Shown here: positions 1 to 64,000 of the stretch, in pieces
Position numbering within the stretch: the first letter of the stretch is position 1
Layout of the letters: every line of letters starts with the position of its first letter
Source of the DNA: Nitrosomonas sp. Nm84
GTDB taxonomy: Bacteria > Pseudomonadota > Gammaproteobacteria > Burkholderiales > Nitrosomonadaceae
Length of the DNA stretch: 64,000 nucleotides
NCBI RefSeq assembly: GCF_003201565.1
Contig: NZ_QJJP01000018.1
Coordinates: 1-64,000 of the forward strand
Reading direction: 5' to 3'
Made by a program: the position numbers and the translations under genes
Notes under the pieces: model-generated
What the model saw: the letters and a program-made list of their open reading frames with translations, nothing else
What the model was told of the DNA's origin: nothing
The model's database searches: none

Positions 1-84
1 GTTATATCGCTAGAGAGGTATATTACACTTTGAGAAAAAGAAATAATTTAATCAATAGCGCACAGATTGCCGCTTGACATTTAG

Positions 85-207
<123 letters not shown>

Positions 208-210
208 TGA

Positions 211-518
211 TGAGGTACAGATTGGTAGAGGGGAAGCCGACAAAACCAGCGATATGCTAAATTCAGGTGAATATCACGGCAAAGCTGACGGTCAGACTCA
301 ATCCCAAACAGATAACTGATCAATTGCATCCGAAAAAACAATACCGGATCGATGGACGCTCGTCCATTGTCCATACACTAGAGTCCTTCTGTCAGGTCAT
401 ACAAAAAGTCCAAATCTAGTAGCTTATCGACCTCCCTTAATAGATGATCCTTAGGAATAAAGCTTTCTAGATCTAACGTCGTGAATAATTCCCGTTGATG
501 CGTTTGTTTGCCTTGCAT
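211..518 (-). pseudogene. IS1182/IS5-like transposase N-terminal remnant with in-frame stop
   Basis: The minus-strand frame starts with ATG at 518 (MQGKQTHQRELF) and carries the N-terminal domain typical of IS1182-type transposases (GRASIDPVLFF, then LNLAYRWFCRLPL). A TAG codon at 378-380 interrupts the frame after codon 46. After the PHQ motif near 207-213 the sequence changes abruptly into the IS3 remnant, so the catalytic part is missing. This is a decayed, truncated element. The adjoining GTTTTTCAACAGG near 582-594 could be part of its outer end. Confidence 0.75.
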
Positions 519-589
519 TGATTTTTATCGGTGGTCGATAGTGAAGCCCTATTTTATAATCAAATCAAAGTAGTTTTAGGGGTTTTTCA

Positions 590-789
590 ACAGGTCGTCT
601 GAGCTAGTACACCTGAATGATGCTGCTTTGCAAGCATCTCAAATTCATGTCTCGGCACAAGTTTTAGTATTTGGAAAAAGATTATATTACAATGACACAT
701 GGCCTGATTCTCCTATCTGGTTCAACAAGTTATGCGAAAACTTATTATACCAATTAGACCTGAATCGGGCCGCAGCACTTGCTCGTTAA
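590..789 (+). pseudogene. C-terminal remnant of an unrecognised gene
   Basis: An open frame without a start codon begins at the presumed IS end and runs about 60 codons to TAA at 787-789. It encodes NDAALQASQIHVSAQVLVFG, later WPDSPIWFNKLCENLL, and ends in NRAAALAR. The composition looks like real protein, rich in aromatic residues and with a sensible hydrophobic pattern. It may be the tail of a gene whose 5' part was lost to the neighbouring insertion sequence. I do not recognise the family. Confidence 0.35.
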
Positions 790-866
790 CGGGACAACAG
801 TGATCCTGATATCACAATTCAATTAGCGATTTCTTGAGAAACTCCAAACTCGCTCAAGCACCAATA

Positions 867-2615
867 CTAGAATTCATGCCAGTCTCCACTTCTATCGTTA
901 ACAATTCTCTTGTTCATAGCCCGATGCTGATTCCTTTCCATAGAAATTAAATTATTTTTCGTTGGACTAGATGTTCTAGCAATCAATGAATTATGAGTTC
1001 TTGCTGTGTTTCCAGTAGTAAGCTGTTGGCCCACCTTAAAGATTGAAATTGCACCTGCCAAATCCTTGGCTTGATTTTCCAGTGATTCCGCAGATGCTGC
1101 AGCTTCTTCTACCAGAGCAGCATTCTGCTGCGTTACATCATCCATTTGAACGACTGCTTGATTGATTTGCTCAATACCGGAGCTCTGTTCTTGAGACGCA
1201 GCTGTAATTTCTGACATGATTTCAGCAACACGTCTAATTGAAGTAACTATCTCTCCCATCGTTTTTCCTGCTTCGCTTATCAATTTGGTTCCATTTTCAA
1301 CTTTTTCTGCTGAATCATCAATCAAGGTTTTTATTTCTTTAGCAGCGGCTGCACTTCGTTGGGCAAGATTCCGAACTTCAGTCGCAACAACCGCAAATCC
1401 TCGACCCTGCTCTCCAGCCCGAGCTGCTTCCACAGCCGCATTTAATGCAAGTATGTTAGTTTGAAAAGCGATACCGTCAATAACACTGATAATGCTTGCA
1501 ATTTTATTTGAACTATCGCTGATCAAAGACATGGTGTTAACTACATCTTGCATCAAATCACCTCCCTTCATTGCAATAACACTTGCATCTGCTGAGAGTT
1601 GATCCGCTTGTCTTGCACTATCAGCATTTTGTTTCACTGTGGAAGTTAGTTCTTCCATGCTAGATGCGGTTTCTTCAAGTGATGAAGCTTGTTCTTCTGT
1701 GCGCTGTGATAAATCCAGATTACCACTGGCTATTTCACTGGATGCTTGACGTACTGCTTCAGCGCCATTGCGAACATCTGAAACAGTTGCTCTTAGATTG
1801 ATGCTCATTTGAGTAAGTGATTTCATCAAAACTCCGAACTCATCGGAATACTCATTTGTGAATTTAGTTTGTAAATCACCGGCTGCGAGTGTGTTTGCCA
1901 TATTGATAGCTTTGTTTAAAGGTTTCAACGTATTCTGTCTTATCAGAAACCCGCATACACACATTAACAAAACACCACTGACAGAGGTAACTCCAATAAA
2001 ATTACTTAACCATGGAGCTACTTCGGTTTGAGTTAAACCCAACCAACCGGCAGCTGCAGCGCTTGCTAATAACAATGTTGGTAAAGATAAATAAAAAGCG
2101 ATGCGCTTTCCCAACGTCACTTGAAAGAATGAAGCAACTTTACCAATAAAATCAGTTCGAACAATGTCACCATTTTCTATCTTGAGATTTTTAGCCTTAC
2201 CATCAAGAATCTGACGATATATGGGCGTTACTTGCTCAATTTGTTGACGTGAAGGTTTTGTACGTACCGATAAATATCCAACAATAGTTCCATTCTCAAT
2301 TAGAGGTATGGCATTACCTAATACCCAGTAATAATCACCATTCTTGCGGCGATTTTTAACCAGTCCAGTCCAAGGTTTACCTGCTTGAAGTGTTTTCCAT
2401 AAATCGCTAAATGCTTCGGGTGGCATATCGGGGTGACGTACTATGTTATGTGCCTTTCCCAGCAATTCATCTTCTGAGAAACCACTTACCTCAACAAAAG
2501 TTGGATTCACATAAGTCAAGAGACCCTTTGTATCCGTGGTGGATAGAATTAACGTATCATCCCCGATCGGGTATTCTATATTTGAAACTGGCAAATTTAC
2601 TCTCATGATTCTCAT
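867..2615 (-). CDS. PAS-containing methyl-accepting chemotaxis protein (Aer-like)
   Basis: This is a 582-residue chemoreceptor. Residues 15-120 form a PAS domain with the Aer-type segment GKAHNIVRHPDMPPEAF. A hydrophobic hairpin follows (about 172-194 and 203-225), then a HAMP linker (about 226-280) and a long cytoplasmic coiled-coil signalling domain. The conserved tip, FQTNILALNAAVEAARAGEQ, lies near residues 384-403. No periplasmic sensing domain is evident, so it probably senses redox state or oxygen from inside the cell, as Aer does, and signals to CheA/CheW. The second ATG (codon 4, at 2606) has a better spaced GGATGAG upstream and may be the true start. It is flanked by IS remnants and no che genes lie nearby. 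Confidence 0.9.
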   Translation of the reverse strand: MRIMRVNLPVSNIEYPIGDDTLILSTTDTKGLLTYVNPTFVEVSGFSEDELLGKAHNIVRHPDMPPEAFSDLWKTLQAGKPWTGLVKNRRKNGDYYWVLGNAIPLIENGTIVGYLSVRTKPSRQQIEQVTPIYRQILDGKAKNLKIENGDIVRTDFIGKVASFFQVTLGKRIAFYLSLPTLLLASAAAAGWLGLTQTEVAPWLSNFIGVTSVSGVLLMCVCGFLIRQNTLKPLNKAINMANTLAAGDLQTKFTNEYSDEFGVLMKSLTQMSINLRATVSDVRNGAEAVRQASSEIASGNLDLSQRTEEQASSLEETASSMEELTSTVKQNADSARQADQLSADASVIAMKGGDLMQDVVNTMSLISDSSNKIASIISVIDGIAFQTNILALNAAVEAARAGEQGRGFAVVATEVRNLAQRSAAAAKEIKTLIDDSAEKVENGTKLISEAGKTMGEIVTSIRRVAEIMSEITAASQEQSSGIEQINQAVVQMDDVTQQNAALVEEAAASAESLENQAKDLAGAISIFKVGQQLTTGNTARTHNSLIARTSSPTKNNLISMERNQHRAMNKRIVNDRSGDWHEF

Positions 2616-2700
2616 CCATCTTTAGTTTATAAAGTCTTGCAAGCAACAGAATATAGCGGCTTAATTCTCTTAAAGCTTTGCCAGAACAATCTGTCAATTT

Positions 2701-2722
2701 AGGTTTATATTCCTATAAACCT
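2701..2722. repeat. Perfect 9-bp inverted repeat upstream of the chemoreceptor
   Basis: AGGTTTATA and TATAAACCT are exact reverse complements separated by TTCC. The repeat lies about 85-110 bp upstream of the chemoreceptor start in an AT-rich gap with no gene. It could be an operator or an IS end; there is no U-tract to suggest a terminator. Confidence 0.5.
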
Positions 2723-2790
2723 TAATCACATTAAGAAAATAAATGTATTGATCTATATCAACTAAATTGAATATAAATTTCTAAATTAAA

Positions 2791-3115
2791 TTACTTCCGG
2801 CAAAACCCGAGGCTTATTGGGTGAGCGCCTCGAAGGCGCCCCAAATCATGAGCCGTCCAAGGCGGGCTAGACGTCCCGTCCAATTTCATTTGGTCGTAGT
2901 CACCCTCATGCTCTTGGTTGCGGATATACCCCCTGACTATCCCTACATCAAGCCCGGCTATCGAAACAAAATACCCTCGAGCCCAGAAAACCTCGCCAGT
3001 AAAATTCTTTACTCGGCCTCCGAATCGCCTCGCTATCGCAATCGCGCTCTTCCCCTTGATGTACCCCATCACGCTCGGTACCACATATTTCGGTAGTGTT
3101 ACAATGACCGGTTGA
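2791..3115 (-). pseudogene. IS200-like (TnpA) transposase remnant
   Basis: On the minus strand the frame encodes LPKYVVPSVMGYIKGKSAIA, then FWARGYFVSIAG, the C-terminal half of IS200/IS605-family Y1 transposases. The N-terminal half with the HUH metal-binding motif is missing. Upstream of about 3115 the similarity is lost. The tail after YDQMKLDG reads into non-family sequence. This element can no longer be autonomous. Confidence 0.75.
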
Positions 3116-3183
3116 ATCTTCAACGGCGTACTTTGCGCAGGAATCAGTCTGAAGTACGCCTGGATTGAATGGCACAAAAGCTA

Positions 3184-3396
3184 TTGACATCTGGAAGACG
3201 GGGGTACGACATGCTTACATCAAACCTAGAACGCCTCGACTAAATGGCAGGTAGAACGCTCGCATGGCACTGATCAGCGGAAGTTTTACCAACTATTGAC
3301 TTATACAGATGATGTTGATCTGCACATCAAACTGGCCGAGTGGGAGGCTTGGGAGGGAAAACACCGTATGAGCGTTTAATCGAAAAAATGAGATAA
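3184..3396 (+). pseudogene. IS481-like transposase C-terminal remnant with frameshifts
   Basis: The plus strand encodes AYIKPRTPRLNG, then (after a one-base shift at about 3246) a segment with QRKFYQLLTYTDDVDL and KLAEWE, then (after a second lesion) GGKTPYERLIEKMR ending at TAA 3394-3396. This is the recognisable end of an IS481/IS3-type integrase core. At least two indels and a missing YYNYHRPH-like stretch show it is decayed. Confidence 0.7.
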
Positions 3397-3618
3397 TTAT
3401 TTTCCAGTCTGCCGAAGTCGTTTCCATCACAGCCTTATTGGGCGGCTTTTAGTAATACAAGTAATCGCCATTGGCGATTTATGGGTGGTGCATAGTTATT
3501 CAAACGATTTATTATCACTGACTTGAATCATACACACGCTGCATACTCAGTCGCATGTGGATAGAAATCAAATTGCGCTAAACTATCGATATATCAATAT
3601 TTTTTCTATGATACTTCT
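3397..3618. other. Intergenic region, no gene seen
   Basis: Only a short perfect hairpin is evident (AATCGCCA at 3463-3470 with TGGCGATT at 3472-3479). AT-rich sequence just before 3619 may hold the promoter of the ferredoxin gene, but no clear pair of hexamers was identified. Confidence 0.4.
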
Positions 3619-3927
3619 ATGAGCTATTATCAATATCATGTTTTCTTCTGTACCAATCAGCGCGAAGGCGATGCCAAATGTTGCAATAATTTTTGCGCAC
3701 AGGATCTGCGGGATTATGCCAAGCAGCGTATTAAATCGTTAAAACTGAATGGCAAGAAAAAAATTCGTATCAATAATGCAGGCTGCCTTGATCGCTGCGA
3801 CGAAGGTCCGATCATCGTTATTTATCCCGAGGAAACTTGGTATACCTATATCGATAAGGAAGACATCGACGAAATCATCGATGAACACTTGGTCAAGGGA
3901 AATATCGTTGAGCGCCTGAAAATTTAA
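3619..3927 (+). CDS. Thioredoxin-like [2Fe-2S] ferredoxin domain protein
   Basis: This 102-residue cytosolic protein belongs to the thioredoxin-fold [2Fe-2S] ferredoxins. Cysteines at 11, 21, 22, 26, 56 and 60 include the family pattern of one Cys after strand 1 (FFCTN), a second about ten residues later, and the C-x3-C pair in NNAGCLDRCDEGP. The rest matches small stand-alone members, which are presumed electron carriers with unknown partners. It is followed after 37 bp by an alpha/beta hydrolase on the same strand and may be co-transcribed with it. Product class is confident; partner and pathway are not visible. Confidence 0.85.
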   Translation: MSYYQYHVFFCTNQREGDAKCCNNFCAQDLRDYAKQRIKSLKLNGKKKIRINNAGCLDRCDEGPIIVIYPEETWYTYIDKEDIDEIIDEHLVKGNIVERLKI

Positions 3928-3964
3928 AACCGGATCTGATTTGATGAACTTCTAAGGCGAGCAC

Positions 3965-4603
3965 ATGAATTCTGCTGTCATTCAAAAATTCTTCATTGAC
4001 GGCCCCTCAGGTAAACTCGAAACTATTTTGGGAGAGCCCGGATCAACCCCGCAGGGTATCGCCATCATTGCCCATCCACACCCTCTGCACGGTGGAACCA
4101 TGGAGAATAAGGTAGTGCATACGCTATTCAATACCTTGCTGGAACTCCAATTTATCACGGTGAAATTTAATTTCCGTGGTGTAGGTCAGAGCGAAGGTGC
4201 ATTTGATCATGGCAACGGCGAGATAGACGATGTGATCGCAGTTACTCAGACAATTCGCAGCCAATTCAGCAATCATGTAACCGATGTGCCGCTACTTCTG
4301 GCAGGATTCTCATTCGGCGGCGCAATTCAATTGCACGTTGCGGAAAAGCTTAACCCCGAATTTCTCATTTTGGTTGCGCCATCGGTGGTTAATTTGAACG
4401 CACCGGCCGTGCCGGAAACCACGCAATGCGCTTTGATCATACAAGGTGATAACGATAATATCGTATTGCCGGATGCAGTCCTCGCATGGGCAGCACCCAC
4501 CTCACAACCGATTGTTTTTATACCAGGTGCCGAACATTTCTTCCATGGCAAATTAGCGATACTCAAGCACGTGATACTCAGAGCATTTGCCAGAAAAGCT
4601 TAA
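3965..4603 (+). CDS. Alpha/beta hydrolase (dienelactone hydrolase-like)
   Basis: This 212-residue protein has the alpha/beta hydrolase fold. An oxyanion-hole region reads AHPHPLHGGTMENKVV (about residues 36-51), NFRGVGQSEG follows near 69-78, and the nucleophile elbow GFSFGG spans 114-119, placing the nucleophilic serine at 116. Candidate acid and base are in QGDNDNIV and AEHFFHGK. There is no signal peptide, so it acts in the cytoplasm. It resembles the small uncharacterised family often annotated as alpha/beta hydrolase or COG2945. Substrate cannot be told. It is probably translated with the ferredoxin gene 37 bp upstream. Confidence 0.85.
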   Translation: MNSAVIQKFFIDGPSGKLETILGEPGSTPQGIAIIAHPHPLHGGTMENKVVHTLFNTLLELQFITVKFNFRGVGQSEGAFDHGNGEIDDVIAVTQTIRSQFSNHVTDVPLLLAGFSFGGAIQLHVAEKLNPEFLILVAPSVVNLNAPAVPETTQCALIIQGDNDNIVLPDAVLAWAAPTSQPIVFIPGAEHFFHGKLAILKHVILRAFARKA

Positions 4604-4618
4604 TGTTTTACAAGTTGG

Positions 4619-5251
4619 CTACTCGACTAACCGATGCTGGATAGCATAACGAACTAATTGCGCATTATTTTTCATATTCATTTTTTCCAGAATTCGAGAC
4701 CGATAAGTACTCACCGTTTTGACACTGAGTGATAATTTATTGGCTATGGCTGTCAAAGATTCTCCTGATACAATCAGTTTAAAAACATGGAGTTCTCTAT
4801 CCGAGAAAGTAGTATGTGTTAATGCTGCCGAATCCAGCACTGGATTAAACAGAAGTTTTTCCGCCAACTCAGGGTTTACGTATTTACCACCTCTAGCGAG
4901 ACGCCGAATCACATTAATCAGTTGATCCGTTGGACTATCTTTAGTTAAATAGCCTGAAGCACCTGAACGAATGGCTCTAATCGCATATTCTTCTTCGGGA
5001 TACATACTCAACACCAGAATACGCGCGGCAGTATTTGCCGATAAGATTCTTTTTAAGATATCCAACCCATTGATATCCGGTAGATTAATATCCAGCAAAA
5101 TGATGTCCCATTCGCATTCTCGGGCTTTCTTTAAAATATCCTTACCATCAACCGCTTCTGCAACAACTTCAATATCTTCTGTTTCACTAAATATCCTTCT
5201 CAGTCCATCACGAAATAAAGCATGATCATCTGCAACCAGAACTTTAATCAT
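4619..5251 (-). CDS. NarL/FixJ-family response regulator
   Basis: This is a two-domain regulator of about 210 residues: an N-terminal receiver with the phospho-acceptor Asp in DIILLDINLPDING, and a C-terminal LuxR-type helix-turn-helix (SDRELHVFKLIVSGESLTAI, then LSVKTVSTYRSRILEKM). The start chosen is the ATG at 5251, which overlaps the end of the upstream kinase gene by 8 bp (ATGATTAA) and has GAGGAG before it. That overlap indicates translational coupling and a cognate pair. The kinase it follows is of the NarX-like HisKA_3 class, the usual partner of NarL regulators. The regulon is unknown. Confidence 0.92.
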   Translation of the reverse strand: MIKVLVADDHALFRDGLRRIFSETEDIEVVAEAVDGKDILKKARECEWDIILLDINLPDINGLDILKRILSANTAARILVLSMYPEEEYAIRAIRSGASGYLTKDSPTDQLINVIRRLARGGKYVNPELAEKLLFNPVLDSAALTHTTFSDRELHVFKLIVSGESLTAIANKLSLSVKTVSTYRSRILEKMNMKNNAQLVRYAIQHRLVE

Positions 5252-6698
5252 TGATTGACTCCTCAAATAGTCCAATAGTCGCCACAGGTATTCTCAGTGT
5301 TACCATACTTCCTTCCAAAGGTGAACCGACTATTTCTAGTTTTCCACCTAATTGTTGCACTCTTTCATTCATGCCAATTATTCCAAAAGATCCAGGATTC
5401 AGCAATTGTGATTCAGTGATGCCTATGCCATTATCTTTAATGGTAATTACCAAACCATCCTGATCTTCAAGAAGCTCAATATCCACTTTTGTCGCTTTGG
5501 CGTGTCGTGCTATGTTGATAAATGCTTCCTGAACAATTCTAAAAATACTGGTCTCATGATGCTTGTTGATACACGATACATTTGGTATGGTCGATTCAAG
5601 CGAACATTTAATATTTGTCCGCTGTTCAAATTCACGTACCAACCATTCAATGGCGCCGTATAACCCTAAGTGATCCAGTACGTTGGGTCGCAAATTAACC
5701 GAAACCCTGCGTGCAGTTTCAATTGCTTCTCCGGTTAATTGATAAAGTGACACAATTCTTTCATGCATTGGTTCAGTATTTATTTTCTTTGAGAGCCAAT
5801 CCAAATCCATTTTCAAGACAGTCAACGTTCCTCCCAGCACATCATGAATTTCACGGCCTATCCGAGTTCTTTCTTCTTCTCTAATATCTTGCAGGTGGGT
5901 TGTTAAATGACGTAGATTCTCGATCATCCTTCTCCGTTCAGTGATATCTTCAATCATACATAAATAACATACTTCCAAGTTTCCAACCATTTCAAATAGT
6001 ACGATCGACATTTCAATCCAGATAACAGAAATATCTTGGCGCAAGATTCTTTTTATTATTTTAGAGTCATGCAACTGCTGATTGATAATGTGCGCTATGT
6101 CATCCTTGTAAAATGGCAAATCATCCGGATGAATGATATCGGATTGATTGATACTCAGAAGCTCATTCACACTTCTGCCCGCAATGGATGCATACTTTGG
6201 GTTTACATCGTAATATTTTCCAGTTTGTAAATTGATCAGCGCAATACCCAGGGGTGCTTTCTCAAAGATAGTTTGAAACCGCTTTTGCGCTTTTCTATTA
6301 CTTTCTTCTATGCGCTTTCTCTCTATTGAATAACGGATAACACGTGCCAAAACACCCTCAGTCAGACTCCCTTTCACAAGATAATCTTGCGCGCCCGCTT
6401 TTATTATTTTTATTGCAAGTTTCTCATCATCTCTAAAAGACAATACTGCAATGGGTATATCCCCAGCACTTTCTCGCAATCGATTAATCGTCGTAATGCC
6501 GTCGCTGTCGGGTAAAGTAAGATCTGACAAAATTAAATCAAATGAGTGTTGTTGAAGTAATTCAAGCGCGGAACTTAATCGCTCTGCGTGAACCAAGCTG
6601 ATTTGATCACCCATGGCCCGCTGTAAATCACTTTGCACCAGGAATGCATCAGTTTCATTATCTTCAATTAACAAAATATTAATCTTGGGCATCGTCAT
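5244..6698 (-). CDS. Hybrid sensor kinase: REC-PAS-HisKA_3-HATPase
   Basis: This is a 484-residue soluble histidine kinase with an unusual N-terminal receiver. Residues 5-120 form the REC domain with Asp59 in LILSDLTLPDSDG. Residues about 140-255 form a PAS domain ending in IEDITERRRM. The HisKA_3 dimerisation helix contains REIHDVLGG with His285, and the ATPase has N-box EAFINIARHA (391-400), DNGIGI (422-427) and a G2 loop near GSFGIIGM. No membrane segment is present, so it reads an intracellular or upstream phospho-signal. It is coupled to the NarL-type regulator (8-bp overlap), and the CheY-like gene ends 6 bp upstream. The receiver could let the upstream PAS kinase/Rcp1 pair feed into this one; that is inference. 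Confidence 0.92.
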   Translation of the reverse strand: MTMPKINILLIEDNETDAFLVQSDLQRAMGDQISLVHAERLSSALELLQQHSFDLILSDLTLPDSDGITTINRLRESAGDIPIAVLSFRDDEKLAIKIIKAGAQDYLVKGSLTEGVLARVIRYSIERKRIEESNRKAQKRFQTIFEKAPLGIALINLQTGKYYDVNPKYASIAGRSVNELLSINQSDIIHPDDLPFYKDDIAHIINQQLHDSKIIKRILRQDISVIWIEMSIVLFEMVGNLEVCYLCMIEDITERRRMIENLRHLTTHLQDIREEERTRIGREIHDVLGGTLTVLKMDLDWLSKKINTEPMHERIVSLYQLTGEAIETARRVSVNLRPNVLDHLGLYGAIEWLVREFEQRTNIKCSLESTIPNVSCINKHHETSIFRIVQEAFINIARHAKATKVDIELLEDQDGLVITIKDNGIGITESQLLNPGSFGIIGMNERVQQLGGKLEIVGSPLEGSMVTLRIPVATIGLFEESIND

Positions 6699-6704
6699 GA
6701 CAAA

Positions 6705-7121
6705 TTATGGTTCGTACAATATTGAAGCAGAAAACCAGAAATATTTAATTGATTTTGCTATCTTAATACATTCATCAAAATCCATCGATTTCCTGACATA
6801 ACCATTCGCGTAATTACTATAAGCAATCCTGATATCTTCTCTTACTACAAAAGAAGTATAGATCAAAGTAGGAGTACTTCTAAAATCAGAATCTGCTTTT
6901 ATTTCAGTCAACACCTTGAATCCATTCTTTCTGGGCATATTCAAATCCAACAAGACGATATCCGGGCGGAGTGCTTCACAACATTGTCCTTGTTGCTTTT
7001 GAAATTCTATGGCATGTACCCCATCTTTAGCTACATAAATCTCATAAATTCCCTCACAAAATGCAAAGGCTTCCTTAATCAATAAAACATCAGTCGGATT
7101 ATCATTGATCATCAGAATCAC
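6705..7121 (-). CDS. Single-domain response regulator (CheY/Rcp1-like)
   Basis: This 138-residue protein is a lone receiver domain with Asp59 in DIVLLDLNMPRKNG and a conserved Asp pair in the N-terminal NDNPTD. It resembles the Rcp1 class that partners phytochrome-type and PAS histidine kinases. The frame starts with GTG at 7121; an internal ATG at codon 4 is possible. It sits between a broken PAS kinase (upstream, 36 bp) and the REC-PAS kinase (downstream, 6 bp), all on the minus strand. The lysine expected near the C-terminal end is probably that in GYVRKSMDF. There is no output domain, so it acts by protein contact or phosphotransfer. Confidence 0.88.
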   Translation of the reverse strand: MILMINDNPTDVLLIKEAFAFCEGIYEIYVAKDGVHAIEFQKQQGQCCEALRPDIVLLDLNMPRKNGFKVLTEIKADSDFRSTPTLIYTSFVVREDIRIAYSNYANGYVRKSMDFDECIKIAKSIKYFWFSASILYEP

Positions 7122-7157
7122 ATTTGGGCGAGTGTTTTTTATAACGCATGTGAGTGA

Positions 7158-7858
7158 TCAATTAAATTTCGGAATTGTAAAATAAGCGGCTGAACCAACA
7201 TTCGGTTCGGATTGGATCCATATTCTTCCACCGTGATACTCCACGACTTTCTTGCAAATTGCTAAGCCGATACCCGTACCGGCATATTCCCTACGGCTAT
7301 GTAATCGCTGAGACACCCGAAAAATACGTTCTAGATATTGTTCCCCTATGCCAATTCCGTTATCAGTTACCGAAAGAATCCATTCACAAAAACTTTCTTT
7401 TACTCCAATATGAATTTTAGATGGCTGCGCTCTTTGGAATTTAAGTGCATCGTTGATTAAGTTAGTAAGCAACTGAATAAATTGAAAAGGAGTGCCTCTA
7501 GCTACAGAAAGTCGATCATGTGTAATTATCGCATTACATTCGCTGACGATGATCGATAAGTCTGTCAATACATTACCTAACAATCTCTCACAATCAACTT
7601 CCGTGAAGGTTTGATTTGCATTAACTTGCGTATAGGTTAATAAATCATCAGTCAGCATCTGCATGCGACTTATTCCTGTTATCACATGCAAAATCAGCTC
7701 GTCAGCACGGTCATCTAATTGGTGATCGCAGTATTTCTTCAGTAGTTGGACGAAACTATTAATAGCCGAAAGCGACTCCTTTAAATCATGCGTCACGACA
7801 TAAGCAAATTGCTCGAGCTCATCATTAGAGCGAGCCAATTCTTTGATTTGCCTTCCAT
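7158..7858 (-). pseudogene. Histidine kinase module (HisKA-HATPase), 3' part of a frameshifted PAS kinase
   Basis: The frame encodes ELARSNDELEQFAYVVTHDL, with the phospho-accepting His in VVTHDLKE, then an ATPase domain with N-box TNLINDALKFQ, DNGIGIGEQYLE and GTGIGLAICKKVVEYHGG. It is a complete phytochrome-type kinase core of about 226 residues but has no proper start: the first usable codon is TTG at 7838, and the linker reads in frame only back to a TAA around 7876-7878. The PAS-containing frame immediately upstream ends at 7867 in a different phase, so one indel between about 7845 and 7880 most likely split a single gene. It could still be translated alone from the TTG. The Rcp1-like regulator downstream is the probable partner. 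Confidence 0.75.
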
Positions 7859-7866
7859 TTTTCCCT

Positions 7867-8271
7867 CTAATTGCTTAATCCTGTGACATCGATCCAGAGT
7901 GCAACATACTGATAGGGAGATTCCGCGCGATCGCGCAGTGGAATAATGGTCGCGTCTATCCAATAAAAAGTACCTTCTCTCGTCCGATTCTTAAACCATT
8001 TCTTCCAAATTTTTCCTGCCGTGAGAGTGTCCCATAAAACACGCATAAATTCTTTAGAATGAAAACCGGAATTAACAATGCGGTGACCTTCTTCTAACAA
8101 TTCTTCCGCCGAATATTTAGGGGTTGCGCAAAATTTTTCATTGACGTATTTGATTCTGCCACTCTTGTCTGTAATCGCTATGCTTACATGCTCATTGAGT
8201 GCGCTTTCAATCAATTGGACTTCATTCAAGAGAACTGCTTGCACACCATAGAGTTCTTTTGCTCTAGCCAT
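7867..8271 (-). pseudogene. PAS domain, 5' part of the frameshifted histidine kinase
   Basis: This 134-residue frame has a helical leader and one PAS domain (SIAITDKSGRIKYVNEKF, later HRIVNSGFHSKEFMRVLW and GTFYWIDATIIPL) and ends in YVALWIDVTGLSN followed by TAG. In related kinases this last motif runs straight into a short coiled coil and the HisKA domain. Here the coiled-coil sequence continues in another frame and the kinase core starts about 30 bp on. I read it as the front half of one PAS-HisKA-HATPase protein broken by an indel. If the break is real the PAS protein may survive as a separate polypeptide. Confidence 0.7.
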
Positions 8272-8383
8272 AATCCAATATCATTCGCTATATTTCGTAG
8301 AAATATAGAATCCTCGTTGTTTGACCATTTGATAAGATTGATATCTTCATAGAAAAAGCACACCTGTTCGCACATTCTGTCAT

Positions 8384-8626
8384 TCATATTGCTCGGGAAA
8401 TTTCATACAAATACGCCAACTTAACCCAGTTATCCTGGCTCTCGGCCTTATTCATGTGCGTAAGATTATTCTTATCAAGAAATGAATTGGGAATACATTG
8501 AGTTTTATACGCTGTAGTTTTAGGTGTTGATTTTCCTTTGAAATCGTCAAATTGATTCATCATTGAATGAAAAATTTGATTGAATAACGGATGCTTACCA
8601 TAACCACATTCTTTACGTAAACTCAT
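8384..8626 (-). CDS. Doubtful small hypothetical protein
   Basis: An 80-codon frame starts with MSLRKECGYGKHPLFNQ and ends with VKLAYLYEISRAI. It matches no family I recognise and lies in an AT-rich stretch with decayed sequence on its right. No strong ribosome binding site is evident. It could be a spurious frame or a small species-specific gene. Confidence 0.2.
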   Translation of the reverse strand: MSLRKECGYGKHPLFNQIFHSMMNQFDDFKGKSTPKTTAYKTQCIPNSFLDKNNLTHMNKAESQDNWVKLAYLYEISRAI

Positions 8627-9188
8627 TTTGTGCCAACCCAGGATCTTGTTTATGCATCTGTTTCTTATCTTTACACTGGTATCAAGGACATATTCCTAAT
8701 TATCGAGCAGCTAATATAAATAACGTTTCATAGTATCTGGCTGGAAATCCAAAGACCATAGGAACATTCTTACTATTTGCTACTTCTTTTATTCAATCAA
8801 GACCGGCTATTTCTGACTATCATCAATGAATCATTCAACCTCAGCACCTATTCGATTTAATTCATCAGTATCCGAAAAATATATCAATCTGTATCGAGCG
8901 TATATGTAAATGCAGTTGCTGGCTCCAAAACAAATTTTTCACCTATCCGTTATAAATGAAAAATAAATACACATCTTATTTTTTAGTTCAAACAAGATAC
9001 AAAAAAGCAGCATTATGTCTTCATAAGACTGCAATTACTATGTTATACATTAATTATCAGACAGTTATTGCGCTCATAATAAACCAATGCTGAATGCAAA
9101 ACAGGAGATTACCGGCACGATATATTTATTCTTATGCCGTTAAACCCTATCTTACTGTAACAAAATCATAAAAGAATAGGATATCTCA
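8627..9188. other. AT-rich intergenic region without a recognisable gene
   Basis: Both strands were read and no frame with coding character or known motif was found. A short hairpin GTCTT-CAT-AAGAC lies near 9020-9035. The region ends at a decayed PAS fragment, so it may itself be old, degraded coding sequence. Confidence 0.5.
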
Positions 9189-9373
9189 TTGATTATTATC
9201 GACAACGACTCCAAGGAAAGATTAACCTATGTCAGCCAGGCATTCATAGGAGCCAGTGGATTCTCAGAAGAAGGGTTAATGGGAAAAGCGCACATAATAT
9301 TGTTCGCCACCCCGATATGCCACCCGAAGCATTCGAGGATTTATGGAATACCTTAATGGAAATTTTGCTCTGA
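9189..9373 (+). pseudogene. PAS-domain remnant of an Aer-like chemoreceptor
   Basis: The plus strand reads LIIIDNDSKERLTYVSQAF, then GASGFSEEGLMGKAH, then after a one-base frameshift at about 9297 NIVRHPDMPPEAFEDLWNTL, ending at TGA 9371-9373. This is the same PAS segment as residues 21-77 of the intact chemoreceptor at 867-2615. No HAMP or signalling domain follows. It is a decayed partial duplicate of an Aer-like gene, facing the LOV gene that begins at 9862. Confidence 0.75.
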
Positions 9374-9409
9374 GCCAGTACATTTATACGATTCAGAAAC
9401 AAAGCGCCC

Positions 9410-9862
9410 TCATTTCTTAAGCTTTGCTAATTGTTCTTTCAGTTCCTTGATTTCCGCTTCTGCGCGAATGCGTGGCGTAACATCCAATTGAACGCCCAGG
9501 AAATACAGCAAATTTCCTTTAGAATCAAACAGCGGTGACATTACGAGATGGTTGTAAAACAATTCACCACTCTTACGATAATTACGTAATGTCACTTCAA
9601 CGGACTCCTTATTCTTGATTGCTTCCCGTAATTGACTAGCTGCCGTTTGATCGCGTTCCTTTCCCTGCAAAAAGCGACAATTCCTACCCACCGTTTCCGC
9701 CAGCGTATAACCGGTTATGGTTTCAAAAGCTTTGTTAACATAGACCAGTGGCATATCTTCTTGATCAGGATCAGCTAGTGACACCCCATTTACGCATGAA
9801 TCAAGAATCTTGGACAATACTTGCGGAATTAATCCAGGGTCTTTTTCAACGATAAAATCCAT
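9410..9862 (-). CDS. Short LOV-domain blue-light photosensor
   Basis: This 150-residue protein is essentially one LOV domain. It carries the diagnostic flavin-binding motif GRNCRFLQG (residues 59-67) with the photoactive cysteine at 62, the following QLREAIKNKE helix, and FYNHLVMSPLFD on the central sheet. Family knowledge says such a domain binds FMN and forms a reversible cysteinyl adduct in blue light. The last 25 residues (IRAEAEIKELKEQLAKLKK) look like a J-alpha/coiled-coil dimer helix; there is no kinase, HTH or GGDEF output. It is the last gene of an apparent operon after an FAD oxidoreductase and an SRPBCC protein (66-bp gap). It presumably signals by dimer rearrangement or partner binding. 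Confidence 0.9.
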   Translation of the reverse strand: MDFIVEKDPGLIPQVLSKILDSCVNGVSLADPDQEDMPLVYVNKAFETITGYTLAETVGRNCRFLQGKERDQTAASQLREAIKNKESVEVTLRNYRKSGELFYNHLVMSPLFDSKGNLLYFLGVQLDVTPRIRAEAEIKELKEQLAKLKK

Positions 9863-9928
9863 GATTTTCTCTCCAGGTTAATCAATTACCAGCTAAATAA
9901 AAAAAGAACGCGGGCACATGTGGTTCCA

Positions 9929-10414
9929 TTACTTCAAGTCAACTTGCTCTGCTTCAATTAATTTTTTGATATTTCTTACTGTTCTCTCGGTCCCATCTTG
10001 CACAGCGATTCGTACCAGTTTCTCAAATGGTCTCACATGTAAATCGAGGCTTAATAATTCAAAAATAAAAGTCAGTCGGCTATCCGCAGAATTAATGGAC
10101 TCAATCATGTAATCACATCGATAAGGATTGGAAACACCTTCAAAACAAATGCGCATCCCTGCATCGAAGATCTTGATCTTAAATGTTGATTCGGACCGAT
10201 TACCTTGATCGATGCGCACTTGACGACAGATCACTCCTTGTCTTATAGGGCCATCGGTGAGCTTCTCCAGATCCTTGACTTCTGGTGACCATCTCGGATA
10301 GTTAACCAGCAGATCAATTCCGATAAAATTGAAAAGCTTGTCGTTTGGACTCTGGATTATTGCGCTGGCCTTACCCATTACGGGACTGTCTTTGAACAAA
10401 CCAAGCATAATCAT
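9929..10414 (-). CDS. SRPBCC/START-like ligand-binding protein
   Basis: This 161-residue cytosolic protein matches the SRPBCC helix-grip fold by length and pattern, with an early strand-helix segment (NFIGIDLLVNYPRWSPEVKD), a run of beta strands in the middle, and a long C-terminal helix (HVRPFEKLVRIAVQDG, then RTVRNIKKLIEAE). Members bind hydrophobic ligands in a deep cavity; the ligand is unknown here. It lies 19 bp after the FAD oxidoreductase and 66 bp before the LOV gene on the same strand. The three genes probably form one transcript. Fold assignment is by eye, so a profile search could change it. Confidence 0.65.
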   Translation of the reverse strand: MIMLGLFKDSPVMGKASAIIQSPNDKLFNFIGIDLLVNYPRWSPEVKDLEKLTDGPIRQGVICRQVRIDQGNRSESTFKIKIFDAGMRICFEGVSNPYRCDYMIESINSADSRLTFIFELLSLDLHVRPFEKLVRIAVQDGTERTVRNIKKLIEAEQVDLK

Positions 10415-10433
10415 GTCTCCTGCGTAGCGTTTG

Positions 10434-11591
10434 TTAAACCAGGTAAGTATCGATTCCTACCAATAATAAATCATATTGTGCTTCAACGAGCTCTTTAATT
10501 GCCAACGCCGGCACACCGGTTATTAAATTGCCTTCAGAACCCAGCCAGCCCACAGCATCCGCTGGCCCCAAGCTCACTACATAACCTAAGTCATGATGAA
10601 GGTATGGCTCAAGCAATCCGGGGAAGCCTGAATGTCGCAATATATTGCGTGCGACTAATTTACCTTTGCGGACAGCAGATTGCGCTGTTAATGTATTAGA
10701 GCCTAAGGATTGATAATAAGAACAATCGCCAGCCACAAAAATATTGGATAACGGTGACTTATCTACAATAACTTGCCCAAAGGCGTTAGCAGTAAAAATA
10801 TTTTGTGTTTTCTTGCCTAAAAGCAAAATGGATAAACTGGAAGGCAGTTCAAATTGTTTTTCCGTTTGTTTCTCTGCTAACAAAACCTTGTTGGACTGTT
10901 GTCCACGATAGTAGGTATTCGGATAAAAAGCGATATCCATATCATGCATACGAGATTGCACATAAGTACTAAACCCATGGGGAAATTGCTCCAGCACATG
11001 CTCACCCGAATGAATCAATCGTAACTCAGCATTGCTTTTGATTCGATGGAGAAATTGTTTGATTTCAAACAAAAACTGTATGCCTGTAGCTCCTCCACCC
11101 ACAACAGAGATCGATTGCTCGGACTGATTATGTTTGCCGAGCCATTTTGTCAGCAACTCAGAACCGGCGACAGTGGTGAAATCCTGCAGATCCAGCACAT
11201 TGTCTGTAGGATCTGCGTCCCTACTTGCACAACCGGAAGCAATGAACAGATAATCAAAACGCAAGACTTCGTTATCCAGGATCAACTGCTTTTCTTCCTG
11301 ACATCTCCGAAGCTCGTCTTGATCAACGCATACTGAAGCGGATATGTACCGACAACCATAGCGATTTGCTATATCGGCAAAGGGCACCAGCAAATCTGTC
11401 AAGGGATACCGGAATGTTTCATGTAGATGCGTAATTTTTACATGCTGTTCCCTGGGATCAATAATGGTGATATCCGTATCAGGCGCATAGCGCAACAAGG
11501 TCGTTAATGCGGCAATACCGGCATACCCGCCGCCTACTATTACTACTTTCAATCGCTTATGTTTCGATATATAAAACGGCAAAAAAGCCAC
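10434..11591 (-). CDS. FAD-dependent pyridine nucleotide oxidoreductase (NDH-2-like)
   Basis: This 385-residue enzyme has two dinucleotide-binding folds: KVVIVGGGYAGI near residues 15-26 for FAD, and SISVVGGGATGIQFLFE in the middle for NAD(P)H. The C-terminal NIFVAGDCSYY is the second FAD contact. Overall it resembles type II NADH dehydrogenases and AIF-like proteins, which pass electrons from NAD(P)H to quinone or another acceptor. No membrane helix is obvious. It heads the presumed operon FAD oxidoreductase - SRPBCC - LOV, so its flavin chemistry may be linked to light sensing; that link is inference. Specific acceptor cannot be determined. Confidence 0.82.
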   Translation of the reverse strand: MAFLPFYISKHKRLKVVIVGGGYAGIAALTTLLRYAPDTDITIIDPREQHVKITHLHETFRYPLTDLLVPFADIANRYGCRYISASVCVDQDELRRCQEEKQLILDNEVLRFDYLFIASGCASRDADPTDNVLDLQDFTTVAGSELLTKWLGKHNQSEQSISVVGGGATGIQFLFEIKQFLHRIKSNAELRLIHSGEHVLEQFPHGFSTYVQSRMHDMDIAFYPNTYYRGQQSNKVLLAEKQTEKQFELPSSLSILLLGKKTQNIFTANAFGQVIVDKSPLSNIFVAGDCSYYQSLGSNTLTAQSAVRKGKLVARNILRHSGFPGLLEPYLHHDLGYVVSLGPADAVGWLGSEGNLITGVPALAIKELVEAQYDLLLVGIDTYLV

Positions 11592-11722
11592 ATTGACTCC
11601 TTACTCACTGTGTTCGAAGAATATTGATCCCTTCTCTCTACTAGCCTAACACAACCTCGCATAGTTACAGTCTCGTTTTCATTACTATATCACTCGGAAT
11701 TCCCTCACATTACTGATAGCAG

Positions 11723-12616
11723 TTAGTGAGGAATTTGATCGACTCGCCAGTTTTCCTGAGCCCAGTGCCAGAAGGAAGCAATGTCACCTTCTATCATCTC
11801 TAATGGTGGCTCCTGACCTAAAAAATGTAGCGCATTCACCAATTGCATAAGTGCATTAGATACATCGATTGGCGCAGCGTGGGTTTGTTTACTGAGCTTT
11901 TCACCCAGCGCATTGGTAACAACGGGCAAATGCAAATAGCTTGGCGTCGCATACCCCAGCAACCGCTGTAGCAATATCTGACGTGGCGTAGAGTCCAACA
12001 AATCCATACCACGTACGATATGCGTTATTTGTTGTTCAGCATCGTCTACGACCACTGCCAATTGATATGCGTACATGCTATCAGCTCGGCGCAAGACAAA
12101 ATCACCAATATCATCCCTCAATCGTTGAGAATACAATCCTCTCAACCTATCATTGAATTCTATGACATCATTCCCGGTGCGAACACGGAGCGCATATGCT
12201 TTATTGATAGGGGCAGGATTTCTAAGGCAGGTTCCAGGATACACCGGCCCGCTCACTCCCATAATGCTGGAATCAGCAATCTCTTTACGCGAACAAATGC
12301 AGGGGTAGATAAATCCTAGCTTACCCAGCATATCCACTGCGTTCCGGTAAACCTCAGAACGCTGACTTTGATACATCACATCACCATCCCATTCCATACC
12401 CAATGTTTCAAGTGTATGTAAAATACTACTGGTTGCACCAGGCATTTCTCGCTGTCGATCGAGATCCTCAATCCTCACCAACCAATCACCGTGGTTGAAT
12501 CTGGCATCAAGGTAACTACCCACTGCAGCCACTAATGAACCAAAATGTAGCGAACCCGTAGGCGACGGCGCAAATCTACCACGATACCTTGGACTCACAT
12601 GGCGGCTATTTTCCAC
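11723..12616 (-). CDS. gluQRS: Glutamyl-Q tRNA(Asp) synthetase
   Basis: This 297-residue protein is a truncated glutamyl-tRNA synthetase paralogue without anticodon-binding domain. The HIGH-type signature is in FAPSPTGSLHFGSL near residues 15-28, the KMSKS-type loop is KLSKQTH, and a CICSRKEI motif supplies cysteines for the zinc site. GluQRS activates glutamate and attaches it to queuosine at the wobble position of tRNA-Asp. Length is normal for the family. It is divergent from mpl, with a 190-bp gap between the two starts. The start MENSRHVSPRY gives the usual short leader before RGRFAPSPTG. Confidence 0.95.
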   Translation of the reverse strand: MENSRHVSPRYRGRFAPSPTGSLHFGSLVAAVGSYLDARFNHGDWLVRIEDLDRQREMPGATSSILHTLETLGMEWDGDVMYQSQRSEVYRNAVDMLGKLGFIYPCICSRKEIADSSIMGVSGPVYPGTCLRNPAPINKAYALRVRTGNDVIEFNDRLRGLYSQRLRDDIGDFVLRRADSMYAYQLAVVVDDAEQQITHIVRGMDLLDSTPRQILLQRLLGYATPSYLHLPVVTNALGEKLSKQTHAAPIDVSNALMQLVNALHFLGQEPPLEMIEGDIASFWHWAQENWRVDQIPH

Positions 12617-12805
12617 GAAGAATTAATGATCCAGATATAAAGTAATTTATCGACAACACAGTCTTCCAGTCTATTCAACTACAGAAATCAATAGTGACAA
12701 CCCATGCGGACTCGCCTAATCCATTATAATTCTAAAAGAATACCGGTCATATTTGTTATTCGATTAGAAATATTAGAAATCCATCAAAAACTATTAGAGT
12801 AAATC

Positions 12806-14194
12806 ATGCATATTCATATACTTGGAATTTGTGGCACCTTCATGGGTGGAATCGCAGTCATCGCACGCGAATCCGGGCATAAGGTTACCGGTTGTGATCA
12901 AGGTGTTTATCCACCGATGAGTACGCAACTGGAATCCCAAGGTATCGAATTGATATCGGGCTACTCCTCGGAGCAAATCCAACTGCAACCGGATATATTT
13001 GTAATCGGCAATGTTGTGACTCGCGGCAATCCATTGATGGAGGAAATACTCAATCGAAATTTGCCCTATATTTCTGGGCCACAATGGCTATCAGAAAATA
13101 TTCTGAAAAATCGCTGGGTACTGGCAGTATCCGGTACACACGGTAAAACGACGACTAGCTCGATTTTGGCCTGGATTCTCGATTATGCTGGATTAAATCC
13201 AGGTTTCTTAATTGGCGGTATCCCTGAAAATTTTGGCGTATCAGCAAGAATTGGCAACACGTCGTTACCCGCTCGCCATTCCACAGCAAGCGCTGAGGGC
13301 ATTTCACCTTTTTTTGTCATTGAAGCTGATGAATATGACACCGCCTTCTTTGATAAACGCTCTAAGTTTGTTCATTACCATCCTCGGACAGCCATCTTAA
13401 ATAATCTTGAATTTGATCATGCTGATATCTTTCCAGATCTGTCAGCCATTGAACGTCAGTTTCACCACTTTGTTCGAATCATCCCTAACCATGGTTTGAT
13501 CCTATCCAATGGAAAAGATGAGAATTTAAAACGTGTTTTAAAACAAGGCTGTTGGACTCCTGTCGAAGAATTTGGGGTAGAAACCGGTTGGCATTCAAAA
13601 TTGCCGACAAACACCGAGATGGATGTTTACTTTAATGAAATCCATCAAGGCGACTTGCAGTGGGATTTATTAGGTGAACACAATCGCATGAATGCATTGG
13701 CCGCACTCGGCGCTGCGCGGCATGCTGGTGTACCGACTCAGCTTGGAATTGAGGCGTTGACGCGGTTTAAAAATGTCAAACGTCGTATGGAAAAACGTGG
13801 TGCAGTTAACGGTATTACCGTTTATGATGATTTTGCACATCATCCGACCGCCATTCAAACCACATTAAATGGTTTGCGAACACATGTCGGTAAGGAAAGA
13901 ATCATTGCTGTATTTGAGCCTCGTTCGAATACCATGAAAATGGGGGTATGGAAAAATAGCCTTGCAGACAGCTTACTAGAAGCTGATCAAATTTTCTGTT
14001 TTACTCGAGACGCTCAGTGGGCAAAAACCGCTTTGGATAACTTGGACAAGAAAATCAGTTGTTATGATGACTTAGAACTGCTCATCAAAAATATCTTACT
14101 TGTTAGCAAGGCCGGCGATCATATTGTAATTATGAGCAATGGCAGTTTTGGCGGTATTCATGAAAAAATACTAACGGCCCTGCATAATCGTTGA
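12806..14194 (+). CDS. mpl: UDP-N-acetylmuramate:L-alanyl-gamma-D-glutamyl-meso-diaminopimelate ligase
   Basis: This 462-residue Mur-ligase-family enzyme recycles the murein tripeptide by joining it to UDP-MurNAc with ATP. It begins with the MurC-like nucleotide fold MHIHILGICGTFMGG, has the ATP loop SGTHGKTTTSS near residue 110, and carries VYDDFAHHPTAI and FEPRSNTMK in the C-terminal part, all characteristic of Mpl. Length is normal. It stands alone between gluQRS (divergent) and apt (convergent). A TATAAT hexamer at 12725-12730 may belong to its promoter, but no good -35 sits at normal spacing. Confidence 0.95.
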   Translation: MHIHILGICGTFMGGIAVIARESGHKVTGCDQGVYPPMSTQLESQGIELISGYSSEQIQLQPDIFVIGNVVTRGNPLMEEILNRNLPYISGPQWLSENILKNRWVLAVSGTHGKTTTSSILAWILDYAGLNPGFLIGGIPENFGVSARIGNTSLPARHSTASAEGISPFFVIEADEYDTAFFDKRSKFVHYHPRTAILNNLEFDHADIFPDLSAIERQFHHFVRIIPNHGLILSNGKDENLKRVLKQGCWTPVEEFGVETGWHSKLPTNTEMDVYFNEIHQGDLQWDLLGEHNRMNALAALGAARHAGVPTQLGIEALTRFKNVKRRMEKRGAVNGITVYDDFAHHPTAIQTTLNGLRTHVGKERIIAVFEPRSNTMKMGVWKNSLADSLLEADQIFCFTRDAQWAKTALDNLDKKISCYDDLELLIKNILLVSKAGDHIVIMSNGSFGGIHEKILTALHNR

Positions 14195-14215
14195 TTCAAT
14201 GCCTCTGACAGGTCA

Positions 14216-14743
14216 CTAGCCACCTTCAAATTCACACAACGAAAATACTTTGCATCCCAAATTCTCCAAGCGCGCCCTCCCCCCTACATCCGGCAGATCG
14301 ATCACAAAGCAACATTCCACGACCTCTCCCCCCATATCATGAATGAGCTTAACCGCCGCTTCCGCTGTCCCGCCTGTTGCAATCAAATCATCAATCAGCA
14401 GCACACGATCGCCCGGTTGAATGGCATCTACATGTATTTCGATACGATCGGTGCCATATTCCAATTGATAATCTCGGCCAATTGTTTCTGCCGGTAATTT
14501 ATTCTGTTTGCGAATGGGAATAAAACCTTTATTTAACTGATACGCCACAGGTGCCCCAATGATAAAACCGCGCGACTCGATCCCGACAACTTTATTCAGC
14601 TCAGTATCTTGGTATCGTTTGGAAATTTCCTGGATTGTCATACGTAATCCAATGGGGTCCTTCAGCAATGTCGTTATATCACGGAACATAATCCCTTGAT
14701 GTGGATAATGCGGAACGGTACGAATATGAGATTTAATCGACAT
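14216..14743 (-). CDS. apt: Adenine phosphoribosyltransferase
   Basis: This enzyme salvages adenine to AMP with PRPP. The protein [20 protein letters not shown] has the family start followed by [10 protein letters not shown]; the PRPP-binding loop is [17 protein letters not shown], and [15 protein letters not shown] is typical. An upstream in-frame ATG at 14791 would add 16 unlikely residues and overlap the nirK terminator. The ATG at 14743, preceded by AAGGA, gives a protein of about 175 residues, the usual size, and is preferred. The gene lies directly downstream of the nirK terminator hairpin, so it probably has its own promoter or relies on readthrough. Confidence 0.93.
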
Positions 14744-14780
14744 AATCCTTAGCGGATACGTAATGAAAGTATCAAAAACA

Positions 14781-14812
14781 AAAGGCCTCAACCCAATGGT
14801 TGAGGCCTTTTA
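14781..14812 (-). terminator. Rho-independent terminator of nirK
   Basis: A 13-bp perfect stem (AAAGGCCTCAACC with GGTTGAGGCCTTT) encloses the loop CAAT. On the minus strand it is followed by TTTTGTTTTTG, a good U-tract. It lies 35 bp past the nirK stop and just before apt. Confidence 0.9.
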
Positions 14813-14846
14813 ATATCACTTCAATAGCTACACTATTTTATAAATC

Positions 14847-15947
14847 TTAGTGATCCATTGCAGCTTTTGCATCAAAGCTCTTTGGTGCTTTAACTTGGGT
14901 CATCATGTCATCGTCCCATTTGCCTTCAACATTCATGTGAAGCGCAGCACCCAGCAATACAGCTTCAATCAGGTTATGACTGAGGTATACATAGAGCCCT
15001 GGTTGTTTGAATTCATATGCGGCAGCAACTGCTGCACCGCCTGGAACCCACCAGGTTTCTTGGCTGGTCAGAGGAACATCGGTGAATGAACCACCCACCC
15101 AATACAGATCAGCATGACCGCCAATCAAGTGTGGACGGGAATCACGGTTGGCTTGTGAGTGAATAAACAGTACTTTTTCGCCTACTTTAGCTTTCAGCGC
15201 ATTGTCGCCTGTAATTGCACCAACAGCACCATTAAATACTACGTGTGTTGGAACGAGTCCTTTGGCAGCTTCCAGCATATCCGCCATACCTTCAGCTGGT
15301 GAGCCATAGGATTTGAACTTGCCGCTAGCATCTTTAGGCAGATAGAAATCTTGTTCGCCGATATAGAAAGCTTTATCGTATTTATATGGTTTGCCTTTTG
15401 CATCTTTCAAGCCATCTTTTGGCAATACCATAATCGCGCCATTCATACCAGAAATGACATGGAATGGAATCATGGTTCCACCTGGTGCGCAATGGTAAAC
15501 AAATACGCCCGGTTTAACTGCTTTCCAACGCAAAATAACTTCTTCACCAGGTTGTACCAGCGTTAAACCGGCACCACCCAATGCACCTGTTGCTGCGTGG
15601 AAATCCACGTTATGTGCCAACGTACTGGTTTTTGGGTTAGATAATGTTAACTCAACATAGTCACCTTCATGTACTACGATGAGCGGACCAGGAATACTAC
15701 CATTGAAAGTCAAGCCCCATACTTTTGCACCAGGAGCAACTTCCACCAGTTTTTCTGTGGTTTCCATGTGCACTTCAACAATCTTAGGTCCTTTGCTCAC
15801 CTGGTCATGTACAGGTACATTCGGTGGAGCAACCAATTCTTGTTTTACACGTGGTAATTTAGAAATGTCTGTAGCGGCCACAACAGCTTGAGTTGCGCCA
15901 AAACAAAGCAATCCTAATCCTACAACTGCCTGAACAGCTTTAATCAT
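14847..15947 (-). CDS. nirK: Copper-containing nitrite reductase (NO-forming)
   Basis: This periplasmic trimeric enzyme reduces nitrite to nitric oxide. It has two cupredoxin domains with all copper ligands visible: HNVDFH (type 1 His, active-site Asp, type 2 His), FVYHCAPGG (type 2 His and type 1 Cys), [10 protein letters not shown] (type 1 His and Met), and a final type 2 His in YLSHNLIEA. The catalytic second-domain His is in [14 protein letters not shown] signal peptide covers the first 25-30 residues, with cleavage expected after VVAA. The ATG at 15947 is chosen because GGAGGGAG lies immediately before it, inside the codons of an upstream ATG at 15959. The gene is monocistronic here, with promoter and terminator visible. 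In ammonia oxidisers NirK handles nitrite and nitrogen oxides during ammonia oxidation. Confidence 0.96.
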
Positions 15948-16034
15948 ATCTCCCTCCATAAATGATGAACTTTGCGCTTCTTTTTATGCGCCAATCTATT
16001 CTGTTGTATAACCGTTGAGGCTACATCAACACCT

Positions 16035-16054
16035 GCCCTTTAAGAGCAAAGGGC
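16035..16054 (-). promoter_or_regulatory. Inverted repeat in the nirK leader
   Basis: A perfect 7-bp inverted repeat (GCCCTTT at 16035-16041, AAAGGGC at 16048-16054, 6-bp loop) lies between the predicted promoter and the nirK start, just downstream of the -10. It could be an operator overlapping the start of transcription or a stabilising mRNA hairpin. It does not match an NsrR or FNR site that I recognise. Confidence 0.45.
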
Positions 16055-16063
16055 GGAAGCGCG

Positions 16064-16092
16064 ACTATACACTTTCTGAGGAAAACTGTCCA
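16064..16092 (-). promoter_or_regulatory. Predicted sigma-70 promoter of nirK
   Basis: On the minus strand TGGACA (16087-16092) and TATAGT (16064-16069) are separated by exactly 17 bp. They match the -35 and -10 consensus at five of six bases each. This puts the transcription start near 16057, about 110 bp before the nirK start codon. Confidence 0.65.
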
Positions 16093-16129
16093 TTCTTAAT
16101 AGCCTACTATCACAATGAAATCAGGGTTA

Positions 16130-18109
16130 TTAGCCTTGTAGCAATTTCATCTCAGCAGCAGCCAAATTTTCTTGTGTACCTTTAAGCACCATAACATCAC
16201 CTGCTTCCAATCTTGTCTCGCTAGTAGGTAACAAACCGCGAATATTGCGCCTTCTTACCGCAGTCACTTCAACCGCCAGGCTTGTCAAATCAATATCTCC
16301 CAAAGTTTTATTGATAGCTGCCGCACCTGGAATCAGGGTAATCGTTAATAACCGTGGAAATATTTTCTCGCTACCATCGTCTACCTCATCAGTCACGCCA
16401 TAATAGAAACCACGTAACAAATTGTAGCGCTGCTCACGAATTTTTTTTATGCGTCGTAAAATACGTCCGGTCGATATGTCAACAAACATAAGTGCGTGAG
16501 ATGCCAGCATTAAACTCCCTTCCATGATCTCTGCGACAACTTCCGTTGCGCCAGCTTCCTTCAAAATATCAATATTACTATCATCATGCGTCCGAACAAC
16601 TACGGATAATTCCGGACGTAATTCTTGGACATATCTGAGGATTTTTAAGGCGGAAACAGTATCGGCATAACTCACCACCAATACTTTTGCGCGCATCAAA
16701 CCTGCAGCAATGAGCACTTCGCGTCGTGCTGCATCACCATAAACAACGGACTCTCCCGCTGTAGTCGCTTCACGGATACGCTGCGGATCAAGATCCAAAG
16801 CGATGAACGGTATGGATTCCTGCTCCAATATCCGTGAGATACTCTGGCCACTGCGCCCATAACCGCAAATAATGACATGATCTTGTGTTGCCATGGTTTG
16901 AGTCGCGATCGATGTGATCTGCATGGCTCGATGCATCCACTCAGATCTGTAAAAGCGTCGCATCATCGATTCACTATACTCAATCAGGAAGGGGGCGATA
17001 AGCATCGACAACACCATGGCAGCCAGTACCGGCTGCAGTACCGGATTTTCAATCAGCCCACTTGAGCCGGCTTGTGCCAGCAACACAAATCCAAACTCTC
17101 CCGCTTGCGCCAGACTCATCCCGGTTCTAGCCGCCACACTGAAATCCGTACACAATAAACGTGACAGCCCAGTAATCACGATCACTTTGGCTAGAATAAG
17201 TGCTACCAGAATAACAAATACCCAAAGAAAATTTTCAACGACTACGTGTATATCCAATAGCATGCCAATCGTCACAAAAAACAAACCCAGTAAAATGTCG
17301 CGAAACGGTTTGATATCGTCTTCAACCTGATAACGATATTCCGTTTCGGAAATGAGCATACCCGCAAGAAATGCGCCTAGCGCCAACGACAAACCCGCCA
17401 ATTGGGTCAACCATGCGAGTCCCAAAGTAATCAACAACACATTCAACACGAATAATTCCGACGATCTCTGACGGGCAACTACATGAAGCCAGGGACGCAT
17501 GAGCCGCTGCCCTAAAAACAAAATAATTGCCAGCACGATCATCACCTTCAGCATGGCAACCAGAAGATCATTGGTATCACGATCAATTTCGGTTGCCAAT
17601 GCGGGAAGAATAATGAGCATTGGAATAACCATCAGGTCTTGAAGTAACAATGCCCCAATAATCTGCCTGCCATGGGCGGAATTAAGCTCTAGCCGTTCTG
17701 CCAGCATCTTAATCACGATGGCGGTGGAAGACATCGCCAAAGCGCCTCCTAATACAAATCCAACACGCCAATCCAGTCCAAGTACCCAGGCGACAGCCAT
17801 CACTAATAAAATGCTAATAACAACTTGTGCGGTACCAAAACCAAACACAATACGTTTCATGGCAATAAGCTTAGGCAAACTGAACTCAAGACCGATACTA
17901 AACATCAAAAATACCACCCCAAATTCTGCCAGATGACGCGTTTCATCACTTTCAGCGATCCACCCCAAAGCATGAGGCCCGATGATGACCCCCGCAAGCA
18001 AATACCCCAGCATGGGCGGCAGCCGCAATAAACGAAAAACAACGACGGCCAATACCGCGGTAGCTAACAAAATGAGAACAGGTTGTAAGGGATTCAGCAT
18101 GGGTAACAA
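16130..18109 (-). CDS. CPA2-family cation:proton antiporter with TrkA domains (KefB/YbaL-like)
   Basis: This 659-residue inner membrane protein has about twelve hydrophobic segments in residues 1-390 (for example PPMLGYLLAGVIIGPHALGW near the start), then a Rossmann-type TrkA-N domain with HVIICGYGRSGQSISRI near residue 410, then a C-terminal TrkA-C domain (GDIDLTSLAVEVTAVRRR). This order is that of KefB/KefC/YbaL proteins, which exchange K+ or Na+ for protons and are gated by nucleotide or glutathione ligands. No KefF/KefG partner is present. It is divergent from gshA, which is suggestive because Kef systems respond to glutathione, but the subtype is not proven. Confidence 0.88.
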   Translation of the reverse strand: MLPMLNPLQPVLILLATAVLAVVVFRLLRLPPMLGYLLAGVIIGPHALGWIAESDETRHLAEFGVVFLMFSIGLEFSLPKLIAMKRIVFGFGTAQVVISILLVMAVAWVLGLDWRVGFVLGGALAMSSTAIVIKMLAERLELNSAHGRQIIGALLLQDLMVIPMLIILPALATEIDRDTNDLLVAMLKVMIVLAIILFLGQRLMRPWLHVVARQRSSELFVLNVLLITLGLAWLTQLAGLSLALGAFLAGMLISETEYRYQVEDDIKPFRDILLGLFFVTIGMLLDIHVVVENFLWVFVILVALILAKVIVITGLSRLLCTDFSVAARTGMSLAQAGEFGFVLLAQAGSSGLIENPVLQPVLAAMVLSMLIAPFLIEYSESMMRRFYRSEWMHRAMQITSIATQTMATQDHVIICGYGRSGQSISRILEQESIPFIALDLDPQRIREATTAGESVVYGDAARREVLIAAGLMRAKVLVVSYADTVSALKILRYVQELRPELSVVVRTHDDSNIDILKEAGATEVVAEIMEGSLMLASHALMFVDISTGRILRRIKKIREQRYNLLRGFYYGVTDEVDDGSEKIFPRLLTITLIPGAAAINKTLGDIDLTSLAVEVTAVRRRNIRGLLPTSETRLEAGDVMVLKGTQENLAAAEMKLLQG

Positions 18110-18183
18110 GCAATCTAACTAAATGCAAGGAAAGTCGTACAATACTTTAGGATCGGACTGACCACAATCTATTCAACACATAA

Positions 18184-18192
18184 TGCTATAAT
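18184..18192 (+). promoter_or_regulatory. Extended -10 element upstream of gshA
   Basis: TGCTATAAT (TGnTATAAT form) lies 28 bp before the gshA start codon. No convincing -35 is present at 16-18 bp, which is tolerated by extended -10 promoters. Confidence 0.5.
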
Positions 18193-18219
18193 CGCGCTGG
18201 TTTAATACTTCATACGGAA

Positions 18220-19506
18220 ATGCCAGTACCTCATCTTTCTACTGCCCTGCGTGGCCCCATCCTCGACCTTGAAAATCGTATCATCAATGCCATGCCAACC
18301 ATCGAACACTGGTTAAGGAGCAAATGGCGCGAACACACGGTACCTTTTTATTGCTCGGTCGATTTGCGCAATAGCGGTTTTAAATTGGCGCCTGTTGACA
18401 CCAACTTGTTTCCTGGCGGTTTCAATAATCTCAATCCGGAGTTTATTCCGTTATGCGTACAGGCAATGATGAACGCTATCGAAAAGATATGCCCCGATGC
18501 ACATAGCCTGTTATTGATACCGGAAAACCATACCCGCAATACGTTTTACTTACAAAACATCGCAACGTTGCAGAATATCATGCAACACGCCGGACTAAAT
18601 GTGCGCATTGGTAGCTTGCTGCCTGAAATCACCACCGCCACCAAAATTGATTTGCCGGATGGGCAAACCATCACACTCGAACCCATCATACGTAAAGATA
18701 ATAAGCTAGGTGTCAGTAACTTCGATCCCTGTGCGGTACTTCTGAACAATGATTTATCGACCGGTATCCCGGAAATTCTGCGAAACTTGAACCAAATTAT
18801 TATTCCACCTTTACATGCTGGATGGGCAACACGACGAAAATCCAATCACTTTGCCGCGTATGATCGAGTCGCGCAAGAATTTGCTGACCTGATCGACATC
18901 GATCCTTGGTTGATCAATCCACGGTTTACTTCGTGTGGTGAAATCGACTTCCGCGAAAAACAGGGAGAGGATTGCGTAGCCAGTTCTGTCAATCGAATTC
19001 TCTCTGTAATCCAAAAAAAATATCAGCAGTATAATGTCAAAGAAGATCCTTTCGTCATCGTCAAGGCCGACTCAGGTACTTACGGTATGGGCATTATGAC
19101 CGTCAAGGATGGCGCGGATATTTATAAGCTCAACCGCAAGCAACGCAATAAAATGGCTGTGGTAAAAGAAGGATTACAGGTTTCCAATGTATTGGTGCAA
19201 GAAGGTGTTTACACATTTGAAAATATCAACCAAGCTGTCGCGGAACCGGTCATTTACATGATTGACCGCCATGTCGTCGGCGGGTTTTACCGGGTACATA
19301 CCGGGCGCGGCATTGATGAAAACCTGAATGCTCCCGGCATGCATTTTGTTCCGTTGGCATTTGAAACCGCTTGTGTGGTACCTGAAAATGCCGCGCAGCC
19401 CGATTCCATTCCCAATCGGTTTTACGCATACGGTGTGGTTGCACGCCTTGCTTTGCTGGCTGCAGCATTAGAATTAGAACAAGATAGCTCTGAAATTCCT
19501 GGTTGA
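18220..19506 (+). CDS. gshA: Glutamate-cysteine ligase, proteobacterial GshA type (TIGR02049-like)
   Basis: This enzyme makes gamma-glutamylcysteine from glutamate, cysteine and ATP, the first step of glutathione synthesis. The 428-residue protein contains PVDTNLFPGGFNNLNPEFIP near residues 66-85 and VIVKADSGTYGMGIMTVKDG near 283-302, an ATP-grasp-like core characteristic of the form found in many beta- and gammaproteobacteria and acidithiobacilli. It is unrelated in sequence to E. coli GshA. It lies 7 bp before gshB in the same frame direction, so the two form an operon. A second GshA of the E. coli type occurs in this window at 27664. Confidence 0.93.
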   Translation: MPVPHLSTALRGPILDLENRIINAMPTIEHWLRSKWREHTVPFYCSVDLRNSGFKLAPVDTNLFPGGFNNLNPEFIPLCVQAMMNAIEKICPDAHSLLLIPENHTRNTFYLQNIATLQNIMQHAGLNVRIGSLLPEITTATKIDLPDGQTITLEPIIRKDNKLGVSNFDPCAVLLNNDLSTGIPEILRNLNQIIIPPLHAGWATRRKSNHFAAYDRVAQEFADLIDIDPWLINPRFTSCGEIDFREKQGEDCVASSVNRILSVIQKKYQQYNVKEDPFVIVKADSGTYGMGIMTVKDGADIYKLNRKQRNKMAVVKEGLQVSNVLVQEGVYTFENINQAVAEPVIYMIDRHVVGGFYRVHTGRGIDENLNAPGMHFVPLAFETACVVPENAAQPDSIPNRFYAYGVVARLALLAAALELEQDSSEIPG

Positions 19507-19513
19507 AGCAAAC

Positions 19514-20482
19514 ATGAAACTTGCTTTTATCATTGATCAGCTGGATTCTATCAAAACCAGCAAAGACTCAAGTTTCGCAATGATCTGCGAGGCCATTGCC
19601 AGGAACCATCAAATTCACGTGCTCTATCAGCATGATCTTGCATTGTTGAATAATACCGTCACGGGCTTCTGTCGCGCTCTGACTTTAACGGATACGCCTC
19701 ACCAAGATGGTCACTGGTATCACACCAGCGATACGTCGGCCATGCCTTTATATGAGTTCGATGCGATTCTGATGCGCAAAGATCCGCCCTTTGATATGGA
19801 GTATGTTTACAGCACCTATTTATTGGAGCTGGCGGAAACGCAAGGCGCATTGGTCATCAACAGTCCGCGCAGCATCCGCGATCACAATGAAAAATTGGCC
19901 ATCACAAAATTTGCACAATTTATCGCCCCCACCCTGGTCACCAGTCAGGCGCATTTGATCAGGGAATTTCTCAGCAACCATCAGGATATCATCCTGAAAC
20001 CGCTGGACGGCATGGGCGGCGCCAGCGTGTTTCGCGTTCACAGCGCCGATCACAACATCAATGTGATTCTCGAAACACTCACCCACTATGGAACACGCAC
20101 CATCATGGCGCAGCGCTATATTCCTGAAATTGCGCAAGGGGACAAGCGCATACTCCTGATTGCCGGCAAAGCGGTGCCTTATGCACTGGCACGCGTTCCG
20201 AAACCGGGTGAAACACGCGGCAATCTGGCTGCCGGCGGTACTGGAACAACGCAACCATTATCCACGCGCGACAAGGAAATCGCGGAATCACTCGGACCGG
20301 AACTGGCCGGACGTGGCTTAATGCTGGTTGGATTGGATGTGATTGGCGATTACCTGACGGAAATTAATGTCACCAGTCCGACCGGTATGCAGGAAATCAC
20401 CCGGCAAACGGGATTCCATGTGGCAGGGATGATGCTGGATGCGATCGAGACAGGTATCGAAAATGCCCGCAGCAATAGCTGA
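19514..20482 (+). CDS. gshB: Glutathione synthetase
   Basis: This ATP-grasp enzyme of 322 residues joins glycine to gamma-glutamylcysteine. Recognisable parts are the start MKLAFIIDQLDSIKTSKDSS, AILMRKDPPFDMEYVYSTYL, the ATP-binding DIILKPLDGMGGASVFRV, and the C-terminal INVTSPTGMQEITRQTG with the metal and substrate ligands. Length and order match E. coli GshB. It follows gshA by 7 bp and completes a dedicated glutathione operon. Confidence 0.97.
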   Translation: MKLAFIIDQLDSIKTSKDSSFAMICEAIARNHQIHVLYQHDLALLNNTVTGFCRALTLTDTPHQDGHWYHTSDTSAMPLYEFDAILMRKDPPFDMEYVYSTYLLELAETQGALVINSPRSIRDHNEKLAITKFAQFIAPTLVTSQAHLIREFLSNHQDIILKPLDGMGGASVFRVHSADHNINVILETLTHYGTRTIMAQRYIPEIAQGDKRILLIAGKAVPYALARVPKPGETRGNLAAGGTGTTQPLSTRDKEIAESLGPELAGRGLMLVGLDVIGDYLTEINVTSPTGMQEITRQTGFHVAGMMLDAIETGIENARSNS

Positions 20483-20505
20483 TCGTTTATCTTGGGTTAG
20501 CAAAG

Positions 20506-20916
20506 TTACCGACGAAACCCATATTCCAGAATAAAAAACTGCGGCTTGAATTGTGCCAGCGGTTCATACAGCTTCTTTAATTCTTGTTCCGGTCCATGGA
20601 TTTCCAAGCGCACAAGTTCAGCAATACTGAACACCTTATCCAGCAGATCGCCCACATTATCCAGATGCATCAACACTCCTTCCGCATCCTCGTACCCTTC
20701 GCGGCAATACGCTTCATCGCCATTAAAACTGAATCCATAATAAAGACATTTCTGCTCTTTATTTGCCCTGGCAACAAATTGTTCGCAAAGATTTTTGAAG
20801 TTGGCATGTTGACCGTTTGGAATCTTGAAATAAGGTGCAATGGAACAACATTTATCGTGCGTTGACTGTGGATTGCACGGATCGTGCGAAGTGTTATCAA
20901 TTGGCTTCCATGACAC
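20506..20916 (-). CDS. Conserved hypothetical protein, possible ABM-fold (quinol monooxygenase-like)
   Basis: This 136-residue protein has the pattern of dimeric alpha/beta-barrel proteins: a strand ending in CCSIAPYFKIPNGQ, a helix (FKNLCEQFVARANKEQ), a second strand with CLYYGFSFNGDEAYCREGYE, then EGVLMHLDNVGDLLDKVF. Such proteins include antibiotic-biosynthesis monooxygenases and heme or quinol oxygenases. No catalytic residue can be assigned. It lies downstream of the CADD-like gene on the same strand, separated by a hairpin. The function is not known. Confidence 0.6.
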   Translation of the reverse strand: MSWKPIDNTSHDPCNPQSTHDKCCSIAPYFKIPNGQHANFKNLCEQFVARANKEQKCLYYGFSFNGDEAYCREGYEDAEGVLMHLDNVGDLLDKVFSIAELVRLEIHGPEQELKKLYEPLAQFKPQFFILEYGFRR

Positions 20917-20936
20917 CGTAGCCGGTTATGTTAATC

Positions 20937-20984
20937 CGGCAAGTTCAGCACAGACGTCATGATGCGTTCGTGTTGAGCTTGCCG
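20937..20984 (-). terminator. Hairpin after the CADD-like gene
   Basis: CGGCAAGTTCAGCAC (20937-20951) can pair with GTGTTGAGCTTGCCG (20970-20984) over 15 positions, two of them G-U type. It lies just past the CADD-like stop codon. There is no strong U-tract, so it may be a weak terminator or an mRNA-stabilising structure. Confidence 0.5.
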
Positions 20985-20998
20985 TAAGCTTTACATCT

Positions 20999-21742
20999 TT
21001 AGTGTACTGTCGCGACCTCTTTTTGCTCGCAGATCAAATTGGCGCAATACGTTTCGTGGATACCATCCAGAAAACCCCACAATGCGTCACACGCTTCTTT
21101 GGTAGCTGCCAGCACTTCAGCCTGCTTTTCCGGGGTGTCGGCAAAGCGCTCGATGATTGCCCACTCGGCTTGCGAATGATAAACATCGGCTTTTTCATGC
21201 ACCGAGAAAAATTCATAATCTTCAGGATTTTTCATGCCGTAGAATTTTGCCAAGCCATCAATTTTCACGGCGGCGATGTCAGGCACTTGCGATTCAAATG
21301 CATGCAATGCAGCCAATCCGGCATAAAACGGACGGTTTAAGCAAATATCCCGGAATGTGGCAACCAAGTTCTCTGTCGTCGGCAATGCGGCAGCATTTGC
21401 CAAACTTTTATCATTTGCACCCAAGGCAAACGCAAAGTTTTTCCATAATGCCGGATGATTTTTCTCACCGTGTTCTTCGTCGATCAGGTTTTTCAATACT
21501 TCCTGCCGTACGCTGATATCTCCACTATTCGTTTCTGCATGAATATGCGGTGTATTGAAATGCACCGCACTTAAATAGGTGGGCTCAGCCAGTACATTGT
21601 AAAAATACTGCTCGGCATAATGACGCAGTTGCTCTTTAGTCAGTTTACCTTCGGTCCAAGCAACATAAAAAGGATGCTTGAGCAGATGTTTCTCGCCAAT
21701 AATGGCATTGATTTTTTGTTTGAGTATGGTATTGGTTGTCAT
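20999..21742 (-). CDS. CADD/TenA-like non-heme diiron protein, probable alternative p-aminobenzoate synthase
   Basis: This 247-residue all-helical protein matches the CADD family (Chlamydia CT610), TenA-fold proteins with a dimetal site. Metal-ligand motifs are LIDEEHGEKNH in the middle and HEKADVYHSQAEW near residue 170, where HxxxDxxH is diagnostic. The N-terminal QLRHYAEQYFYNVLAEP aligns with the region holding the tyrosine proposed as self-sacrificed precursor in the chlamydial protein. Known work on Chlamydia and on a Nitrosomonas europaea homologue shows such genes replace pabABC in making p-aminobenzoate for folate. The neighbouring metE needs folate-derived methyl groups, so the position makes sense. 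Whether pabAB is absent from this genome cannot be seen here. Confidence 0.85.
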   Translation of the reverse strand: MTTNTILKQKINAIIGEKHLLKHPFYVAWTEGKLTKEQLRHYAEQYFYNVLAEPTYLSAVHFNTPHIHAETNSGDISVRQEVLKNLIDEEHGEKNHPALWKNFAFALGANDKSLANAAALPTTENLVATFRDICLNRPFYAGLAALHAFESQVPDIAAVKIDGLAKFYGMKNPEDYEFFSVHEKADVYHSQAEWAIIERFADTPEKQAEVLAATKEACDALWGFLDGIHETYCANLICEQKEVATVH

Positions 21743-21814
21743 GATTACTCCTGTTAAACCGAGATAGATAAAGTACGCTGTATATCATCGCTAAATAACA
21801 CTGCCAAGTCAAAT

Positions 21815-24112
21815 TTAGCCGGTCCGCGCAGCGCTCAAATGAGTGGATAGATGCCGACTCGCTGCAATCATATTGCGCAACGCTGGCTTCACTTCATCCC
21901 AATTGCGTGTTTTTAATCCACAATCCGGATTCACCCATAATCGCTCGGCCGGTATGCGTTGTGCGGCTTTTTCCATCAGTTCGATGATTGAATCGATGGA
22001 AGGAATATTGGGCGAATGGATATCATACACGCCCGGACCGATTTCGTTCGGATAATGAAACTGATCGAATGCATCGAGCAGTTCCATATCCGAGCGGGAA
22101 GTTTCAATCGTAATCACATCCGCATCCATGCGCGCGATGGCCGCCATGATGTCATTGAATTCCGAATAACACATGTGCGTGTGGATCTGTGTTGCGTCGC
22201 TTACGCCATTAGCAGTCACGCGAAACGCACGGATCGCCCAGTCCAGATAATCGCTCCATTGCGATTTTCTTAGCGGCAGACCCTCTCGCAATGCGGCTTC
22301 ATCAATCTGGATAATGCTAATACCTGCCTTTTCCAATGCCAGCACCTCATCGCGTATCGCCAGCGCCAATTGCATGCACGTATCTGCACGGAGTTGATCA
22401 TCGCGTACAAAGGACCAATTCAACATTGTCACGGGCCCAGTCAACATGCCTTTCATCGGTTTACTAGTGAGCGACTGAGCGTATTGAATCCATTCCGTGG
22501 TGATGGCTTGTGAATGTAAAACATCGCCATAAATAATCGGCGGTTTCACGCAACGCGATCCATACGATTGCACCCAACCAAGCTGGGTAAAGACATAACC
22601 CGCCAATTGTTCGCCAAAATACTCCACCATGTCGTTACGTTCAGGTTCGCCGTGCACCAGGACATCCAACCCCAATGCTTCTTGCTCGTGCACGCAAATT
22701 TCAATTTCTTTCCGCATCGCCTGATGATATGCCGACTCTGATAACCTGCCCTCGCGGAAATCACGCCGTGTTTGGCGGATTTCCTGTGTTTGCGGAAAAG
22801 ATCCGATGGTCGTCGTCGGAAAAGGCGGTAACTGAAATTTTTTCCGTTGCACGATGGTACGTTGATGGTACGGCGATTGGCGCGCACCCATCGCATCATC
22901 GATTTCAAGCACGCGCCCTTTTACGGCTGCCTGATGCACGCGCTTGGATTGTTTGCGGCTGATTACCGCCGCGCTATTCTCCCACAACGCTGCCGCAACG
23001 CTATCTCTGCCATGATCAAGCGCGTTTGCCAGTAGTTCAATTTCACCTAATTTCTGTACCGCAAACGCTAGCCACGAGCGAATTTCCACATCTAACTTCT
23101 GTTCGCTATCCAGATCGACTGGCACATGCAGCAATGAACATGAAGGCGCAAGCCAAAGACGATCCTGTAAGCGCGCATGGATAGGTTCCAGCCAATCCAG
23201 TGTTTTCGTCAGGTCGGTTTTCCAGATATTGCGCCCGTTGACGACACCCAAAGACAGAATTTTATGGCTGGGCAACCAATCAATGACTTTAGCCACTTCG
23301 TCGTAGGCTGTGGTGGTATCCAGATGCAATCCACTCACTGGCAATTCACAGGCTAATTGCAGATTATCCTGCAATTGTCCGAAGTAAGTCGTCAATAGCA
23401 GATTGGGGGATGCGGCTTGCAACTGATAATACGCTTGTCTCAATGCATGCTTCCACTCCTGGGTCAGTTCCATGACCAACACCGGCTCATCAATCTGCAC
23501 CCATTGAATGTCCGCATTTTTGAGTTCATGTAACAATTGCGCGTAGACACTCAGCAAATCATCTAGCAGTGCCAGCTTATCTGAGCCGTCTTTGGATTTT
23601 CCCAACCATAGATAAGTGACCGGACCGAGAATCACCGGCTTTATTTGATAATTCAGTTGCTTCGCTTGCTGAATTTGCTCCAGTAAATGACCAGCATGTA
23701 ATGAGAATCGCGTATTCTTGTCAAATTCCGGCACGATGTAATGGTAGTTGGTATCAAACCACTTCGTCATTTCACCGGCATTAACACAGGAGCAAGCGGC
23801 ATTGTCACTGACGGAACGCCCTCTTGCCACGCGAAAATAGCTGTCTATCTCGTCGCCGGGCAAAGTACTGACACGCGACGGAATATTACCCAACATGAAA
23901 CTGGTATCCAGCACATGATCGTATAACGAGAAATCGCCTACCGGAATCCAGTCGAGCGCAGCCTGGGCTTGCCAATGCTGCGCTCGCAGCGCTGCTGCAA
24001 TTTCTAATAAAGCTTGTTCAGAAAGCGCGCCTTTCCAGTATTTTTCTAACGCGAATTTTAATTCCCGATTTCTACCGATCCTTGGAAAACCAAGATTATG
24101 TGTTGTTACCAT
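21815..24112 (-). CDS. metE: Cobalamin-independent methionine synthase
   Basis: This zinc enzyme transfers the methyl group from 5-methyltetrahydropteroyltri-glutamate to homocysteine. It has the two-barrel layout: [20 protein letters not shown] at the start, [13 protein letters not shown] opening the second half, and zinc ligands in [10 protein letters not shown] and [12 protein letters not shown]. About 765 residues is the usual size. The ATG at 24112 is chosen over an upstream TTG at 24130 because conserved MetE sequence begins there. The divergent neighbour is metR, its normal LysR-type activator. Confidence 0.96.
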
Positions 24113-24217
24113 GATTCCATCACCACTCAACGATTAATAATAGTCCGGCTATTGTATGAACAATGAGTAATGAATAATAATGATAAGTTTTGACATTCCA
24201 ATAAGGATTTCTCATAG

Positions 24218-25117
24218 ATGATTGAGCACAGTCACCTTAAAATCATCCAAGCGCTGCATGCCAATGGCACACTGACCGAAGCTGCCAATGCGCTATGTCT
24301 GAGCCAGCCTGCTTTATCGCATCAAATCAGTTATCTGGAAAAGAAATTAGGGATAACACTATGGGAACGCGAGGGCCGCAGCTTGCGCCTGACCCAGGCG
24401 GGCACATTGCTATTGGAAGTGGCCAATCAGGTTTTGCCAGTTTTGTCGCAGGCGGAAAAAACGCTTGCCGCATATAGCGAAGGCCGGCAAGGGATTTTAC
24501 GCATTGGCGTTGAATGCTATCCCTGCTTTGAATGGCTCACCGGAATGATCGGACAATTCATGCAGCAACTGCCCGATATCGATATCGACATTGTGCAAAA
24601 ATTCCAATTCTCAGGCTTGGAAGGATTACTCAATCATCATATCGATGTGTTGATCACGCCCGATCTCGTGAAAAAAGCACATATTGATTATGAAATTCTG
24701 GCGGAATACCAGCTGGTATTGCTCGCTTCTACCGACCATCCGCTGGCAAACATTAAACAACTCACGCCAGAACATTTGAGTCAGGAAACCTTGCTGACTT
24801 TCCCCGTGCCACTGGAAAGATTGGATATCCTGACGCATTTCTTAACACCCGCGCACTTAGCACCGGAAAAAATCAAACAAATTGAATCACTCGAAATCAT
24901 GCTGCAAACGACCGCGCTCAAACGTGGCGTTTGCGTACTACCGGAATGGCTCGTCGATATTAAAAACAAAGACCTCAGGCTCAAAAAAATCCGGATCGGC
25001 AAAAAAGGACTATTTCAGAAATTGTACCTGGCGCTGCGAAAGCCTGACAAAACCATTCCATATATCAAGAAATTTATAGCAACAGGACAGAAAATAGTCA
25101 ATAATTCAATATCTTGA
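24218..25117 (+). CDS. metR: LysR-family regulator of methionine synthesis, MetR
   Basis: This 299-residue LysR protein has the N-terminal winged helix (LTEAANALCLSQPALSHQIS) and an effector domain starting GILRIGVECYPCFEWLTGM, typical of MetR. MetR activates metE with homocysteine as co-inducer. Its divergent arrangement with metE over a 105-bp gap is the classical one. No exact TGAA-N5-TTCA MetR site was found in the gap; degenerate TGAA/TTCA half sites occur around 24148-24170. Confidence 0.9.
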   Translation: MIEHSHLKIIQALHANGTLTEAANALCLSQPALSHQISYLEKKLGITLWEREGRSLRLTQAGTLLLEVANQVLPVLSQAEKTLAAYSEGRQGILRIGVECYPCFEWLTGMIGQFMQQLPDIDIDIVQKFQFSGLEGLLNHHIDVLITPDLVKKAHIDYEILAEYQLVLLASTDHPLANIKQLTPEHLSQETLLTFPVPLERLDILTHFLTPAHLAPEKIKQIESLEIMLQTTALKRGVCVLPEWLVDIKNKDLRLKKIRIGKKGLFQKLYLALRKPDKTIPYIKKFIATGQKIVNNSIS

Positions 25118-25290
25118 GTGGCATATAGAAAAAATAAATACTCTTTTTTTAAAGTTCATTTTACGCAAATCGGATGTTTAGGCGAATATGCTGCTGAACG
25201 GTAAAATAGACCGCCAGAAGAGGTCCTTGATCCCTTGCGAAAGTGCAGTAGATGCAAGATCATATTCAGATGATCAGCAGTATGTGTGGG

Positions 25291-26088
25291 TCAGACTTCA
25301 CGTCCGAATAGTCCTCCAAGGATTCGTCTGTCGATATGCTTGTCAAGATAGGCCGCACCAAACCCACCGTAGAGTTCCTTCTTCGTAACATCCAGTTCCA
25401 ATTCTTTAGCCACCAGTATTTTTTGGGTAGAAGGACGCTCGCACATAGCATCGTAAAACGTCTGCAATGCTGGGTCGTCTCGAAACAGATGCATCTCTGG
25501 TATTTCGAACAGTTCAGAAAACATTTGGCTAAGCTCGAGCGTGTAGAACAACTGGAAATCTGGCAGAAAAGGTTCTTTGCCAAGTAGGAATGGCTCCATT
25601 CTTGAGCCACTAACTAGTCGGGATAGCCACATTTTGCTCAGCAAGACAGAAAATAGATTATAAATATGCGCTTCTTTTTCAATCTTGAGTTTCCAAGCTT
25701 TTGGAAAATATCCGCTGACAACAAACCAGTTGAAGAATGGACCTGCTATGGAGAAAGTGATGAAGTCATTCTTGGCATCGACCTCTGCACAGAGCATTGG
25801 ATCATCAATAGGATAAAATTTTCGTGTTTCTGGGTAGATTCTCGCGAGATAACGACAGATTGCGTGACTTTCCGAAATATCAATACCATTGACATCCCTA
25901 AGAGTGGGAATTTTCCCAAGAGGATTTCGTTCCATGTGCTCTGGCTTGAGCGTGCTCCCTTGAAATGGAGACACTCGTTCATATTGATAAGCTAGACCGG
26001 TTTCCGAGAGGATATGCGCAACTTGGCACATATAAGGTGAGAGCCAGAATCCGTACAGCGTACGTTCGACGTTTGATTGTGTGGACAT
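25291..26088 (-). CDS. Glutathione S-transferase family protein
   Basis: This protein of about 265 residues has an N-terminal thioredoxin-like domain (RTLYGFWLSPYMCQVAHILS, then NPLGKIPTLRDVNG with the cis-Pro, then ISESHAICRYLARIYPE) and an all-helical C-terminal domain. These are the glutathione-binding motifs of cytosolic GSTs. ATG at 26088 is chosen because AAGGAG lies 7 bp upstream; an upstream TTG adds a non-family leader. The substrate is unknown. It is divergent from a lysR gene, and a GshA gene lies beyond that, so the three may form a thiol-linked response. The C-terminal helix is longer than in typical bacterial GSTs. Confidence 0.85.
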   Translation of the reverse strand: MSTQSNVERTLYGFWLSPYMCQVAHILSETGLAYQYERVSPFQGSTLKPEHMERNPLGKIPTLRDVNGIDISESHAICRYLARIYPETRKFYPIDDPMLCAEVDAKNDFITFSIAGPFFNWFVVSGYFPKAWKLKIEKEAHIYNLFSVLLSKMWLSRLVSGSRMEPFLLGKEPFLPDFQLFYTLELSQMFSELFEIPEMHLFRDDPALQTFYDAMCERPSTQKILVAKELELDVTKKELYGGFGAAYLDKHIDRRILGGLFGREV

Positions 26089-26133
26089 GGTAAAACTCCT
26101 TTTGCATTGCGGTTTAATGTTGAGAGATGCCAA

Positions 26134-26462
26134 TCAGAGGCATGGTGCTGATATGCCGACAGTAGTGCCAATGGCGTTCGTTTCATTCTCCATAAATATC
26201 AAATGAGGATAAGTCCCGTCACACCACTCGCTCTAGCAAATACCTCACCTGTCAGGCAAAGGTTTGAAACCCATTCCAGAATAGTGCTACTCTAAGCAGA
26301 TCCAGCGGGCCAAACTTATACATCGCTGATTCGTGCGATGACGGCATGCTGGAAACACGAATACTGCTTCTGAATAATTAAATTACTGCAATCTTCGTAC
26401 TTTGTTGCCATTTCAGCACCCCTTTTGAATAGCTCGCTACCATTTCTTTCTGTAGAGAATCT
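26134..26462. other. Long gap between the GST gene and the lysR operator region
   Basis: No long frame has coding character. The sequence looks partly decayed. It contains one short minus-strand frame with a good ribosome binding site, listed separately, and is bounded on the right by a large palindrome and the left copy of the 77-bp inverted repeat. It would be the untranslated leader of the GST transcript if that starts at the repeat. Confidence 0.5.
26316..26411 (-). CDS. Possible 31-residue leader peptide or gene remnant
   Basis: An ATG at 26411 preceded by AAGGGG (26419-26424, 7-bp spacing) opens a 31-codon frame (MATKYEDCSNLIIQKQ, then YSCFQHAVIARISDV). It lies about 100 bp downstream of the TATACT of the left repeat, in the direction of the GST gene. 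No family is recognised. It may be a small ORF or the N-terminus of a lost gene. Confidence 0.25.
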   Translation of the reverse strand: MATKYEDCSNLIIQKQYSCFQHAVIARISDV

Positions 26463-26503
26463 CTTGCTAGCGCGATTGGCAAATATTGCCTGCGATTAGC
26501 AAG
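26463..26503. promoter_or_regulatory. 41-bp nested palindrome upstream of lysR
   Basis: CTTGCTA (26463-26469) mirrors TAGCAAG (26497-26503), and inside it GGCAA-ATA-TTGCC forms a second, centred dyad. The whole touches the left end of the 77-bp repeat. Nested symmetry of this kind is typical of a regulator binding site. It occurs only on the lysR/GST side, not on the gshA side. Confidence 0.5.
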
Positions 26504-26577
26504 TGGTTAAAGTATAGGTCTGAGAACGGATGACGTGTAGTCTGCTAAATTAATTATCAGAGTTCTATTTTTGAAAC
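26501..26577. repeat. Left copy of the 77-bp inverted repeat flanking lysR
   Basis: It is the reverse complement of 27563-27638 with about six differences including one indel. It includes GAACGGATGACGTGTAGTCT and, at its inner end, the dyad GTTCTATTTTTGAAAC. Read toward the GST gene (minus strand) it carries TATACT at 26511-26516. It ends 18 bp before the lysR start codon, so it forms the lysR/GST intergenic control region. Confidence 0.9.
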
Positions 26578-26595
26578 AATAAATAGGTAATTCCT

Positions 26596-27501
26596 ATGCA
26601 AGACCTGAATGATCTCTATTACTACGTCCAAGCCGTGGATCATGGCGGCTTTGCTCCGGCAGGCCGGGTCCTGAGTATGCCGAAATCGAAGCTTAGCCGC
26701 CGCATCGCCAAGTTGGAGGAACGCTTGGGTGTGCGCCTGATCCAGCGCTCGACACGTCACTTTGCAGTTACCGATGCCGGCGAGGCTTATTACACGCATT
26801 GCAAGGCGATGCTGGTGGAGGCTGAGAGAGCCCAGGAAGCAATAGACACGTTAACAGCCGAACCCCGAGGTGTAATCCGGATGACATGCCCCATACCGCT
26901 GGTAAATGCTTATGTGGGAGTGATGCTGGCCGATTTCATGGCGCGCTATCCGCACGTCACGGTACAGATGGAAGCGACCAATCGACGTGTCGATCTGGTC
27001 AATGAGTCGGTCGACATCGCCCTTCGTGTGCGGCCACCGCCTCTGCAGGATAGCAACCTGGTTATGCGTGTTCTGACTGATCGAGGCCAATGCCTGGTAG
27101 CCAGTCCGGCCCTTGTCGACCGGCTCGGCCTCCCTGCTGCACCAGCTGCTTTGAACACCTGGCCGAGCATGGGCCTAGGGGTCCTGCAACAAATCCACGC
27201 CTGGACGCTACATGGGCCAGATGACGCGCACGTAACGCTTCATCACACGCCACGCTTCGTGACGACGGACATGATTGCGCTGAGAGATGCCGCAGTGGCC
27301 GGTGTGGGCGTAGTGCAGCTACCGATAGTCATAGCGCGGGATCAGCTGGCGGCTGGTTCACTCGTCAGGCTTGTGCCGGATTGGGCGCCACGCCGGGAAA
27401 TCATTCATGCGGTGTTTCCGTCCCGGCGCGGTCTTCTGCCATCCGTACGAGCATTGATCGATTTTCTCACACAACGTTTCGAGATACTGCACGAGGACTA
27501 G
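26596..27501 (+). CDS. LysR-family transcriptional regulator (in repeat-flanked cassette)
   Basis: This 301-residue LysR regulator has the N-terminal winged helix (FAPAGRVLSMPKSKLSRRIA, then LGVRLIQRSTRHFAVTDAG) and the effector-binding domain from about residue 90 (GVIRMTCPIPLVNAYVGV, later VDIALRVRPP). It belongs to the AaeR/DhmA-like branch. Its codons are clearly richer in G and C than those of the neighbours on the left. It is bracketed by a near-perfect 77-bp inverted repeat and probably controls the divergent GST, the downstream gshA, or both. The effector is unknown. Possible horizontal acquisition as a cassette. Confidence 0.92.
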   Translation: MQDLNDLYYYVQAVDHGGFAPAGRVLSMPKSKLSRRIAKLEERLGVRLIQRSTRHFAVTDAGEAYYTHCKAMLVEAERAQEAIDTLTAEPRGVIRMTCPIPLVNAYVGVMLADFMARYPHVTVQMEATNRRVDLVNESVDIALRVRPPPLQDSNLVMRVLTDRGQCLVASPALVDRLGLPAAPAALNTWPSMGLGVLQQIHAWTLHGPDDAHVTLHHTPRFVTTDMIALRDAAVAGVGVVQLPIVIARDQLAAGSLVRLVPDWAPRREIIHAVFPSRRGLLPSVRALIDFLTQRFEILHED

Positions 27502-27562
27502 GGCCTGTTAACACTACCAGAACCTGCGCAACGGATCCATTTCTGCTATTGCATTCTTCATC

Positions 27563-27628
27563 GTTTCAAAAATAGAACCCTGATAACTATTTAGCAGACT
27601 ACACGTCATCCGTTCTCAGGCCTATACT
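27563..27628 (+). promoter_or_regulatory. Candidate LysR-controlled promoter of the second gshA
   Basis: A -10-like TATACT lies at 27623-27628, 35 bp before the gshA ATG, with no good -35 at 17 bp. This is common for LysR-activated promoters. The dyad GTT-N10-AAC at 27563-27578 fits the T-N11-A style of LysR boxes. GGAGG precedes the start codon. Confidence 0.5.
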
Positions 27629-27638
27629 TTGACTACTT
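27563..27638. repeat. Right copy of the inverted repeat, upstream of the second gshA
   Basis: Inverted copy of 26501-26577. Read toward gshA (plus strand) it starts with the dyad GTTTCAAAAATAGAAC and ends with CAGGCCTATACTTTGACTAC. Its right end is 25 bp from the gshA start codon. Confidence 0.9.
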
Positions 27639-27663
27639 TATTGCAAGCACTATCGGAGGATAA

Positions 27664-29361
27664 ATGTCAAAGCAATTATCTTGCAGCGAACGCACAACAA
27701 CCGCGACAACTATCGACGAATCTCTTCGGCCGTTATTAATTCATGGCTTGAAAGGCATCGAAAAAGAGAGCCTCCGAATTAACCGGGGGGGATCAATATC
27801 ATTGTCACCTCATCCGGCTCAGCTTGGAGCCGCGTTGACTCATCCGAATATCACAACTGATTATTCTGAAGCCTTACTTGAGTTGATCACGCCAGCATTA
27901 TCGGATGGAACGGAAGTGCTGGATTCCTTGACGGATTTGCATAAATATGTCTGCGCAAATATCAATGACGAATTATTGCTGGCGGCCAGTATGCCTGTCG
28001 GCGATTTACGGAACCCGGCCATTCCCATTGCCGAATATGGTTCCTCCAATGTCGGGAGGATGAAGCACATCTACAGGCAGGGCTTAAGCTATCGCTATGG
28101 CCGCTGCATGCAAGTCATTGCCGGGATCCATTTCAACTACTCGCTTCCTGAGGCATTCTGGCCGCAATACCAGCATTCCATGAAAAATGTCGACGATCTG
28201 CGATCCTTCACGACGCAGGCTTATATGGGAATGATCAGAAATCTGCAGCGCTATGGCTGGCTTATCCTATATTTATTCGGCTCGTCCCCGGCGGTCGCCA
28301 AAAGCTTCATCGATAGCCGTCAGTCTGCGCATTTCCGCACCTTGGAGAAATTCGATGAAACTTCCTATTACAAGCCTTTCGCGACCTCTTTGAGAATGAG
28401 CCAGATCGGCTATTTTAATCCCATTCAATCTACGTTCCATATTTCCTTTAACAGTATTGAGGAATATATCCGCGACCTGAGCAGAGCGACAACGATCCCT
28501 TATCTCGAATATGAAAGGATCGGAACAAAGGCAGGCAACCGGTACCGGCAATTAAATACCCATTTCCTGCAAATCGAGAACGAGTATTACACTTCGGTGC
28601 GGCCGAAACAGCCGACGCAATCCGGCGAGAGGCCGCTGCAGGCGCTGGGAAGCCGGGGGATTCAATATGTTGAAATACGCTCTGTGGATGTGGATGTGTT
28701 TGAACCTACGGGCATTGCGATCGAAACCATGCGTTTTCTTGAGGCACTGAGTCTTTTGTGTTTGTTTCAGCCCAATTCGGGGCATGATTTGAAGCAGCAT
28801 GACGAGATCAGCAATAACGCATTGTTGGTGGCTAATCGTGGCAGGGATCCAAGTCTTAAGCTGCTGGACAACAGGCGTGAAGTCCCGCTACGGCAGTGGG
28901 CGCTGATGCTGTGTGAGCAGATGCAGGAGATCTGCGAGATCCTGGATAACGGCAATGCCGATACCCCCTACACCTGCGCATTGCACCAGCAGATCGAAAA
29001 AATTCGCCATCCCGAGTTGACGGCTTCAGCAAGGATGCTAACGGCCATGCGCGCGCAAAAGATGTCGATTACCGAGCTGGTATTGCAGAAGTCCCATGAA
29101 TACACCCGTTATTTCAGGAATGCCGCGCTGGATGCAACGATAAAGAGGAATTTTGATCTCCAGATCAAAGCATCGCTGGCGCAACAGAAACAGCTCGAGG
29201 CCACGGATGAGATCCCTTTCGATCAATACCTGAGCAACTATTTCTCGCAAAACACCTCAGCCAGGCTACTCGACGAATTTCGTAAGCCCATGCAAACAAC
29301 GCAGGCACCGGCAAGGAATGGCCATGTTGAGGCCCATTCCCGTCGTCATTTCTCCACTTAA
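27664..29361 (+). CDS. gshA: Glutamate-cysteine ligase, E. coli GshA type (second copy)
   Basis: This 565-residue enzyme belongs to the classical gammaproteobacterial glutamate-cysteine ligase family, shown by HGLKGIEKESLRINRGGSIS near residue 30, ITTDYSEALLELITP near 65, GIHFNYSLPEAFW near 150 and RYRQLNTHFLQIENEYYTSV near 295. It makes gamma-glutamylcysteine with ATP. It is not homologous in full-length sequence to the 428-residue GshA at 18220, so the organism has two unrelated enzymes for one step. The length is slightly above the E. coli protein, with a Thr/Gln-rich tail. It is 15 bp upstream of an ABC exporter pair, suggesting one operon. Probably horizontally acquired. Confidence 0.94.
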   Translation: MSKQLSCSERTTTATTIDESLRPLLIHGLKGIEKESLRINRGGSISLSPHPAQLGAALTHPNITTDYSEALLELITPALSDGTEVLDSLTDLHKYVCANINDELLLAASMPVGDLRNPAIPIAEYGSSNVGRMKHIYRQGLSYRYGRCMQVIAGIHFNYSLPEAFWPQYQHSMKNVDDLRSFTTQAYMGMIRNLQRYGWLILYLFGSSPAVAKSFIDSRQSAHFRTLEKFDETSYYKPFATSLRMSQIGYFNPIQSTFHISFNSIEEYIRDLSRATTIPYLEYERIGTKAGNRYRQLNTHFLQIENEYYTSVRPKQPTQSGERPLQALGSRGIQYVEIRSVDVDVFEPTGIAIETMRFLEALSLLCLFQPNSGHDLKQHDEISNNALLVANRGRDPSLKLLDNRREVPLRQWALMLCEQMQEICEILDNGNADTPYTCALHQQIEKIRHPELTASARMLTAMRAQKMSITELVLQKSHEYTRYFRNAALDATIKRNFDLQIKASLAQQKQLEATDEIPFDQYLSNYFSQNTSARLLDEFRKPMQTTQAPARNGHVEAHSRRHFST

Positions 29362-29376
29362 AAAGGAGCTTTCTCC

Positions 29377-30300
29377 ATGACGCCGGCAATCGAAATCAAG
29401 CAGGTGCACAAGCGTTTCGGCACATTGCATGCCTTATGCGGCGTTGATCTCGAAATCAACGCCGGCGAATTCTTTGCTTTGCTTGGTCCCAATGGAGCGG
29501 GAAAGACGACGCTGATCAATATCATCGCAGGTCTTGCCCTTGCCAGCAGCGGCAGTGTCAGGGTAATGGGGCACGATGTCGTCACCGGGTATCGTGAAGC
29601 ACGTCGCATGCTGGGCGTGGTACCACAGGAGCTGGTATTCGATCCGTTCTTTACCGTTCGGGAAACACTTGTGTTTCAATCCGGTTATTATGGTTTGAAG
29701 AAAAATAACAACTGGATAGACGAAATAATCCATCATCTCGACCTTGCCGATAAGGCGGATACCAACATGCGTTTGCTGTCCGGCGGCATGAAGCGGCGCG
29801 TACTGGTAGCGCAGGCATTGGTCCACAAGCCTCCGGTGATCGTTTTGGATGAACCCACCGCAGGCGTAGATGTGGAATTGCGCCAGGCCCTTTGGCGTTT
29901 CATCAAGCAATTAAACCGCAACGGTCATACCATTGTACTCACTACGCATTATCTCGAAGAAGCAGAGACTTTATGCAACCGCGTGGCAATGCTCAAAAAT
30001 GGCAGTATCGTTGTGCTTGATAGCGTCAGAAATCTCATCAGCAACATTTCAGGACACCGGATACGCCTGCGGCTATCTCCCGATACGCTGCCGGCAGCGT
30101 TACAGCTACTGACAATCAGCCACGACCAAGGCTACTACGTTCTGGCAATCGAGGAATACTCTCAGCTTGGAAATGTGATGACAGCATTACACGCGGCCCA
30201 GACCCGAATTCTGGATCTGCAGATATTGCAACCTGATCTGGAAGAAGTGTTCGTAAAGCTGATGCACGGTACAGAGAATCTGGAGTCTACATCGATATGA
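29377..30300 (+). CDS. ABC-2 transporter ATP-binding protein (YadG/NodI-like)
   Basis: This 307-residue cytosolic ATPase has Walker A GPNGAGKTTLIN near residue 38, the Q-loop VPQELVFDPF, signature LLSGGMKRRVLVAQAL near 130, Walker B PPVIVLDEPTAG, and the switch His in TTHYLEEAE. The C-terminal extension is that of the drug-export or NodI/YadG class. It overlaps the permease gene by 4 bp (ATGA) and follows gshA by 15 bp, preceded by AAGGAG. Together they form a two-gene exporter. The cargo is unknown; a thiol or gamma-glutamyl product is a guess from context. Confidence 0.93.
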   Translation: MTPAIEIKQVHKRFGTLHALCGVDLEINAGEFFALLGPNGAGKTTLINIIAGLALASSGSVRVMGHDVVTGYREARRMLGVVPQELVFDPFFTVRETLVFQSGYYGLKKNNNWIDEIIHHLDLADKADTNMRLLSGGMKRRVLVAQALVHKPPVIVLDEPTAGVDVELRQALWRFIKQLNRNGHTIVLTTHYLEEAETLCNRVAMLKNGSIVVLDSVRNLISNISGHRIRLRLSPDTLPAALQLLTISHDQGYYVLAIEEYSQLGNVMTALHAAQTRILDLQILQPDLEEVFVKLMHGTENLESTSI

Positions 30301-31052
30301 ATGGATTTCTTACGCTACTCTACAAGGAACTGCTGCGATTCTGGAAAGTCGGGTTCCAGACCATATTTGCACCCATGTTGTCTGCCTTGCTTTATCTGTT
30401 GATTTTTTCTCACGCGCTGGAAGAACGGGTGCAGGCATATCCCGGTGTAACCTACACGGTTTTTCTGATTCCGGGATTGGTGATAATGGCTATGTTGCAA
30501 AACGCTTTCGCTAACTCTTCATCAAGCCTGATTCAATCGACGGTCTCGGGCAATCACATCTTCATGCTGTTATCACCGCTTTCTTACCAGGAAATATTCA
30601 CTGCTTATGTACTGGCATCGGTCGTTCGTGGCCTGGTGGTAGGACTAGGTATCTGCGTGGTGACGCTGGCGTTTTTTGAACTTCCCCTGTACTCGTTCGC
30701 ATGGGTATTCGCATTTGCCTTGATCGGCACTGCGTTACTGGGCGCCTTAGGCATCATTGCGGGAATCTGGGCGGAAAAATTTGAGCAGCTTGCTGCATTG
30801 CAAAACTTTATTGTCCTGCCACTGACGTTTTTATCGGGAGTTTTCTATACGATCCCCTCGTTGCCTCCATTCTGGCGAGAATTATCGTACATGAATCCGT
30901 TTTTCTACATGGTAGACGGGTTTCGCTACGGCTTCTTTCGCACCTCAGATGTTTCACCTTACCTCAGCCTTGGGATTCTGGTGGCATGGTTCCTGGCGGT
31001 ATCGTGGTGTACACTGCGAATGCTGAAAGCAGGGTATAAAATCCGAAAATGA
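30297..31052 (+). CDS. ABC-2 type transporter permease (YadH-like)
   Basis: This 251-residue integral membrane protein has about six hydrophobic segments and the ABC-2 permease signature in the C-terminal part (LPLTFLSGVFYTIPSLPPFW, then YMNPFFYMVDGFRYGFF). It matches YadH and NodJ-like permeases, which pair with the ATPase encoded just upstream. The 4-bp overlap of stop and start means coupled translation. No accessory membrane-fusion gene lies nearby, so export is probably across the inner membrane only. Confidence 0.93.
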   Translation: MNGFLTLLYKELLRFWKVGFQTIFAPMLSALLYLLIFSHALEERVQAYPGVTYTVFLIPGLVIMAMLQNAFANSSSSLIQSTVSGNHIFMLLSPLSYQEIFTAYVLASVVRGLVVGLGICVVTLAFFELPLYSFAWVFAFALIGTALLGALGIIAGIWAEKFEQLAALQNFIVLPLTFLSGVFYTIPSLPPFWRELSYMNPFFYMVDGFRYGFFRTSDVSPYLSLGILVAWFLAVSWCTLRMLKAGYKIRK

Positions 31053-31215
31053 TCCGTAGTGGTTTATCAATTTTCCGGGAGAACGTCAGTCTCATGCATC
31101 CACAAAAACTGGACAAACCAAACAAACAAGGCAGGCTGATAGAATATTTCAATCCTGCTACAGTAACTGATCTTGTAATACCGATCCTGTACTTACTAAA
31201 AGGTTTACTACGTTT

Positions 31216-33303
31216 ATGATAAATCATATGGAGAGTAATATCATACGTCGCGTGATGGTAGGCACCGACCGCTCCGAAACCGCCGACCAGGCCGTCCACT
31301 GGGCCGCCGAATTCGCCGATCGCTACGACGCAGAGTTGTTCGTAATACAGGTGATGGTGCCGCGGTATCCGTCCGCTACAGAATTCGGCGAAGCCGAACA
31401 AACGCGCGCTACGGCCTACAGCAATGATCTGACGCACTTCGCGCAGCAGCTCGCCGGGGATCGCGGTCATGCTCTTGTCGTCATTGATGCTGATCCAGCA
31501 TTGGCGATCGTGCGCTCCGCTGAGCAGGAGGCAATCGATGTACTGGTGATCGGTAATTTCGGCATGGCGGGTCGAAAAGAGTTTTTGCTTGGTAACATAC
31601 CGAATCGCATCAGTCACAGTGCCCACTGCAGTGTGATGATTGTCAATACTGCGCACGTTACCGGTGAACGTCCATCTGACTCGGTACGAGCGCATCTATT
31701 GCGGGGTGAACCTCCGCCATTTGAGCCTCGATTGGTGGCGCGTGCTACGCATATCACAGCCGTGATGGCGAAACATGGCATCAAAGAGCTTTTCGGCCAA
31801 TCCAACGAAGCGGATACGTCTATTCGCCGTCAGCACGCCAAAAGTTTACGTGCTGCTTTGGAAGAGCTGGGTCCGGTATTTTCGAAACTCGGTCAAGTGT
31901 TGTCAACTCGCCCCGATCTCCTTCCAGCCGAATTCATTGAGGAGCTTGCTCTACTGCAGTCTCGTGTGCCGCCAATGGCTGAGAGCGAGGTCGTGCGAGT
32001 TTCTGAACAAGAATTGGGCGTTCCGTGGGAGGATGTATTCCAGTCGATCGATCCGGATCCGCTCGCCGCAGGTACAATTGCTCAGGTCCATCGTGCCACA
32101 CTCGAAAGTGGGGACCGGGTCGTGGTCAAGGTTCAGCGTCCCACCGCTCGTGATGATATCGAACAGGATCTCGCTCTGCTCGAGGTGTTTGCAGAGAAAG
32201 TCGGAAATCGTCCTGCGCTCAATCAAGTGATCGATATGGAGGCCGTGTTCAAACATCTCTCTACCTCGCTCCATCGTGAACTCGACTTCCGTCAAGAGGC
32301 CGACAATATTGAGCGGATGCAGGCAGTACTCGCAGACTATAATCAGCTTGCCGTACCCAGAATCCATCGGGATCTGTCCACGTCTCGATTATTGGTTATG
32401 GAAGAGATTCAGGGCATATCAATCAAGCAGGCACCGGATGGTCCAGAGCGCATAGAGGCTGCTCGGCAACTGTTGGAGAGCTACTACAAACAGATTATCG
32501 TCGATGGGTTCTTCCACGCCGATCCCCATCCAGGCAATTTGATGTGGTGGAAAGACTCCATCTATTTTCTCGATTTCGGAATGGTTGGCGCAGTAGGAAC
32601 CGAACTTCGCGAGCATCTCTTGTTAATGTTGATGGCCATGTGGCAGGAAGATGCCGGGTTTCTCACCGATGTCACGTTGATGATGGCGAATGTTACCAAC
32701 AGCGGCAACCTCGATGTAGCTCAATTCCAAAGCGATATCGGGCAAGTCATGGCAAAATATCGTACCGCCTCGCTTGCTGAGATGCAGATTGGGCCGCTGC
32801 TGCAAGAAATGAGCGCAGTGTCGTTACGGCACGAGGTGCCGCTACCGGCTTCGCTCACGCTCGCCATCAAGGCACTGGCGCAGGTACAACTGGCGACTGC
32901 CGAACTCGATCCAGAACTCGATCCTTACGATGTAGCAGGCAAGTACTTGGTACGCTTGATGGTCAAGCGCATGGGTACCGCACTCAATCCAAAGACACTC
33001 GTTTATCAATCGCAGAAGTTGAAAGTACGTGTTCTGCGCGTGATGGAAGCGGTCGAAACCCTCGTCGGTGCTCGCCCTGGCGGTTCAAAGCTTGTGGTGA
33101 ATTTCCAGGCGAATTCGCTGGAGGATATAGTGCGTCACACGGGACGACGCCTGACACTCGGTTTAATTGCTGTAGCCAATGTTTTGGCCAGCGGACTTAC
33201 CGCCACGTCGACGGTTGTTGCCGAGTGGGTACCGATTACATTCGGGGTCGTCGCAGCTCTGCTGACCCTTGGTTTGATTATCGATCTGTTGCGAGGGCGT
33301 TGA
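31216..33303 (+). CDS. Universal stress protein-UbiB/ABC1 kinase fusion
   Basis: This 695-residue protein joins two domains that are usually separate. Residues about 8-148 form a universal stress protein domain (RRVMVGTDRSETADQAVHWA at the start, LVIGNFGMAGRKEFLLGN in the nucleotide-binding loop). From about residue 190 it is an ABC1/UbiB-type atypical kinase with the KxGQ motif (SKLGQVLSTRPDLLPAEF), the Ala-rich loop AAGTIAQVHRATL, catalytic HADPHPGNLMWW and LDFGMVG. Two C-terminal hydrophobic helices (about 645-690) would anchor it in the membrane. UbiB proteins support ubiquinone synthesis. The USP part could sense ATP or stress. Codon use looks G+C-rich. It starts 163 bp after the ABC permease. 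Confidence 0.9.
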   Translation: MINHMESNIIRRVMVGTDRSETADQAVHWAAEFADRYDAELFVIQVMVPRYPSATEFGEAEQTRATAYSNDLTHFAQQLAGDRGHALVVIDADPALAIVRSAEQEAIDVLVIGNFGMAGRKEFLLGNIPNRISHSAHCSVMIVNTAHVTGERPSDSVRAHLLRGEPPPFEPRLVARATHITAVMAKHGIKELFGQSNEADTSIRRQHAKSLRAALEELGPVFSKLGQVLSTRPDLLPAEFIEELALLQSRVPPMAESEVVRVSEQELGVPWEDVFQSIDPDPLAAGTIAQVHRATLESGDRVVVKVQRPTARDDIEQDLALLEVFAEKVGNRPALNQVIDMEAVFKHLSTSLHRELDFRQEADNIERMQAVLADYNQLAVPRIHRDLSTSRLLVMEEIQGISIKQAPDGPERIEAARQLLESYYKQIIVDGFFHADPHPGNLMWWKDSIYFLDFGMVGAVGTELREHLLLMLMAMWQEDAGFLTDVTLMMANVTNSGNLDVAQFQSDIGQVMAKYRTASLAEMQIGPLLQEMSAVSLRHEVPLPASLTLAIKALAQVQLATAELDPELDPYDVAGKYLVRLMVKRMGTALNPKTLVYQSQKLKVRVLRVMEAVETLVGARPGGSKLVVNFQANSLEDIVRHTGRRLTLGLIAVANVLASGLTATSTVVAEWVPITFGVVAALLTLGLIIDLLRGR

Positions 33304-33316
33304 AGATAAAAATGAT

Positions 33317-33571
33317 TTACGACGCAGGATTGTTTGGTGCCGAAGATTTCGCGTTACTGTGTTTGATCGAACGCAACACAGCTTTCTCGATTAGATAGGC
33401 AATAATCATCATTAGCATGCCTACTAATCGACGTTCCATTTTTCGAGTGAAGGACATTCTAGAGATCGTATCCGTGGAAGGGTTGTTCATCATAGGTCTA
33501 TTATCGATTAAAGGATTACGATCCGCAACGAGTAACTTCTTGCGCTTCCTGCCCATGCCGAACCGGAACAT
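33317..33571 (-). CDS. Possible small protein with one hydrophobic helix
   Basis: An 84-codon minus-strand frame in the 286-bp gap before the cyclase gene. It begins MFRFGMGRKRKKLLVADR and has one hydrophobic stretch, RLVGMLMMIIAYLIEKAVL. I recognise no family, and no strong ribosome binding site is seen. It could be a real basic single-helix membrane peptide or chance. Confidence 0.3.
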   Translation of the reverse strand: MFRFGMGRKRKKLLVADRNPLIDNRPMMNNPSTDTISRMSFTRKMERRLVGMLMMIIAYLIEKAVLRSIKHSNAKSSAPNNPAS

Positions 33572-33589
33572 CCACCATCGACGTTATCC

Positions 33590-36500
33590 ATGATGAATGA
33601 TCGTGTATCAGCGTGGCTGGATAACCTTGGCCTCAGTATGTATCGCGAGTCGTTTCAAGACAACGCGATCACTTGGGATGTTCTACCCGATCTGAATGCA
33701 GACGATCTGAAGGGAATGGGTGTCTTACTAGGTCATCGAAAAAAACTCTTGCGCGCGATTGCCCAATTGTCACAAAGCGATGAAGTGACAGATCCGAAGG
33801 TTATGCCCGTTGCCGTCATGGCGGAAGAGCAACCATTTCCTCCCGAACGAGATCAAGCAGAACGTCGCCAGTTGACGGTGATGTTTTGTGATCTTGTGGA
33901 TTCAACAGCACTGTCTAGCCGGTTGGATCCTGAAGATCTCCAGGAGGTGATTCGGCGCTTTTTAGACACTTGTGGCCAAGCGATTGGCCGGTTCGATGGC
34001 TATATCGCAAAATATATGGGAGATGGAATGTTAGTCTATTTTGGCTATCCCCATGCCCACGAAAACGATGCGGAACGAGGGGTACATGCCGGACTAGCTA
34101 TTCTGGATGAAGTGAAGATGCTTAATCGAGACAATCCCCATCCACCATTCGGTATTGCTGTACGAATCGGGATCGCGACTGGTCAAGTTGTAGTCGGCGA
34201 ACTGATGGGTCAGGACATTGCCAAGGAACGCTCAGTGTTCGGCGAAACCCCAAATCTCGCTTCCCGCCTCCAAGCACTGGCTAAACCCGATCAATTGATC
34301 GTTGATCCGGCGACGAAACGGCTTGTCGGAAAAGAATTCGAATTCTTGAATCTTGGCGTCTTTTCACTGAAAGGGTTCGACACGTCTGTCGAGGCTTGGC
34401 GGGTTCTAAGTATTAGGCTGTCGGCCAGCCGGTTTGATTCCTATCGTTCCAGCCAATTAACCAAATTTGTCGGCAGAGAACAGGAGATGTCACTCCTGTT
34501 GGGTCGTTGGCGCGAGACCGTCGGTGGCGAAGGACAGGTCATGCTCCTAAGCGGTGAGGCCGGCATTGGAAAATCGAGAATGGCCCATAGTCTGTGTGAT
34601 CGCCTTGCAGATGAACCGTACCAGACGATTCAATTTCAATGTTCACCGTACCATACCAATACCGTACTCTATCCGGCGATTACTTTTCTACGGCAAGCTG
34701 CGGGACTCACAAGCCAGGACAGCGTGCAGGTGCAACTGCAAAAGCTTGATGCTCTCGCTCGCGAAAGCGCAATCCACAACCAGGATATGGTGTCATTACT
34801 GGCGGACCTGCTCTCGATCGAAGGCGATCACTTGAATTCACTGCTCAATGTGTTATCAGAAAAACGCAAGGACATGACACTGGAAGCACTCGTGCAATAT
34901 CTACAAGGGCAAGCCGATCACGGCCCAGTGTTGTTCATTGTGGAAGATGCCCATTGGCTTGATCCAACAACGCTGGAACTGATCATGCGAATCATGGGCC
35001 ACATCGGGCAGATGCGTGTGTTGCTGTTGATCACCTCTCGACCCGGCTTCAAACCGGTGTGGTCGGAATACAGTTACGTGACGTCCCTGACGCTCAGTCG
35101 GCTTCCACGCCGAGATAGCGCTGAATTTCTTGCGACGATGACAAGAGGAAAAGCGCTTCCGCTTGAAGTGCAACAGGCGATTCTAGCTAAAGCGGATGGC
35201 ATACCGCTATATATCGAAACATTGACGGAAAATGTGCTTGAATCTGGATTGCTAACGGAGGGAAACGATTCATTTACGTTGAATGGTTCCTTAAAGGGAT
35301 TGACCATTCCAGACAATTTGCAAGCGTTGCTCATGGAACGGGTAGATCGGTTGGGATCGTCCAAAGGGATTGTTCAAATCGGTGCAGCAATAGGGCGTGA
35401 ATTCAGCTACGAACTGTTACAGGCCATAGCCGAAATGCCGGACAGCCAGTTGAAAAATGCCCTCGACTTGATCGTCGCGTCTGGACTTATTTTCCAAGAG
35501 GGCGAAATACCTCTTGTAACATACCACTTTAAGCATGCACTCATGCAAGACGCGGCCTACAGCATGCTAGCCAAAAAACCCCGGCAAGCACTTCATGCTC
35601 GCATTGCCGAAGCCCTAGAGGGTAGGTTTCCTGAATGGGCAAATCTGGAACCGGAACTCCTGGCTTATCATTATGAGCAGGCAGGTTTGACTGGTCCGGC
35701 AATTGATTATTGGCATCGCGCGGCTCGTCGCGATGCGGAACGATCAGCCAATATCGAAGCGCTCCATCATTTTAATCAGGCGCTAGCGTTGCTGAAGGAT
35801 CTGCCGCAAGACCTGGAGCGCAATGCTTTGGAGTTGGAGCTCTTACTCGCACGTGGAGTCCCCATGCTATCCGTCAAAGGCTATGCATCCGACGACGTGG
35901 AACACAATTACCAAAGAGCAAAGGATTTGTTACAAGAGAACAGCGGTTCCGTGCAACAATTTCTAGCCATTCGAGGATTATGGGCCTTTTATTTGGTTAA
36001 AGGACAACTCGCCAATGCACGCGGTTTAGCTGAAAATCTCTATACACTGACTCGCCACGAGCAAAACTTGGATTTACTGATTGAAGCGTATCATGCCTTA
36101 GGTGTGAGCTGTTTCTTTCTTGGTCGGTTTGACGAAGCAAAAACCCATCTGCTCGTCGCAAAATCCCTACATGATCCGAATCAACAGCGTTCACAAATCT
36201 TCTTCTACGGCCAAGATCCCGGAATAACCGCGAGGGCTTTCCTGGCCAGGACATTTTGGATATTAGGCGAAGTTGACCAAGCTGAATCTCTAGCACAGGA
36301 GGCGATTGGCATGGCGAGAGAGTTGGAACACCCATTTACCCTGGTTTTTGCCTTAACATCCCTGTCTTGGCTTTACTCCACGCTTCGTAACACGGAAAGA
36401 ACGCTGGAGCTCACCGACGAGGCGATTGCGGTTTCCACACAATACTCATATAAATTGGGGTTGGCGTGGGCGACGTCTTTCCAAGGTTGGGCGTTGGCTA

Positions 36501-36985
36501 AAAATGGACAAGAAGAAGGTCTCGCCAAGTTAATTAACGGGCTTTCCGCTACCCGAGCTACAGGTGCAAGTACCAACAACACGTTTACATGGGCGCTTCT
36601 GGCAGAAATCTATTTACGTAGCAATAGAATTGACGAAGGCTTGGCCGCCATTGAGGAGGCGCTAAAGCTTGCTGTCCCTGGGGGAGAACTGTTTTGGCAC
36701 GCGGAACTGCTTCGACTGAAAGGCGAACTGCTGCTGAGACAGCCCGACGAATCAGTCCAGGAAGCAGAAGAGTGTTTGTGTGAAGCCTTGAAGATCGCGC
36801 AGGAACAGCATGCAACAATGCTTGAACTTCGAGCCACCACGAGTTTGGCCAAACTTTGGAGAAAACGCAGTAAAGTGGATGATGCTAAACGCATCTTAAA
36901 TGCTGTGTGCTCCAGATTCAACGAGCGTGTCGACAACCTCGACTTGATTGAAGCGAAAAAAATCCTTGAACAGCTTAGTGTGTGA
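33590..36985 (+). CDS. SAM domain-class III nucleotide cyclase-AAA ATPase-TPR protein
   Basis: This 1131-residue signalling protein has, in order, a SAM domain (about 1-62, VSAWLDNLGLSMYRESF), a class III adenylate/guanylate cyclase domain (about 90-270, with metal-binding FCDLVDSTALSS and KYMGDGMLVYFG), an AAA/NTPase module (Walker A LLSGEAGIGKSRM near 320, Walker B VLFIVEDAHWLDP near 445), and a long C-terminal TPR-like helical region (about 680-1131). The architecture is known from large bacterial cyclases; the ATPase and repeats probably integrate signals. Product (cAMP or cGMP) cannot be read from sequence alone. No partner is evident. An IS3-family element begins 40 bp downstream. Confidence 0.92.
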   Translation: MMNDRVSAWLDNLGLSMYRESFQDNAITWDVLPDLNADDLKGMGVLLGHRKKLLRAIAQLSQSDEVTDPKVMPVAVMAEEQPFPPERDQAERRQLTVMFCDLVDSTALSSRLDPEDLQEVIRRFLDTCGQAIGRFDGYIAKYMGDGMLVYFGYPHAHENDAERGVHAGLAILDEVKMLNRDNPHPPFGIAVRIGIATGQVVVGELMGQDIAKERSVFGETPNLASRLQALAKPDQLIVDPATKRLVGKEFEFLNLGVFSLKGFDTSVEAWRVLSIRLSASRFDSYRSSQLTKFVGREQEMSLLLGRWRETVGGEGQVMLLSGEAGIGKSRMAHSLCDRLADEPYQTIQFQCSPYHTNTVLYPAITFLRQAAGLTSQDSVQVQLQKLDALARESAIHNQDMVSLLADLLSIEGDHLNSLLNVLSEKRKDMTLEALVQYLQGQADHGPVLFIVEDAHWLDPTTLELIMRIMGHIGQMRVLLLITSRPGFKPVWSEYSYVTSLTLSRLPRRDSAEFLATMTRGKALPLEVQQAILAKADGIPLYIETLTENVLESGLLTEGNDSFTLNGSLKGLTIPDNLQALLMERVDRLGSSKGIVQIGAAIGREFSYELLQAIAEMPDSQLKNALDLIVASGLIFQEGEIPLVTYHFKHALMQDAAYSMLAKKPRQALHARIAEALEGRFPEWANLEPELLAYHYEQAGLTGPAIDYWHRAARRDAERSANIEALHHFNQALALLKDLPQDLERNALELELLLARGVPMLSVKGYASDDVEHNYQRAKDLLQENSGSVQQFLAIRGLWAFYLVKGQLANARGLAENLYTLTRHEQNLDLLIEAYHALGVSCFFLGRFDEAKTHLLVAKSLHDPNQQRSQIFFYGQDPGITARAFLARTFWILGEVDQAESLAQEAIGMARELEHPFTLVFALTSLSWLYSTLRNTERTLELTDEAIAVSTQYSYKLGLAWATSFQGWALAKNGQEEGLAKLINGLSATRATGASTNNTFTWALLAEIYLRSNRIDEGLAAIEEALKLAVPGGELFWHAELLRLKGELLLRQPDESVQEAEECLCEALKIAQEQHATMLELRATTSLAKLWRKRSKVDDAKRILNAVCSRFNERVDNLDLIEAKKILEQLSV

Positions 36986-37071
36986 AATTTAAGTGCAAGA
37001 AGTAGCGTTTAACCAATATTTTGACGTGGTTTAATGAAACCGGACACTCCAGTTAAGAGAAAATAGCTTAA

Positions 37072-37380
37072 TTGGAGGAAGAAATGGTAACGAGAAAACA
37101 ATATACAAAAGAATTTAAATTAGATGCTATCAGCCTGGTATTGGATCAGGGCCATACGACGTCAGAAGTATCCCGAAGTCTGGAGATCACGCCCAATATG
37201 TTGAGGAGGTGGATCAGGGAATACCAGGCAGATGATGCTGATCAGTCATTCCGGGGTAATGGGAAACTGACGCCGGAGCAAGAAGAAATCCGGCAGTTGA
37301 AAGCGCAAGTCAAGCAGCTCAAGCTGGAGAGGGAAATACTAAAGGAAGCGACGGTCTTTTTCGCGAAAGAAACGAAGTGA
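37072..37380 (+). CDS. IS3-family transposase OrfA
   Basis: This 102-residue DNA-binding subunit has an N-terminal helix-turn-helix (YTKEFKLDAISLVLDQGHTT, then RSLEITPNMLRRWIREYQ) and a leucine-zipper-like coiled coil (EIRQLKAQVKQLKLEREIL) ending in KEATVFFAKETK, the standard IS3-family OrfA layout. It overlaps orfB by 4 bp (GTGA). In this family OrfA also joins OrfB through programmed -1 frameshifting to make the active transposase. Confidence 0.93.
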   Translation: MEEEMVTRKQYTKEFKLDAISLVLDQGHTTSEVSRSLEITPNMLRRWIREYQADDADQSFRGNGKLTPEQEEIRQLKAQVKQLKLEREILKEATVFFAKETK

Positions 37381-38255
37381 AGTATTCGTTCATTACCCAA
37401 AGGAAAAAGACCTATCCTGTTGGCCTGATGTGCCAACTCATGGGTGTAAGTCGTAGCGCCTACTATGATTACGTTCGGTGCGTTGATAATTGTTCTGAAA
37501 GTCAGCGGCACGAGGAAATACTTGAAGCGGTTCGGGATATAGCAAAATTCAGCAATTATAGTTATGGTAGCCGCAGAATCGGAAAAGCGCTAAATGCGCT
37601 GGGTTATCGGGTTGGTCGCTGGAAAGCTCGAAGCCTGATGCGGGAGGCCGGTGTGCAAGTCAAGCATCGCAGGAAATACAAAGTGACAACCAATAGCGAT
37701 CACAAACAGCCGGTATTCGACAACAAGCTAAATCGGCAGTTTGATGTTGCAGCCCCCAATCAAGTCTACGTTGGCGACATAACCTACATTTGGACTCGGG
37801 AAGGCTGGTTGTATCTGGCTGTGGTCATTGATTTATTTTCCAGGAAAGTGGTCGGCTGGAGCATGAGTCCAAGAATGAAAGCCAGACTGGTATGTGATGC
37901 ATTAAGAATGGCTATCTGGCAGCGCCAGCCGCAAGCAGGACTGATAGTACATTCGGATCGCGGGTCGCAATATGCCAGCAGAGAGTACCGGAAGCTTCTG
38001 GAAATACATGGCTTTATGGGTAGTATGAGTCGCACCGGCGATTGTTTCGACAATGCTGTGGCAGAAAGCTTTTTCGGCAGCCTCAAACAGGAGCGAATCC
38101 ACTGGCGCCATTATCAAACCCGTTATGCAGCTCAGCAAGATGTGTTGCAGTACATTTCCATGTTTTATAATAGTCATCGACTGCACTCATACTTGGGGTA
38201 CAAGAACCCAAATCAATATGAGGTAGAAATTGAAAGCGTAAAGAAAGTTGCTTAA
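37377..38255 (+). CDS. IS3-family transposase OrfB (DDE integrase)
   Basis: This 292-residue catalytic subunit begins at GTG overlapping the orfA stop. It has the HTH_21 region (SRSAYYDYVRC, YGSRRIGKALN), then the retroviral-integrase-like core with the DDE triad in YVGDITYIWT, VHSDRGSQYASREY and FDNAVAESFFGSLKQE. It ends with the IS3-typical YNSHRLHSYLGYKNPNQYE. All catalytic residues are present, so the element may be active. It is a different copy from the IS3 remnant at 94-207. Confidence 0.94.
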   Translation: MKYSFITQRKKTYPVGLMCQLMGVSRSAYYDYVRCVDNCSESQRHEEILEAVRDIAKFSNYSYGSRRIGKALNALGYRVGRWKARSLMREAGVQVKHRRKYKVTTNSDHKQPVFDNKLNRQFDVAAPNQVYVGDITYIWTREGWLYLAVVIDLFSRKVVGWSMSPRMKARLVCDALRMAIWQRQPQAGLIVHSDRGSQYASREYRKLLEIHGFMGSMSRTGDCFDNAVAESFFGSLKQERIHWRHYQTRYAAQQDVLQYISMFYNSHRLHSYLGYKNPNQYEVEIESVKKVA

Positions 38256-38445
38256 CTGAGTTGTCCGGTTTTACTTGACCATGTCATTTCCCTCGCAAAT
38301 AGCGTTGAACTTGAATTGAATTGATACCAACAAATCAGCATAAGTCCAATACTAACTTGCGATCTTTTCCTAACACTGTATATCTTCATTACTTTACAAA
38401 AATATCCAGTTAAACTATCGCACTTTCTAAATCCGCATCGCTTTT

Positions 38446-38865
38446 ATGGACGAACAATCAAGCCTGCTAGCGTTATTTACCAGCAGTTTCCTAGCTGCCA
38501 CGCTGCTTCCTGGTGGATCTGAGGCTGTGCTTGTGGGTGTTTTGCTGGCATACCCTGAACTTCACTGGCAAGCGCTTATTTGGGCAACGATAGGCAATAC
38601 ACTGGGCGGCATGAGCTCGTATTTGATCGGCCGGTTTTTACCGGATGAAAAAGCACTGTTAAAGAAATCGAATGGAAATTTACGCGGCTTGGGGTGGGTA
38701 CGTCGGCATGGCACCCCTATACTGCTGCTGTCTTGGGCACCACTTATTGGTGATTTATTATGCGTTGCTGCGGGGTGGCTGCGCACCAATTGGCTATGGG
38801 CGCTAATATTTATCGCGATTGGCAAATTTGCGCGCTATTGGGTGATCGCTACTGCCATGAATTGA
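38446..38865 (+). CDS. YqaA-family (DedA-like) inner membrane protein
   Basis: This 139-residue protein is mostly hydrophobic, with segments LLALFTSSFLAATLLPGG, LIWATIGNTLGGMSSYLIG and a C-terminal LWALIFIAIGKFARYWVIA. GGMSSYLIGRFLP and LLSWAPLIGDLLCVAAGWL are typical of the YqaA group within the SNARE-associated/DedA superfamily, small membrane proteins linked to lipid transport or envelope homeostasis. It is separated from the IS element by about 165 bp and converges on grxD. Confidence 0.85.
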   Translation: MDEQSSLLALFTSSFLAATLLPGGSEAVLVGVLLAYPELHWQALIWATIGNTLGGMSSYLIGRFLPDEKALLKKSNGNLRGLGWVRRHGTPILLLSWAPLIGDLLCVAAGWLRTNWLWALIFIAIGKFARYWVIATAMN

Positions 38866-38876
38866 AAATTATACGG

Positions 38877-38908
38877 CTCAGTTTACTCATATTGATGAAT
38901 AAACTGAG
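38877..38908. terminator. Bidirectional hairpin between yqaA-like gene and grxD
   Basis: CTCAGTTTA (38877-38885) pairs with TAAACTGAG (38900-38908), with TCAT/ATGA adding pairs inside the loop. It lies between convergent genes. There is no strong U-tract on either side, so termination strength is uncertain. Confidence 0.55.
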
Positions 38909-38944
38909 TCGCCATTAACAGCCTGCTAAATTATTTAACTGATA

Positions 38945-39253
38945 TCAGTTTTCGAACAATTTCTGTAGCTCTCCGGACTGATACATTTCAGTCACGATAT
39001 CCGAGCCGCCAATAAACTCTCCATTCACATACAGTTGAGGAATCGTTGGCCAGTTTGAATAATCCTTAATGCCTTGCCTGATTTCCGGATCTGCCAGTAC
39101 ATCAACCGCATAAATACTATCAACACCACACGCTTTAAGAATATTCACCGCATTTGCAGAAAATCCACACTGGGGCTGTTCTAGCGAGCCCTTCATATAG
39201 AGAACTACTGGATGGGTGGTAATTTGTTGTGCGATTAAATCTTCAACGTTCAT
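38945..39253 (-). CDS. grxD: Monothiol glutaredoxin Grx4
   Basis: This 102-residue protein has the CGFS active site in [13 protein letters not shown] near residue 30, the cis-Pro segment [20 protein letters not shown], and the usual length of single-domain monothiol glutaredoxins. These bind a glutathione-coordinated [2Fe-2S] cluster as dimers and deliver it to target proteins. It is last in the run hemA-prfA-prmC-grxD, with a 105-bp gap before it that could contain its own promoter. Confidence 0.95.
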
Positions 39254-39358
39254 AGTGCTAGTTTCTCCAAGAGGTTATTCCTAAAAAAAGTTTTTTGTAT
39301 TTGTACAAAAACAGTGCCATTAAATTCCATGCCAGAAACGCATTGTCCGCTTATGCGC

Positions 39359-40201
39359 TTATGATGAAACATTCATCTGACCGCCACTCACGCGCATTAT
39401 GCCAGCCAAATCGGGGTAGGAACAAATATTACTAAAATCTACATGCTGCAACAATTGCCGGCATTCATCAGCCTGATCATAACCGTGTTCCAATAACAAC
39501 CATCCGCCGCTTACAAGATACTTAGGTGCAATCTCGATGATATGTCGAATGCATGCCACACCATCACTACCTGCAGATAAAGCAATCTGTGGTTCAAAGC
39601 GCAGGTCACCTTGTCGCAGGTGAGGATCATTTTCTGCCACATACGGCGGGTTCGATATAATCAGATCGAATTTCTGCGCCGAAAGTTCATCAAACCAACT
39701 TCCCATGACCCAGCTAAGATTGTCCACTTGTAGATTTTTGGCATTCCATCGGGAAACAGCGAGCGCATCCGCTGATACATCAACTGCAACAACTTGTATT
39801 TGAGGGCGGTGCTTGGCAAGCGTAATAGCAATCGCACCGCTTCCCGTTCCCAAATCAAGTACTTTGAGAGGCTGACCAACAGGTATCCGCTCCAATGCCA
39901 ATTCAATCAGCAATTCAGTTTCTGGGCGAGGAATTAAAACCGCTTCGGTCACTTTAAAAGTCAGATCGTAAAATGCACGCTCCCCTGTCAAATAGGCAAT
40001 CGGTATACCATCAATCCGCCGCTTAACCAAGCGAGAAAAATCTTCAATCTGCTGTGGCACCAGCACTTGGTCCGGATAAGTCAGTAAAAAAGCATGGTCG
40101 ACATTTAATACATGCTGCAACAGCATACGCGCATCCAATCTATCGATAGTGCGATAAGCTTCTGTTAACGCTTGTGCAATGGTAACGGCAACGACTTGCA
40201 T
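39359..40201 (-). CDS. prmC: Release factor glutamine N5-methyltransferase
   Basis: This 280-residue SAM-dependent enzyme methylates the Gln of the GGQ motif in release factors 1 and 2. It has an N-terminal helical substrate domain, the SAM loop VLDLGTGSGAIAITLAKHRP near residue 114, and the catalytic FDLIISNPPYVAEND near residue 180. It follows prfA, whose product is its substrate, by 35 bp, the standard bacterial arrangement. Confidence 0.96.
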   Translation of the reverse strand: MQVVAVTIAQALTEAYRTIDRLDARMLLQHVLNVDHAFLLTYPDQVLVPQQIEDFSRLVKRRIDGIPIAYLTGERAFYDLTFKVTEAVLIPRPETELLIELALERIPVGQPLKVLDLGTGSGAIAITLAKHRPQIQVVAVDVSADALAVSRWNAKNLQVDNLSWVMGSWFDELSAQKFDLIISNPPYVAENDPHLRQGDLRFEPQIALSAGSDGVACIRHIIEIAPKYLVSGGWLLLEHGYDQADECRQLLQHVDFSNICSYPDLAGIMRVSGGQMNVSS

Positions 40202-40236
40202 ATCAATGCACTGTCACATCATCAACGTCATGTTAA

Positions 40237-41316
40237 TTATTCTTGTACTGAAGCTGCCAGCAATTCCGCTTGGTGTTCAGCTACCAGCGCCGAGCATAGC
40301 TCATCGATGTCACCATCCATGATCTGATCCATTTTATAGAGTGTCAGATTGATGCGATGGTCCGTCACACGCCCTTGAGGAAAATTATACGTGCGGATTC
40401 GCTCCGACCGTTCGCCGGTACCGACGAGTGATTTTCTAGTCGCCGCTTGCTCTGCATGGTGTGCGCGCATCTGTTTGTCGTGAATACGTGCCGCCAGTAC
40501 GCTCAGCGCTTGCGCCTTGTTTTTATGTTGCGAGCGTCCATCCTGACATTCCACCACGATACCGGTCGGTAAATGGGTTACGCGTACCGCCGAATCAGTT
40601 TTGTTGATATGTTGACCACCCGCGCCGGAAGCACGAAATGTATCGATACGCAATTCAGAGGGATTCAGTATCACTTCGCTGACTTCATCCGCCTCGGGCA
40701 TAACAGCCACGGTACACGTTGACGTATGTACCCGCCCTTGCGTTTCAGTGACCGGCACACGTTGAACACGGTGGCCACCCGATTCAAATTTAAGCCGGGA
40801 ATAAGCGCCTTGGCCTATAATTTTAGCGATGATCTCTTTATAACCGCCAATATCAGACAAACTTTGTGAAATGATTTCTACCTGCCAGCCTCGTCTCTCT
40901 GCATAGCGTGAATACATCCGAAACAGATTGCCTGCAAATAAGGCAGATTCATCCCCGCCGGTTCCTGCGCGAATCTCCAGAAAAATATTGCGTTCATCGT
41001 TAGGATCTTTCGGGAGTAACTGCTTCTGTATTTCTGATGCAATTCTTATCAGTTTCTCTTTTCCAGACTGTATCTCGGTTTCGGCAAAAGCGCGCATTTC
41101 CAGATCAGCATGCATTTCCCGTGCGGTTTGCATATCCTGTTCGCTTTGCTGATAGGCGCGATAGAGTTCAACAATGGGGACAATCTCAGCGTGCTCGCGC
41201 GTAAGCTTGCGATAATTATCGAGGTCTGCTGTCGCAGTTTGGCTGCTCAGTAATTGATTTAATTCTTCCAACCGCACACTCAGACGAGTGAGCCGTTCCG
41301 TGATATTTTTGTTCAT
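40237..41316 (-). CDS. prfA: Peptide chain release factor 1
   Basis: This 359-residue protein recognises UAA and UAG stop codons and triggers peptide release. The stop-codon tripeptide PxT appears as PVT in [17 protein letters not shown], and the catalytic GGQ is in [18 protein letters not shown]. Size and order are normal. It overlaps hemA by 4 bp (ATGA), so the two are translationally coupled. Confidence 0.97.
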
Positions 41317-42566
41317 TGTGGGCGATGCAATTGGTACAGTCGATTGATCAGCTCGACTAATTCCTCACGTTCATCCGCCGCTGCGTGATTCAATGCACTC
41401 GAAGGTACGTGCAAGAATTTATTGGTCAGACTATTACTCATTGCTTCAATAACTTTTCTCGGGTCTTCACCCTTCTCCAGTAGCTTATGTGCACGGGCTA
41501 ATTCGTGTCGGCGATAGCGTTCGCCCTGATCACGTAATGCACGGATGGTTGGAACCATTTCCCGCGTTGACATCCAACGCATGAAATCCACCACATTCGA
41601 ATCAATAATCGTTTCAGCTTGGGCGACTGCATTCTGACGCGAATCCAAACCCTCTTTTACAATGTCAGATAAATCATCAACATAGTAGAGAAACACATCA
41701 TCCAGTTCCGCCACTTCAGATTCAACATCGCGCGGCACGGCCAAATCGACAATAAACAGCGGGCGATGCTTACGGATCTTGATGGCACGTTCTACCATGC
41801 CTTTACCCAGAATTGGTAACGGACTTGCCGTACAAGTCACAATGATGTCGTGTAGTGCCAACTGCTCCGGCAGATCACTCAGTGTAATGGCTTGTGCATC
41901 AAAGCGATTGGCCAATGCTTCTGCACGCTCCGTGGTACGGTTCGCCACGGTAATTTTCTTTGGATTACGGGCGGCAAAGTGATTAGCGCATAACTCAATC
42001 ATCTCCCCTGCTCCGATGAACAGCACACGCTGCTCACCAATATCACCAAAAATCCGCTCAGCCAAACGCGCAGCGGCGGCGGCCATCGATACCGAATTGG
42101 CACCGATCTCGGTTGAAGTACGAACTTCCTTGGCCACGTAAAATGTGCGTTGAAACAGTTTGTGTAGCAACAAACCCAACGTACCTGCATGCTCTGCTGA
42201 TTTCACGGCGCTTTTTAGTTGACCCAGTATTTGCGGCTCGCCCAAGACCATGGAATCCAATCCGCTGGCAACCCGGAATGCATGCTTCACGGCTTTTTCG
42301 CGCGGCAGTTTGTATAAATAAGGATCCAACTCACGCGTCGGCAGATGATGAAAATCTGCCAGCCAAATCATGGCGTCTTCGGGCTTATCTGTACAGCAGT
42401 ACACTTCCGTACGGTTACAGGTGGACACAATCGCAGCTTCTTTGATGGGGTTGCGTCCTACCAAATCATGCAATGCGTGTTCCATTGTATTTTCAGGAAA
42501 AGTAATCTGCTCACGCACGTCCAGCGGCGCAGTATTATGGTTGATACCAAAGGCAAATAACTGCAT
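41313..42566 (-). CDS. hemA: Glutamyl-tRNA reductase
   Basis: This enzyme of 417 residues reduces glutamyl-tRNA(Glu) to glutamate-1-semialdehyde, the first committed step of tetrapyrrole synthesis. The catalytic Cys is in [12 protein letters not shown] near residue 50, the NADPH-binding fold in [17 protein letters not shown] near residue 185, and the C-terminal dimerisation helices end in LINRLYQLH. Heme supply matters in ammonia oxidisers because of their many c-type cytochromes. It leads the operon hemA-prfA-prmC. Confidence 0.97.
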
Positions 42567-42613
42567 GGAGGATAATATTAGTCAAATTAATCAATTGGTA
42601 AAAATGGCCTGTC

Positions 42614-42643
42614 ATTATAGTATTAGCGACTGCTAAATGCCAT
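42614..42643 (-). promoter_or_regulatory. Predicted promoter of the hemA-prfA-prmC operon
   Basis: On the minus strand ATGGCA (42638-42643) and TATAAT (42614-42619) are 18 bp apart. The -10 is perfect, the -35 matches four of six. The start of transcription would be about 40 bp before the hemA ATG. Confidence 0.5.
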
Positions 42644-42710
42644 CAATGAAAATAATTTATTTTCCTATATTTGTACTAGGCTATTAGGCCATTCTATTAA
42701 CAGACTATTA

Positions 42711-43208
42711 TTAATGCCATGGCGTAATCGGAATAATCGAAATGCTGTTTTTAGGTGATCCTTCAATAATCCTGTCGCTATACGCTAAATATATCAGCAC
42801 ATTTCTCTTGGGATCATAAAATCGCACCACCTGCAATGATTTGAACAACAGTGATGTGCTTTTCTTAAAGACTTCCTCACCATCTTCCTTGCCGTTCTTC
42901 ACTTTTTCCGGTAGCGAAATGGCACCAATCTGACGACACGCAATGGAAGCATCCGCAGTATCTTCCGCCACACCCACCATTCCTTTAACGCCTCCTGTTT
43001 TTGCCCGGCTTAAATAACACGTCGCCCCTGGAATCTCGGGATCGTCAAATGCTTCAACGACAATTTTATCATTCGTTCCCAACATCTTGAATACCGTTGA
43101 AACACTACCGATTTCCTCTGCCAGCAGTATGCCTGGCGAAGACAGAATTAGCGCCAACATGAAATTAATCAATCCGTTCCTTTTGTTAATTTTTGCCTGA
43201 AACTTCAT
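42711..43208 (-). CDS. creA: CreA-family periplasmic protein
   Basis: This protein of about 165 residues has a signal peptide ([20 protein letters not shown]) and the CreA core: [40 protein letters not shown] and later [18 protein letters not shown]. CreA is a conserved periplasmic protein of unknown function in many proteobacteria. The ATG at 43208 is chosen since GGGAGAA sits just before it; an earlier ATG at 43232 lacks this. Conserved cysteines (in GATCYL and ASIACRQ) may form a disulfide. Confidence 0.9.
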
Positions 43209-43288
43209 CGTTGTTCTCCCATTATTCATCACTAAAGTTGCTCATTTTCCATCAATCCGACAATGCTGTGTAATATTTTTACTTATTG

Positions 43289-43774
43289 TTAGGCATGAAT
43301 CTCAACCTGGGTTCCGGTTCTAACCAGATCAAACAGTTCCAATAAATCGTCATTTCGCATGCGGATGCATCCGATTGACCCCGGCTTACCCATCTCCGCG
43401 CTGTCCGGGCTGCCATGAATATAAATGTAACGGCGCATCGTGTCGACTGAGCCCAATCGATTAAAGCCGCGTTCGCAACCCGACAACCATAAAATGCGCG
43501 TCAAAATCCAATCTCTTTTCGGATATTGCTGACCTAATTCCGAACTATAAATTTCACCGGTTGGTCGCCGCTTGATAAAAACAGTATTCACTGCCTGCCC
43601 CGCGCCAATCTTGGCACGAATGATGTGATTTCCCAACGGCGTACAAAAACTGCCATATTCCTGCCCGGTGCCTTTTTTTGCCGATGAAATCAAATATCGC
43701 TTGATGACTTCTCCTTGCTCATTCAATACATCAAGCTGTTGGGTAGCAATGCTAATGGTTATTTTCATCATCAT
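43289..43774 (-). CDS. L,D-transpeptidase (YkuD domain)
   Basis: This 161-residue protein is a bare YkuD domain. The catalytic signature HGSPDSAEMGKPGSIGCIRM near residues 120-139 contains the active His, Ser-Gly-Cys type nucleophile and Arg. The N-terminal KITISIATQQLDVLNEQGE is the typical first hairpin. No signal peptide or lysin motif is seen, which is unusual for an enzyme that should act on periplasmic peptidoglycan; short forms in other proteobacteria share this trait. It starts 1 bp after the tadA stop and is probably co-translated with it. Confidence 0.9.
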   Translation of the reverse strand: MMMKITISIATQQLDVLNEQGEVIKRYLISSAKKGTGQEYGSFCTPLGNHIIRAKIGAGQAVNTVFIKRRPTGEIYSSELGQQYPKRDWILTRILWLSGCERGFNRLGSVDTMRRYIYIHGSPDSAEMGKPGSIGCIRMRNDDLLELFDLVRTGTQVEIHA

Positions 43775-43775
43775 C

Positions 43776-44273
<498 letters not shown>

Positions 44274-44420
44274 CTAAAAAGAATCCTTCAAATATCCGGA
44301 GATACTTTCATCACCGGATTTTTATGCTACATTGCTGCGAATCGATCATCAGGTATCCTGACAGACCGCCATTTCTTAATCAGTCTTTAATATTAACACT
44401 CTATTGCTTTCAATCTTCTA

Positions 44421-45320
44421 ATGACCACTCAAGACTCACCTCAATTGCTCACGATCCGGGATTTCTTACGCTTTGCTGTCAGCCAATTCAATCAAGCCGG
44501 CCTGTATTTTGGCCATGGCTCATCGAATGCTTACGATGAAGCTGCGTATCTTATTCTGAAAACCCTCCACTTACCACTGGATCAACTGGAGCCATTCCTG
44601 GATGCGCGCTTGATTGATAGCGAATGTGGCCAGATACTGGATGTCATCGAACGCCGCGCCAAGCACAAAATACCTGCAGCTTATCTTACGCATGAGGCTT
44701 GGTTGGGAGATTACAGTTTCTATGTGGATGAACGCGTGATCATACCCCGCTCTTTCATTGCCGAGTTGCTACAAACACAACTGGCACCCTGGATCACCGA
44801 ACCGGATGATATCACTGCGGTGTTGGATCTATGTACCGGATCGGGTTGTCTGGCGATCCTGATGGCACACGCTTTTGAGTATGCACGGCTGGATGCTGTC
44901 GATATTTCCGTTCAGGCACTGGCTGTGGCGCGTAAGAATGTACAGGATTACGAACTGGGAGAAAGGATTGACCTGGTCGAATCCGATCTGTTTTCAGCCT
45001 TGCAAGGGAAGCGCTACGATCTGATCATCAGCAATCCGCCCTACGTCAATGCCGAATCGATGGAACGATTGCCGCAGGAGTACCAGCATGAACCGCAGAA
45101 CGCACTGGCCAGCGGCGAAGATGGACTGGATGCCACCCGTCAAATCCTGCAGCAAGCTGCCCGGTATTTAACCGACGATGGCATCCTGGTGGTTGAAATC
45201 GGTCATAACCGGGCAGCGTTGGAGCAAGCCTACCCCAAATTACCATTTACCTGGCTGGAAACCAGCGCCGGAGGTGAATTTGTTTTTCTATTGCAGCGTA
45301 AGCAGTTGCCGCACAGCTAG
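44421..45320 (+). CDS. prmB: Ribosomal protein L3 N5-glutamine methyltransferase
   Basis: This 299-residue methyltransferase is a PrmC paralogue that modifies a Gln of ribosomal protein L3. It has the longer N-terminal domain of PrmB (FLRFAVSQFNQAGLYFGHGS, then NAYDEAAYLILKTLHLPLD), the SAM loop AVLDLCTGSGCLAILMAHAF near residue 135 and the catalytic DLIISNPPYVNAESM. The N-terminal GHGSSNAYDEA distinguishes PrmB from PrmC. It is divergent from tadA and converges on the DoxX gene. Confidence 0.94.
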   Translation: MTTQDSPQLLTIRDFLRFAVSQFNQAGLYFGHGSSNAYDEAAYLILKTLHLPLDQLEPFLDARLIDSECGQILDVIERRAKHKIPAAYLTHEAWLGDYSFYVDERVIIPRSFIAELLQTQLAPWITEPDDITAVLDLCTGSGCLAILMAHAFEYARLDAVDISVQALAVARKNVQDYELGERIDLVESDLFSALQGKRYDLIISNPPYVNAESMERLPQEYQHEPQNALASGEDGLDATRQILQQAARYLTDDGILVVEIGHNRAALEQAYPKLPFTWLETSAGGEFVFLLQRKQLPHS

Positions 45321-45326
45321 TAGCCG

Positions 45327-45713
45327 TTAGGCTGCCTTCCGAGCACGGAAGCTGTCAACACTACAGCCTCCCGCCCCGTAAACAGCCAACAACAGAAGCC
45401 CGCCGGCCATCGCAATATTTTTCATGAACAAGATAGTTTGCATCTGATCTGAAAAATTATTGTGAAAAAGCGCGGCAGCAGCTAACGTAAATAGCGCCAA
45501 TACGACCGCTGTCAGCTTGGTTTGCCACCCAGCGATGAGCGCCAGACCACCGCCCACCTCCAAAAGTATGACCAGCGGCAATAGCATACCCGGCACCCCT
45601 GCTGATTCCATGTAACCTTGGGTGCCTTCATAGCCACCAATCTTTTGCAGTCCGGCGATTAGAAAAATAAGAGCAAGCATGATTCGTGCGACGAGTTGAG
45701 TTACTTTTTCCAT
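45327..45713 (-). CDS. DoxX-family membrane protein
   Basis: This protein of about 128 residues has four hydrophobic helices (for example RIMLALIFLIAGLQKIGGYE at the start, LLPLVILLEVGGGLALIAGW, then AVVLALFTLAAAALFHNNF) and a C-terminal GGCSVDSFRARKAA. It matches the DoxX/YphA-type quinone-related membrane proteins. ATG at 45713 with AAGGAGATTTCA upstream is the true start; the longer frame overlaps the pirin gene. It follows the pirin gene by about 40 bp and the two probably form an operon. Confidence 0.9.
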   Translation of the reverse strand: MEKVTQLVARIMLALIFLIAGLQKIGGYEGTQGYMESAGVPGMLLPLVILLEVGGGLALIAGWQTKLTAVVLALFTLAAAALFHNNFSDQMQTILFMKNIAMAGGLLLLAVYGAGGCSVDSFRARKAA

Positions 45714-45753
45714 TGAAATCTCCTTATTAATTGATGTAGTTGTTATTTGTCTT

Positions 45754-46623
45754 TCAGTGATCACGTTTGACCCAGGCGCGATTGCGCACAAAATCATTGG
45801 ATTGGTAATCGCGCATCGTCTGATCGATCTGCTCCCGAGTATTCATCACAAACGGGCCATAACGTACGATGGGCTCATCGATCGGCTTACCGCTCGCAAC
45901 CACCATGCGTGCGCCGTCAGGTCCTGCGATAAAATCGAACACGTTATCTTCCGTATCCGGAATCACCAATGAATGCGTAGGAATGTTTTCTCCATTACCC
46001 TGCCCTGTACCCTCAAACACGTAAACAAAACTGCGGCTCCCAACCGGAAATGCATGGTGAAACCGTTTGCCGGGTTTGACGGTTACATCGAGATAAACCA
46101 CCTCGGTAAGATTATCCACGATAGGCGCTTTTGCATTACCTATGTTGCCGATCAACACTTTCATCGAGTAATCAGGCGTTTCTACCACTGGAAATGCATC
46201 AGCAGAAAATTCCTGGTACTCCGGATGATCCATCTTGTAGGCTGCGGGCAAATTGATCCACAATTGAAATCCGCGCATCAAGCCATTATCCTGTTTCGGC
46301 ATTTCGGAATGAATAATACCACTGGCAGCCTTCATCCATTGCGCAGAACCGGGACCTAAATCGCCGCTGTTGCCCATACTGTCCTGATGTTCCATATGAC
46401 CGTCGATCATATAAGTAAATGTACTAAAACCCCGATGCGGGTGGGCCGGAAAACCCGCAATATAGTCATCCGGGTTATCGCTGCTGATATGATCCAATAA
46501 CAAAAAAGGATCATAATTACGCAATGTCGGCGCGCCAATCGTGCGGTACACGGTAACACCGGCGCCTTCCGGTACTGCCATTGCGGGAATTAATCGTGAC
46601 GAATTAACGAATGCGTTCATCAT
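45754..46623 (-). CDS. Pirin-family protein
   Basis: This 289-residue bicupin has the N-terminal pirin motif DPFLLLDHISSD and metal-binding GFPAHPHRGFSTFTYMIDG with HMEHQDSMGN and GIIHSEMP, giving three His and one Glu for iron. Some bacterial pirins oxidise flavonoids such as quercetin; others regulate metabolism. AAGGAG precedes the ATG pair at 46623/46620. It is in a typical pirin-DoxX pair transcribed away from a LysR gene that is probably its regulator. Confidence 0.93.
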   Translation of the reverse strand: MMNAFVNSSRLIPAMAVPEGAGVTVYRTIGAPTLRNYDPFLLLDHISSDNPDDYIAGFPAHPHRGFSTFTYMIDGHMEHQDSMGNSGDLGPGSAQWMKAASGIIHSEMPKQDNGLMRGFQLWINLPAAYKMDHPEYQEFSADAFPVVETPDYSMKVLIGNIGNAKAPIVDNLTEVVYLDVTVKPGKRFHHAFPVGSRSFVYVFEGTGQGNGENIPTHSLVIPDTEDNVFDFIAGPDGARMVVASGKPIDEPIVRYGPFVMNTREQIDQTMRDYQSNDFVRNRAWVKRDH

Positions 46624-46747
46624 TTTCTCCTTTCATAAAAATTATTATGTCGTAGTTGCTGGGAGTATTATCATTGTTGCCACAATAAGAATAAACAGCA
46701 GTTATGCGAAATAGCTGTTCTCGCATAAGCAACAATGGAGTCGTTCA

Positions 46748-47680
46748 ATGGATCGTTATGAAAATATGAATGCGTTTGTGCGCGTGGTTGAAGTCGGCAG
46801 TATCAGTGCCGCGGCGGATCGCATGAATGTGGCAAAATCCGTCGTCAGTCGACGTTTAAAAGAATTGGAAGAACACCTCGGTGTTCAATTATTTCATCGC
46901 ACCACCCGGCAAATGAATTTGACCGACAGCGGGCGCACCTTTTACCAACAATGTGTACGCATCCTCGACGATATTCTCGAAGCCGAACATGCCACCTCAC
47001 AATTTCATGGCGCCTTGAAAGGCAGCCTGAAAGTAGCTGTGCCGCTCAGCTTTGGCTTGATGCATCTGGGTCCTGCCATCCATGAATTTTTGCAAATTCA
47101 TCCAGACATTGAATTCGATCTGGATTTTAATGACCGCCAAGTCGATCTGCTGTCAGAAGGATTTGATCTGGCCATTCGGATCGCCAATCTGTCGGATTCC
47201 AGCCTCATTGCCCGCCGTCTTGCCCCCATCCAAGCCGTCATGTGCGCCAGCCCGGCTTACCTCGAACGCATGGGCACGCCACAATCGCCGCAGGAACTCA
47301 GCAACCATCGCTGCTTGGCTTATAACTTGGTCAGCAATTTTGAAAACTGGGATTTGTACGATGCCAAGGAGCAATTGGTCAGAACGAAAATCGTTCCCTA
47401 TTTGAAAGCCAGCGACGGCCAATTCCTCCGCGATGCCGCCGTGGCGGGATCGGGCATCGTACTGTTGCCGGTATTTATCGTGTACCAGGAAATTGAAAGT
47501 GGCACATTGCAACCGCTATTGACGGAATTTCACGCTGCACCACTGACAGCCTATGCCATCTACCCGCAGACACGTCATCTTTCACAACGCGTCAGGGCAT
47601 TTGTCGATTTTCTGGTGAAGCGGTTTGAAGGGTTGCCTTATTGGGATTTGTGTCTAAAGAATGCAAAAAATACTTCATAA
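46748..47680 (+). CDS. LysR-family regulator divergent from pirin-doxX
   Basis: This 310-residue LysR protein has the N-terminal winged helix (GSISAAADRMNVAKSVVSRR, then LGVQLFHRTTRQMNLTDSG) and the effector domain (SLKVAVPLSFGLMHLGPAI and FDLAIRIANLSDSS). It belongs to the large AaeR/DhmA-like group. The divergent position 124 bp from pirin suggests it controls that operon and itself. The effector is not deducible. Confidence 0.93.
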   Translation: MDRYENMNAFVRVVEVGSISAAADRMNVAKSVVSRRLKELEEHLGVQLFHRTTRQMNLTDSGRTFYQQCVRILDDILEAEHATSQFHGALKGSLKVAVPLSFGLMHLGPAIHEFLQIHPDIEFDLDFNDRQVDLLSEGFDLAIRIANLSDSSLIARRLAPIQAVMCASPAYLERMGTPQSPQELSNHRCLAYNLVSNFENWDLYDAKEQLVRTKIVPYLKASDGQFLRDAAVAGSGIVLLPVFIVYQEIESGTLQPLLTEFHAAPLTAYAIYPQTRHLSQRVRAFVDFLVKRFEGLPYWDLCLKNAKNTS

Positions 47681-48088
47681 AGTTTCGGCAGAATCACGCT
47701 ATAAGATAAAAGTAATTAACTACACTAAAAAGGCATTGACTTTGTCAGGTCGCGATCTGAATTCTTTTCTATGCGTTTCGCGGCCTATTCAAATATGCTG
47801 TGATGTATCCGTTTCGCCTAGAATAGAAAGTTCTACTGCATTTACCCCTTAATATTTAGGGAAATTACCTTACAACCTCCGACATTCTTACGCTGTCTTC
47901 ATTTTGTGCAAGCTATTGTTTCAGGATACTTACCACTCGTCTCTACATAAAACTAAAATGATTGTGGGAAAAATCACATCATCCTTTGCATAAAGACCGC
48001 AATCTATAAATGTAATTCATTGTAGCTAGTATCAATGGATAAATTTTATCGATCTCTAAATAATGGAAACTAGTTAAGGAGAGGCAAA
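47681..48088. other. Intergenic region upstream of the RTX gene, no gene seen
   Basis: About 400 bp of AT-rich sequence. An imperfect dyad CCCTTAAT/ATTTAGGG near 47847-47862 is present, and AAGGAGAGG just before 48089 is the RTX ribosome binding site. No RNA gene or secretion gene was recognised. Confidence 0.5.
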
Positions 48089-49219
48089 ATGGCAAAGATA
48101 AGTGGAACCAATTCAAACGATAATGACACATGGCAATGGACCTATTTTTCTGTACTGAATATGTATTTAAATGTTTTTTATAACTCATTACAAGGTACTG
48201 ACTCATCAGATGACATGAGCGGTCTGAGTGGGAATGATATTCTTTATGGGTATGGTGGAGCTGATAGTCTCGATGGTGGCGCTGGTACTGACGCACTCTA
48301 TGGAGGAACAGGAGACGATAATTATTACAACGCTGAACCTACGGAAGTTTTTGAGTCTGCAAATGCAGGGATTGACACTATGTGGGTAGATAACGGTTAT
48401 GCAGTTAATTTATTAACTCTGAATCCAAATGTTGAAAATATAACATTAACTGTTTCTGAATTATGGTTTGACACTCAAGTTGTGGGAAATGAGTTAAATA
48501 ATGTAATGAGAGGGGCAAACGGTAAAGATACTTTTGATGGATCCCTTGGTGCGGATACTCTAGTGGGAAATGATGGAAATGATACGCTATGGGGTGCTCA
48601 TTGGTCACTTACTGCTGATGGCAGTGATTCGATTTATGGCGGTAATGGTGATGATGTTGGCGGTGGCTCTTATGGTGATGACTATATTAATGGCGGCAAT
48701 GATAATGATACGCTTTATGGGGATAATGGTAATGATCGGTTATCAGGAGAAAGCGGCAATGACTATCTAAGGGGAGGATGGGCTTGGGGAGCTGATAATA
48801 ATGGAAATGATATCTTGGATGGCGGTTCAGGCAATGATACTCTCATCGGAGATAGCGGCAATGATACTATACTAGGCCAGGATGGAAATGACAACTTGAA
48901 TGGAGGTTTGGGTCAAGATTATCTGGCTGGTGGATTAGGTATGGATATTTTTGATTATGATTTTTCGAACGATAGTCCATCAGGTGGTGCAATTGATACT
49001 ATTGCAAGCTTTAAATGGAGTGAAGGAGATAAGATTGACTTATCGACTATTGATGCAAATTTATTTTTATCTGGAAATCAATCGTTTGCCACTGGTCAAA
49101 TGAATTATAACTCTAGCACTGGAATATTTACGGCTGATGTTATTAATGGCGCAGACCTACAGATTAAAATGATAGGTTTAGAAGCAGGGTTCGCTCCTTC
49201 TTTGGATGTGATTGCCTAA
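48089..49219 (+). CDS. RTX (hemolysin-type calcium-binding repeat) protein
   Basis: This 376-residue acidic, glycine- and aspartate-rich protein carries two blocks of GGxGxDxhx nonapeptide repeats (about residues 45-80 and 155-285), such as SGNDILYGYGGADSLDGGAG and DGGSGNDTLIGDSGNDTILG. The last 80 residues resemble the C-terminal secretion region of serralysin-like RTX proteins (DTIASFKWSEGDKIDLSTID). The family is secreted unfolded by type I systems and folds on calcium outside the cell. There is no N-terminal signal peptide and no enzymatic domain, and no type I secretion genes lie within this window. Could be an S-layer-like, adhesive or biofilm protein. Confidence 0.9.
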   Translation: MAKISGTNSNDNDTWQWTYFSVLNMYLNVFYNSLQGTDSSDDMSGLSGNDILYGYGGADSLDGGAGTDALYGGTGDDNYYNAEPTEVFESANAGIDTMWVDNGYAVNLLTLNPNVENITLTVSELWFDTQVVGNELNNVMRGANGKDTFDGSLGADTLVGNDGNDTLWGAHWSLTADGSDSIYGGNGDDVGGGSYGDDYINGGNDNDTLYGDNGNDRLSGESGNDYLRGGWAWGADNNGNDILDGGSGNDTLIGDSGNDTILGQDGNDNLNGGLGQDYLAGGLGMDIFDYDFSNDSPSGGAIDTIASFKWSEGDKIDLSTIDANLFLSGNQSFATGQMNYNSSTGIFTADVINGADLQIKMIGLEAGFAPSLDVIA

Positions 49220-49257
49220 TATGTATTAAAATAAACGGGCAAACGACGATACCCACC

Positions 49258-49342
49258 TTTGTCATTCCGAACGTAGTGAGGAATCTTTGACAATTCACCG
49301 TATAGATTTCTCGCTATGCTCGAAATGACAGTTATTCAAAGG
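49258..49342. repeat. Dispersed MITE-like repeat, copy 1
   Basis: About 85 bp beginning TTTGTCATTCCGAA and ending CTCGAAATGACAGTTATTCA plus AAGG. Its ends are nearly inverted (TGTCATTCCGA against TCGAAATGACA). A second copy in opposite orientation is at 60135-60218. It lies between the RTX gene and thiS, outside any gene. Confidence 0.85.
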
Positions 49343-49482
49343 ATTCTTAGGTAGAGCTGGATCAATTCGAAGTGATATTCATAAATTTCTCAAATTACCC
49401 ATCCCCCTACATGATAAAATTCACGCTAATTTTTGATCTTTCATCAGGCTAACCTGAAATATCAACCCCAGCTTTATCACCC

Positions 49483-49686
49483 ATGATACAACTCACCATT
49501 AATGGACAACCACAGCAATTTGAAGCGCCGATTAACGTCTCGCAGTTGATCGACCATCTTGCATTGCATGGCAAACGCATTGCCATCGAACGTAACGGCG
49601 AAATTGTTCCACGCAGCCAATTCTCGGAACAAATTCTGGTTCATGGAGACCAACTGGAAGTCGTGGTAGCCGTCGGTGGCGGTTAA
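49483..49686 (+). CDS. thiS: Sulfur carrier protein ThiS
   Basis: This 67-residue ubiquitin-like protein ends in VVVAVGGG, the Gly-Gly tail that is adenylated and loaded with sulfur as thiocarboxylate for thiazole synthesis. The N-terminal [13 protein letters not shown] is typical. It is followed by thiG, which uses it. No TPP riboswitch was identified in the 140 bp upstream. Confidence 0.95.
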
Positions 49687-49730
49687 ATCCCATTATTTTG
49701 CGCATACACTCTCATACAAAAAAGAATTTC

Positions 49731-50555
49731 ATGGATAACTTAGTCATCGCCGGTAAAACCTACGCATCGCGTTTATTGGTCGGCACAGGCAAATACAAGG
49801 ATTTCAACGAAACCCGCGCAGCGGTTGAAGCCAGCGGTTCCGAAATCATTACCGTCGCGATTCGGCGCACCAATATCGGGCAGAATGCTGATGAACCAAA
49901 TCTATTGGATGCTTTGCCGCCTTCGCAATACACCTTGTTACCCAATACAGCCGGTTGCTATACCGTAGAAGATGCGGTGCGCACCTTGCGTCTGGCGCGT
50001 GAATTGCTGGATGGCCACAGCTTGGTCAAACTGGAAGTGCTGGGCGATCCCAAAACGCTTTACCCGAACATGGTGGAAACCCTTAAAGCCGCGGAGATCC
50101 TGATCAAGGAAGATTTTCAGGTGATGGTGTACACCTCGGACGATCCGATCATTGCCAAACAATTGGAAGACATGGGTTGCGTTGCCGTCATGCCGTTGGC
50201 TTCATTAATTGGTTCCGGCATGGGTATTTTGAATCCGTGGAATCTGCAGATCATCATCGACAATGCCAAAATCCCCGTGCTGGTTGATGCCGGCGTCGGT
50301 ACGGCATCGGATGCCACCATTGCGATGGAATTGGGTTGCGACGGCGTATTGATGAATACTGCCATTGCCGCGGCAAAAAATCCGGTATTGATGGCATCGG
50401 CCATGCGCAAAGCGGTAGAAGCCGGACGCGAAGCCTACCTGGCCGGACGCATGGCGAAAAAACTCTACAGCGCCAGCCCCAGCTCTCCAGTGGATGGCGT
50501 AATCGCCCGCTCGGATACGGTCACAACCAAACCGGTAACCAACAAATCCGCCTGA
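49731..50555 (+). CDS. thiG: Thiazole synthase
   Basis: This TIM-barrel enzyme of about 274 residues makes the thiazole moiety of thiamin from DXP, dehydroglycine and ThiS-thiocarboxylate. Family motifs are [20 protein letters not shown] at the start, [15 protein letters not shown] in the middle, and [20 protein letters not shown] with the phosphate-binding loop. The ATG at 49731 (MDNLVIAGK) is chosen over an upstream TTG frame because it matches the family N-terminus. Gap to thiS is 44 bp. Confidence 0.95.
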
Positions 50556-50588
50556 TCGTTCCATTCGTCACTGCCATCTTATTTACCC

Positions 50589-51254
50589 ATGCAACACACC
50601 ATACGCAGTTTCGTTCTTCGTCAGGGACGCCTATCCAATGCGCAGCGTCGCGCCTGCGAAACATTGCTGCCGCAATATGGCATTCCATTCAGCCAGAACC
50701 TGTTGGATCTTAATCAGGTTTTTGGCCGAGAAGCCCCTAAAATCCTGGAAATCGGCTTTGGCATGGGCGATAGCACCGCCACCATCGCCCAAGCGCACCC
50801 TGACAATGACTATCTGGCGATTGAAGTCCATACGCCAGGAGTCGGCAGTTTACTCAATCAGATCGAAAAACTTGCATTGACCAACCTGCGCATCATTCAA
50901 CATGATGCCGTCGAAGTACTTCAATACATGCTGCCTGCTGAATCTTTGAGCGGCATCCACATCTTTTTCCCCGATCCCTGGCCTAAAGCCAAGCACCACA
51001 AACGCCGCCTGATTCAACCTGCGCTGGTTGCCCGCTTGTGTGAACATTTGAAACCGGGCGGTTATATTCATGTGGCCACCGACTGGGAAGAGTACGCGAT
51101 ACAAATCCTGCAAGTTCTGAGTCACGAACCCCAATTATCCAATACTGCATTGGAATATGCGCCACGTCCCGAACACCGGCCTTTAACCAAGTTTGAGCAA
51201 AGAGGATTGAAGCTTGGGCACGATGTATGGGATTTACTCTTTTCAAGAATTTAA
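50589..51254 (+). CDS. trmB: tRNA (guanine-46-N7)-methyltransferase
   Basis: This 221-residue SAM-dependent enzyme makes m7G46 in tRNA. It contains [20 protein letters not shown] as the SAM site, [20 protein letters not shown] as the hallmark, and [12 protein letters not shown]. The order thiS-thiG-trmB on one strand is common in betaproteobacteria. Length is normal. Confidence 0.96.
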
Positions 51255-51395
51255 CAGACCTGTTAAATTCAATCTCCAATCTCTCAAGACCCATCAGAAT
51301 GGGTTCCATTAAAACTTTCCTGTGATACATTGAAGCGCTGGGCTTAACTCTAAAAGCCTCAGTTGGTTTCATGATCACACGGACAGGTAATCAAG

Positions 51396-52652
51396 TTGGA
51401 CGACAAATCTCGGCAAGACTTTGCCGCAATCCTGGAGCAGCTGTATCGCAATGAATTCAGGCGTGTGCTGGCAACACTCATACGTTTGCTGGGCGATTTC
51501 GATCAGGCTGAGGAAGCCTTGCATGACGCATTCAAGGCTGCGTTGGAGCAGTGGCCGCAACAAGGCATACCCGGCAATCCCCGCGCATGGTTAGTGTCGG
51601 TCGGGCGTTTCAAGGCTATCGATAAAATCCGGCGTGATGCCCGCTTTGATGCGCTTGGCGAAATTCCGGAAGATTACGAAGCTTTGATCGCAAACCCGGA
51701 TGAAGCAAGTGATGAAAACATGCCAGACGATCAATTGCGGTTGATTTTTACATGCTGCCACCCGAGTTTGTCGCCGAAAGCGCAAATTGCCTTGACCTTA
51801 CGTGAAATTTGCGGCCTGACTACCGAAGAAATCGCACGCGCGTTCCTGATAGCGCCCAAAGCGGCAGCGCAGCGTATTGTGCGAGCCAAAGCAAAAATCC
51901 GTGAAGCCCGCATACCCTATGAAGTCCCACAACCCGAGCAACTTGCCGAACGCTTAGATGCCGTTTTGCAAGTCATTTATCTGGTTTTCAATGAAGGGTA
52001 TTCAGCCTCGTCCGGCACGGAGTTAACGCGGCACGATCTCTCCGCCGAAGCGATCCGTCTTTGCCGGCTGTTAATGGAATTGCTGCCGACAGGAGCGGAA
52101 ATCCGCGGATTGCTGGCACTCATGCTGCTGCAAGATTCGCGGCGTGCGGCACGCACCAGCACGCAAGGCGATTTGATCCTGCTCGACGAACAAAATCGCG
52201 CGCTGTGGCATCGTGATCAAATCGATGAAGGTGTGACTCTGGTGAAACAAGCGCTGAGCATGTCCGGCTTCGGTGCCTACACGCTGCAAGCGGCGATCGC
52301 GGCCGTCCACGCCGAAGCATCCAGCGCCGATGCCACGGATTGGCGAGAAATCGTCGCTTTGTATGATGTCTTGCTGCACATTTATCCGTCGCCGGTGGTC
52401 GAACTGAACCGTGCCGTCGCCATAGCGATGCGCGATGGACCTGATGCCGGATTAGCGCAGATCGCAGCACTCATCGCGCAAGGTCAACTCAAGGATTATC
52501 ATTTGATCTATGCCGCACAGGCGGATTGTTATCGCAGGCTGGGTAAAACCGCACCGGCCATCAAGGCTTATCAGCAAGCATTAAAGCTCGCACAACAAGA
52601 ACCCGAACGGCGTTTTCTGCAAAAAAGACTGGCTGAATTAAGAAATAAATAA
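51396..52652 (+). CDS. ECF42-type RNA polymerase sigma factor with C-terminal extension
   Basis: This 418-residue protein is about twice the length of an ordinary ECF sigma factor. Residues about 10-85 hold region 2 (YRNEFRRVLATLIRLLGDFD, then GNPRAWLVSVGRFKAIDKIR), about 115-170 region 4 (SPKAQIALTLREICGLTTEE), and about 185-418 a helical, repeat-like extension with VIYLVFNEGYSASSG and a TPR-like end, the DUF6596-type region of group ECF42. The start is probably TTG at 51396; no in-frame ATG lies nearby upstream. No anti-sigma gene is adjacent, as expected, because in ECF42 the extension itself is thought to control activity. DGPF/YCII genes follow, the signature partners of this group. Confidence 0.9.
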   Translation: MDDKSRQDFAAILEQLYRNEFRRVLATLIRLLGDFDQAEEALHDAFKAALEQWPQQGIPGNPRAWLVSVGRFKAIDKIRRDARFDALGEIPEDYEALIANPDEASDENMPDDQLRLIFTCCHPSLSPKAQIALTLREICGLTTEEIARAFLIAPKAAAQRIVRAKAKIREARIPYEVPQPEQLAERLDAVLQVIYLVFNEGYSASSGTELTRHDLSAEAIRLCRLLMELLPTGAEIRGLLALMLLQDSRRAARTSTQGDLILLDEQNRALWHRDQIDEGVTLVKQALSMSGFGAYTLQAAIAAVHAEASSADATDWREIVALYDVLLHIYPSPVVELNRAVAIAMRDGPDAGLAQIAALIAQGQLKDYHLIYAAQADCYRRLGKTAPAIKAYQQALKLAQQEPERRFLQKRLAELRNK

Positions 52653-52658
52653 ATCCGG

Positions 52659-52685
52659 TGTCGATTTCAGGCAATCCCAATCGAC
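52659..52685 (+). promoter_or_regulatory. ECF42-type promoter P1
   Basis: TGTCGA (52659-52664), 17-bp spacer, then CGAC (52682-52685) followed by TAATC. It begins 7 bp after the sigma gene's stop codon and ends 35 bp before the first YCII gene. This agrees with the -35/-10 motif (TGTCGA and CGA) known for ECF42 sigma factors. A second copy is at 53507-53533. Confidence 0.75.
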
Positions 52686-52720
52686 TAATCAGACTACTCA
52701 TTCAATTCAAGGAACGCGCC

Positions 52721-53095
52721 ATGAAATATCTTTGCTTGATTTGCGCCGAAAAAGTGATGGAGCAAATGCCTAAAACCGAAGCAGACCAGCAATATGAAGA
52801 ATACCGGGCGTTTACCGACAGCATTCGTGCAAGCGGGCATTTTGTCGACTGTAACCGGTTGTTGCCACCATCGGCTGCGATTACGATCCGGGTGCGCAAA
52901 GGCAAAATTTCCAGCACGGACGGCCCGTTTGCGGAAACCAAAGAGCAGTTTGGCGGCTATTATGTCATTGAAGCACGCGACCTGAATGAAGCCATCCAGA
53001 TCGCAGCAAAAATACCCGGCGCATCACGCGGCTGCGTGGAAATCCGGCCGGTTGCCAATGATCCGCAAACCCTGGATGTGCTGGGCCTGGGTTGA
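52721..53095 (+). CDS. YCII-related DGPF-domain protein 1
   Basis: This 124-residue protein starts at the ATG with AAGGA 7 bp upstream (MKYLCLICAEKVMEQM). It has the ferredoxin-like YCII fold and the defining DGPFAETKEQFGGYYVIEAR motif near residue 68. YCII-related proteins of this type are small, cytosolic, and of unknown function, possibly acid-base catalysts with a His/Asp pair. It is the first gene after the ECF42 promoter P1 and follows the sigma gene. Confidence 0.93.
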   Translation: MKYLCLICAEKVMEQMPKTEADQQYEEYRAFTDSIRASGHFVDCNRLLPPSAAITIRVRKGKISSTDGPFAETKEQFGGYYVIEARDLNEAIQIAAKIPGASRGCVEIRPVANDPQTLDVLGLG

Positions 53096-53139
53096 TATTA
53101 CCCGCGCTCCAAAAATTATCTTATCAATCGGAGTCATCG

Positions 53140-53490
53140 ATGAAATACCTATGTTTGGTTTATTGTGAAGAAAGCATGCTGGACGCTCTGCCGGATAGCG
53201 ATTGTCTCACCTATGACGAAAGAATCCGCCAATCCGGACATTGTCTGGCTTCTGAAGCGCTGCAGCCGATACATACCGCTACGACAGTCAGAGTGCGTAA
53301 TGGTAAAGTCAACATTACCGATGGGCCGTTTGCCGAAACCAAAGAACAATTGGCGGGCTTTTATCTCATTGAAGCCCAACATCTGGACGAAGCCATCCAA
53401 CTGGCTGCCCAAATTCCACCGGCGCAGGTCGGCAGCATCGAAGTCAGACCGATACGACCGATTCGGGAAACGGCTCAGCAAGACAATTAA
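53140..53490 (+). CDS. YCII-related DGPF-domain protein 2
   Basis: This 116-residue protein (MKYLCLVYCEESMLDALPDS) carries DGPFAETKEQLAGFYLIEAQ near residue 60 and is clearly a paralogue of the preceding gene, from which it is 44 bp away. The initiating ATG is preceded by GGAG. It probably belongs to the same P1 transcript. Function unknown beyond the family. Confidence 0.92.
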   Translation: MKYLCLVYCEESMLDALPDSDCLTYDERIRQSGHCLASEALQPIHTATTVRVRNGKVNITDGPFAETKEQLAGFYLIEAQHLDEAIQLAAQIPPAQVGSIEVRPIRPIRETAQQDN

Positions 53491-53506
53491 AAAATTTTTC
53501 TCTGAT

Positions 53507-53533
53507 TGTCGATTTGTCCGTTTCTCGTTCGAC
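53507..53533 (+). promoter_or_regulatory. ECF42-type promoter P2
   Basis: TGTCGA (53507-53512), 17-bp spacer, then CGAC (53530-53533) followed by TAATAC. It has the same hexamer, the same spacing and the same CGACTAAT as P1. It lies 17 bp after the second YCII gene and about 87 bp before the third. Confidence 0.75.
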
Positions 53534-53619
53534 TAATACGTGAAATCTTATTGTCATACAAGATATTGATAATAAGATTGGGTTTATTTTCAATCCTCAA
53601 AGACTAAGGAAATAGCGAT

Positions 53620-54036
53620 ATGCGTTATATGATCATCGTAAAAGCCAATAATGATTCGGAAGCAGGCGTCATGCCCAGCGAACCACTCATTGCGGCGATG
53701 GCGCAATTCCATGAAGAACTGGCTGCCGCAGGCGCATTACTGGACGCAAATGGTTTGCAGGCCAGTTCAAAGGGTTGGCGTATCCGCTACAGCGGCGGTA
53801 AGCGCACTTTGATCGATGGCCCGTTCACCGAAACCAAGGAGCTGATCGCCGGCTACACGTTGATTCAGGTGGCATCGAAGACTGAAGCGATCGAATGGAG
53901 CAAACGCTTCCCCAACCCTATTGGTGAAGGCTGCGATGCAGAAATCGAAGTGCGGCAATTGTTCGAGCTGGATGATTTTGAGCCGGGCGATGCTGTTGAG
54001 CGATTTCGTGAATTGGATGCCGGCAAATACGCCTGA
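53620..54036 (+). CDS. YCII-related DGPF-domain protein 3
   Basis: This 138-residue YCII protein has DGPFTETKELIAGYTLIQVA near residue 67 and a more divergent N-terminus (MRYMIIVKANNDSEAGVMPS) than the other two. The C-terminus (EIEVRQLFELDDFEPGDAVE) is typical of the longer YCII subgroup. It is the first gene after promoter P2 and leads a run of five genes on this strand. No function is established. Confidence 0.93.
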   Translation: MRYMIIVKANNDSEAGVMPSEPLIAAMAQFHEELAAAGALLDANGLQASSKGWRIRYSGGKRTLIDGPFTETKELIAGYTLIQVASKTEAIEWSKRFPNPIGEGCDAEIEVRQLFELDDFEPGDAVERFRELDAGKYA

Positions 54037-54082
54037 GCGACACCGCCTATTGATGTTAAACCGCAAAATAAAGGAGAAATGA

Positions 54083-54544
54083 ATGTCTCAAGTGAAACCG
54101 ATTCCCGAAGGTATGCATACCGTCACCCCGCATCTAATTTGTGCCGACGCCGCCAAAGCAATTGAGTTTTATAAACAAGCCTTCAACGCAACTGAAATGA
54201 TGCGGCTTGCAGGTCCTGGCGGCAAACTGATGCATGCCTGTGTACAAATCGGCGATTCGCTGGTCATGCTGGTCGATGAGAATCCGCAATGGGGTTGCGT
54301 CGGGCCGCTCGCACTAAAAGGCTCACCCGTAACAATTCATTTGCAAGTTGAAAATGTGGATGCAGTTTTTGCGCAGGCTGTCAAAGCCGGCGCCAAAGCC
54401 ACCATGCCTATCGAGAATATGTTCTGGGGCGACCGTTACGGCAGAATCGAAGATCCGTTCGGACATCAATGGTCGATTGCAACGCATGTCCGCGATGTTA
54501 GTACCGAGGAAACTCAACAAGCAGCAGAAAAAGGATGTGGTTGA
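54083..54544 (+). CDS. VOC-family (glyoxalase/PhnB-like) protein 1
   Basis: This 153-residue protein has the vicinal-oxygen-chelate fold typical of the PhnB-like subgroup: MHTVTPHLICADAAKAIEFY, then AFNATEMMRLAGPGGKLMHA, DAVFAQAVKAGAKATMPIEN and a C-terminal DPFGHQWSIATHV. Metal ligands are probably in HPxH-type positions, not all of which can be assigned by eye. It is 46 bp after the third YCII gene. Substrate unknown. Confidence 0.88.
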   Translation: MSQVKPIPEGMHTVTPHLICADAAKAIEFYKQAFNATEMMRLAGPGGKLMHACVQIGDSLVMLVDENPQWGCVGPLALKGSPVTIHLQVENVDAVFAQAVKAGAKATMPIENMFWGDRYGRIEDPFGHQWSIATHVRDVSTEETQQAAEKGCG

Positions 54545-54600
54545 ACGGTAACTACCAACGTTTGTGAGCAAGAAAACAATAACGAACAGAGGAGTATGTT

Positions 54601-54963
54601 ATGGGAAAATATGTAGATGGGTATGTTCTTCCATTGCCGCAAGATAGCCTGGAAGAATATAAGAAGATGGCCGATTTGGCCGGTTCGGTTTGGAAAGAGC
54701 ACGGCGCGCTGGAATATATCGAATGCGTGGGCGACGATCTCGATCAGCAGGAATTGATCTCATTCAAAACAGCGGCAGGCACCAAACAAAACGAGACCGT
54801 TGTGTTTGCATGGATCGTATTTGAATCGAAAGAACACCGTGATCAGGTCAATAAAGCAGTCATGGCCGATCCGCGTCTGGCATGTATGGCAAATCCCGAT
54901 GCAATGCTTTTTGATTGCAAGCGAATGGCATACGGTGGTTTTAAGGTAATTGTAAGTCATTAA
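54601..54963 (+). CDS. DUF1428-family protein
   Basis: This 120-residue protein matches DUF1428: MGKYVDGYVLPLPQDSLEEY, ADLAGSVWKEHGALEYIECV and VFAWIVFESKEHRDQVNKAV. The fold is a dimeric alpha/beta barrel like YCII and ABM proteins. It has no known reaction. GGAG lies just upstream of the ATG. It is a member of the sigma-factor-linked gene run. Confidence 0.9.
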   Translation: MGKYVDGYVLPLPQDSLEEYKKMADLAGSVWKEHGALEYIECVGDDLDQQELISFKTAAGTKQNETVVFAWIVFESKEHRDQVNKAVMADPRLACMANPDAMLFDCKRMAYGGFKVIVSH

Positions 54964-55023
54964 ATAATTTATTCAATTGCGTTACAAGATTATTTAAGAA
55001 CAGTCTTTGATAAGGAGAGAATC

Positions 55024-55623
55024 ATGCGTTATATGCAGTTTATACCCGTTTTTTCTTGTGCATTACTATTCACCTCCGCTGCCGTTGCAGATGACAAACA
55101 TGCACATAAACCGATGGATATGCAGGAAATGATGGCAGTTTACGAAAAATTGGCCACGCCTGGAGAGCCTCACAAACTATTGACCGGCCTCGCGGGTAGC
55201 TGGACGACCAAAACCAAAGAATGGATGGATCCACAAAAACCACCTGTAGAGTCCACTGGATCTTCTGATGGGAAGGTATTGTTAGACGGACGTTTCTTGC
55301 AACAAGAAAACAGTGGCAGTATGCACGGAAAACCTTACACAGGGATTTGGACTATTGGATATGACAATCTTCTCAAGCGATATGTGTCGACATGGATCGC
55401 TACGATGGGTACGGGCATTTTTCAGATGGATGGCACAGCCAGCGAAGACGGCAAGACCATCACCTTCACCGGGCAGCATGCGGAAGTGGGCGGAGGACAG
55501 ATGGCGCATCGCGCTATGTGGAAGGTTGTGGATAATAATACCCAGGAGTTTGTGATGTATGGTACTCATCATGGCAGCAAGGAAATGAAAATGCTGGAAA
55601 CCACTTATACGAGAAAACAATAA
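55024..55623 (+). CDS. Secreted DUF1579-family protein
   Basis: This 199-residue protein has a signal peptide (FIPVFSCALLFTSAAVADDK) with cleavage expected after AVA. The mature part is DUF1579-like: AGSWTTKTKEWMDPQKPPVE and DGRFLQQENSGSMHGKPYTG, ending in FVMYGTHHGSKEMKMLETTY. It is predicted periplasmic and lipocalin-like. AAGGAGAG precedes the ATG. Its presence in the cluster shows the regulon reaches the envelope. Function unknown. Confidence 0.9.
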   Translation: MRYMQFIPVFSCALLFTSAAVADDKHAHKPMDMQEMMAVYEKLATPGEPHKLLTGLAGSWTTKTKEWMDPQKPPVESTGSSDGKVLLDGRFLQQENSGSMHGKPYTGIWTIGYDNLLKRYVSTWIATMGTGIFQMDGTASEDGKTITFTGQHAEVGGGQMAHRAMWKVVDNNTQEFVMYGTHHGSKEMKMLETTYTRKQ

Positions 55624-55694
55624 GTTAGGATACTCAGTTGGCCGCATTCCAGCAAATGGGTGCGGCTTGAATATTTTTGGTGAGGTATAACGTC

Positions 55695-56165
55695 ATGCAA
55701 AAGATCACCCCTTGTTTATGGTTCGATCACCAAGCCGAGGAAGCGGCCAATTTTTACACGAAAATTTTTAACAATGCCAGCATCAAAAAGATTTCTCGGT
55801 ATGGAACAGCAGGTTTTGAGTTTCACGGTCAGCCGGAAGGTTCCGTCATGACAGTGGAATTTGAGCTCAATGGGCAAACATTTACCGCGCTCAATGGTGG
55901 GCCGACGTTTAAATTCAACGAAGCCATATCGTTTCAGGTATTCTGCAAAACACAAGACGAGGTGGATTATTATTGGAACAGACTTTCCGAAGGCGGTGAC
56001 GAGCAAGCGCAGCAATGCGGCTGGTTGAAAGATAAATTCGGTGTTTCTTGGCAAATTGTCCCTGAGGTGCTGGGCGAATTACTGAGCAATCCTGATTCCG
56101 AGAAATCCCAGAAAACGATGCAGGCCATGCTGCAAATGAAAAAAATCGATATTACTAAGCTATGA
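55695..56165 (+). CDS. VOC-family (PhnB-like, 3-dmu-9_3-mt type) protein 2
   Basis: This protein of about 156 residues starts MQKITPCLWFDHQAEEAANF and contains MTVEFELNGQTFTALNGGP, then GDEQAQQCGWLKDKFGVSWQ, all typical of the VOC subgroup once labelled 3-demethylubiquinone methyltransferase-like. It has no methyltransferase fold. It is the last gene of the run; no terminator with a U-tract on the plus strand was seen, though a strong hairpin follows 94 bp later. Confidence 0.9.
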   Translation: MQKITPCLWFDHQAEEAANFYTKIFNNASIKKISRYGTAGFEFHGQPEGSVMTVEFELNGQTFTALNGGPTFKFNEAISFQVFCKTQDEVDYYWNRLSEGGDEQAQQCGWLKDKFGVSWQIVPEVLGELLSNPDSEKSQKTMQAMLQMKKIDITKL

Positions 56166-56258
56166 AACAGCAATACTTGTCAACGCCACACGTTTAGTTA
56201 AAAACAGGTGCCAGCGCAGTCCATATGGTGGACCGTCGCCTTCAAATCTTATTCAAAA

Positions 56259-56284
56259 ATACCCCACTGCAGGCGGTGGGGTAT
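56259..56284 (-). terminator. Rho-independent terminator of the CHRD gene
   Basis: ATACCCCAC (56259-56267) and GTGGGGTAT (56276-56284) form a perfect 9-bp stem. On the minus strand the stem is followed by TTTTTG. It is 39 bp past the CHRD stop and may also slow transcription from the sigma-factor cluster on the other strand. Confidence 0.8.
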
Positions 56285-56322
56285 TAACAGGTTGTTGAAA
56301 ATGGGTACAAAATACACAACAT

Positions 56323-56961
56323 TCAACGTACTGGTGTTGCTGTCGTCAGAACAAAGGTGCCATTAGTGTAATTGAGCACGGCATCATAAACTTGTGCTCC
56401 TGCCTCCCCAGGTACGAGAACATTCGAGAGTGTGAGTTCGGAATTCTGGAAAACAGGGCCTGTTGCGCTCGCTCCGTTTGAAATCAACTGTGCCCTGATC
56501 TCACCTGCGCCAAAGAGGGTGCTGTGTATGTTGTAATACATCCGGCCCGCGATCAAGTCAGCTTCAATTGCAGTCACTTGATCAGCGGTGAGTGTTATCG
56601 AACCTGATACATTGCCTGAGTTTATCAGGGGCAAATCAGGAAGCGAAATAACGATAGCTGCCGAAGTACCCACTTCTGCAGGTCCGTGGATATGATTATT
56701 TCCTGCCGCGTGCGTTCGAGGTACGGCGCCATCCACCAGTTTCCAGTTAATATTGTAAGTTAACACCTTGGTACTGTTGTCATAGAATGCTGTTATCCTG
56801 CCATATCCGTTCGAATTCGGAGCAGGTGTAGGGACAGGCAAAGTAACCGCCTCTTGACTCGCTGTCAATGGCATTTCGATAAATGAGAAAACCTCGGCCA
56901 TAGCAACTCCCGAAAAACTTAACCCAGCAATTGCGGTTGCCAATAAAGTAGTTTTTTTCAT
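56323..56961 (-). CDS. Secreted CHRD-domain protein
   Basis: This 212-residue protein has a signal peptide (MKKTTLLATAIAGLSFSGVA ending AMA) and one CHRD domain: LTASQEAVTLPVPTPAPNSN, then GRITAFYDNSTKVLTYNINW, HIHGPAEVGTSAAIVI and MYYNIHSTLFGAGEIRAQL. CHRD proteins are extracytoplasmic beta-rich proteins of unclear role. ATG at 56961 has GGAGG upstream. The gene is alone, with its own terminator. Confidence 0.92.
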   Translation of the reverse strand: MKKTTLLATAIAGLSFSGVAMAEVFSFIEMPLTASQEAVTLPVPTPAPNSNGYGRITAFYDNSTKVLTYNINWKLVDGAVPRTHAAGNNHIHGPAEVGTSAAIVISLPDLPLINSGNVSGSITLTADQVTAIEADLIAGRMYYNIHSTLFGAGEIRAQLISNGASATGPVFQNSELTLSNVLVPGEAGAQVYDAVLNYTNGTFVLTTATPVR

Positions 56962-57426
56962 GCTAAAACCCTCCACAAGTAAATTGATATACCCTGTACT
57001 ACCGCCTTCAATTTATTCCAGCTTCCGATATGTGCTCATAAAATTCAAACTTAGTATTGCAAGGATAGAATAACTCATCTGTACACAAAGATATCAAGCA
57101 TTCCATTCCTGGAAGTTATATTACATGATTCTTCTCCTATAGTTATTGTGGAAAAATTGGTGGTGGTTTTAATCATGTAACAGACAATAAATAGCAGAAG
57201 ATCTCTCATATATCCGCTAAACTTGTGCACATCCAATCGCTCTAATAGGCCGTTGAAAAACATTTTCGAGGTAGCCGATACTCGGTAAAAACAGGCGGGA
57301 AAACGCAGCTTATGCGTAATCAGTGAGCATTCTGAGTCTGTTTTTAACACCATAGTGGCACCGTAGATAATTTTTTCAATCGCCCGTTAATGCGGATTAC
57401 TTCATTGTTCAATGGCAGAAAACTCA
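56962..57426. other. Intergenic region with possible insertion-sequence end
   Basis: About 465 bp without a convincing gene. The segment 57247-57352, read on the minus strand, gives CFYRVSATSKMFFNGLL in one frame. The sequence GGCCGTTGAAAAAC at its edge looks like the kind of short end found on insertion sequences, but no transposase fragment accompanies it. Confidence 0.35.
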
Positions 57427-57948
57427 ATGCGTACACTTTTTATTTCAATTATATTCAGCCTGGTGCTAATCACTCCCAGCTTGGCACATCAGCACATCCG
57501 CCCCGGGTTATGGGAAATCACGACCAAATCAGATTTGCTGGCGTTAGTGCCGCATATTCCCGCTGAGCAAATGCAGCAATTGAATAACTTCGCCAATCGC
57601 TATGGCCTCAAATTGCCAAAAATCGACAATGGCGCAGCCACTTCACATTTATGCATCACGCCGGAAATGGCGCAGCAGGAAATCCCTACTTATTTTTATG
57701 AAAATCGCTCCGGCTGTACCGTGCAAAATGCCACGCGTACCGGCAACAGCTACAAAATGGATTTGGTATGTTCAAACCAGCATTTCCAGGGTACCGGATC
57801 CGCACACGGTACATTTACCAATCCTGAGAATTTCTCGGGAAGCACTGAATTCGATAGTACCGTCAGCGGTAATCCGATCTTTGCTACGGCTGAAACTGTT
57901 GGCCGTTGGGTCGGTGAACGCTGTGTCGCGGTCAATCCACTGCAGTAG
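57427..57948 (+). CDS. DUF3617-family secreted protein
   Basis: This 173-residue protein begins with a signal peptide (MRTLFISIIFSLVLITPSLA) and continues HQHIRPGLWEITTKSDLLA, the DUF3617 hallmark. Conserved cysteines occur in ATSHLCITPEMAQ, NRSGCTVQN, and near the end in GERCVAV. The fold is beta-rich and periplasmic; function is unknown. The ATG at 57427 is preferred over one at 57412 because it puts the hydrophobic core at the usual place. It precedes the porin gene by about 90 bp. Confidence 0.85.
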   Translation: MRTLFISIIFSLVLITPSLAHQHIRPGLWEITTKSDLLALVPHIPAEQMQQLNNFANRYGLKLPKIDNGAATSHLCITPEMAQQEIPTYFYENRSGCTVQNATRTGNSYKMDLVCSNQHFQGTGSAHGTFTNPENFSGSTEFDSTVSGNPIFATAETVGRWVGERCVAVNPLQ

Positions 57949-58038
57949 CGCCAGCGCCATGCACTCGTCTCAAGCAGCTATATAATTTGACACGTTTTAT
58001 TCGTCAGGTGATAGCACGTGTCAGCGAACAAATAAAAC

Positions 58039-59331
58039 ATGGAAAGCATGATAAAACTTTGTGGTGCCGTGATGCTGATCAACCTAAGCATTGCGTCATG
58101 CCACGCCTTCAATATCACCTATAAAGGTGGCCCCAGAATCAAGAGTGATGATGGTAATTTTGAGATAGGACTCAACGGCCGCGGACATTTCGATGGCCAC
58201 GTATTGTACTCGGATCATGCCAATCCCGATTATCCGGCATTCGGTAGTCAACTTATCAAAGGCAATGATCGCGATGGATCCAATTGGCGCAGAACCTACG
58301 CCACAATAACCGGAAGATTTCATAGCATCAATTTTAAGTTTGAGAACGACTTTGCTGTGAATGCGGCCAGCCCATTCCCTCACAGCCTGCGCGAAGCCTG
58401 GGTATCCACCCAGCTAGGGCCCGGTCAGCTGACACTCGGGCAATTCAAGCCCTATCGCGGCCTGGAAGAAATAACCAGTTCCAATGAAATTACCCTGATG
58501 GAACGCCCATCGACTTCATCGACCGGAATCTACAGCGGACGGCAATTCTTAACCGGCATCGGTTATCGATCCATGCTCAGAGACAATCTTGGCATGGGCA
58601 TTCATGTGATGAGCCTGTCGCACTTCGGCTTGCCGCTTGAAGGCATCACATATGGCGGGCGCGCTGTTTGGTTGCCTTTAGATAAAGATGGTAACAGGCT
58701 GCATCTTGGATTTTCTATCAGCAGAGATACTTCCAATAAAGATTCACTGCCCGCCAGGATCGTCGATGTCTATGGTGGACGGCTGGGCGTCACGCAATCC
58801 TTGGGAGTCGCAGGAGCAGGCTTCGGCGCACCGCATAGCAATAGTCAGTCGACTTTCTCTGCAGAGGCCGCTTACGCTATCGGACCGCTCACATTGCAAG
58901 GGGAATATGCACTATCGCGGTTGGATAACACACACCAAGTCAATGGCAACTTAAGAAATTCCATCATTCATGCTTATTATGCACAGGCAAGCTGGTTTGT
59001 GACGGGAGAACATGCGATTTATAGAAAGGATCGCGGCGCTTTCGGCAAACCTCAGCCGAGTGGCAAATGGGGAGCGTTGGAACTTGTCGGGCGCTATGAT
59101 CTTGCCGAAAATATCGATCAAAGTCTCATTGCCAATCCCTGTGGAACGGGTACTTCAAAATGCCAGGTTCAGGTCATCACATTCGGTGTTAACTGGTACC
59201 CTTATCAGGGTATCCGTTTTATGCTGAACTATTATCTGTCGGAAGCCATGATGGGCCATACCGGTTCTGGCACGCCAGAACGGAACGATAATTTGTCAGC
59301 AATTTCCGTACGCACACAAATAAGCTTCTGA
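58039..59331 (+). CDS. Outer membrane porin, OprO/OprP (phosphate-selective) family
   Basis: This 430-residue outer membrane protein has an N-terminal signal sequence (CGAVMLINLSIASCHAF) and a 16-strand-type barrel of the OprP/OprO family: NFEIGLNGRGHFDGHVLY near residue 40, FHSINFKFENDFAV, LREAWVSTQLGPGQLTLGQF and a closing strand ending in ISVRTQISF with terminal Phe. Family members pass phosphate or polyphosphate, but related ones pass other small anions. No pho box was recognised upstream. Confidence 0.88.
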   Translation: MESMIKLCGAVMLINLSIASCHAFNITYKGGPRIKSDDGNFEIGLNGRGHFDGHVLYSDHANPDYPAFGSQLIKGNDRDGSNWRRTYATITGRFHSINFKFENDFAVNAASPFPHSLREAWVSTQLGPGQLTLGQFKPYRGLEEITSSNEITLMERPSTSSTGIYSGRQFLTGIGYRSMLRDNLGMGIHVMSLSHFGLPLEGITYGGRAVWLPLDKDGNRLHLGFSISRDTSNKDSLPARIVDVYGGRLGVTQSLGVAGAGFGAPHSNSQSTFSAEAAYAIGPLTLQGEYALSRLDNTHQVNGNLRNSIIHAYYAQASWFVTGEHAIYRKDRGAFGKPQPSGKWGALELVGRYDLAENIDQSLIANPCGTGTSKCQVQVITFGVNWYPYQGIRFMLNYYLSEAMMGHTGSGTPERNDNLSAISVRTQISF

Positions 59332-59610
59332 TTAATAAAATACCACAGATCTATCTTGAGCATTTCAAAAGCCAGATCGTGGCAGCAATTTCTCGTATAA
59401 CTAAAAATTTATTCCAAAGCGGCGCAGCATAAGGCATAAGAATTCGCCAAGCGTGCTTGACAAAATTGTTAAAGCGCGCAAGATTCGATAGGAGTTAAGA
59501 ATTTTCATTTCATTATCATCTGACTGGAAAATCTGTTATGTGCAAATTGGTCATACGAGACCATGAATTATGAATTCAGCTATTTTTGTACAAAAATAAA
59601 GGAGAAGACT

Positions 59611-60060
59611 ATGACCGTCGGTGAAATTTGCAATCGTGAAGTAATCGTGATTCAGCGGGATGCGACCATTGTGGAAGCAGCTCGATTGATGCGTCAGTAT
59701 CATGTGGGCGCTGTCATCGTTGTCGACAAACATAGTGATCGCCAAATACCGGTAGGCATTGTGACTGACCGCGACCTTGTGGTGGAGGTTTTGGCGACGG
59801 AATTGGATGAAACCGTCATCACCGTCGGGGACATCATGACGCCGGAAGTATTCACAGTAAAAGAAAGCGCCTCAACGCATGATGCGATTGAGTTGATGCG
59901 CCGCAAGACCAGTCGGCGCTTACCAGTTGTGAATGAAACCGGTGAACTGGTCGGCATACTGACTTTGGATGATGCATTGCAAATAGTATCCGAAGAATTA
60001 CTTGATCTTGCCAAATTGGTCAGGTACGAGCAAAAAAAAGAAGTACGGCATCGCCCATAA
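59611..60060 (+). CDS. CBS-domain pair protein
   Basis: This 149-residue protein consists of two CBS motifs: MTVGEICNREVIVIQRDATI with VGAVIVVDK in the first, and VGDIMTPEVFTVKESASTHD with SRRLPVVNETGELVGILTLD in the second. It should bind adenosine nucleotides as a homodimer. The ATG at 59611 with AAAGGAG upstream is preferred over 59563. It stands alone between the porin and lon. Confidence 0.92.
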   Translation: MTVGEICNREVIVIQRDATIVEAARLMRQYHVGAVIVVDKHSDRQIPVGIVTDRDLVVEVLATELDETVITVGDIMTPEVFTVKESASTHDAIELMRRKTSRRLPVVNETGELVGILTLDDALQIVSEELLDLAKLVRYEQKKEVRHRP

Positions 60061-60363
60061 TAGCGAGGGATTTCAGGCAAGCGGAAAATTATACTCAACC
60101 TGGAAACTTCAGTGAGATGAGGTTCCCAAGAAGTCTCTGAATAACTGTCATTTCGAGCATAGCGAAAATCTATGCGGTTGGTTTGCAAATATTCCCAAAC
60201 CATATTCGGAATGACAAAAATGAGTTATTTAGACATTTCCGAGGTTTATTGCGCAGTTGTATTGAATAATAGCGAAGGGTTTTACTTGAATTTCTAGCGA
60301 AGCACTCAAATATTCCATAAGAATATTAAAACCAGCCTTTAAATTCCTGGAGGAAGAGTTGCT
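60061..60363. other. Gap before lon holding a dispersed repeat
   Basis: About 300 bp with the second copy of the MITE-like repeat (60135-60218). No gene was found. CTGGAGGAAGAG just before 60364 is the lon ribosome binding site. Confidence 0.6.
60135..60218. repeat. Dispersed MITE-like repeat, copy 2
   Basis: Reverse-complement relative of 49258-49342. Shared parts are CTGAATAACTGTCATTTCGA and GAGCATAGCGA at one end and TTCGGAATGACAAA at the other; the centre has diverged. Its terminal parts are inverted relative to each other, so a transcript would fold into a hairpin. Confidence 0.85.
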
Positions 60364-62739
60364 ATGGAACTGTCTACCACCACCAAATTCGAGTTGCCTG
60401 CTGATGTCGTCGCATTGGTACCCATGCGTAACGTTGTGCTGTTTCCCCATGTACTAATGCCCATCACGGTTGGTCGAGTCAAATCAATCGCTGCCATTGA
60501 ACACGCACTGCGATCCCAAGCACCCATCGGCATCGTTTTACAGAAAGATTCCACCATCGATAATCCGGGATTTGACACATTGTGCAGCATCGGTACGATC
60601 GCCAATGTCGTGCGCCACGTTGCATCGGAAGATGGCACGCATCATGCCGTATGCCAAGGGATGGAACGTTTTCAAATTGAAGAGATTATCGAAGGCTATC
60701 CATTCATTGCCGCGCGAATAAAACGCATCCAGGAATCGACGCATATCGCAACGCAAACAGAAGCACTCACATTGCAATTACGCGAACGCGCGATCGAAAT
60801 CCTGTCGCTATTGCCGGGCGTACCGGCAGAACTCGCACACGCATTGCAAGCGACGCGCACACCATCACACTTGGCCGACATCACTGCCAGCTTGCTCGAT
60901 ACCGAAATCAGCGAAAAACAAATGCTGCTCGAGACGATCAATATCGAAGAGCGGTTGCAGAAGGTGCTACAGATTCTGACTCGCCGCATTGAAGTGCTAA
61001 GGCTATCGCAGGAAATCGGTGAGCGCACCAAAGAACAGATGGAAGATCGCGAACGTAAGTATTTATTACGTGAACAGCTAAAAGCGATCCAAAAAGAATT
61101 GGGTGAAGACGGTGAAGATGATCAGGAAATTGCGCAATTGGACCAAGCGATTACCGATGCCGGCATGCCCAGCGACATCGAAGCGCAAGCGCGTAAGGAA
61201 TTACATCGGTTGCAGCGCATGTCGAGCGCATCCAGTGAGTATTCGATGCTACATACTTATCTGGAATGGATGACCGAATTGCCATGGCGCTTGCCTGAAG
61301 AAGCACCGATCGACCTGAATGCTGCGCGCCAAATCCTGGAAGCCGATCATTTTGGGCTGGAACGCATCAAACAGCGCATTATCGAGTTTCTCGCTGTGCA
61401 AAAACTGAAGCCCCAGGGCCGCGCGCCTATTTTGTGTTTTGTCGGCCCGCCGGGCGTAGGCAAGACCTCATTGGGCCAAAGCATCGCGCGCGCCTTGCAG
61501 CGGCCGTTCGTGCGTGTGTCATTAGGCGGCGTACATGATGAAGCTGAAATGCGCGGCCATCGCCGCACCTATGTCGGCGCCATGCCGGGCAATATCGTGC
61601 AAAGTTTACGCAAGGCCGGTGCGCGCAACTGCGTCATGATGCTCGATGAAATCGATAAAATGACTGCCAGCATACAGGGCGATCCGTCTGCTGCGCTGCT
61701 GGAAATTCTCGATCCGGAGCAGAATTCGACTTTTCGCGATAATTATCTGGGCGTACCGTTTGACTTAAGCCGGGTGATTTTCATTGCCACCGCGAATGTC
61801 ATCGACAATGTGCCGCCACCAGTACGCGATCGCATGGAAATTATTGATTTGCCCGGCTATACGCAAGAGGAAAAACTGCAAATTGCGCTGCGGTATTTGG
61901 TACAGCGCCAGAGCGAAGCGAACGGCTTGCGCGAGGACCAGTGCACACTGACACCCACAACACTGGGTAGTATTATTGCGGATTACACCCGGGAAGCCGG
62001 TGTTCGTCAGCTCGAGCGGGAAATCGGCCGGGTGATGCGACATGCAGCCTTGCGCATTGCGGAAGGCGAACAGCAGCAAGTACACATTGATGAAACGGCA
62101 CTGGACGCCATTTTGGGTGCGAAAAAATTCGAGCATGAGCTGGCGCTGCATACGGATTTACCCGGGGTCGCTACGGGTCTGGCCTGGACACCGGTGGGTG
62201 GCGACATTCTGTTTATTGAAGCCACACGGGTCAACGGTTCCGGGCGGCTGATTCTGACCGGACAACTGGGCGATGTCATGAAAGAAAGCGCGCAAGCAGC
62301 GCTTACCTTGATCAAGGCACGCGCCAGCGATCTCAATATTCCGATATCGTTGTTTGATGGCATTGATGTGCACCTACATGTGCCGGCAGGTGCCATTCCC
62401 AAAGACGGGCCGAGCGCAGGTGTCGCGATGTTCATCGCGCTTGCCTCATTGTTTAGCAATCGACCGGTGCGCCACGATGTTGCAATGACCGGCGAAATTA
62501 GTCTGCGCGGATTGGTACTGCCGGTAGGCGGCATCAAAGAAAAGATATTGGCGGCACAGCGCGCCGGCCTGCAAACAGTTTTGCTACCTGCGCGCAACCA
62601 AAAGGATCTGCGTGACGTACCCGAAGCAACGCGCACGGCCATGCAGTTTATTTTGTTGGAAACCGCAGATGATGCCATTCAAGCTGCATTAAACAAAACC
62701 GGAACACATGCTTCAGTTCCGGCGTTTAAGTTGGTGTAA
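60364..62739 (+). CDS. lon: ATP-dependent Lon protease
   Basis: This 791-residue cytosolic protease degrades misfolded and regulatory proteins. It has an N-terminal substrate domain (VALVPMRNVVLFPHVLMPIT), a coiled coil with LLREQLKAIQKELGEDGEDD, an AAA module with Walker A CFVGPPGVGKTSLG near residue 360 and Walker B NCVMMLDEIDKM, and a C-terminal Ser-Lys protease with PKDGPSAGVAMF (catalytic Ser) and VGGIKEKILAAQRAG (catalytic Lys). Length is close to standard. It is monocistronic with a clear terminator; no clpX neighbour is seen, so another lon may exist elsewhere. Confidence 0.97.
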   Translation: MELSTTTKFELPADVVALVPMRNVVLFPHVLMPITVGRVKSIAAIEHALRSQAPIGIVLQKDSTIDNPGFDTLCSIGTIANVVRHVASEDGTHHAVCQGMERFQIEEIIEGYPFIAARIKRIQESTHIATQTEALTLQLRERAIEILSLLPGVPAELAHALQATRTPSHLADITASLLDTEISEKQMLLETINIEERLQKVLQILTRRIEVLRLSQEIGERTKEQMEDRERKYLLREQLKAIQKELGEDGEDDQEIAQLDQAITDAGMPSDIEAQARKELHRLQRMSSASSEYSMLHTYLEWMTELPWRLPEEAPIDLNAARQILEADHFGLERIKQRIIEFLAVQKLKPQGRAPILCFVGPPGVGKTSLGQSIARALQRPFVRVSLGGVHDEAEMRGHRRTYVGAMPGNIVQSLRKAGARNCVMMLDEIDKMTASIQGDPSAALLEILDPEQNSTFRDNYLGVPFDLSRVIFIATANVIDNVPPPVRDRMEIIDLPGYTQEEKLQIALRYLVQRQSEANGLREDQCTLTPTTLGSIIADYTREAGVRQLEREIGRVMRHAALRIAEGEQQQVHIDETALDAILGAKKFEHELALHTDLPGVATGLAWTPVGGDILFIEATRVNGSGRLILTGQLGDVMKESAQAALTLIKARASDLNIPISLFDGIDVHLHVPAGAIPKDGPSAGVAMFIALASLFSNRPVRHDVAMTGEISLRGLVLPVGGIKEKILAAQRAGLQTVLLPARNQKDLRDVPEATRTAMQFILLETADDAIQAALNKTGTHASVPAFKLV

Positions 62740-62747
62740 GTATCGCA

Positions 62748-62789
62748 AAATGAAGCGGCAATTTGCCACATTGTCGTTTCATTTTTTTT
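62748..62789 (+). terminator. Rho-independent terminator of lon
   Basis: AAATGAAGCGGCAA (62748-62761) pairs with TTGTCGTTTCATTT (62771-62784) with two G-U type positions, followed by eight T. It begins 8 bp past the lon stop codon. Confidence 0.88.
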
Positions 62790-62893
62790 GGGTTACATTA
62801 TTGATTGAAAGCAAGTCGATGCGCTTTTGTTATATTCTTGTCATATAGTCTTGCTATCCTGGAATTATCACCTTACGTAAGGAGTGAATTCAA

Positions 62894-63250
62894 ATGAGAC
62901 AATCTGAAACTCTAGCCAGCTCTAATGTCAGCAATCACTTAAGCAAGCAAAAAAACAACTCTCTATTTTATGAATCCGGCCAGCTCAGACGTGCAAAAAT
63001 GCATGCAGCACGTCTCATTGAGGCAATGGATGACAAGAAAATGTTAACCCCTTCCCTGCACCGTCTACTGGAAGCATGCCTTATTCTGGAAACCACCAAT
63101 ACAAAAATTCTTGCTCCTTACTTACAACAATCACCGGCCATTATTCGCAATCAATTTCAAAAGATTTGTACCATTCTAGGACCTATCGAAGCGCTTCAAA
63201 CGGCATCTGATATAAAAATCACGAAAGCATTTGCTTTGTCGGAGGAGTGA
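62894..63250 (+). CDS. Small conserved-looking protein of unknown function
   Basis: This 118-residue, mostly helical protein begins MRQSETLASSNVSNHLSKQK and is charged, without signal peptide or membrane helix. The segment LHRLLEACLILETTNTKILA, then PAIIRNQFQKICTILG, has the spacing of a helix-turn-helix such as the LuxR C-terminal kind, but it lacks the flanking motifs. I do not recognise the family. AAGGAGTGAATTCAA before the ATG supports translation. Confidence 0.6.
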   Translation: MRQSETLASSNVSNHLSKQKNNSLFYESGQLRRAKMHAARLIEAMDDKKMLTPSLHRLLEACLILETTNTKILAPYLQQSPAIIRNQFQKICTILGPIEALQTASDIKITKAFALSEE

Positions 63251-63289
63251 TTTATTCGCAGTTAATAAACTCATTGTATTTCCTCTTAG

Positions 63290-64000
63290 TTATTCGTTAA
63301 AAACCGGCAATAGGGCTGCGTGTTGTGCCGCAGTTTGTAATTGCTGTGTAGGAATAATCTCGTTCTTCCACAATTTTTCTTCGCCATTCTCATCCAGATA
63401 ATGGAGTTTGTAGCGGGCGAGAACATAACTCGACACCATACCCGTAAGCCGCATCATTAAGGGTACTTTTTGACCTGGTCTTGCTATAAATTCAGATTGG
63501 AGAAAATCAAATCTGACTTGGTCAGTCACTTCACAACAATTTGGATGCATTGCATAAAAATCCTTGATGGATTGCGCGCGTGTTACATCTCTAGGAATAA
63601 AATATTGAGGTATTTTGCTCCCCCCAGGTGCTACTAAGGGTTCCACCCACACCGGGCGCATTGAAAAGATAGCCTTGCGTTGCTTGCGGAAAACTGGATT
63701 TGATCGCCGCCGCCAGATAGCCACCCAGGCTGTGACCGGTGACAACAAAGTTCTGATTTTGAAGCACAGCGGGGTCTTGCATCCAGACATTTTCAATCTG
63801 TGACTTCAACGCAAGGAATTGCGGATTGAAGTTGGATGGCCAACCAAGTGCTAATAGCGTGCTGGAAACCACGTCATTGGCGGATAGCTCCGTGCCGCGT
63901 ATCGCCAGGTATTTGGCGCCATCCTCTCTGGACTCGAAGACCGTGGCTGAAAGACCGGTGCCATTGCCGTATTGGGCAGCAACTTGCCAGTTTTCAACGA
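63290..64000 (-). pseudogene. Lipase-like alpha/beta hydrolase, partial and frameshifted
   Basis: The gene enters from the right edge (VENWQVAAQYGNGTGLSATV in frame), continues through YLAIRGTELSANDVVS and the nucleophile elbow VVTGHSLGGYLAAAIK, and then meets a TAG at 63591-63593. The other frame continues with SKIPQYFIPRDVTRAQSIKD to a stop at 63290. The two frames switch at a run of six G (minus strand; C at 63620-63625). Removing one G would give one continuous reading frame. The fold resembles bacterial class 3 or RTX-type lipases, which act on lipid esters. The start and N-terminus are beyond the window. Frameshift may be mutation, phase variation or a sequencing error. Confidence 0.7.

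Follow-up and report, generated by a model that had tools for sequence, protein, structure and literature searches.

The photochemistry of short LOV proteins is well studied, and the partners shown for them in the accessible literature are of one kind only, the MerR/LitR regulator of Pseudomonas. In the case of PmSB-LOV, the gene adjoining that of the canonical short LOV protein encodes its light-dependent partner, the MerR protein PmlR2 (PMC9758184), and signalling via the N-cap to an unknown partner was proposed for DsLOV (PMC4335406). A further type is represented by the McLOV proteins of Methylocystis (McLOVn, McLOVr and McLOVn-TF), which are dimers, form a cysteinyl-flavin adduct and recover within 38-180 s (PMC4416707). 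The hallmarks of the McLOV N-cap are common to the fungal proteins VVD and ENV1, and its Pro, its Asp and its turn with a Cys are absent from the Pseudomonas short LOV proteins (PMC4416707). An AraC-HTH-LOV protein of ~490 aa was also described in Methylocystis, and the model put forward for the system is competitive dimerisation with a LOV transcription factor, with no partner or SRPBCC neighbour reported (PMC4416707). Our own literature search, which excluded preprints and most subscription journals, yielded nothing relevant that links SRPBCC proteins with LOV proteins or blue light, and no text naming an SRPBCC partner for McLOV-type proteins.

The locus described here is located in a window of 64,000 nucleotides (the whole stretch of DNA that was analysed) from Nitrosomonas sp. 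Nm84 and contains a short LOV gene directly preceded by a gene for an SRPBCC protein. Like the McLOV proteins, the LOV protein of the window is short and has no output domain, and its N-cap sequence KDPGLIP...ILDSCVNG fits the McLOV N-cap description (PMC4416707), with Pro13, Asp21 and Cys23 as the corresponding residues. Since an AraC-HTH-LOV fusion of about the same 490-aa architecture belongs to the same clade and occurs in a genome with pmoA-type genes (see below), the SRPBCC-paired clade appears to be of the Methylocystis McLOV type, a match made from the published description; dimer formation and adduct were measured on McLOV proteins alone. In contrast to the McLOV systems, the LOV gene of the window has an SRPBCC neighbour and its genome has no LOV transcription factor; competitive dimerisation with such a factor is ruled out by the presence of a single LOV protein in this genome. 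The protein also resembles PpSB1-LOV, PpSB2-LOV and PmSB-LOV of Pseudomonas in its size of ~150 aa, its N-cap and J-alpha helices and its predicted structure (TM ~0.86), and the Pseudomonas proteins likewise have a partner coded nearby. However, the Pseudomonas short LOV proteins form a separate clade, score at most 158 bits against the paired-LOV profile, lack the N-cap motif and often have a MerR-type regulator or a photolyase as neighbour instead of an SRPBCC protein. The window protein is therefore not a member of the canonical LitR/MerR-coupled group, and coupling to LitR/MerR was rejected, as that neighbour goes with another LOV clade.

Short LOV and SRPBCC proteins are both known as such; their conserved pairing, which the literature search did not turn up, gives this clade of short LOV proteins a dedicated partner gene of a new type.

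The LOV and SRPBCC genes of the window

The features of the locus are listed below with the basis of their assignment.

9410..9862, minus strand: short LOV protein, 150 aa (ORF list; profile, sequence and structure matches)
9869..9874, minus strand: ribosome-binding-like sequence GGAGAG, 6 nt 5' of the LOV start (read from the sequence)
9929..10414, minus strand: SRPBCC protein, helix-grip fold, Polyketide_cyc2-type, 161 aa (ORF list, relatives, model)
10417..10421, minus strand: ribosome-binding-like sequence AGGAG, 8 nt 5' of the probable SRPBCC start at 10408 (read from the sequence)
10434..11591, minus strand: NDH-2-like FAD/NAD(P) oxidoreductase, 385 aa, a facultative neighbour (profile and sequence searches)
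11723..12616, minus strand: GluQRS (tRNA glutamyl-Q34 synthetase; family-model match above cutoff)

The three ORFs for the LOV protein, the SRPBCC protein and the flavoenzyme thus exist on the minus strand as the earlier note had placed them, with intergenic gaps of 19 bp (flavoenzyme to SRPBCC) and 66 bp (SRPBCC to LOV). Ribosome-binding-like sequences are read in front of all three (AAGGAG, AGGAG and GGAGAG for flavoenzyme, SRPBCC and LOV, respectively), and GluQRS, which usually precedes the flavoenzyme gene in Nitrosomonas, is encoded 131 bp upstream of it on the same strand. Scans for promoters and terminators returned the same numbers of matches as in shuffled sequence.

The LOV protein matches Pfam PAS_9 (1.7e-20), LOV proteins among the PDB sequences (down to 1e-31) and the YtvA-family model (2e-46, which is under the full-length cutoff of that model). 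It is composed of an N-cap (residues 1-24) with the signature [ED]KDxGxIPxxLxxILD, a core containing the photoactive Cys62 within GRNCRFLQG (residues 59-67), and a J-alpha helix (residues 129-148). The AF2 model places helices 11-21 and 129-148 on either side of the core and has PpSB2-LOV as its nearest structure (TM 0.86). As the ORF begins just 5' of the LOV domain and stops with the J-alpha helix, there is no output domain, and the 150-aa protein shows the combination of core, N-cap and J-alpha without an effector domain that characterizes short LOV proteins. The earlier description of a LOV protein with an intact photoactive cysteine and without an output domain was therefore correct. Cys62, Asn94, Asn104 and Gln125 are invariant throughout the SRPBCC-paired LOV clade; the latter three are the putative flavin-contact residues. 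No other bona fide LOV protein was found in the genome of the window.

The SRPBCC protein itself has no Pfam match at E<=0.001, while Polyketide_cyc2 (PF10604) matches 44 of 45 of its relatives. Its AF2 model (pLDDT 92.8) exhibits a predicted helix-grip fold, with strands and a C-terminal helix (128-158), as known from the Polyketide_cyc2/SRPBCC superfamily (ZhuI ARO/CYC, TTHA0849, PR-10/Bet v 1, PYL), and Foldseek matches it to ZhuI ARO/CYC, PR-10 and PYL proteins at a probability of 1.00 and TM values of 0.6-0.8. It differs from the named structures in its low identity to them (10-15%), its score below the Pfam cutoff, its conserved LOV neighbour and its private motifs NYPRWSPEV, RQVRxDQGxR and PFEKL, which are kept in its relatives. 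No sequence relative was found among solved structures and no match among the PLSDB plasmids. Translation probably begins at the second Met (10408), giving 159 aa, because this residue is invariant in the relatives and lies 8 nt from AGGAG.

Pairing of LOV and SRPBCC genes across genomes

In the set of 125 genomes from the family Nitrosomonadaceae, LOV genes are present in 100 and SRPBCC homologues in 111. According to the matches listed, 94 of the 105 LOV loci have SRPBCC as the immediate 5' neighbour of LOV; 9 further loci were confirmed as paired from the fetched regions, in one more, at the start of its contig, the LOV gene is preceded by the 3' end of an SRPBCC gene, and the last, which starts inside the LOV gene, was left out as unjudgeable, so that all 104 assessable LOV loci of the family are paired. 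The gap between the two genes is mostly 33-111 bp. Fisher tests on the co-occurrence ignore shared ancestry and are to be read as descriptive only.

Two classes of SRPBCC proteins are distinguished in the family. Class A (at least 57% identity to the window protein) partners LOV in Nitrosomonas and some Nitrosospira, and class B (~50%) is solitary in Nitrosomonas and paired with LOV proteins of a branch of their own in further Nitrosospira-type genomes. As each class goes with its matching LOV branch, the pair travels as a unit. LOV and SRPBCC are lost jointly while the flavoenzyme is kept: class-A SRPBCC genes are present in only 2 of the 25 LOV-less genomes, once at a contig edge (G005) and once next to a LOV pseudogene with a frameshift (G077). 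The latter locus (L085:855-1149, C97), in which the LOV remnant accompanies intact genes for SRPBCC, flavoenzyme and GluQRS, is a case of LOV loss caught midway. One family genome (G075) contains a second SRPBCC-LOV pair elsewhere on the chromosome.

The pairing extends beyond the family. In 370 genomes of the class, an SRPBCC gene adjoins each LOV gene whose product scores above 200 bits to the paired-LOV profile; the next LOV proteins score at most 151 bits and include canonical short LOV proteins encoded next to MerR-type regulators and photolyases, as identified by eye from the sequence. When GTDB species were scanned with the SRPBCC profile, 359 relatives were obtained, and the neighbours of the best 80 of these 359 were inspected. 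A LOV gene is found directly 3' of SRPBCC in 67 of the best 80, 63 of them recognized by script and 4 by inspection because of overlong ORF starts. These paired loci belong to Spiribacter, Ectothiorhodospira, Thioalkalivibrio, Halomonas/Vreelandella, Thiohalocapsa, Marichromatium, Nitrosospira, Nitrosomonas and a few MAGs. Over all collected loci, the scores separate paired LOV proteins, with 228 bits or more, from unpaired ones, with no more than 158; the two that break this rule are an AraC-type fusion and a locus truncated at its edge. The 45 dereplicated paired LOV proteins and this fusion form one clade in the LOV tree (SH-aLRT 100), and the distances among LOV and among SRPBCC proteins are correlated over 127 pairs (r=0.905, permutation maximum 0.116), a value that is explained in part by species history. 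One genome (G343) contains two SRPBCC-LOV pairs in tandem. No natural fusion of SRPBCC and LOV was seen in the collected loci, apparent overlaps being due to overlong ORF starts or different frames.

The AraC-type fusion comes from an alphaproteobacterium of the phylum sample (G640), which contains two SRPBCC-LOV pairs and, as a third LOV protein of the clade, a LOV domain fused behind a GlxA/AraC-type regulator. In this protein of 490 aa (G640:C6, L235:4033-5505, minus strand), the LOV domain is at the C-terminus of the DJ-1/PfpI and AraC-HTH parts, an architecture similar to that published for McLOVn-TF. Because of this AraC-HTH-LOV fusion and two pmoA-type genes, G640 is probably a relative of Methylocystis-like methanotrophs.

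Solitary SRPBCC genes were encountered in 13 of the best 80 loci, mostly in purple sulphur bacteria such as Thiocapsa; in Thiocapsa (L158, L162, L164, L166, L167, L169) and others, they occur in two conserved contexts. The genome of the window (G000) also has a second SRPBCC copy of its own, a class B protein without an adjacent LOV gene (C2:137266-137733; L069, L099), which is encoded between genes for an S49 peptidase and an O-methyltransferase. As judged from these 13 loci and the second copy, the SRPBCC protein can act without LOV.

A candidate blue-light module and its alternatives

The pairing of the LOV and SRPBCC genes is shown by the genomes; a contact of the proteins, docking at the N-cap, a light dependence of the SRPBCC protein and an output are inferred. 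The favored interpretation, to which we assign a probability of roughly two in three, is a two-gene blue-light module in which a LOV dimer gates the SRPBCC protein via its N-cap. The short LOV protein would bind FMN, its dimer probably being held by the N-cap and J-alpha helices, and blue light would lead to a cysteinyl-flavin adduct at Cys62, which should recover in seconds to minutes, as in the McLOV proteins. The change at the adduct would reach the conserved N-cap (KDxGxIPxxLxxILD), which would bind the SRPBCC protein from the adjoining upstream gene, either in the lit or in the dark state, and this binding may gate either the binding of a hydrophobic ligand by the SRPBCC protein or the interaction of that protein with another target. 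Such a switch would loosely resemble the PYR/PYL hormone receptors, with the photoreceptor acting as co-receptor.

The N-cap is as conserved in the paired LOV proteins as the flavin core (0.78 and 0.74, compared to 0.52 for J-alpha), which suggests a protein contact at this site; Lys7, Asp8, Gly10, Ile12 and Pro13 are near-invariant in the paired proteins and mostly missing from canonical short LOV proteins. By analogy to the MerR neighbour of a canonical short LOV, which proved to be its partner (PMC9758184), the SRPBCC protein is likely the direct partner of LOV, docking on the N-cap, and it represents the best candidate yet for the partner of McLOV-type short LOV proteins. The conserved adjacency can equally be read as a shared pathway without contact. 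A wider version of the proposal, by which LOV dimers docking a dedicated SRPBCC protein with the N-cap and switching its ligand pocket would constitute a new photosensory output class spanning Alpha-, Beta- and Gammaproteobacteria and providing the general McLOV-type partner, is possible, if rather doubtful at present. The SRPBCC protein offers a specific and readily tested partner for the whole clade, and if the two-gene reading is true, a protein with a ligand-binding fold would be light-gated and a small two-component part would become available for optogenetics.

A first alternative, which is unlikely, places the SRPBCC protein upstream of LOV: it would make, bind or deliver a small molecule modulating the LOV/PAS domain, and LOV would integrate light and metabolite and signal to an unlinked partner. 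SRPBCC folds mostly bind hydrophobic ligands, the structural neighbours include ZhuI ARO/CYC, PR-10 and PYL, the clade includes a LOV protein with a GlxA/AraC-type regulator as fusion partner, and the hydrolase RsbQ serves the PAS domain of RsbP, the two having been described as a bipartite sensing module (PMC3183031). However, LOV domains are filled by FMN and have no obvious second pocket, the window's genome contains no second LOV protein, and the lone SRPBCC copies would be left without a receptor.

A second, likewise improbable, follows the light-responsive redox module of the earlier note and is a three-gene system in which LOV, perhaps through the SRPBCC protein, controls the flavoenzyme and quinone reduction, e.g., in the photoinhibition of ammonia oxidation. 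The photoinhibition of nitrifiers is documented (PMC9239080), the same-strand gaps are short, and among the family pairs in the matches listed the flavoenzyme is directly upstream in 78 of 94; its absence from this position in the other 16 is in some cases due to contig ends. As the three-gene order is kept at the loci of 78 relatives, it is not a product of chance. The flavoenzyme contains the FAD and NAD(P) dinucleotide folds of Pyr_redox_2 (PF07992, 3.3e-21), shares this architecture with NDH-2 and has NDH-2 of S. aureus as its nearest solved relative (4e-20), but the alignment with the latter reveals AQSAVR in place of the quinone motif AQxAxQ, with the second Gln replaced. Moreover, the enzyme is present in 120 of the 125 family genomes and retained in 21 of the 25 without LOV (in one of these, G079, GluQRS and flavoenzyme remain together with LOV and SRPBCC absent), and it is unlinked to the pair in Nitrosospira-type genomes; an obligate partnership is ruled out by these cases. 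Within the 80 named loci, pairs adjoined by the flavoenzyme were seen in Nitrosomonadaceae and in two MAGs with the labels Methylococcaceae and Methyloversatilis, but nowhere else, and the enzyme was not found beside the pairs of Halomonas, Ectothiorhodospira, Thioalkalivibrio, Spiribacter and Thiohalocapsa. The claim that the three genes stay together in relatives thus holds for many Nitrosomonas, but fails for the flavoenzyme elsewhere: the obligate association is that of LOV with SRPBCC, and the flavoenzyme is probably a bystander of the nitrifier pair, a lineage-specific operon neighbour. The suggested tie to ammonia oxidation has no support either, since the pair occurs widely outside the ammonia oxidisers and is missing from some Nitrosomonas. 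With the two-gene module as the preferred reading, the question of light in nitrifiers shifts away from an enzyme of electron transfer and towards a sensor pair common to purple sulphur bacteria and halophiles.

Third comes mere co-expression, also improbable, by which both proteins belong to a regulon for light or oxidative stress without contacting each other, e.g., with an SRPBCC protein handling lipids or pigments beside an autonomous LOV protein. The outer neighbours of the pair are indeed often redox, lipid or light genes and vary by lineage: GluQRS and the flavoenzyme in Nitrosomonadaceae, a pirin in Halomonas and Ectothiorhodospira, an SDR in Spiribacter, a fatty acid hydroxylase in G343 and G488 and a rhodopsin in G360. 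However, SRPBCC alone is constant across all lineages, the two genes are lost jointly and duplicated pairwise, and the conservation of the N-cap points to a protein contact. A toxin-antitoxin-like pair, in which LOV would neutralise in a light-dependent manner an SRPBCC protein resembling the Rv0910 toxin family, is very improbable, because the weak matches of NF047960 to 24 of the 45 SRPBCC relatives (best 2.3e-7) do not include the window protein itself, SRPBCC families generally resemble one another, and solitary SRPBCC genes are stably retained without LOV in many genomes.

Other signalling genes near the LOV loci

A further sensory gene set is encoded in the window.

5244-6698: response regulator-PAS-histidine kinase, accompanied by a LuxR-type response regulator (4619-5275)

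A counterpart of this kinase is located ~90 bp after LOV in one genome (G067) and unlinked in most others. The kinase was ruled out as the output of LOV, as it is found elsewhere on the chromosome or is absent in most genomes.

Between this kinase and the LOV gene, a histidine kinase ORF (7158-7838) and a PAS ORF (7867-8271) are arranged end to end, each in its own frame; the region 7158-8271 resembles one split PAS-kinase gene, whose two parts G069 has as well. Downstream of LOV, the plus strand (9186-9370) contains a PAS-like fragment with an apparent frameshift (YVSQAFIGASGFSEEGLMGKAHN / VRHPDMPPEAFEDLWNTL), which is probably the remnant of a chemoreceptor-type gene. At other loci, G462 encodes near its pair another small PAS protein, which lacks the LOV cysteine (L240:7119-7517) and has relatives near the pair in three Spiribacter-like loci, and the rhodopsin gene adjoining the pair in G360 (C13, L236:7194-7949) codes for a microbial rhodopsin (PF01036, 3.7e-42) and is oriented divergently.
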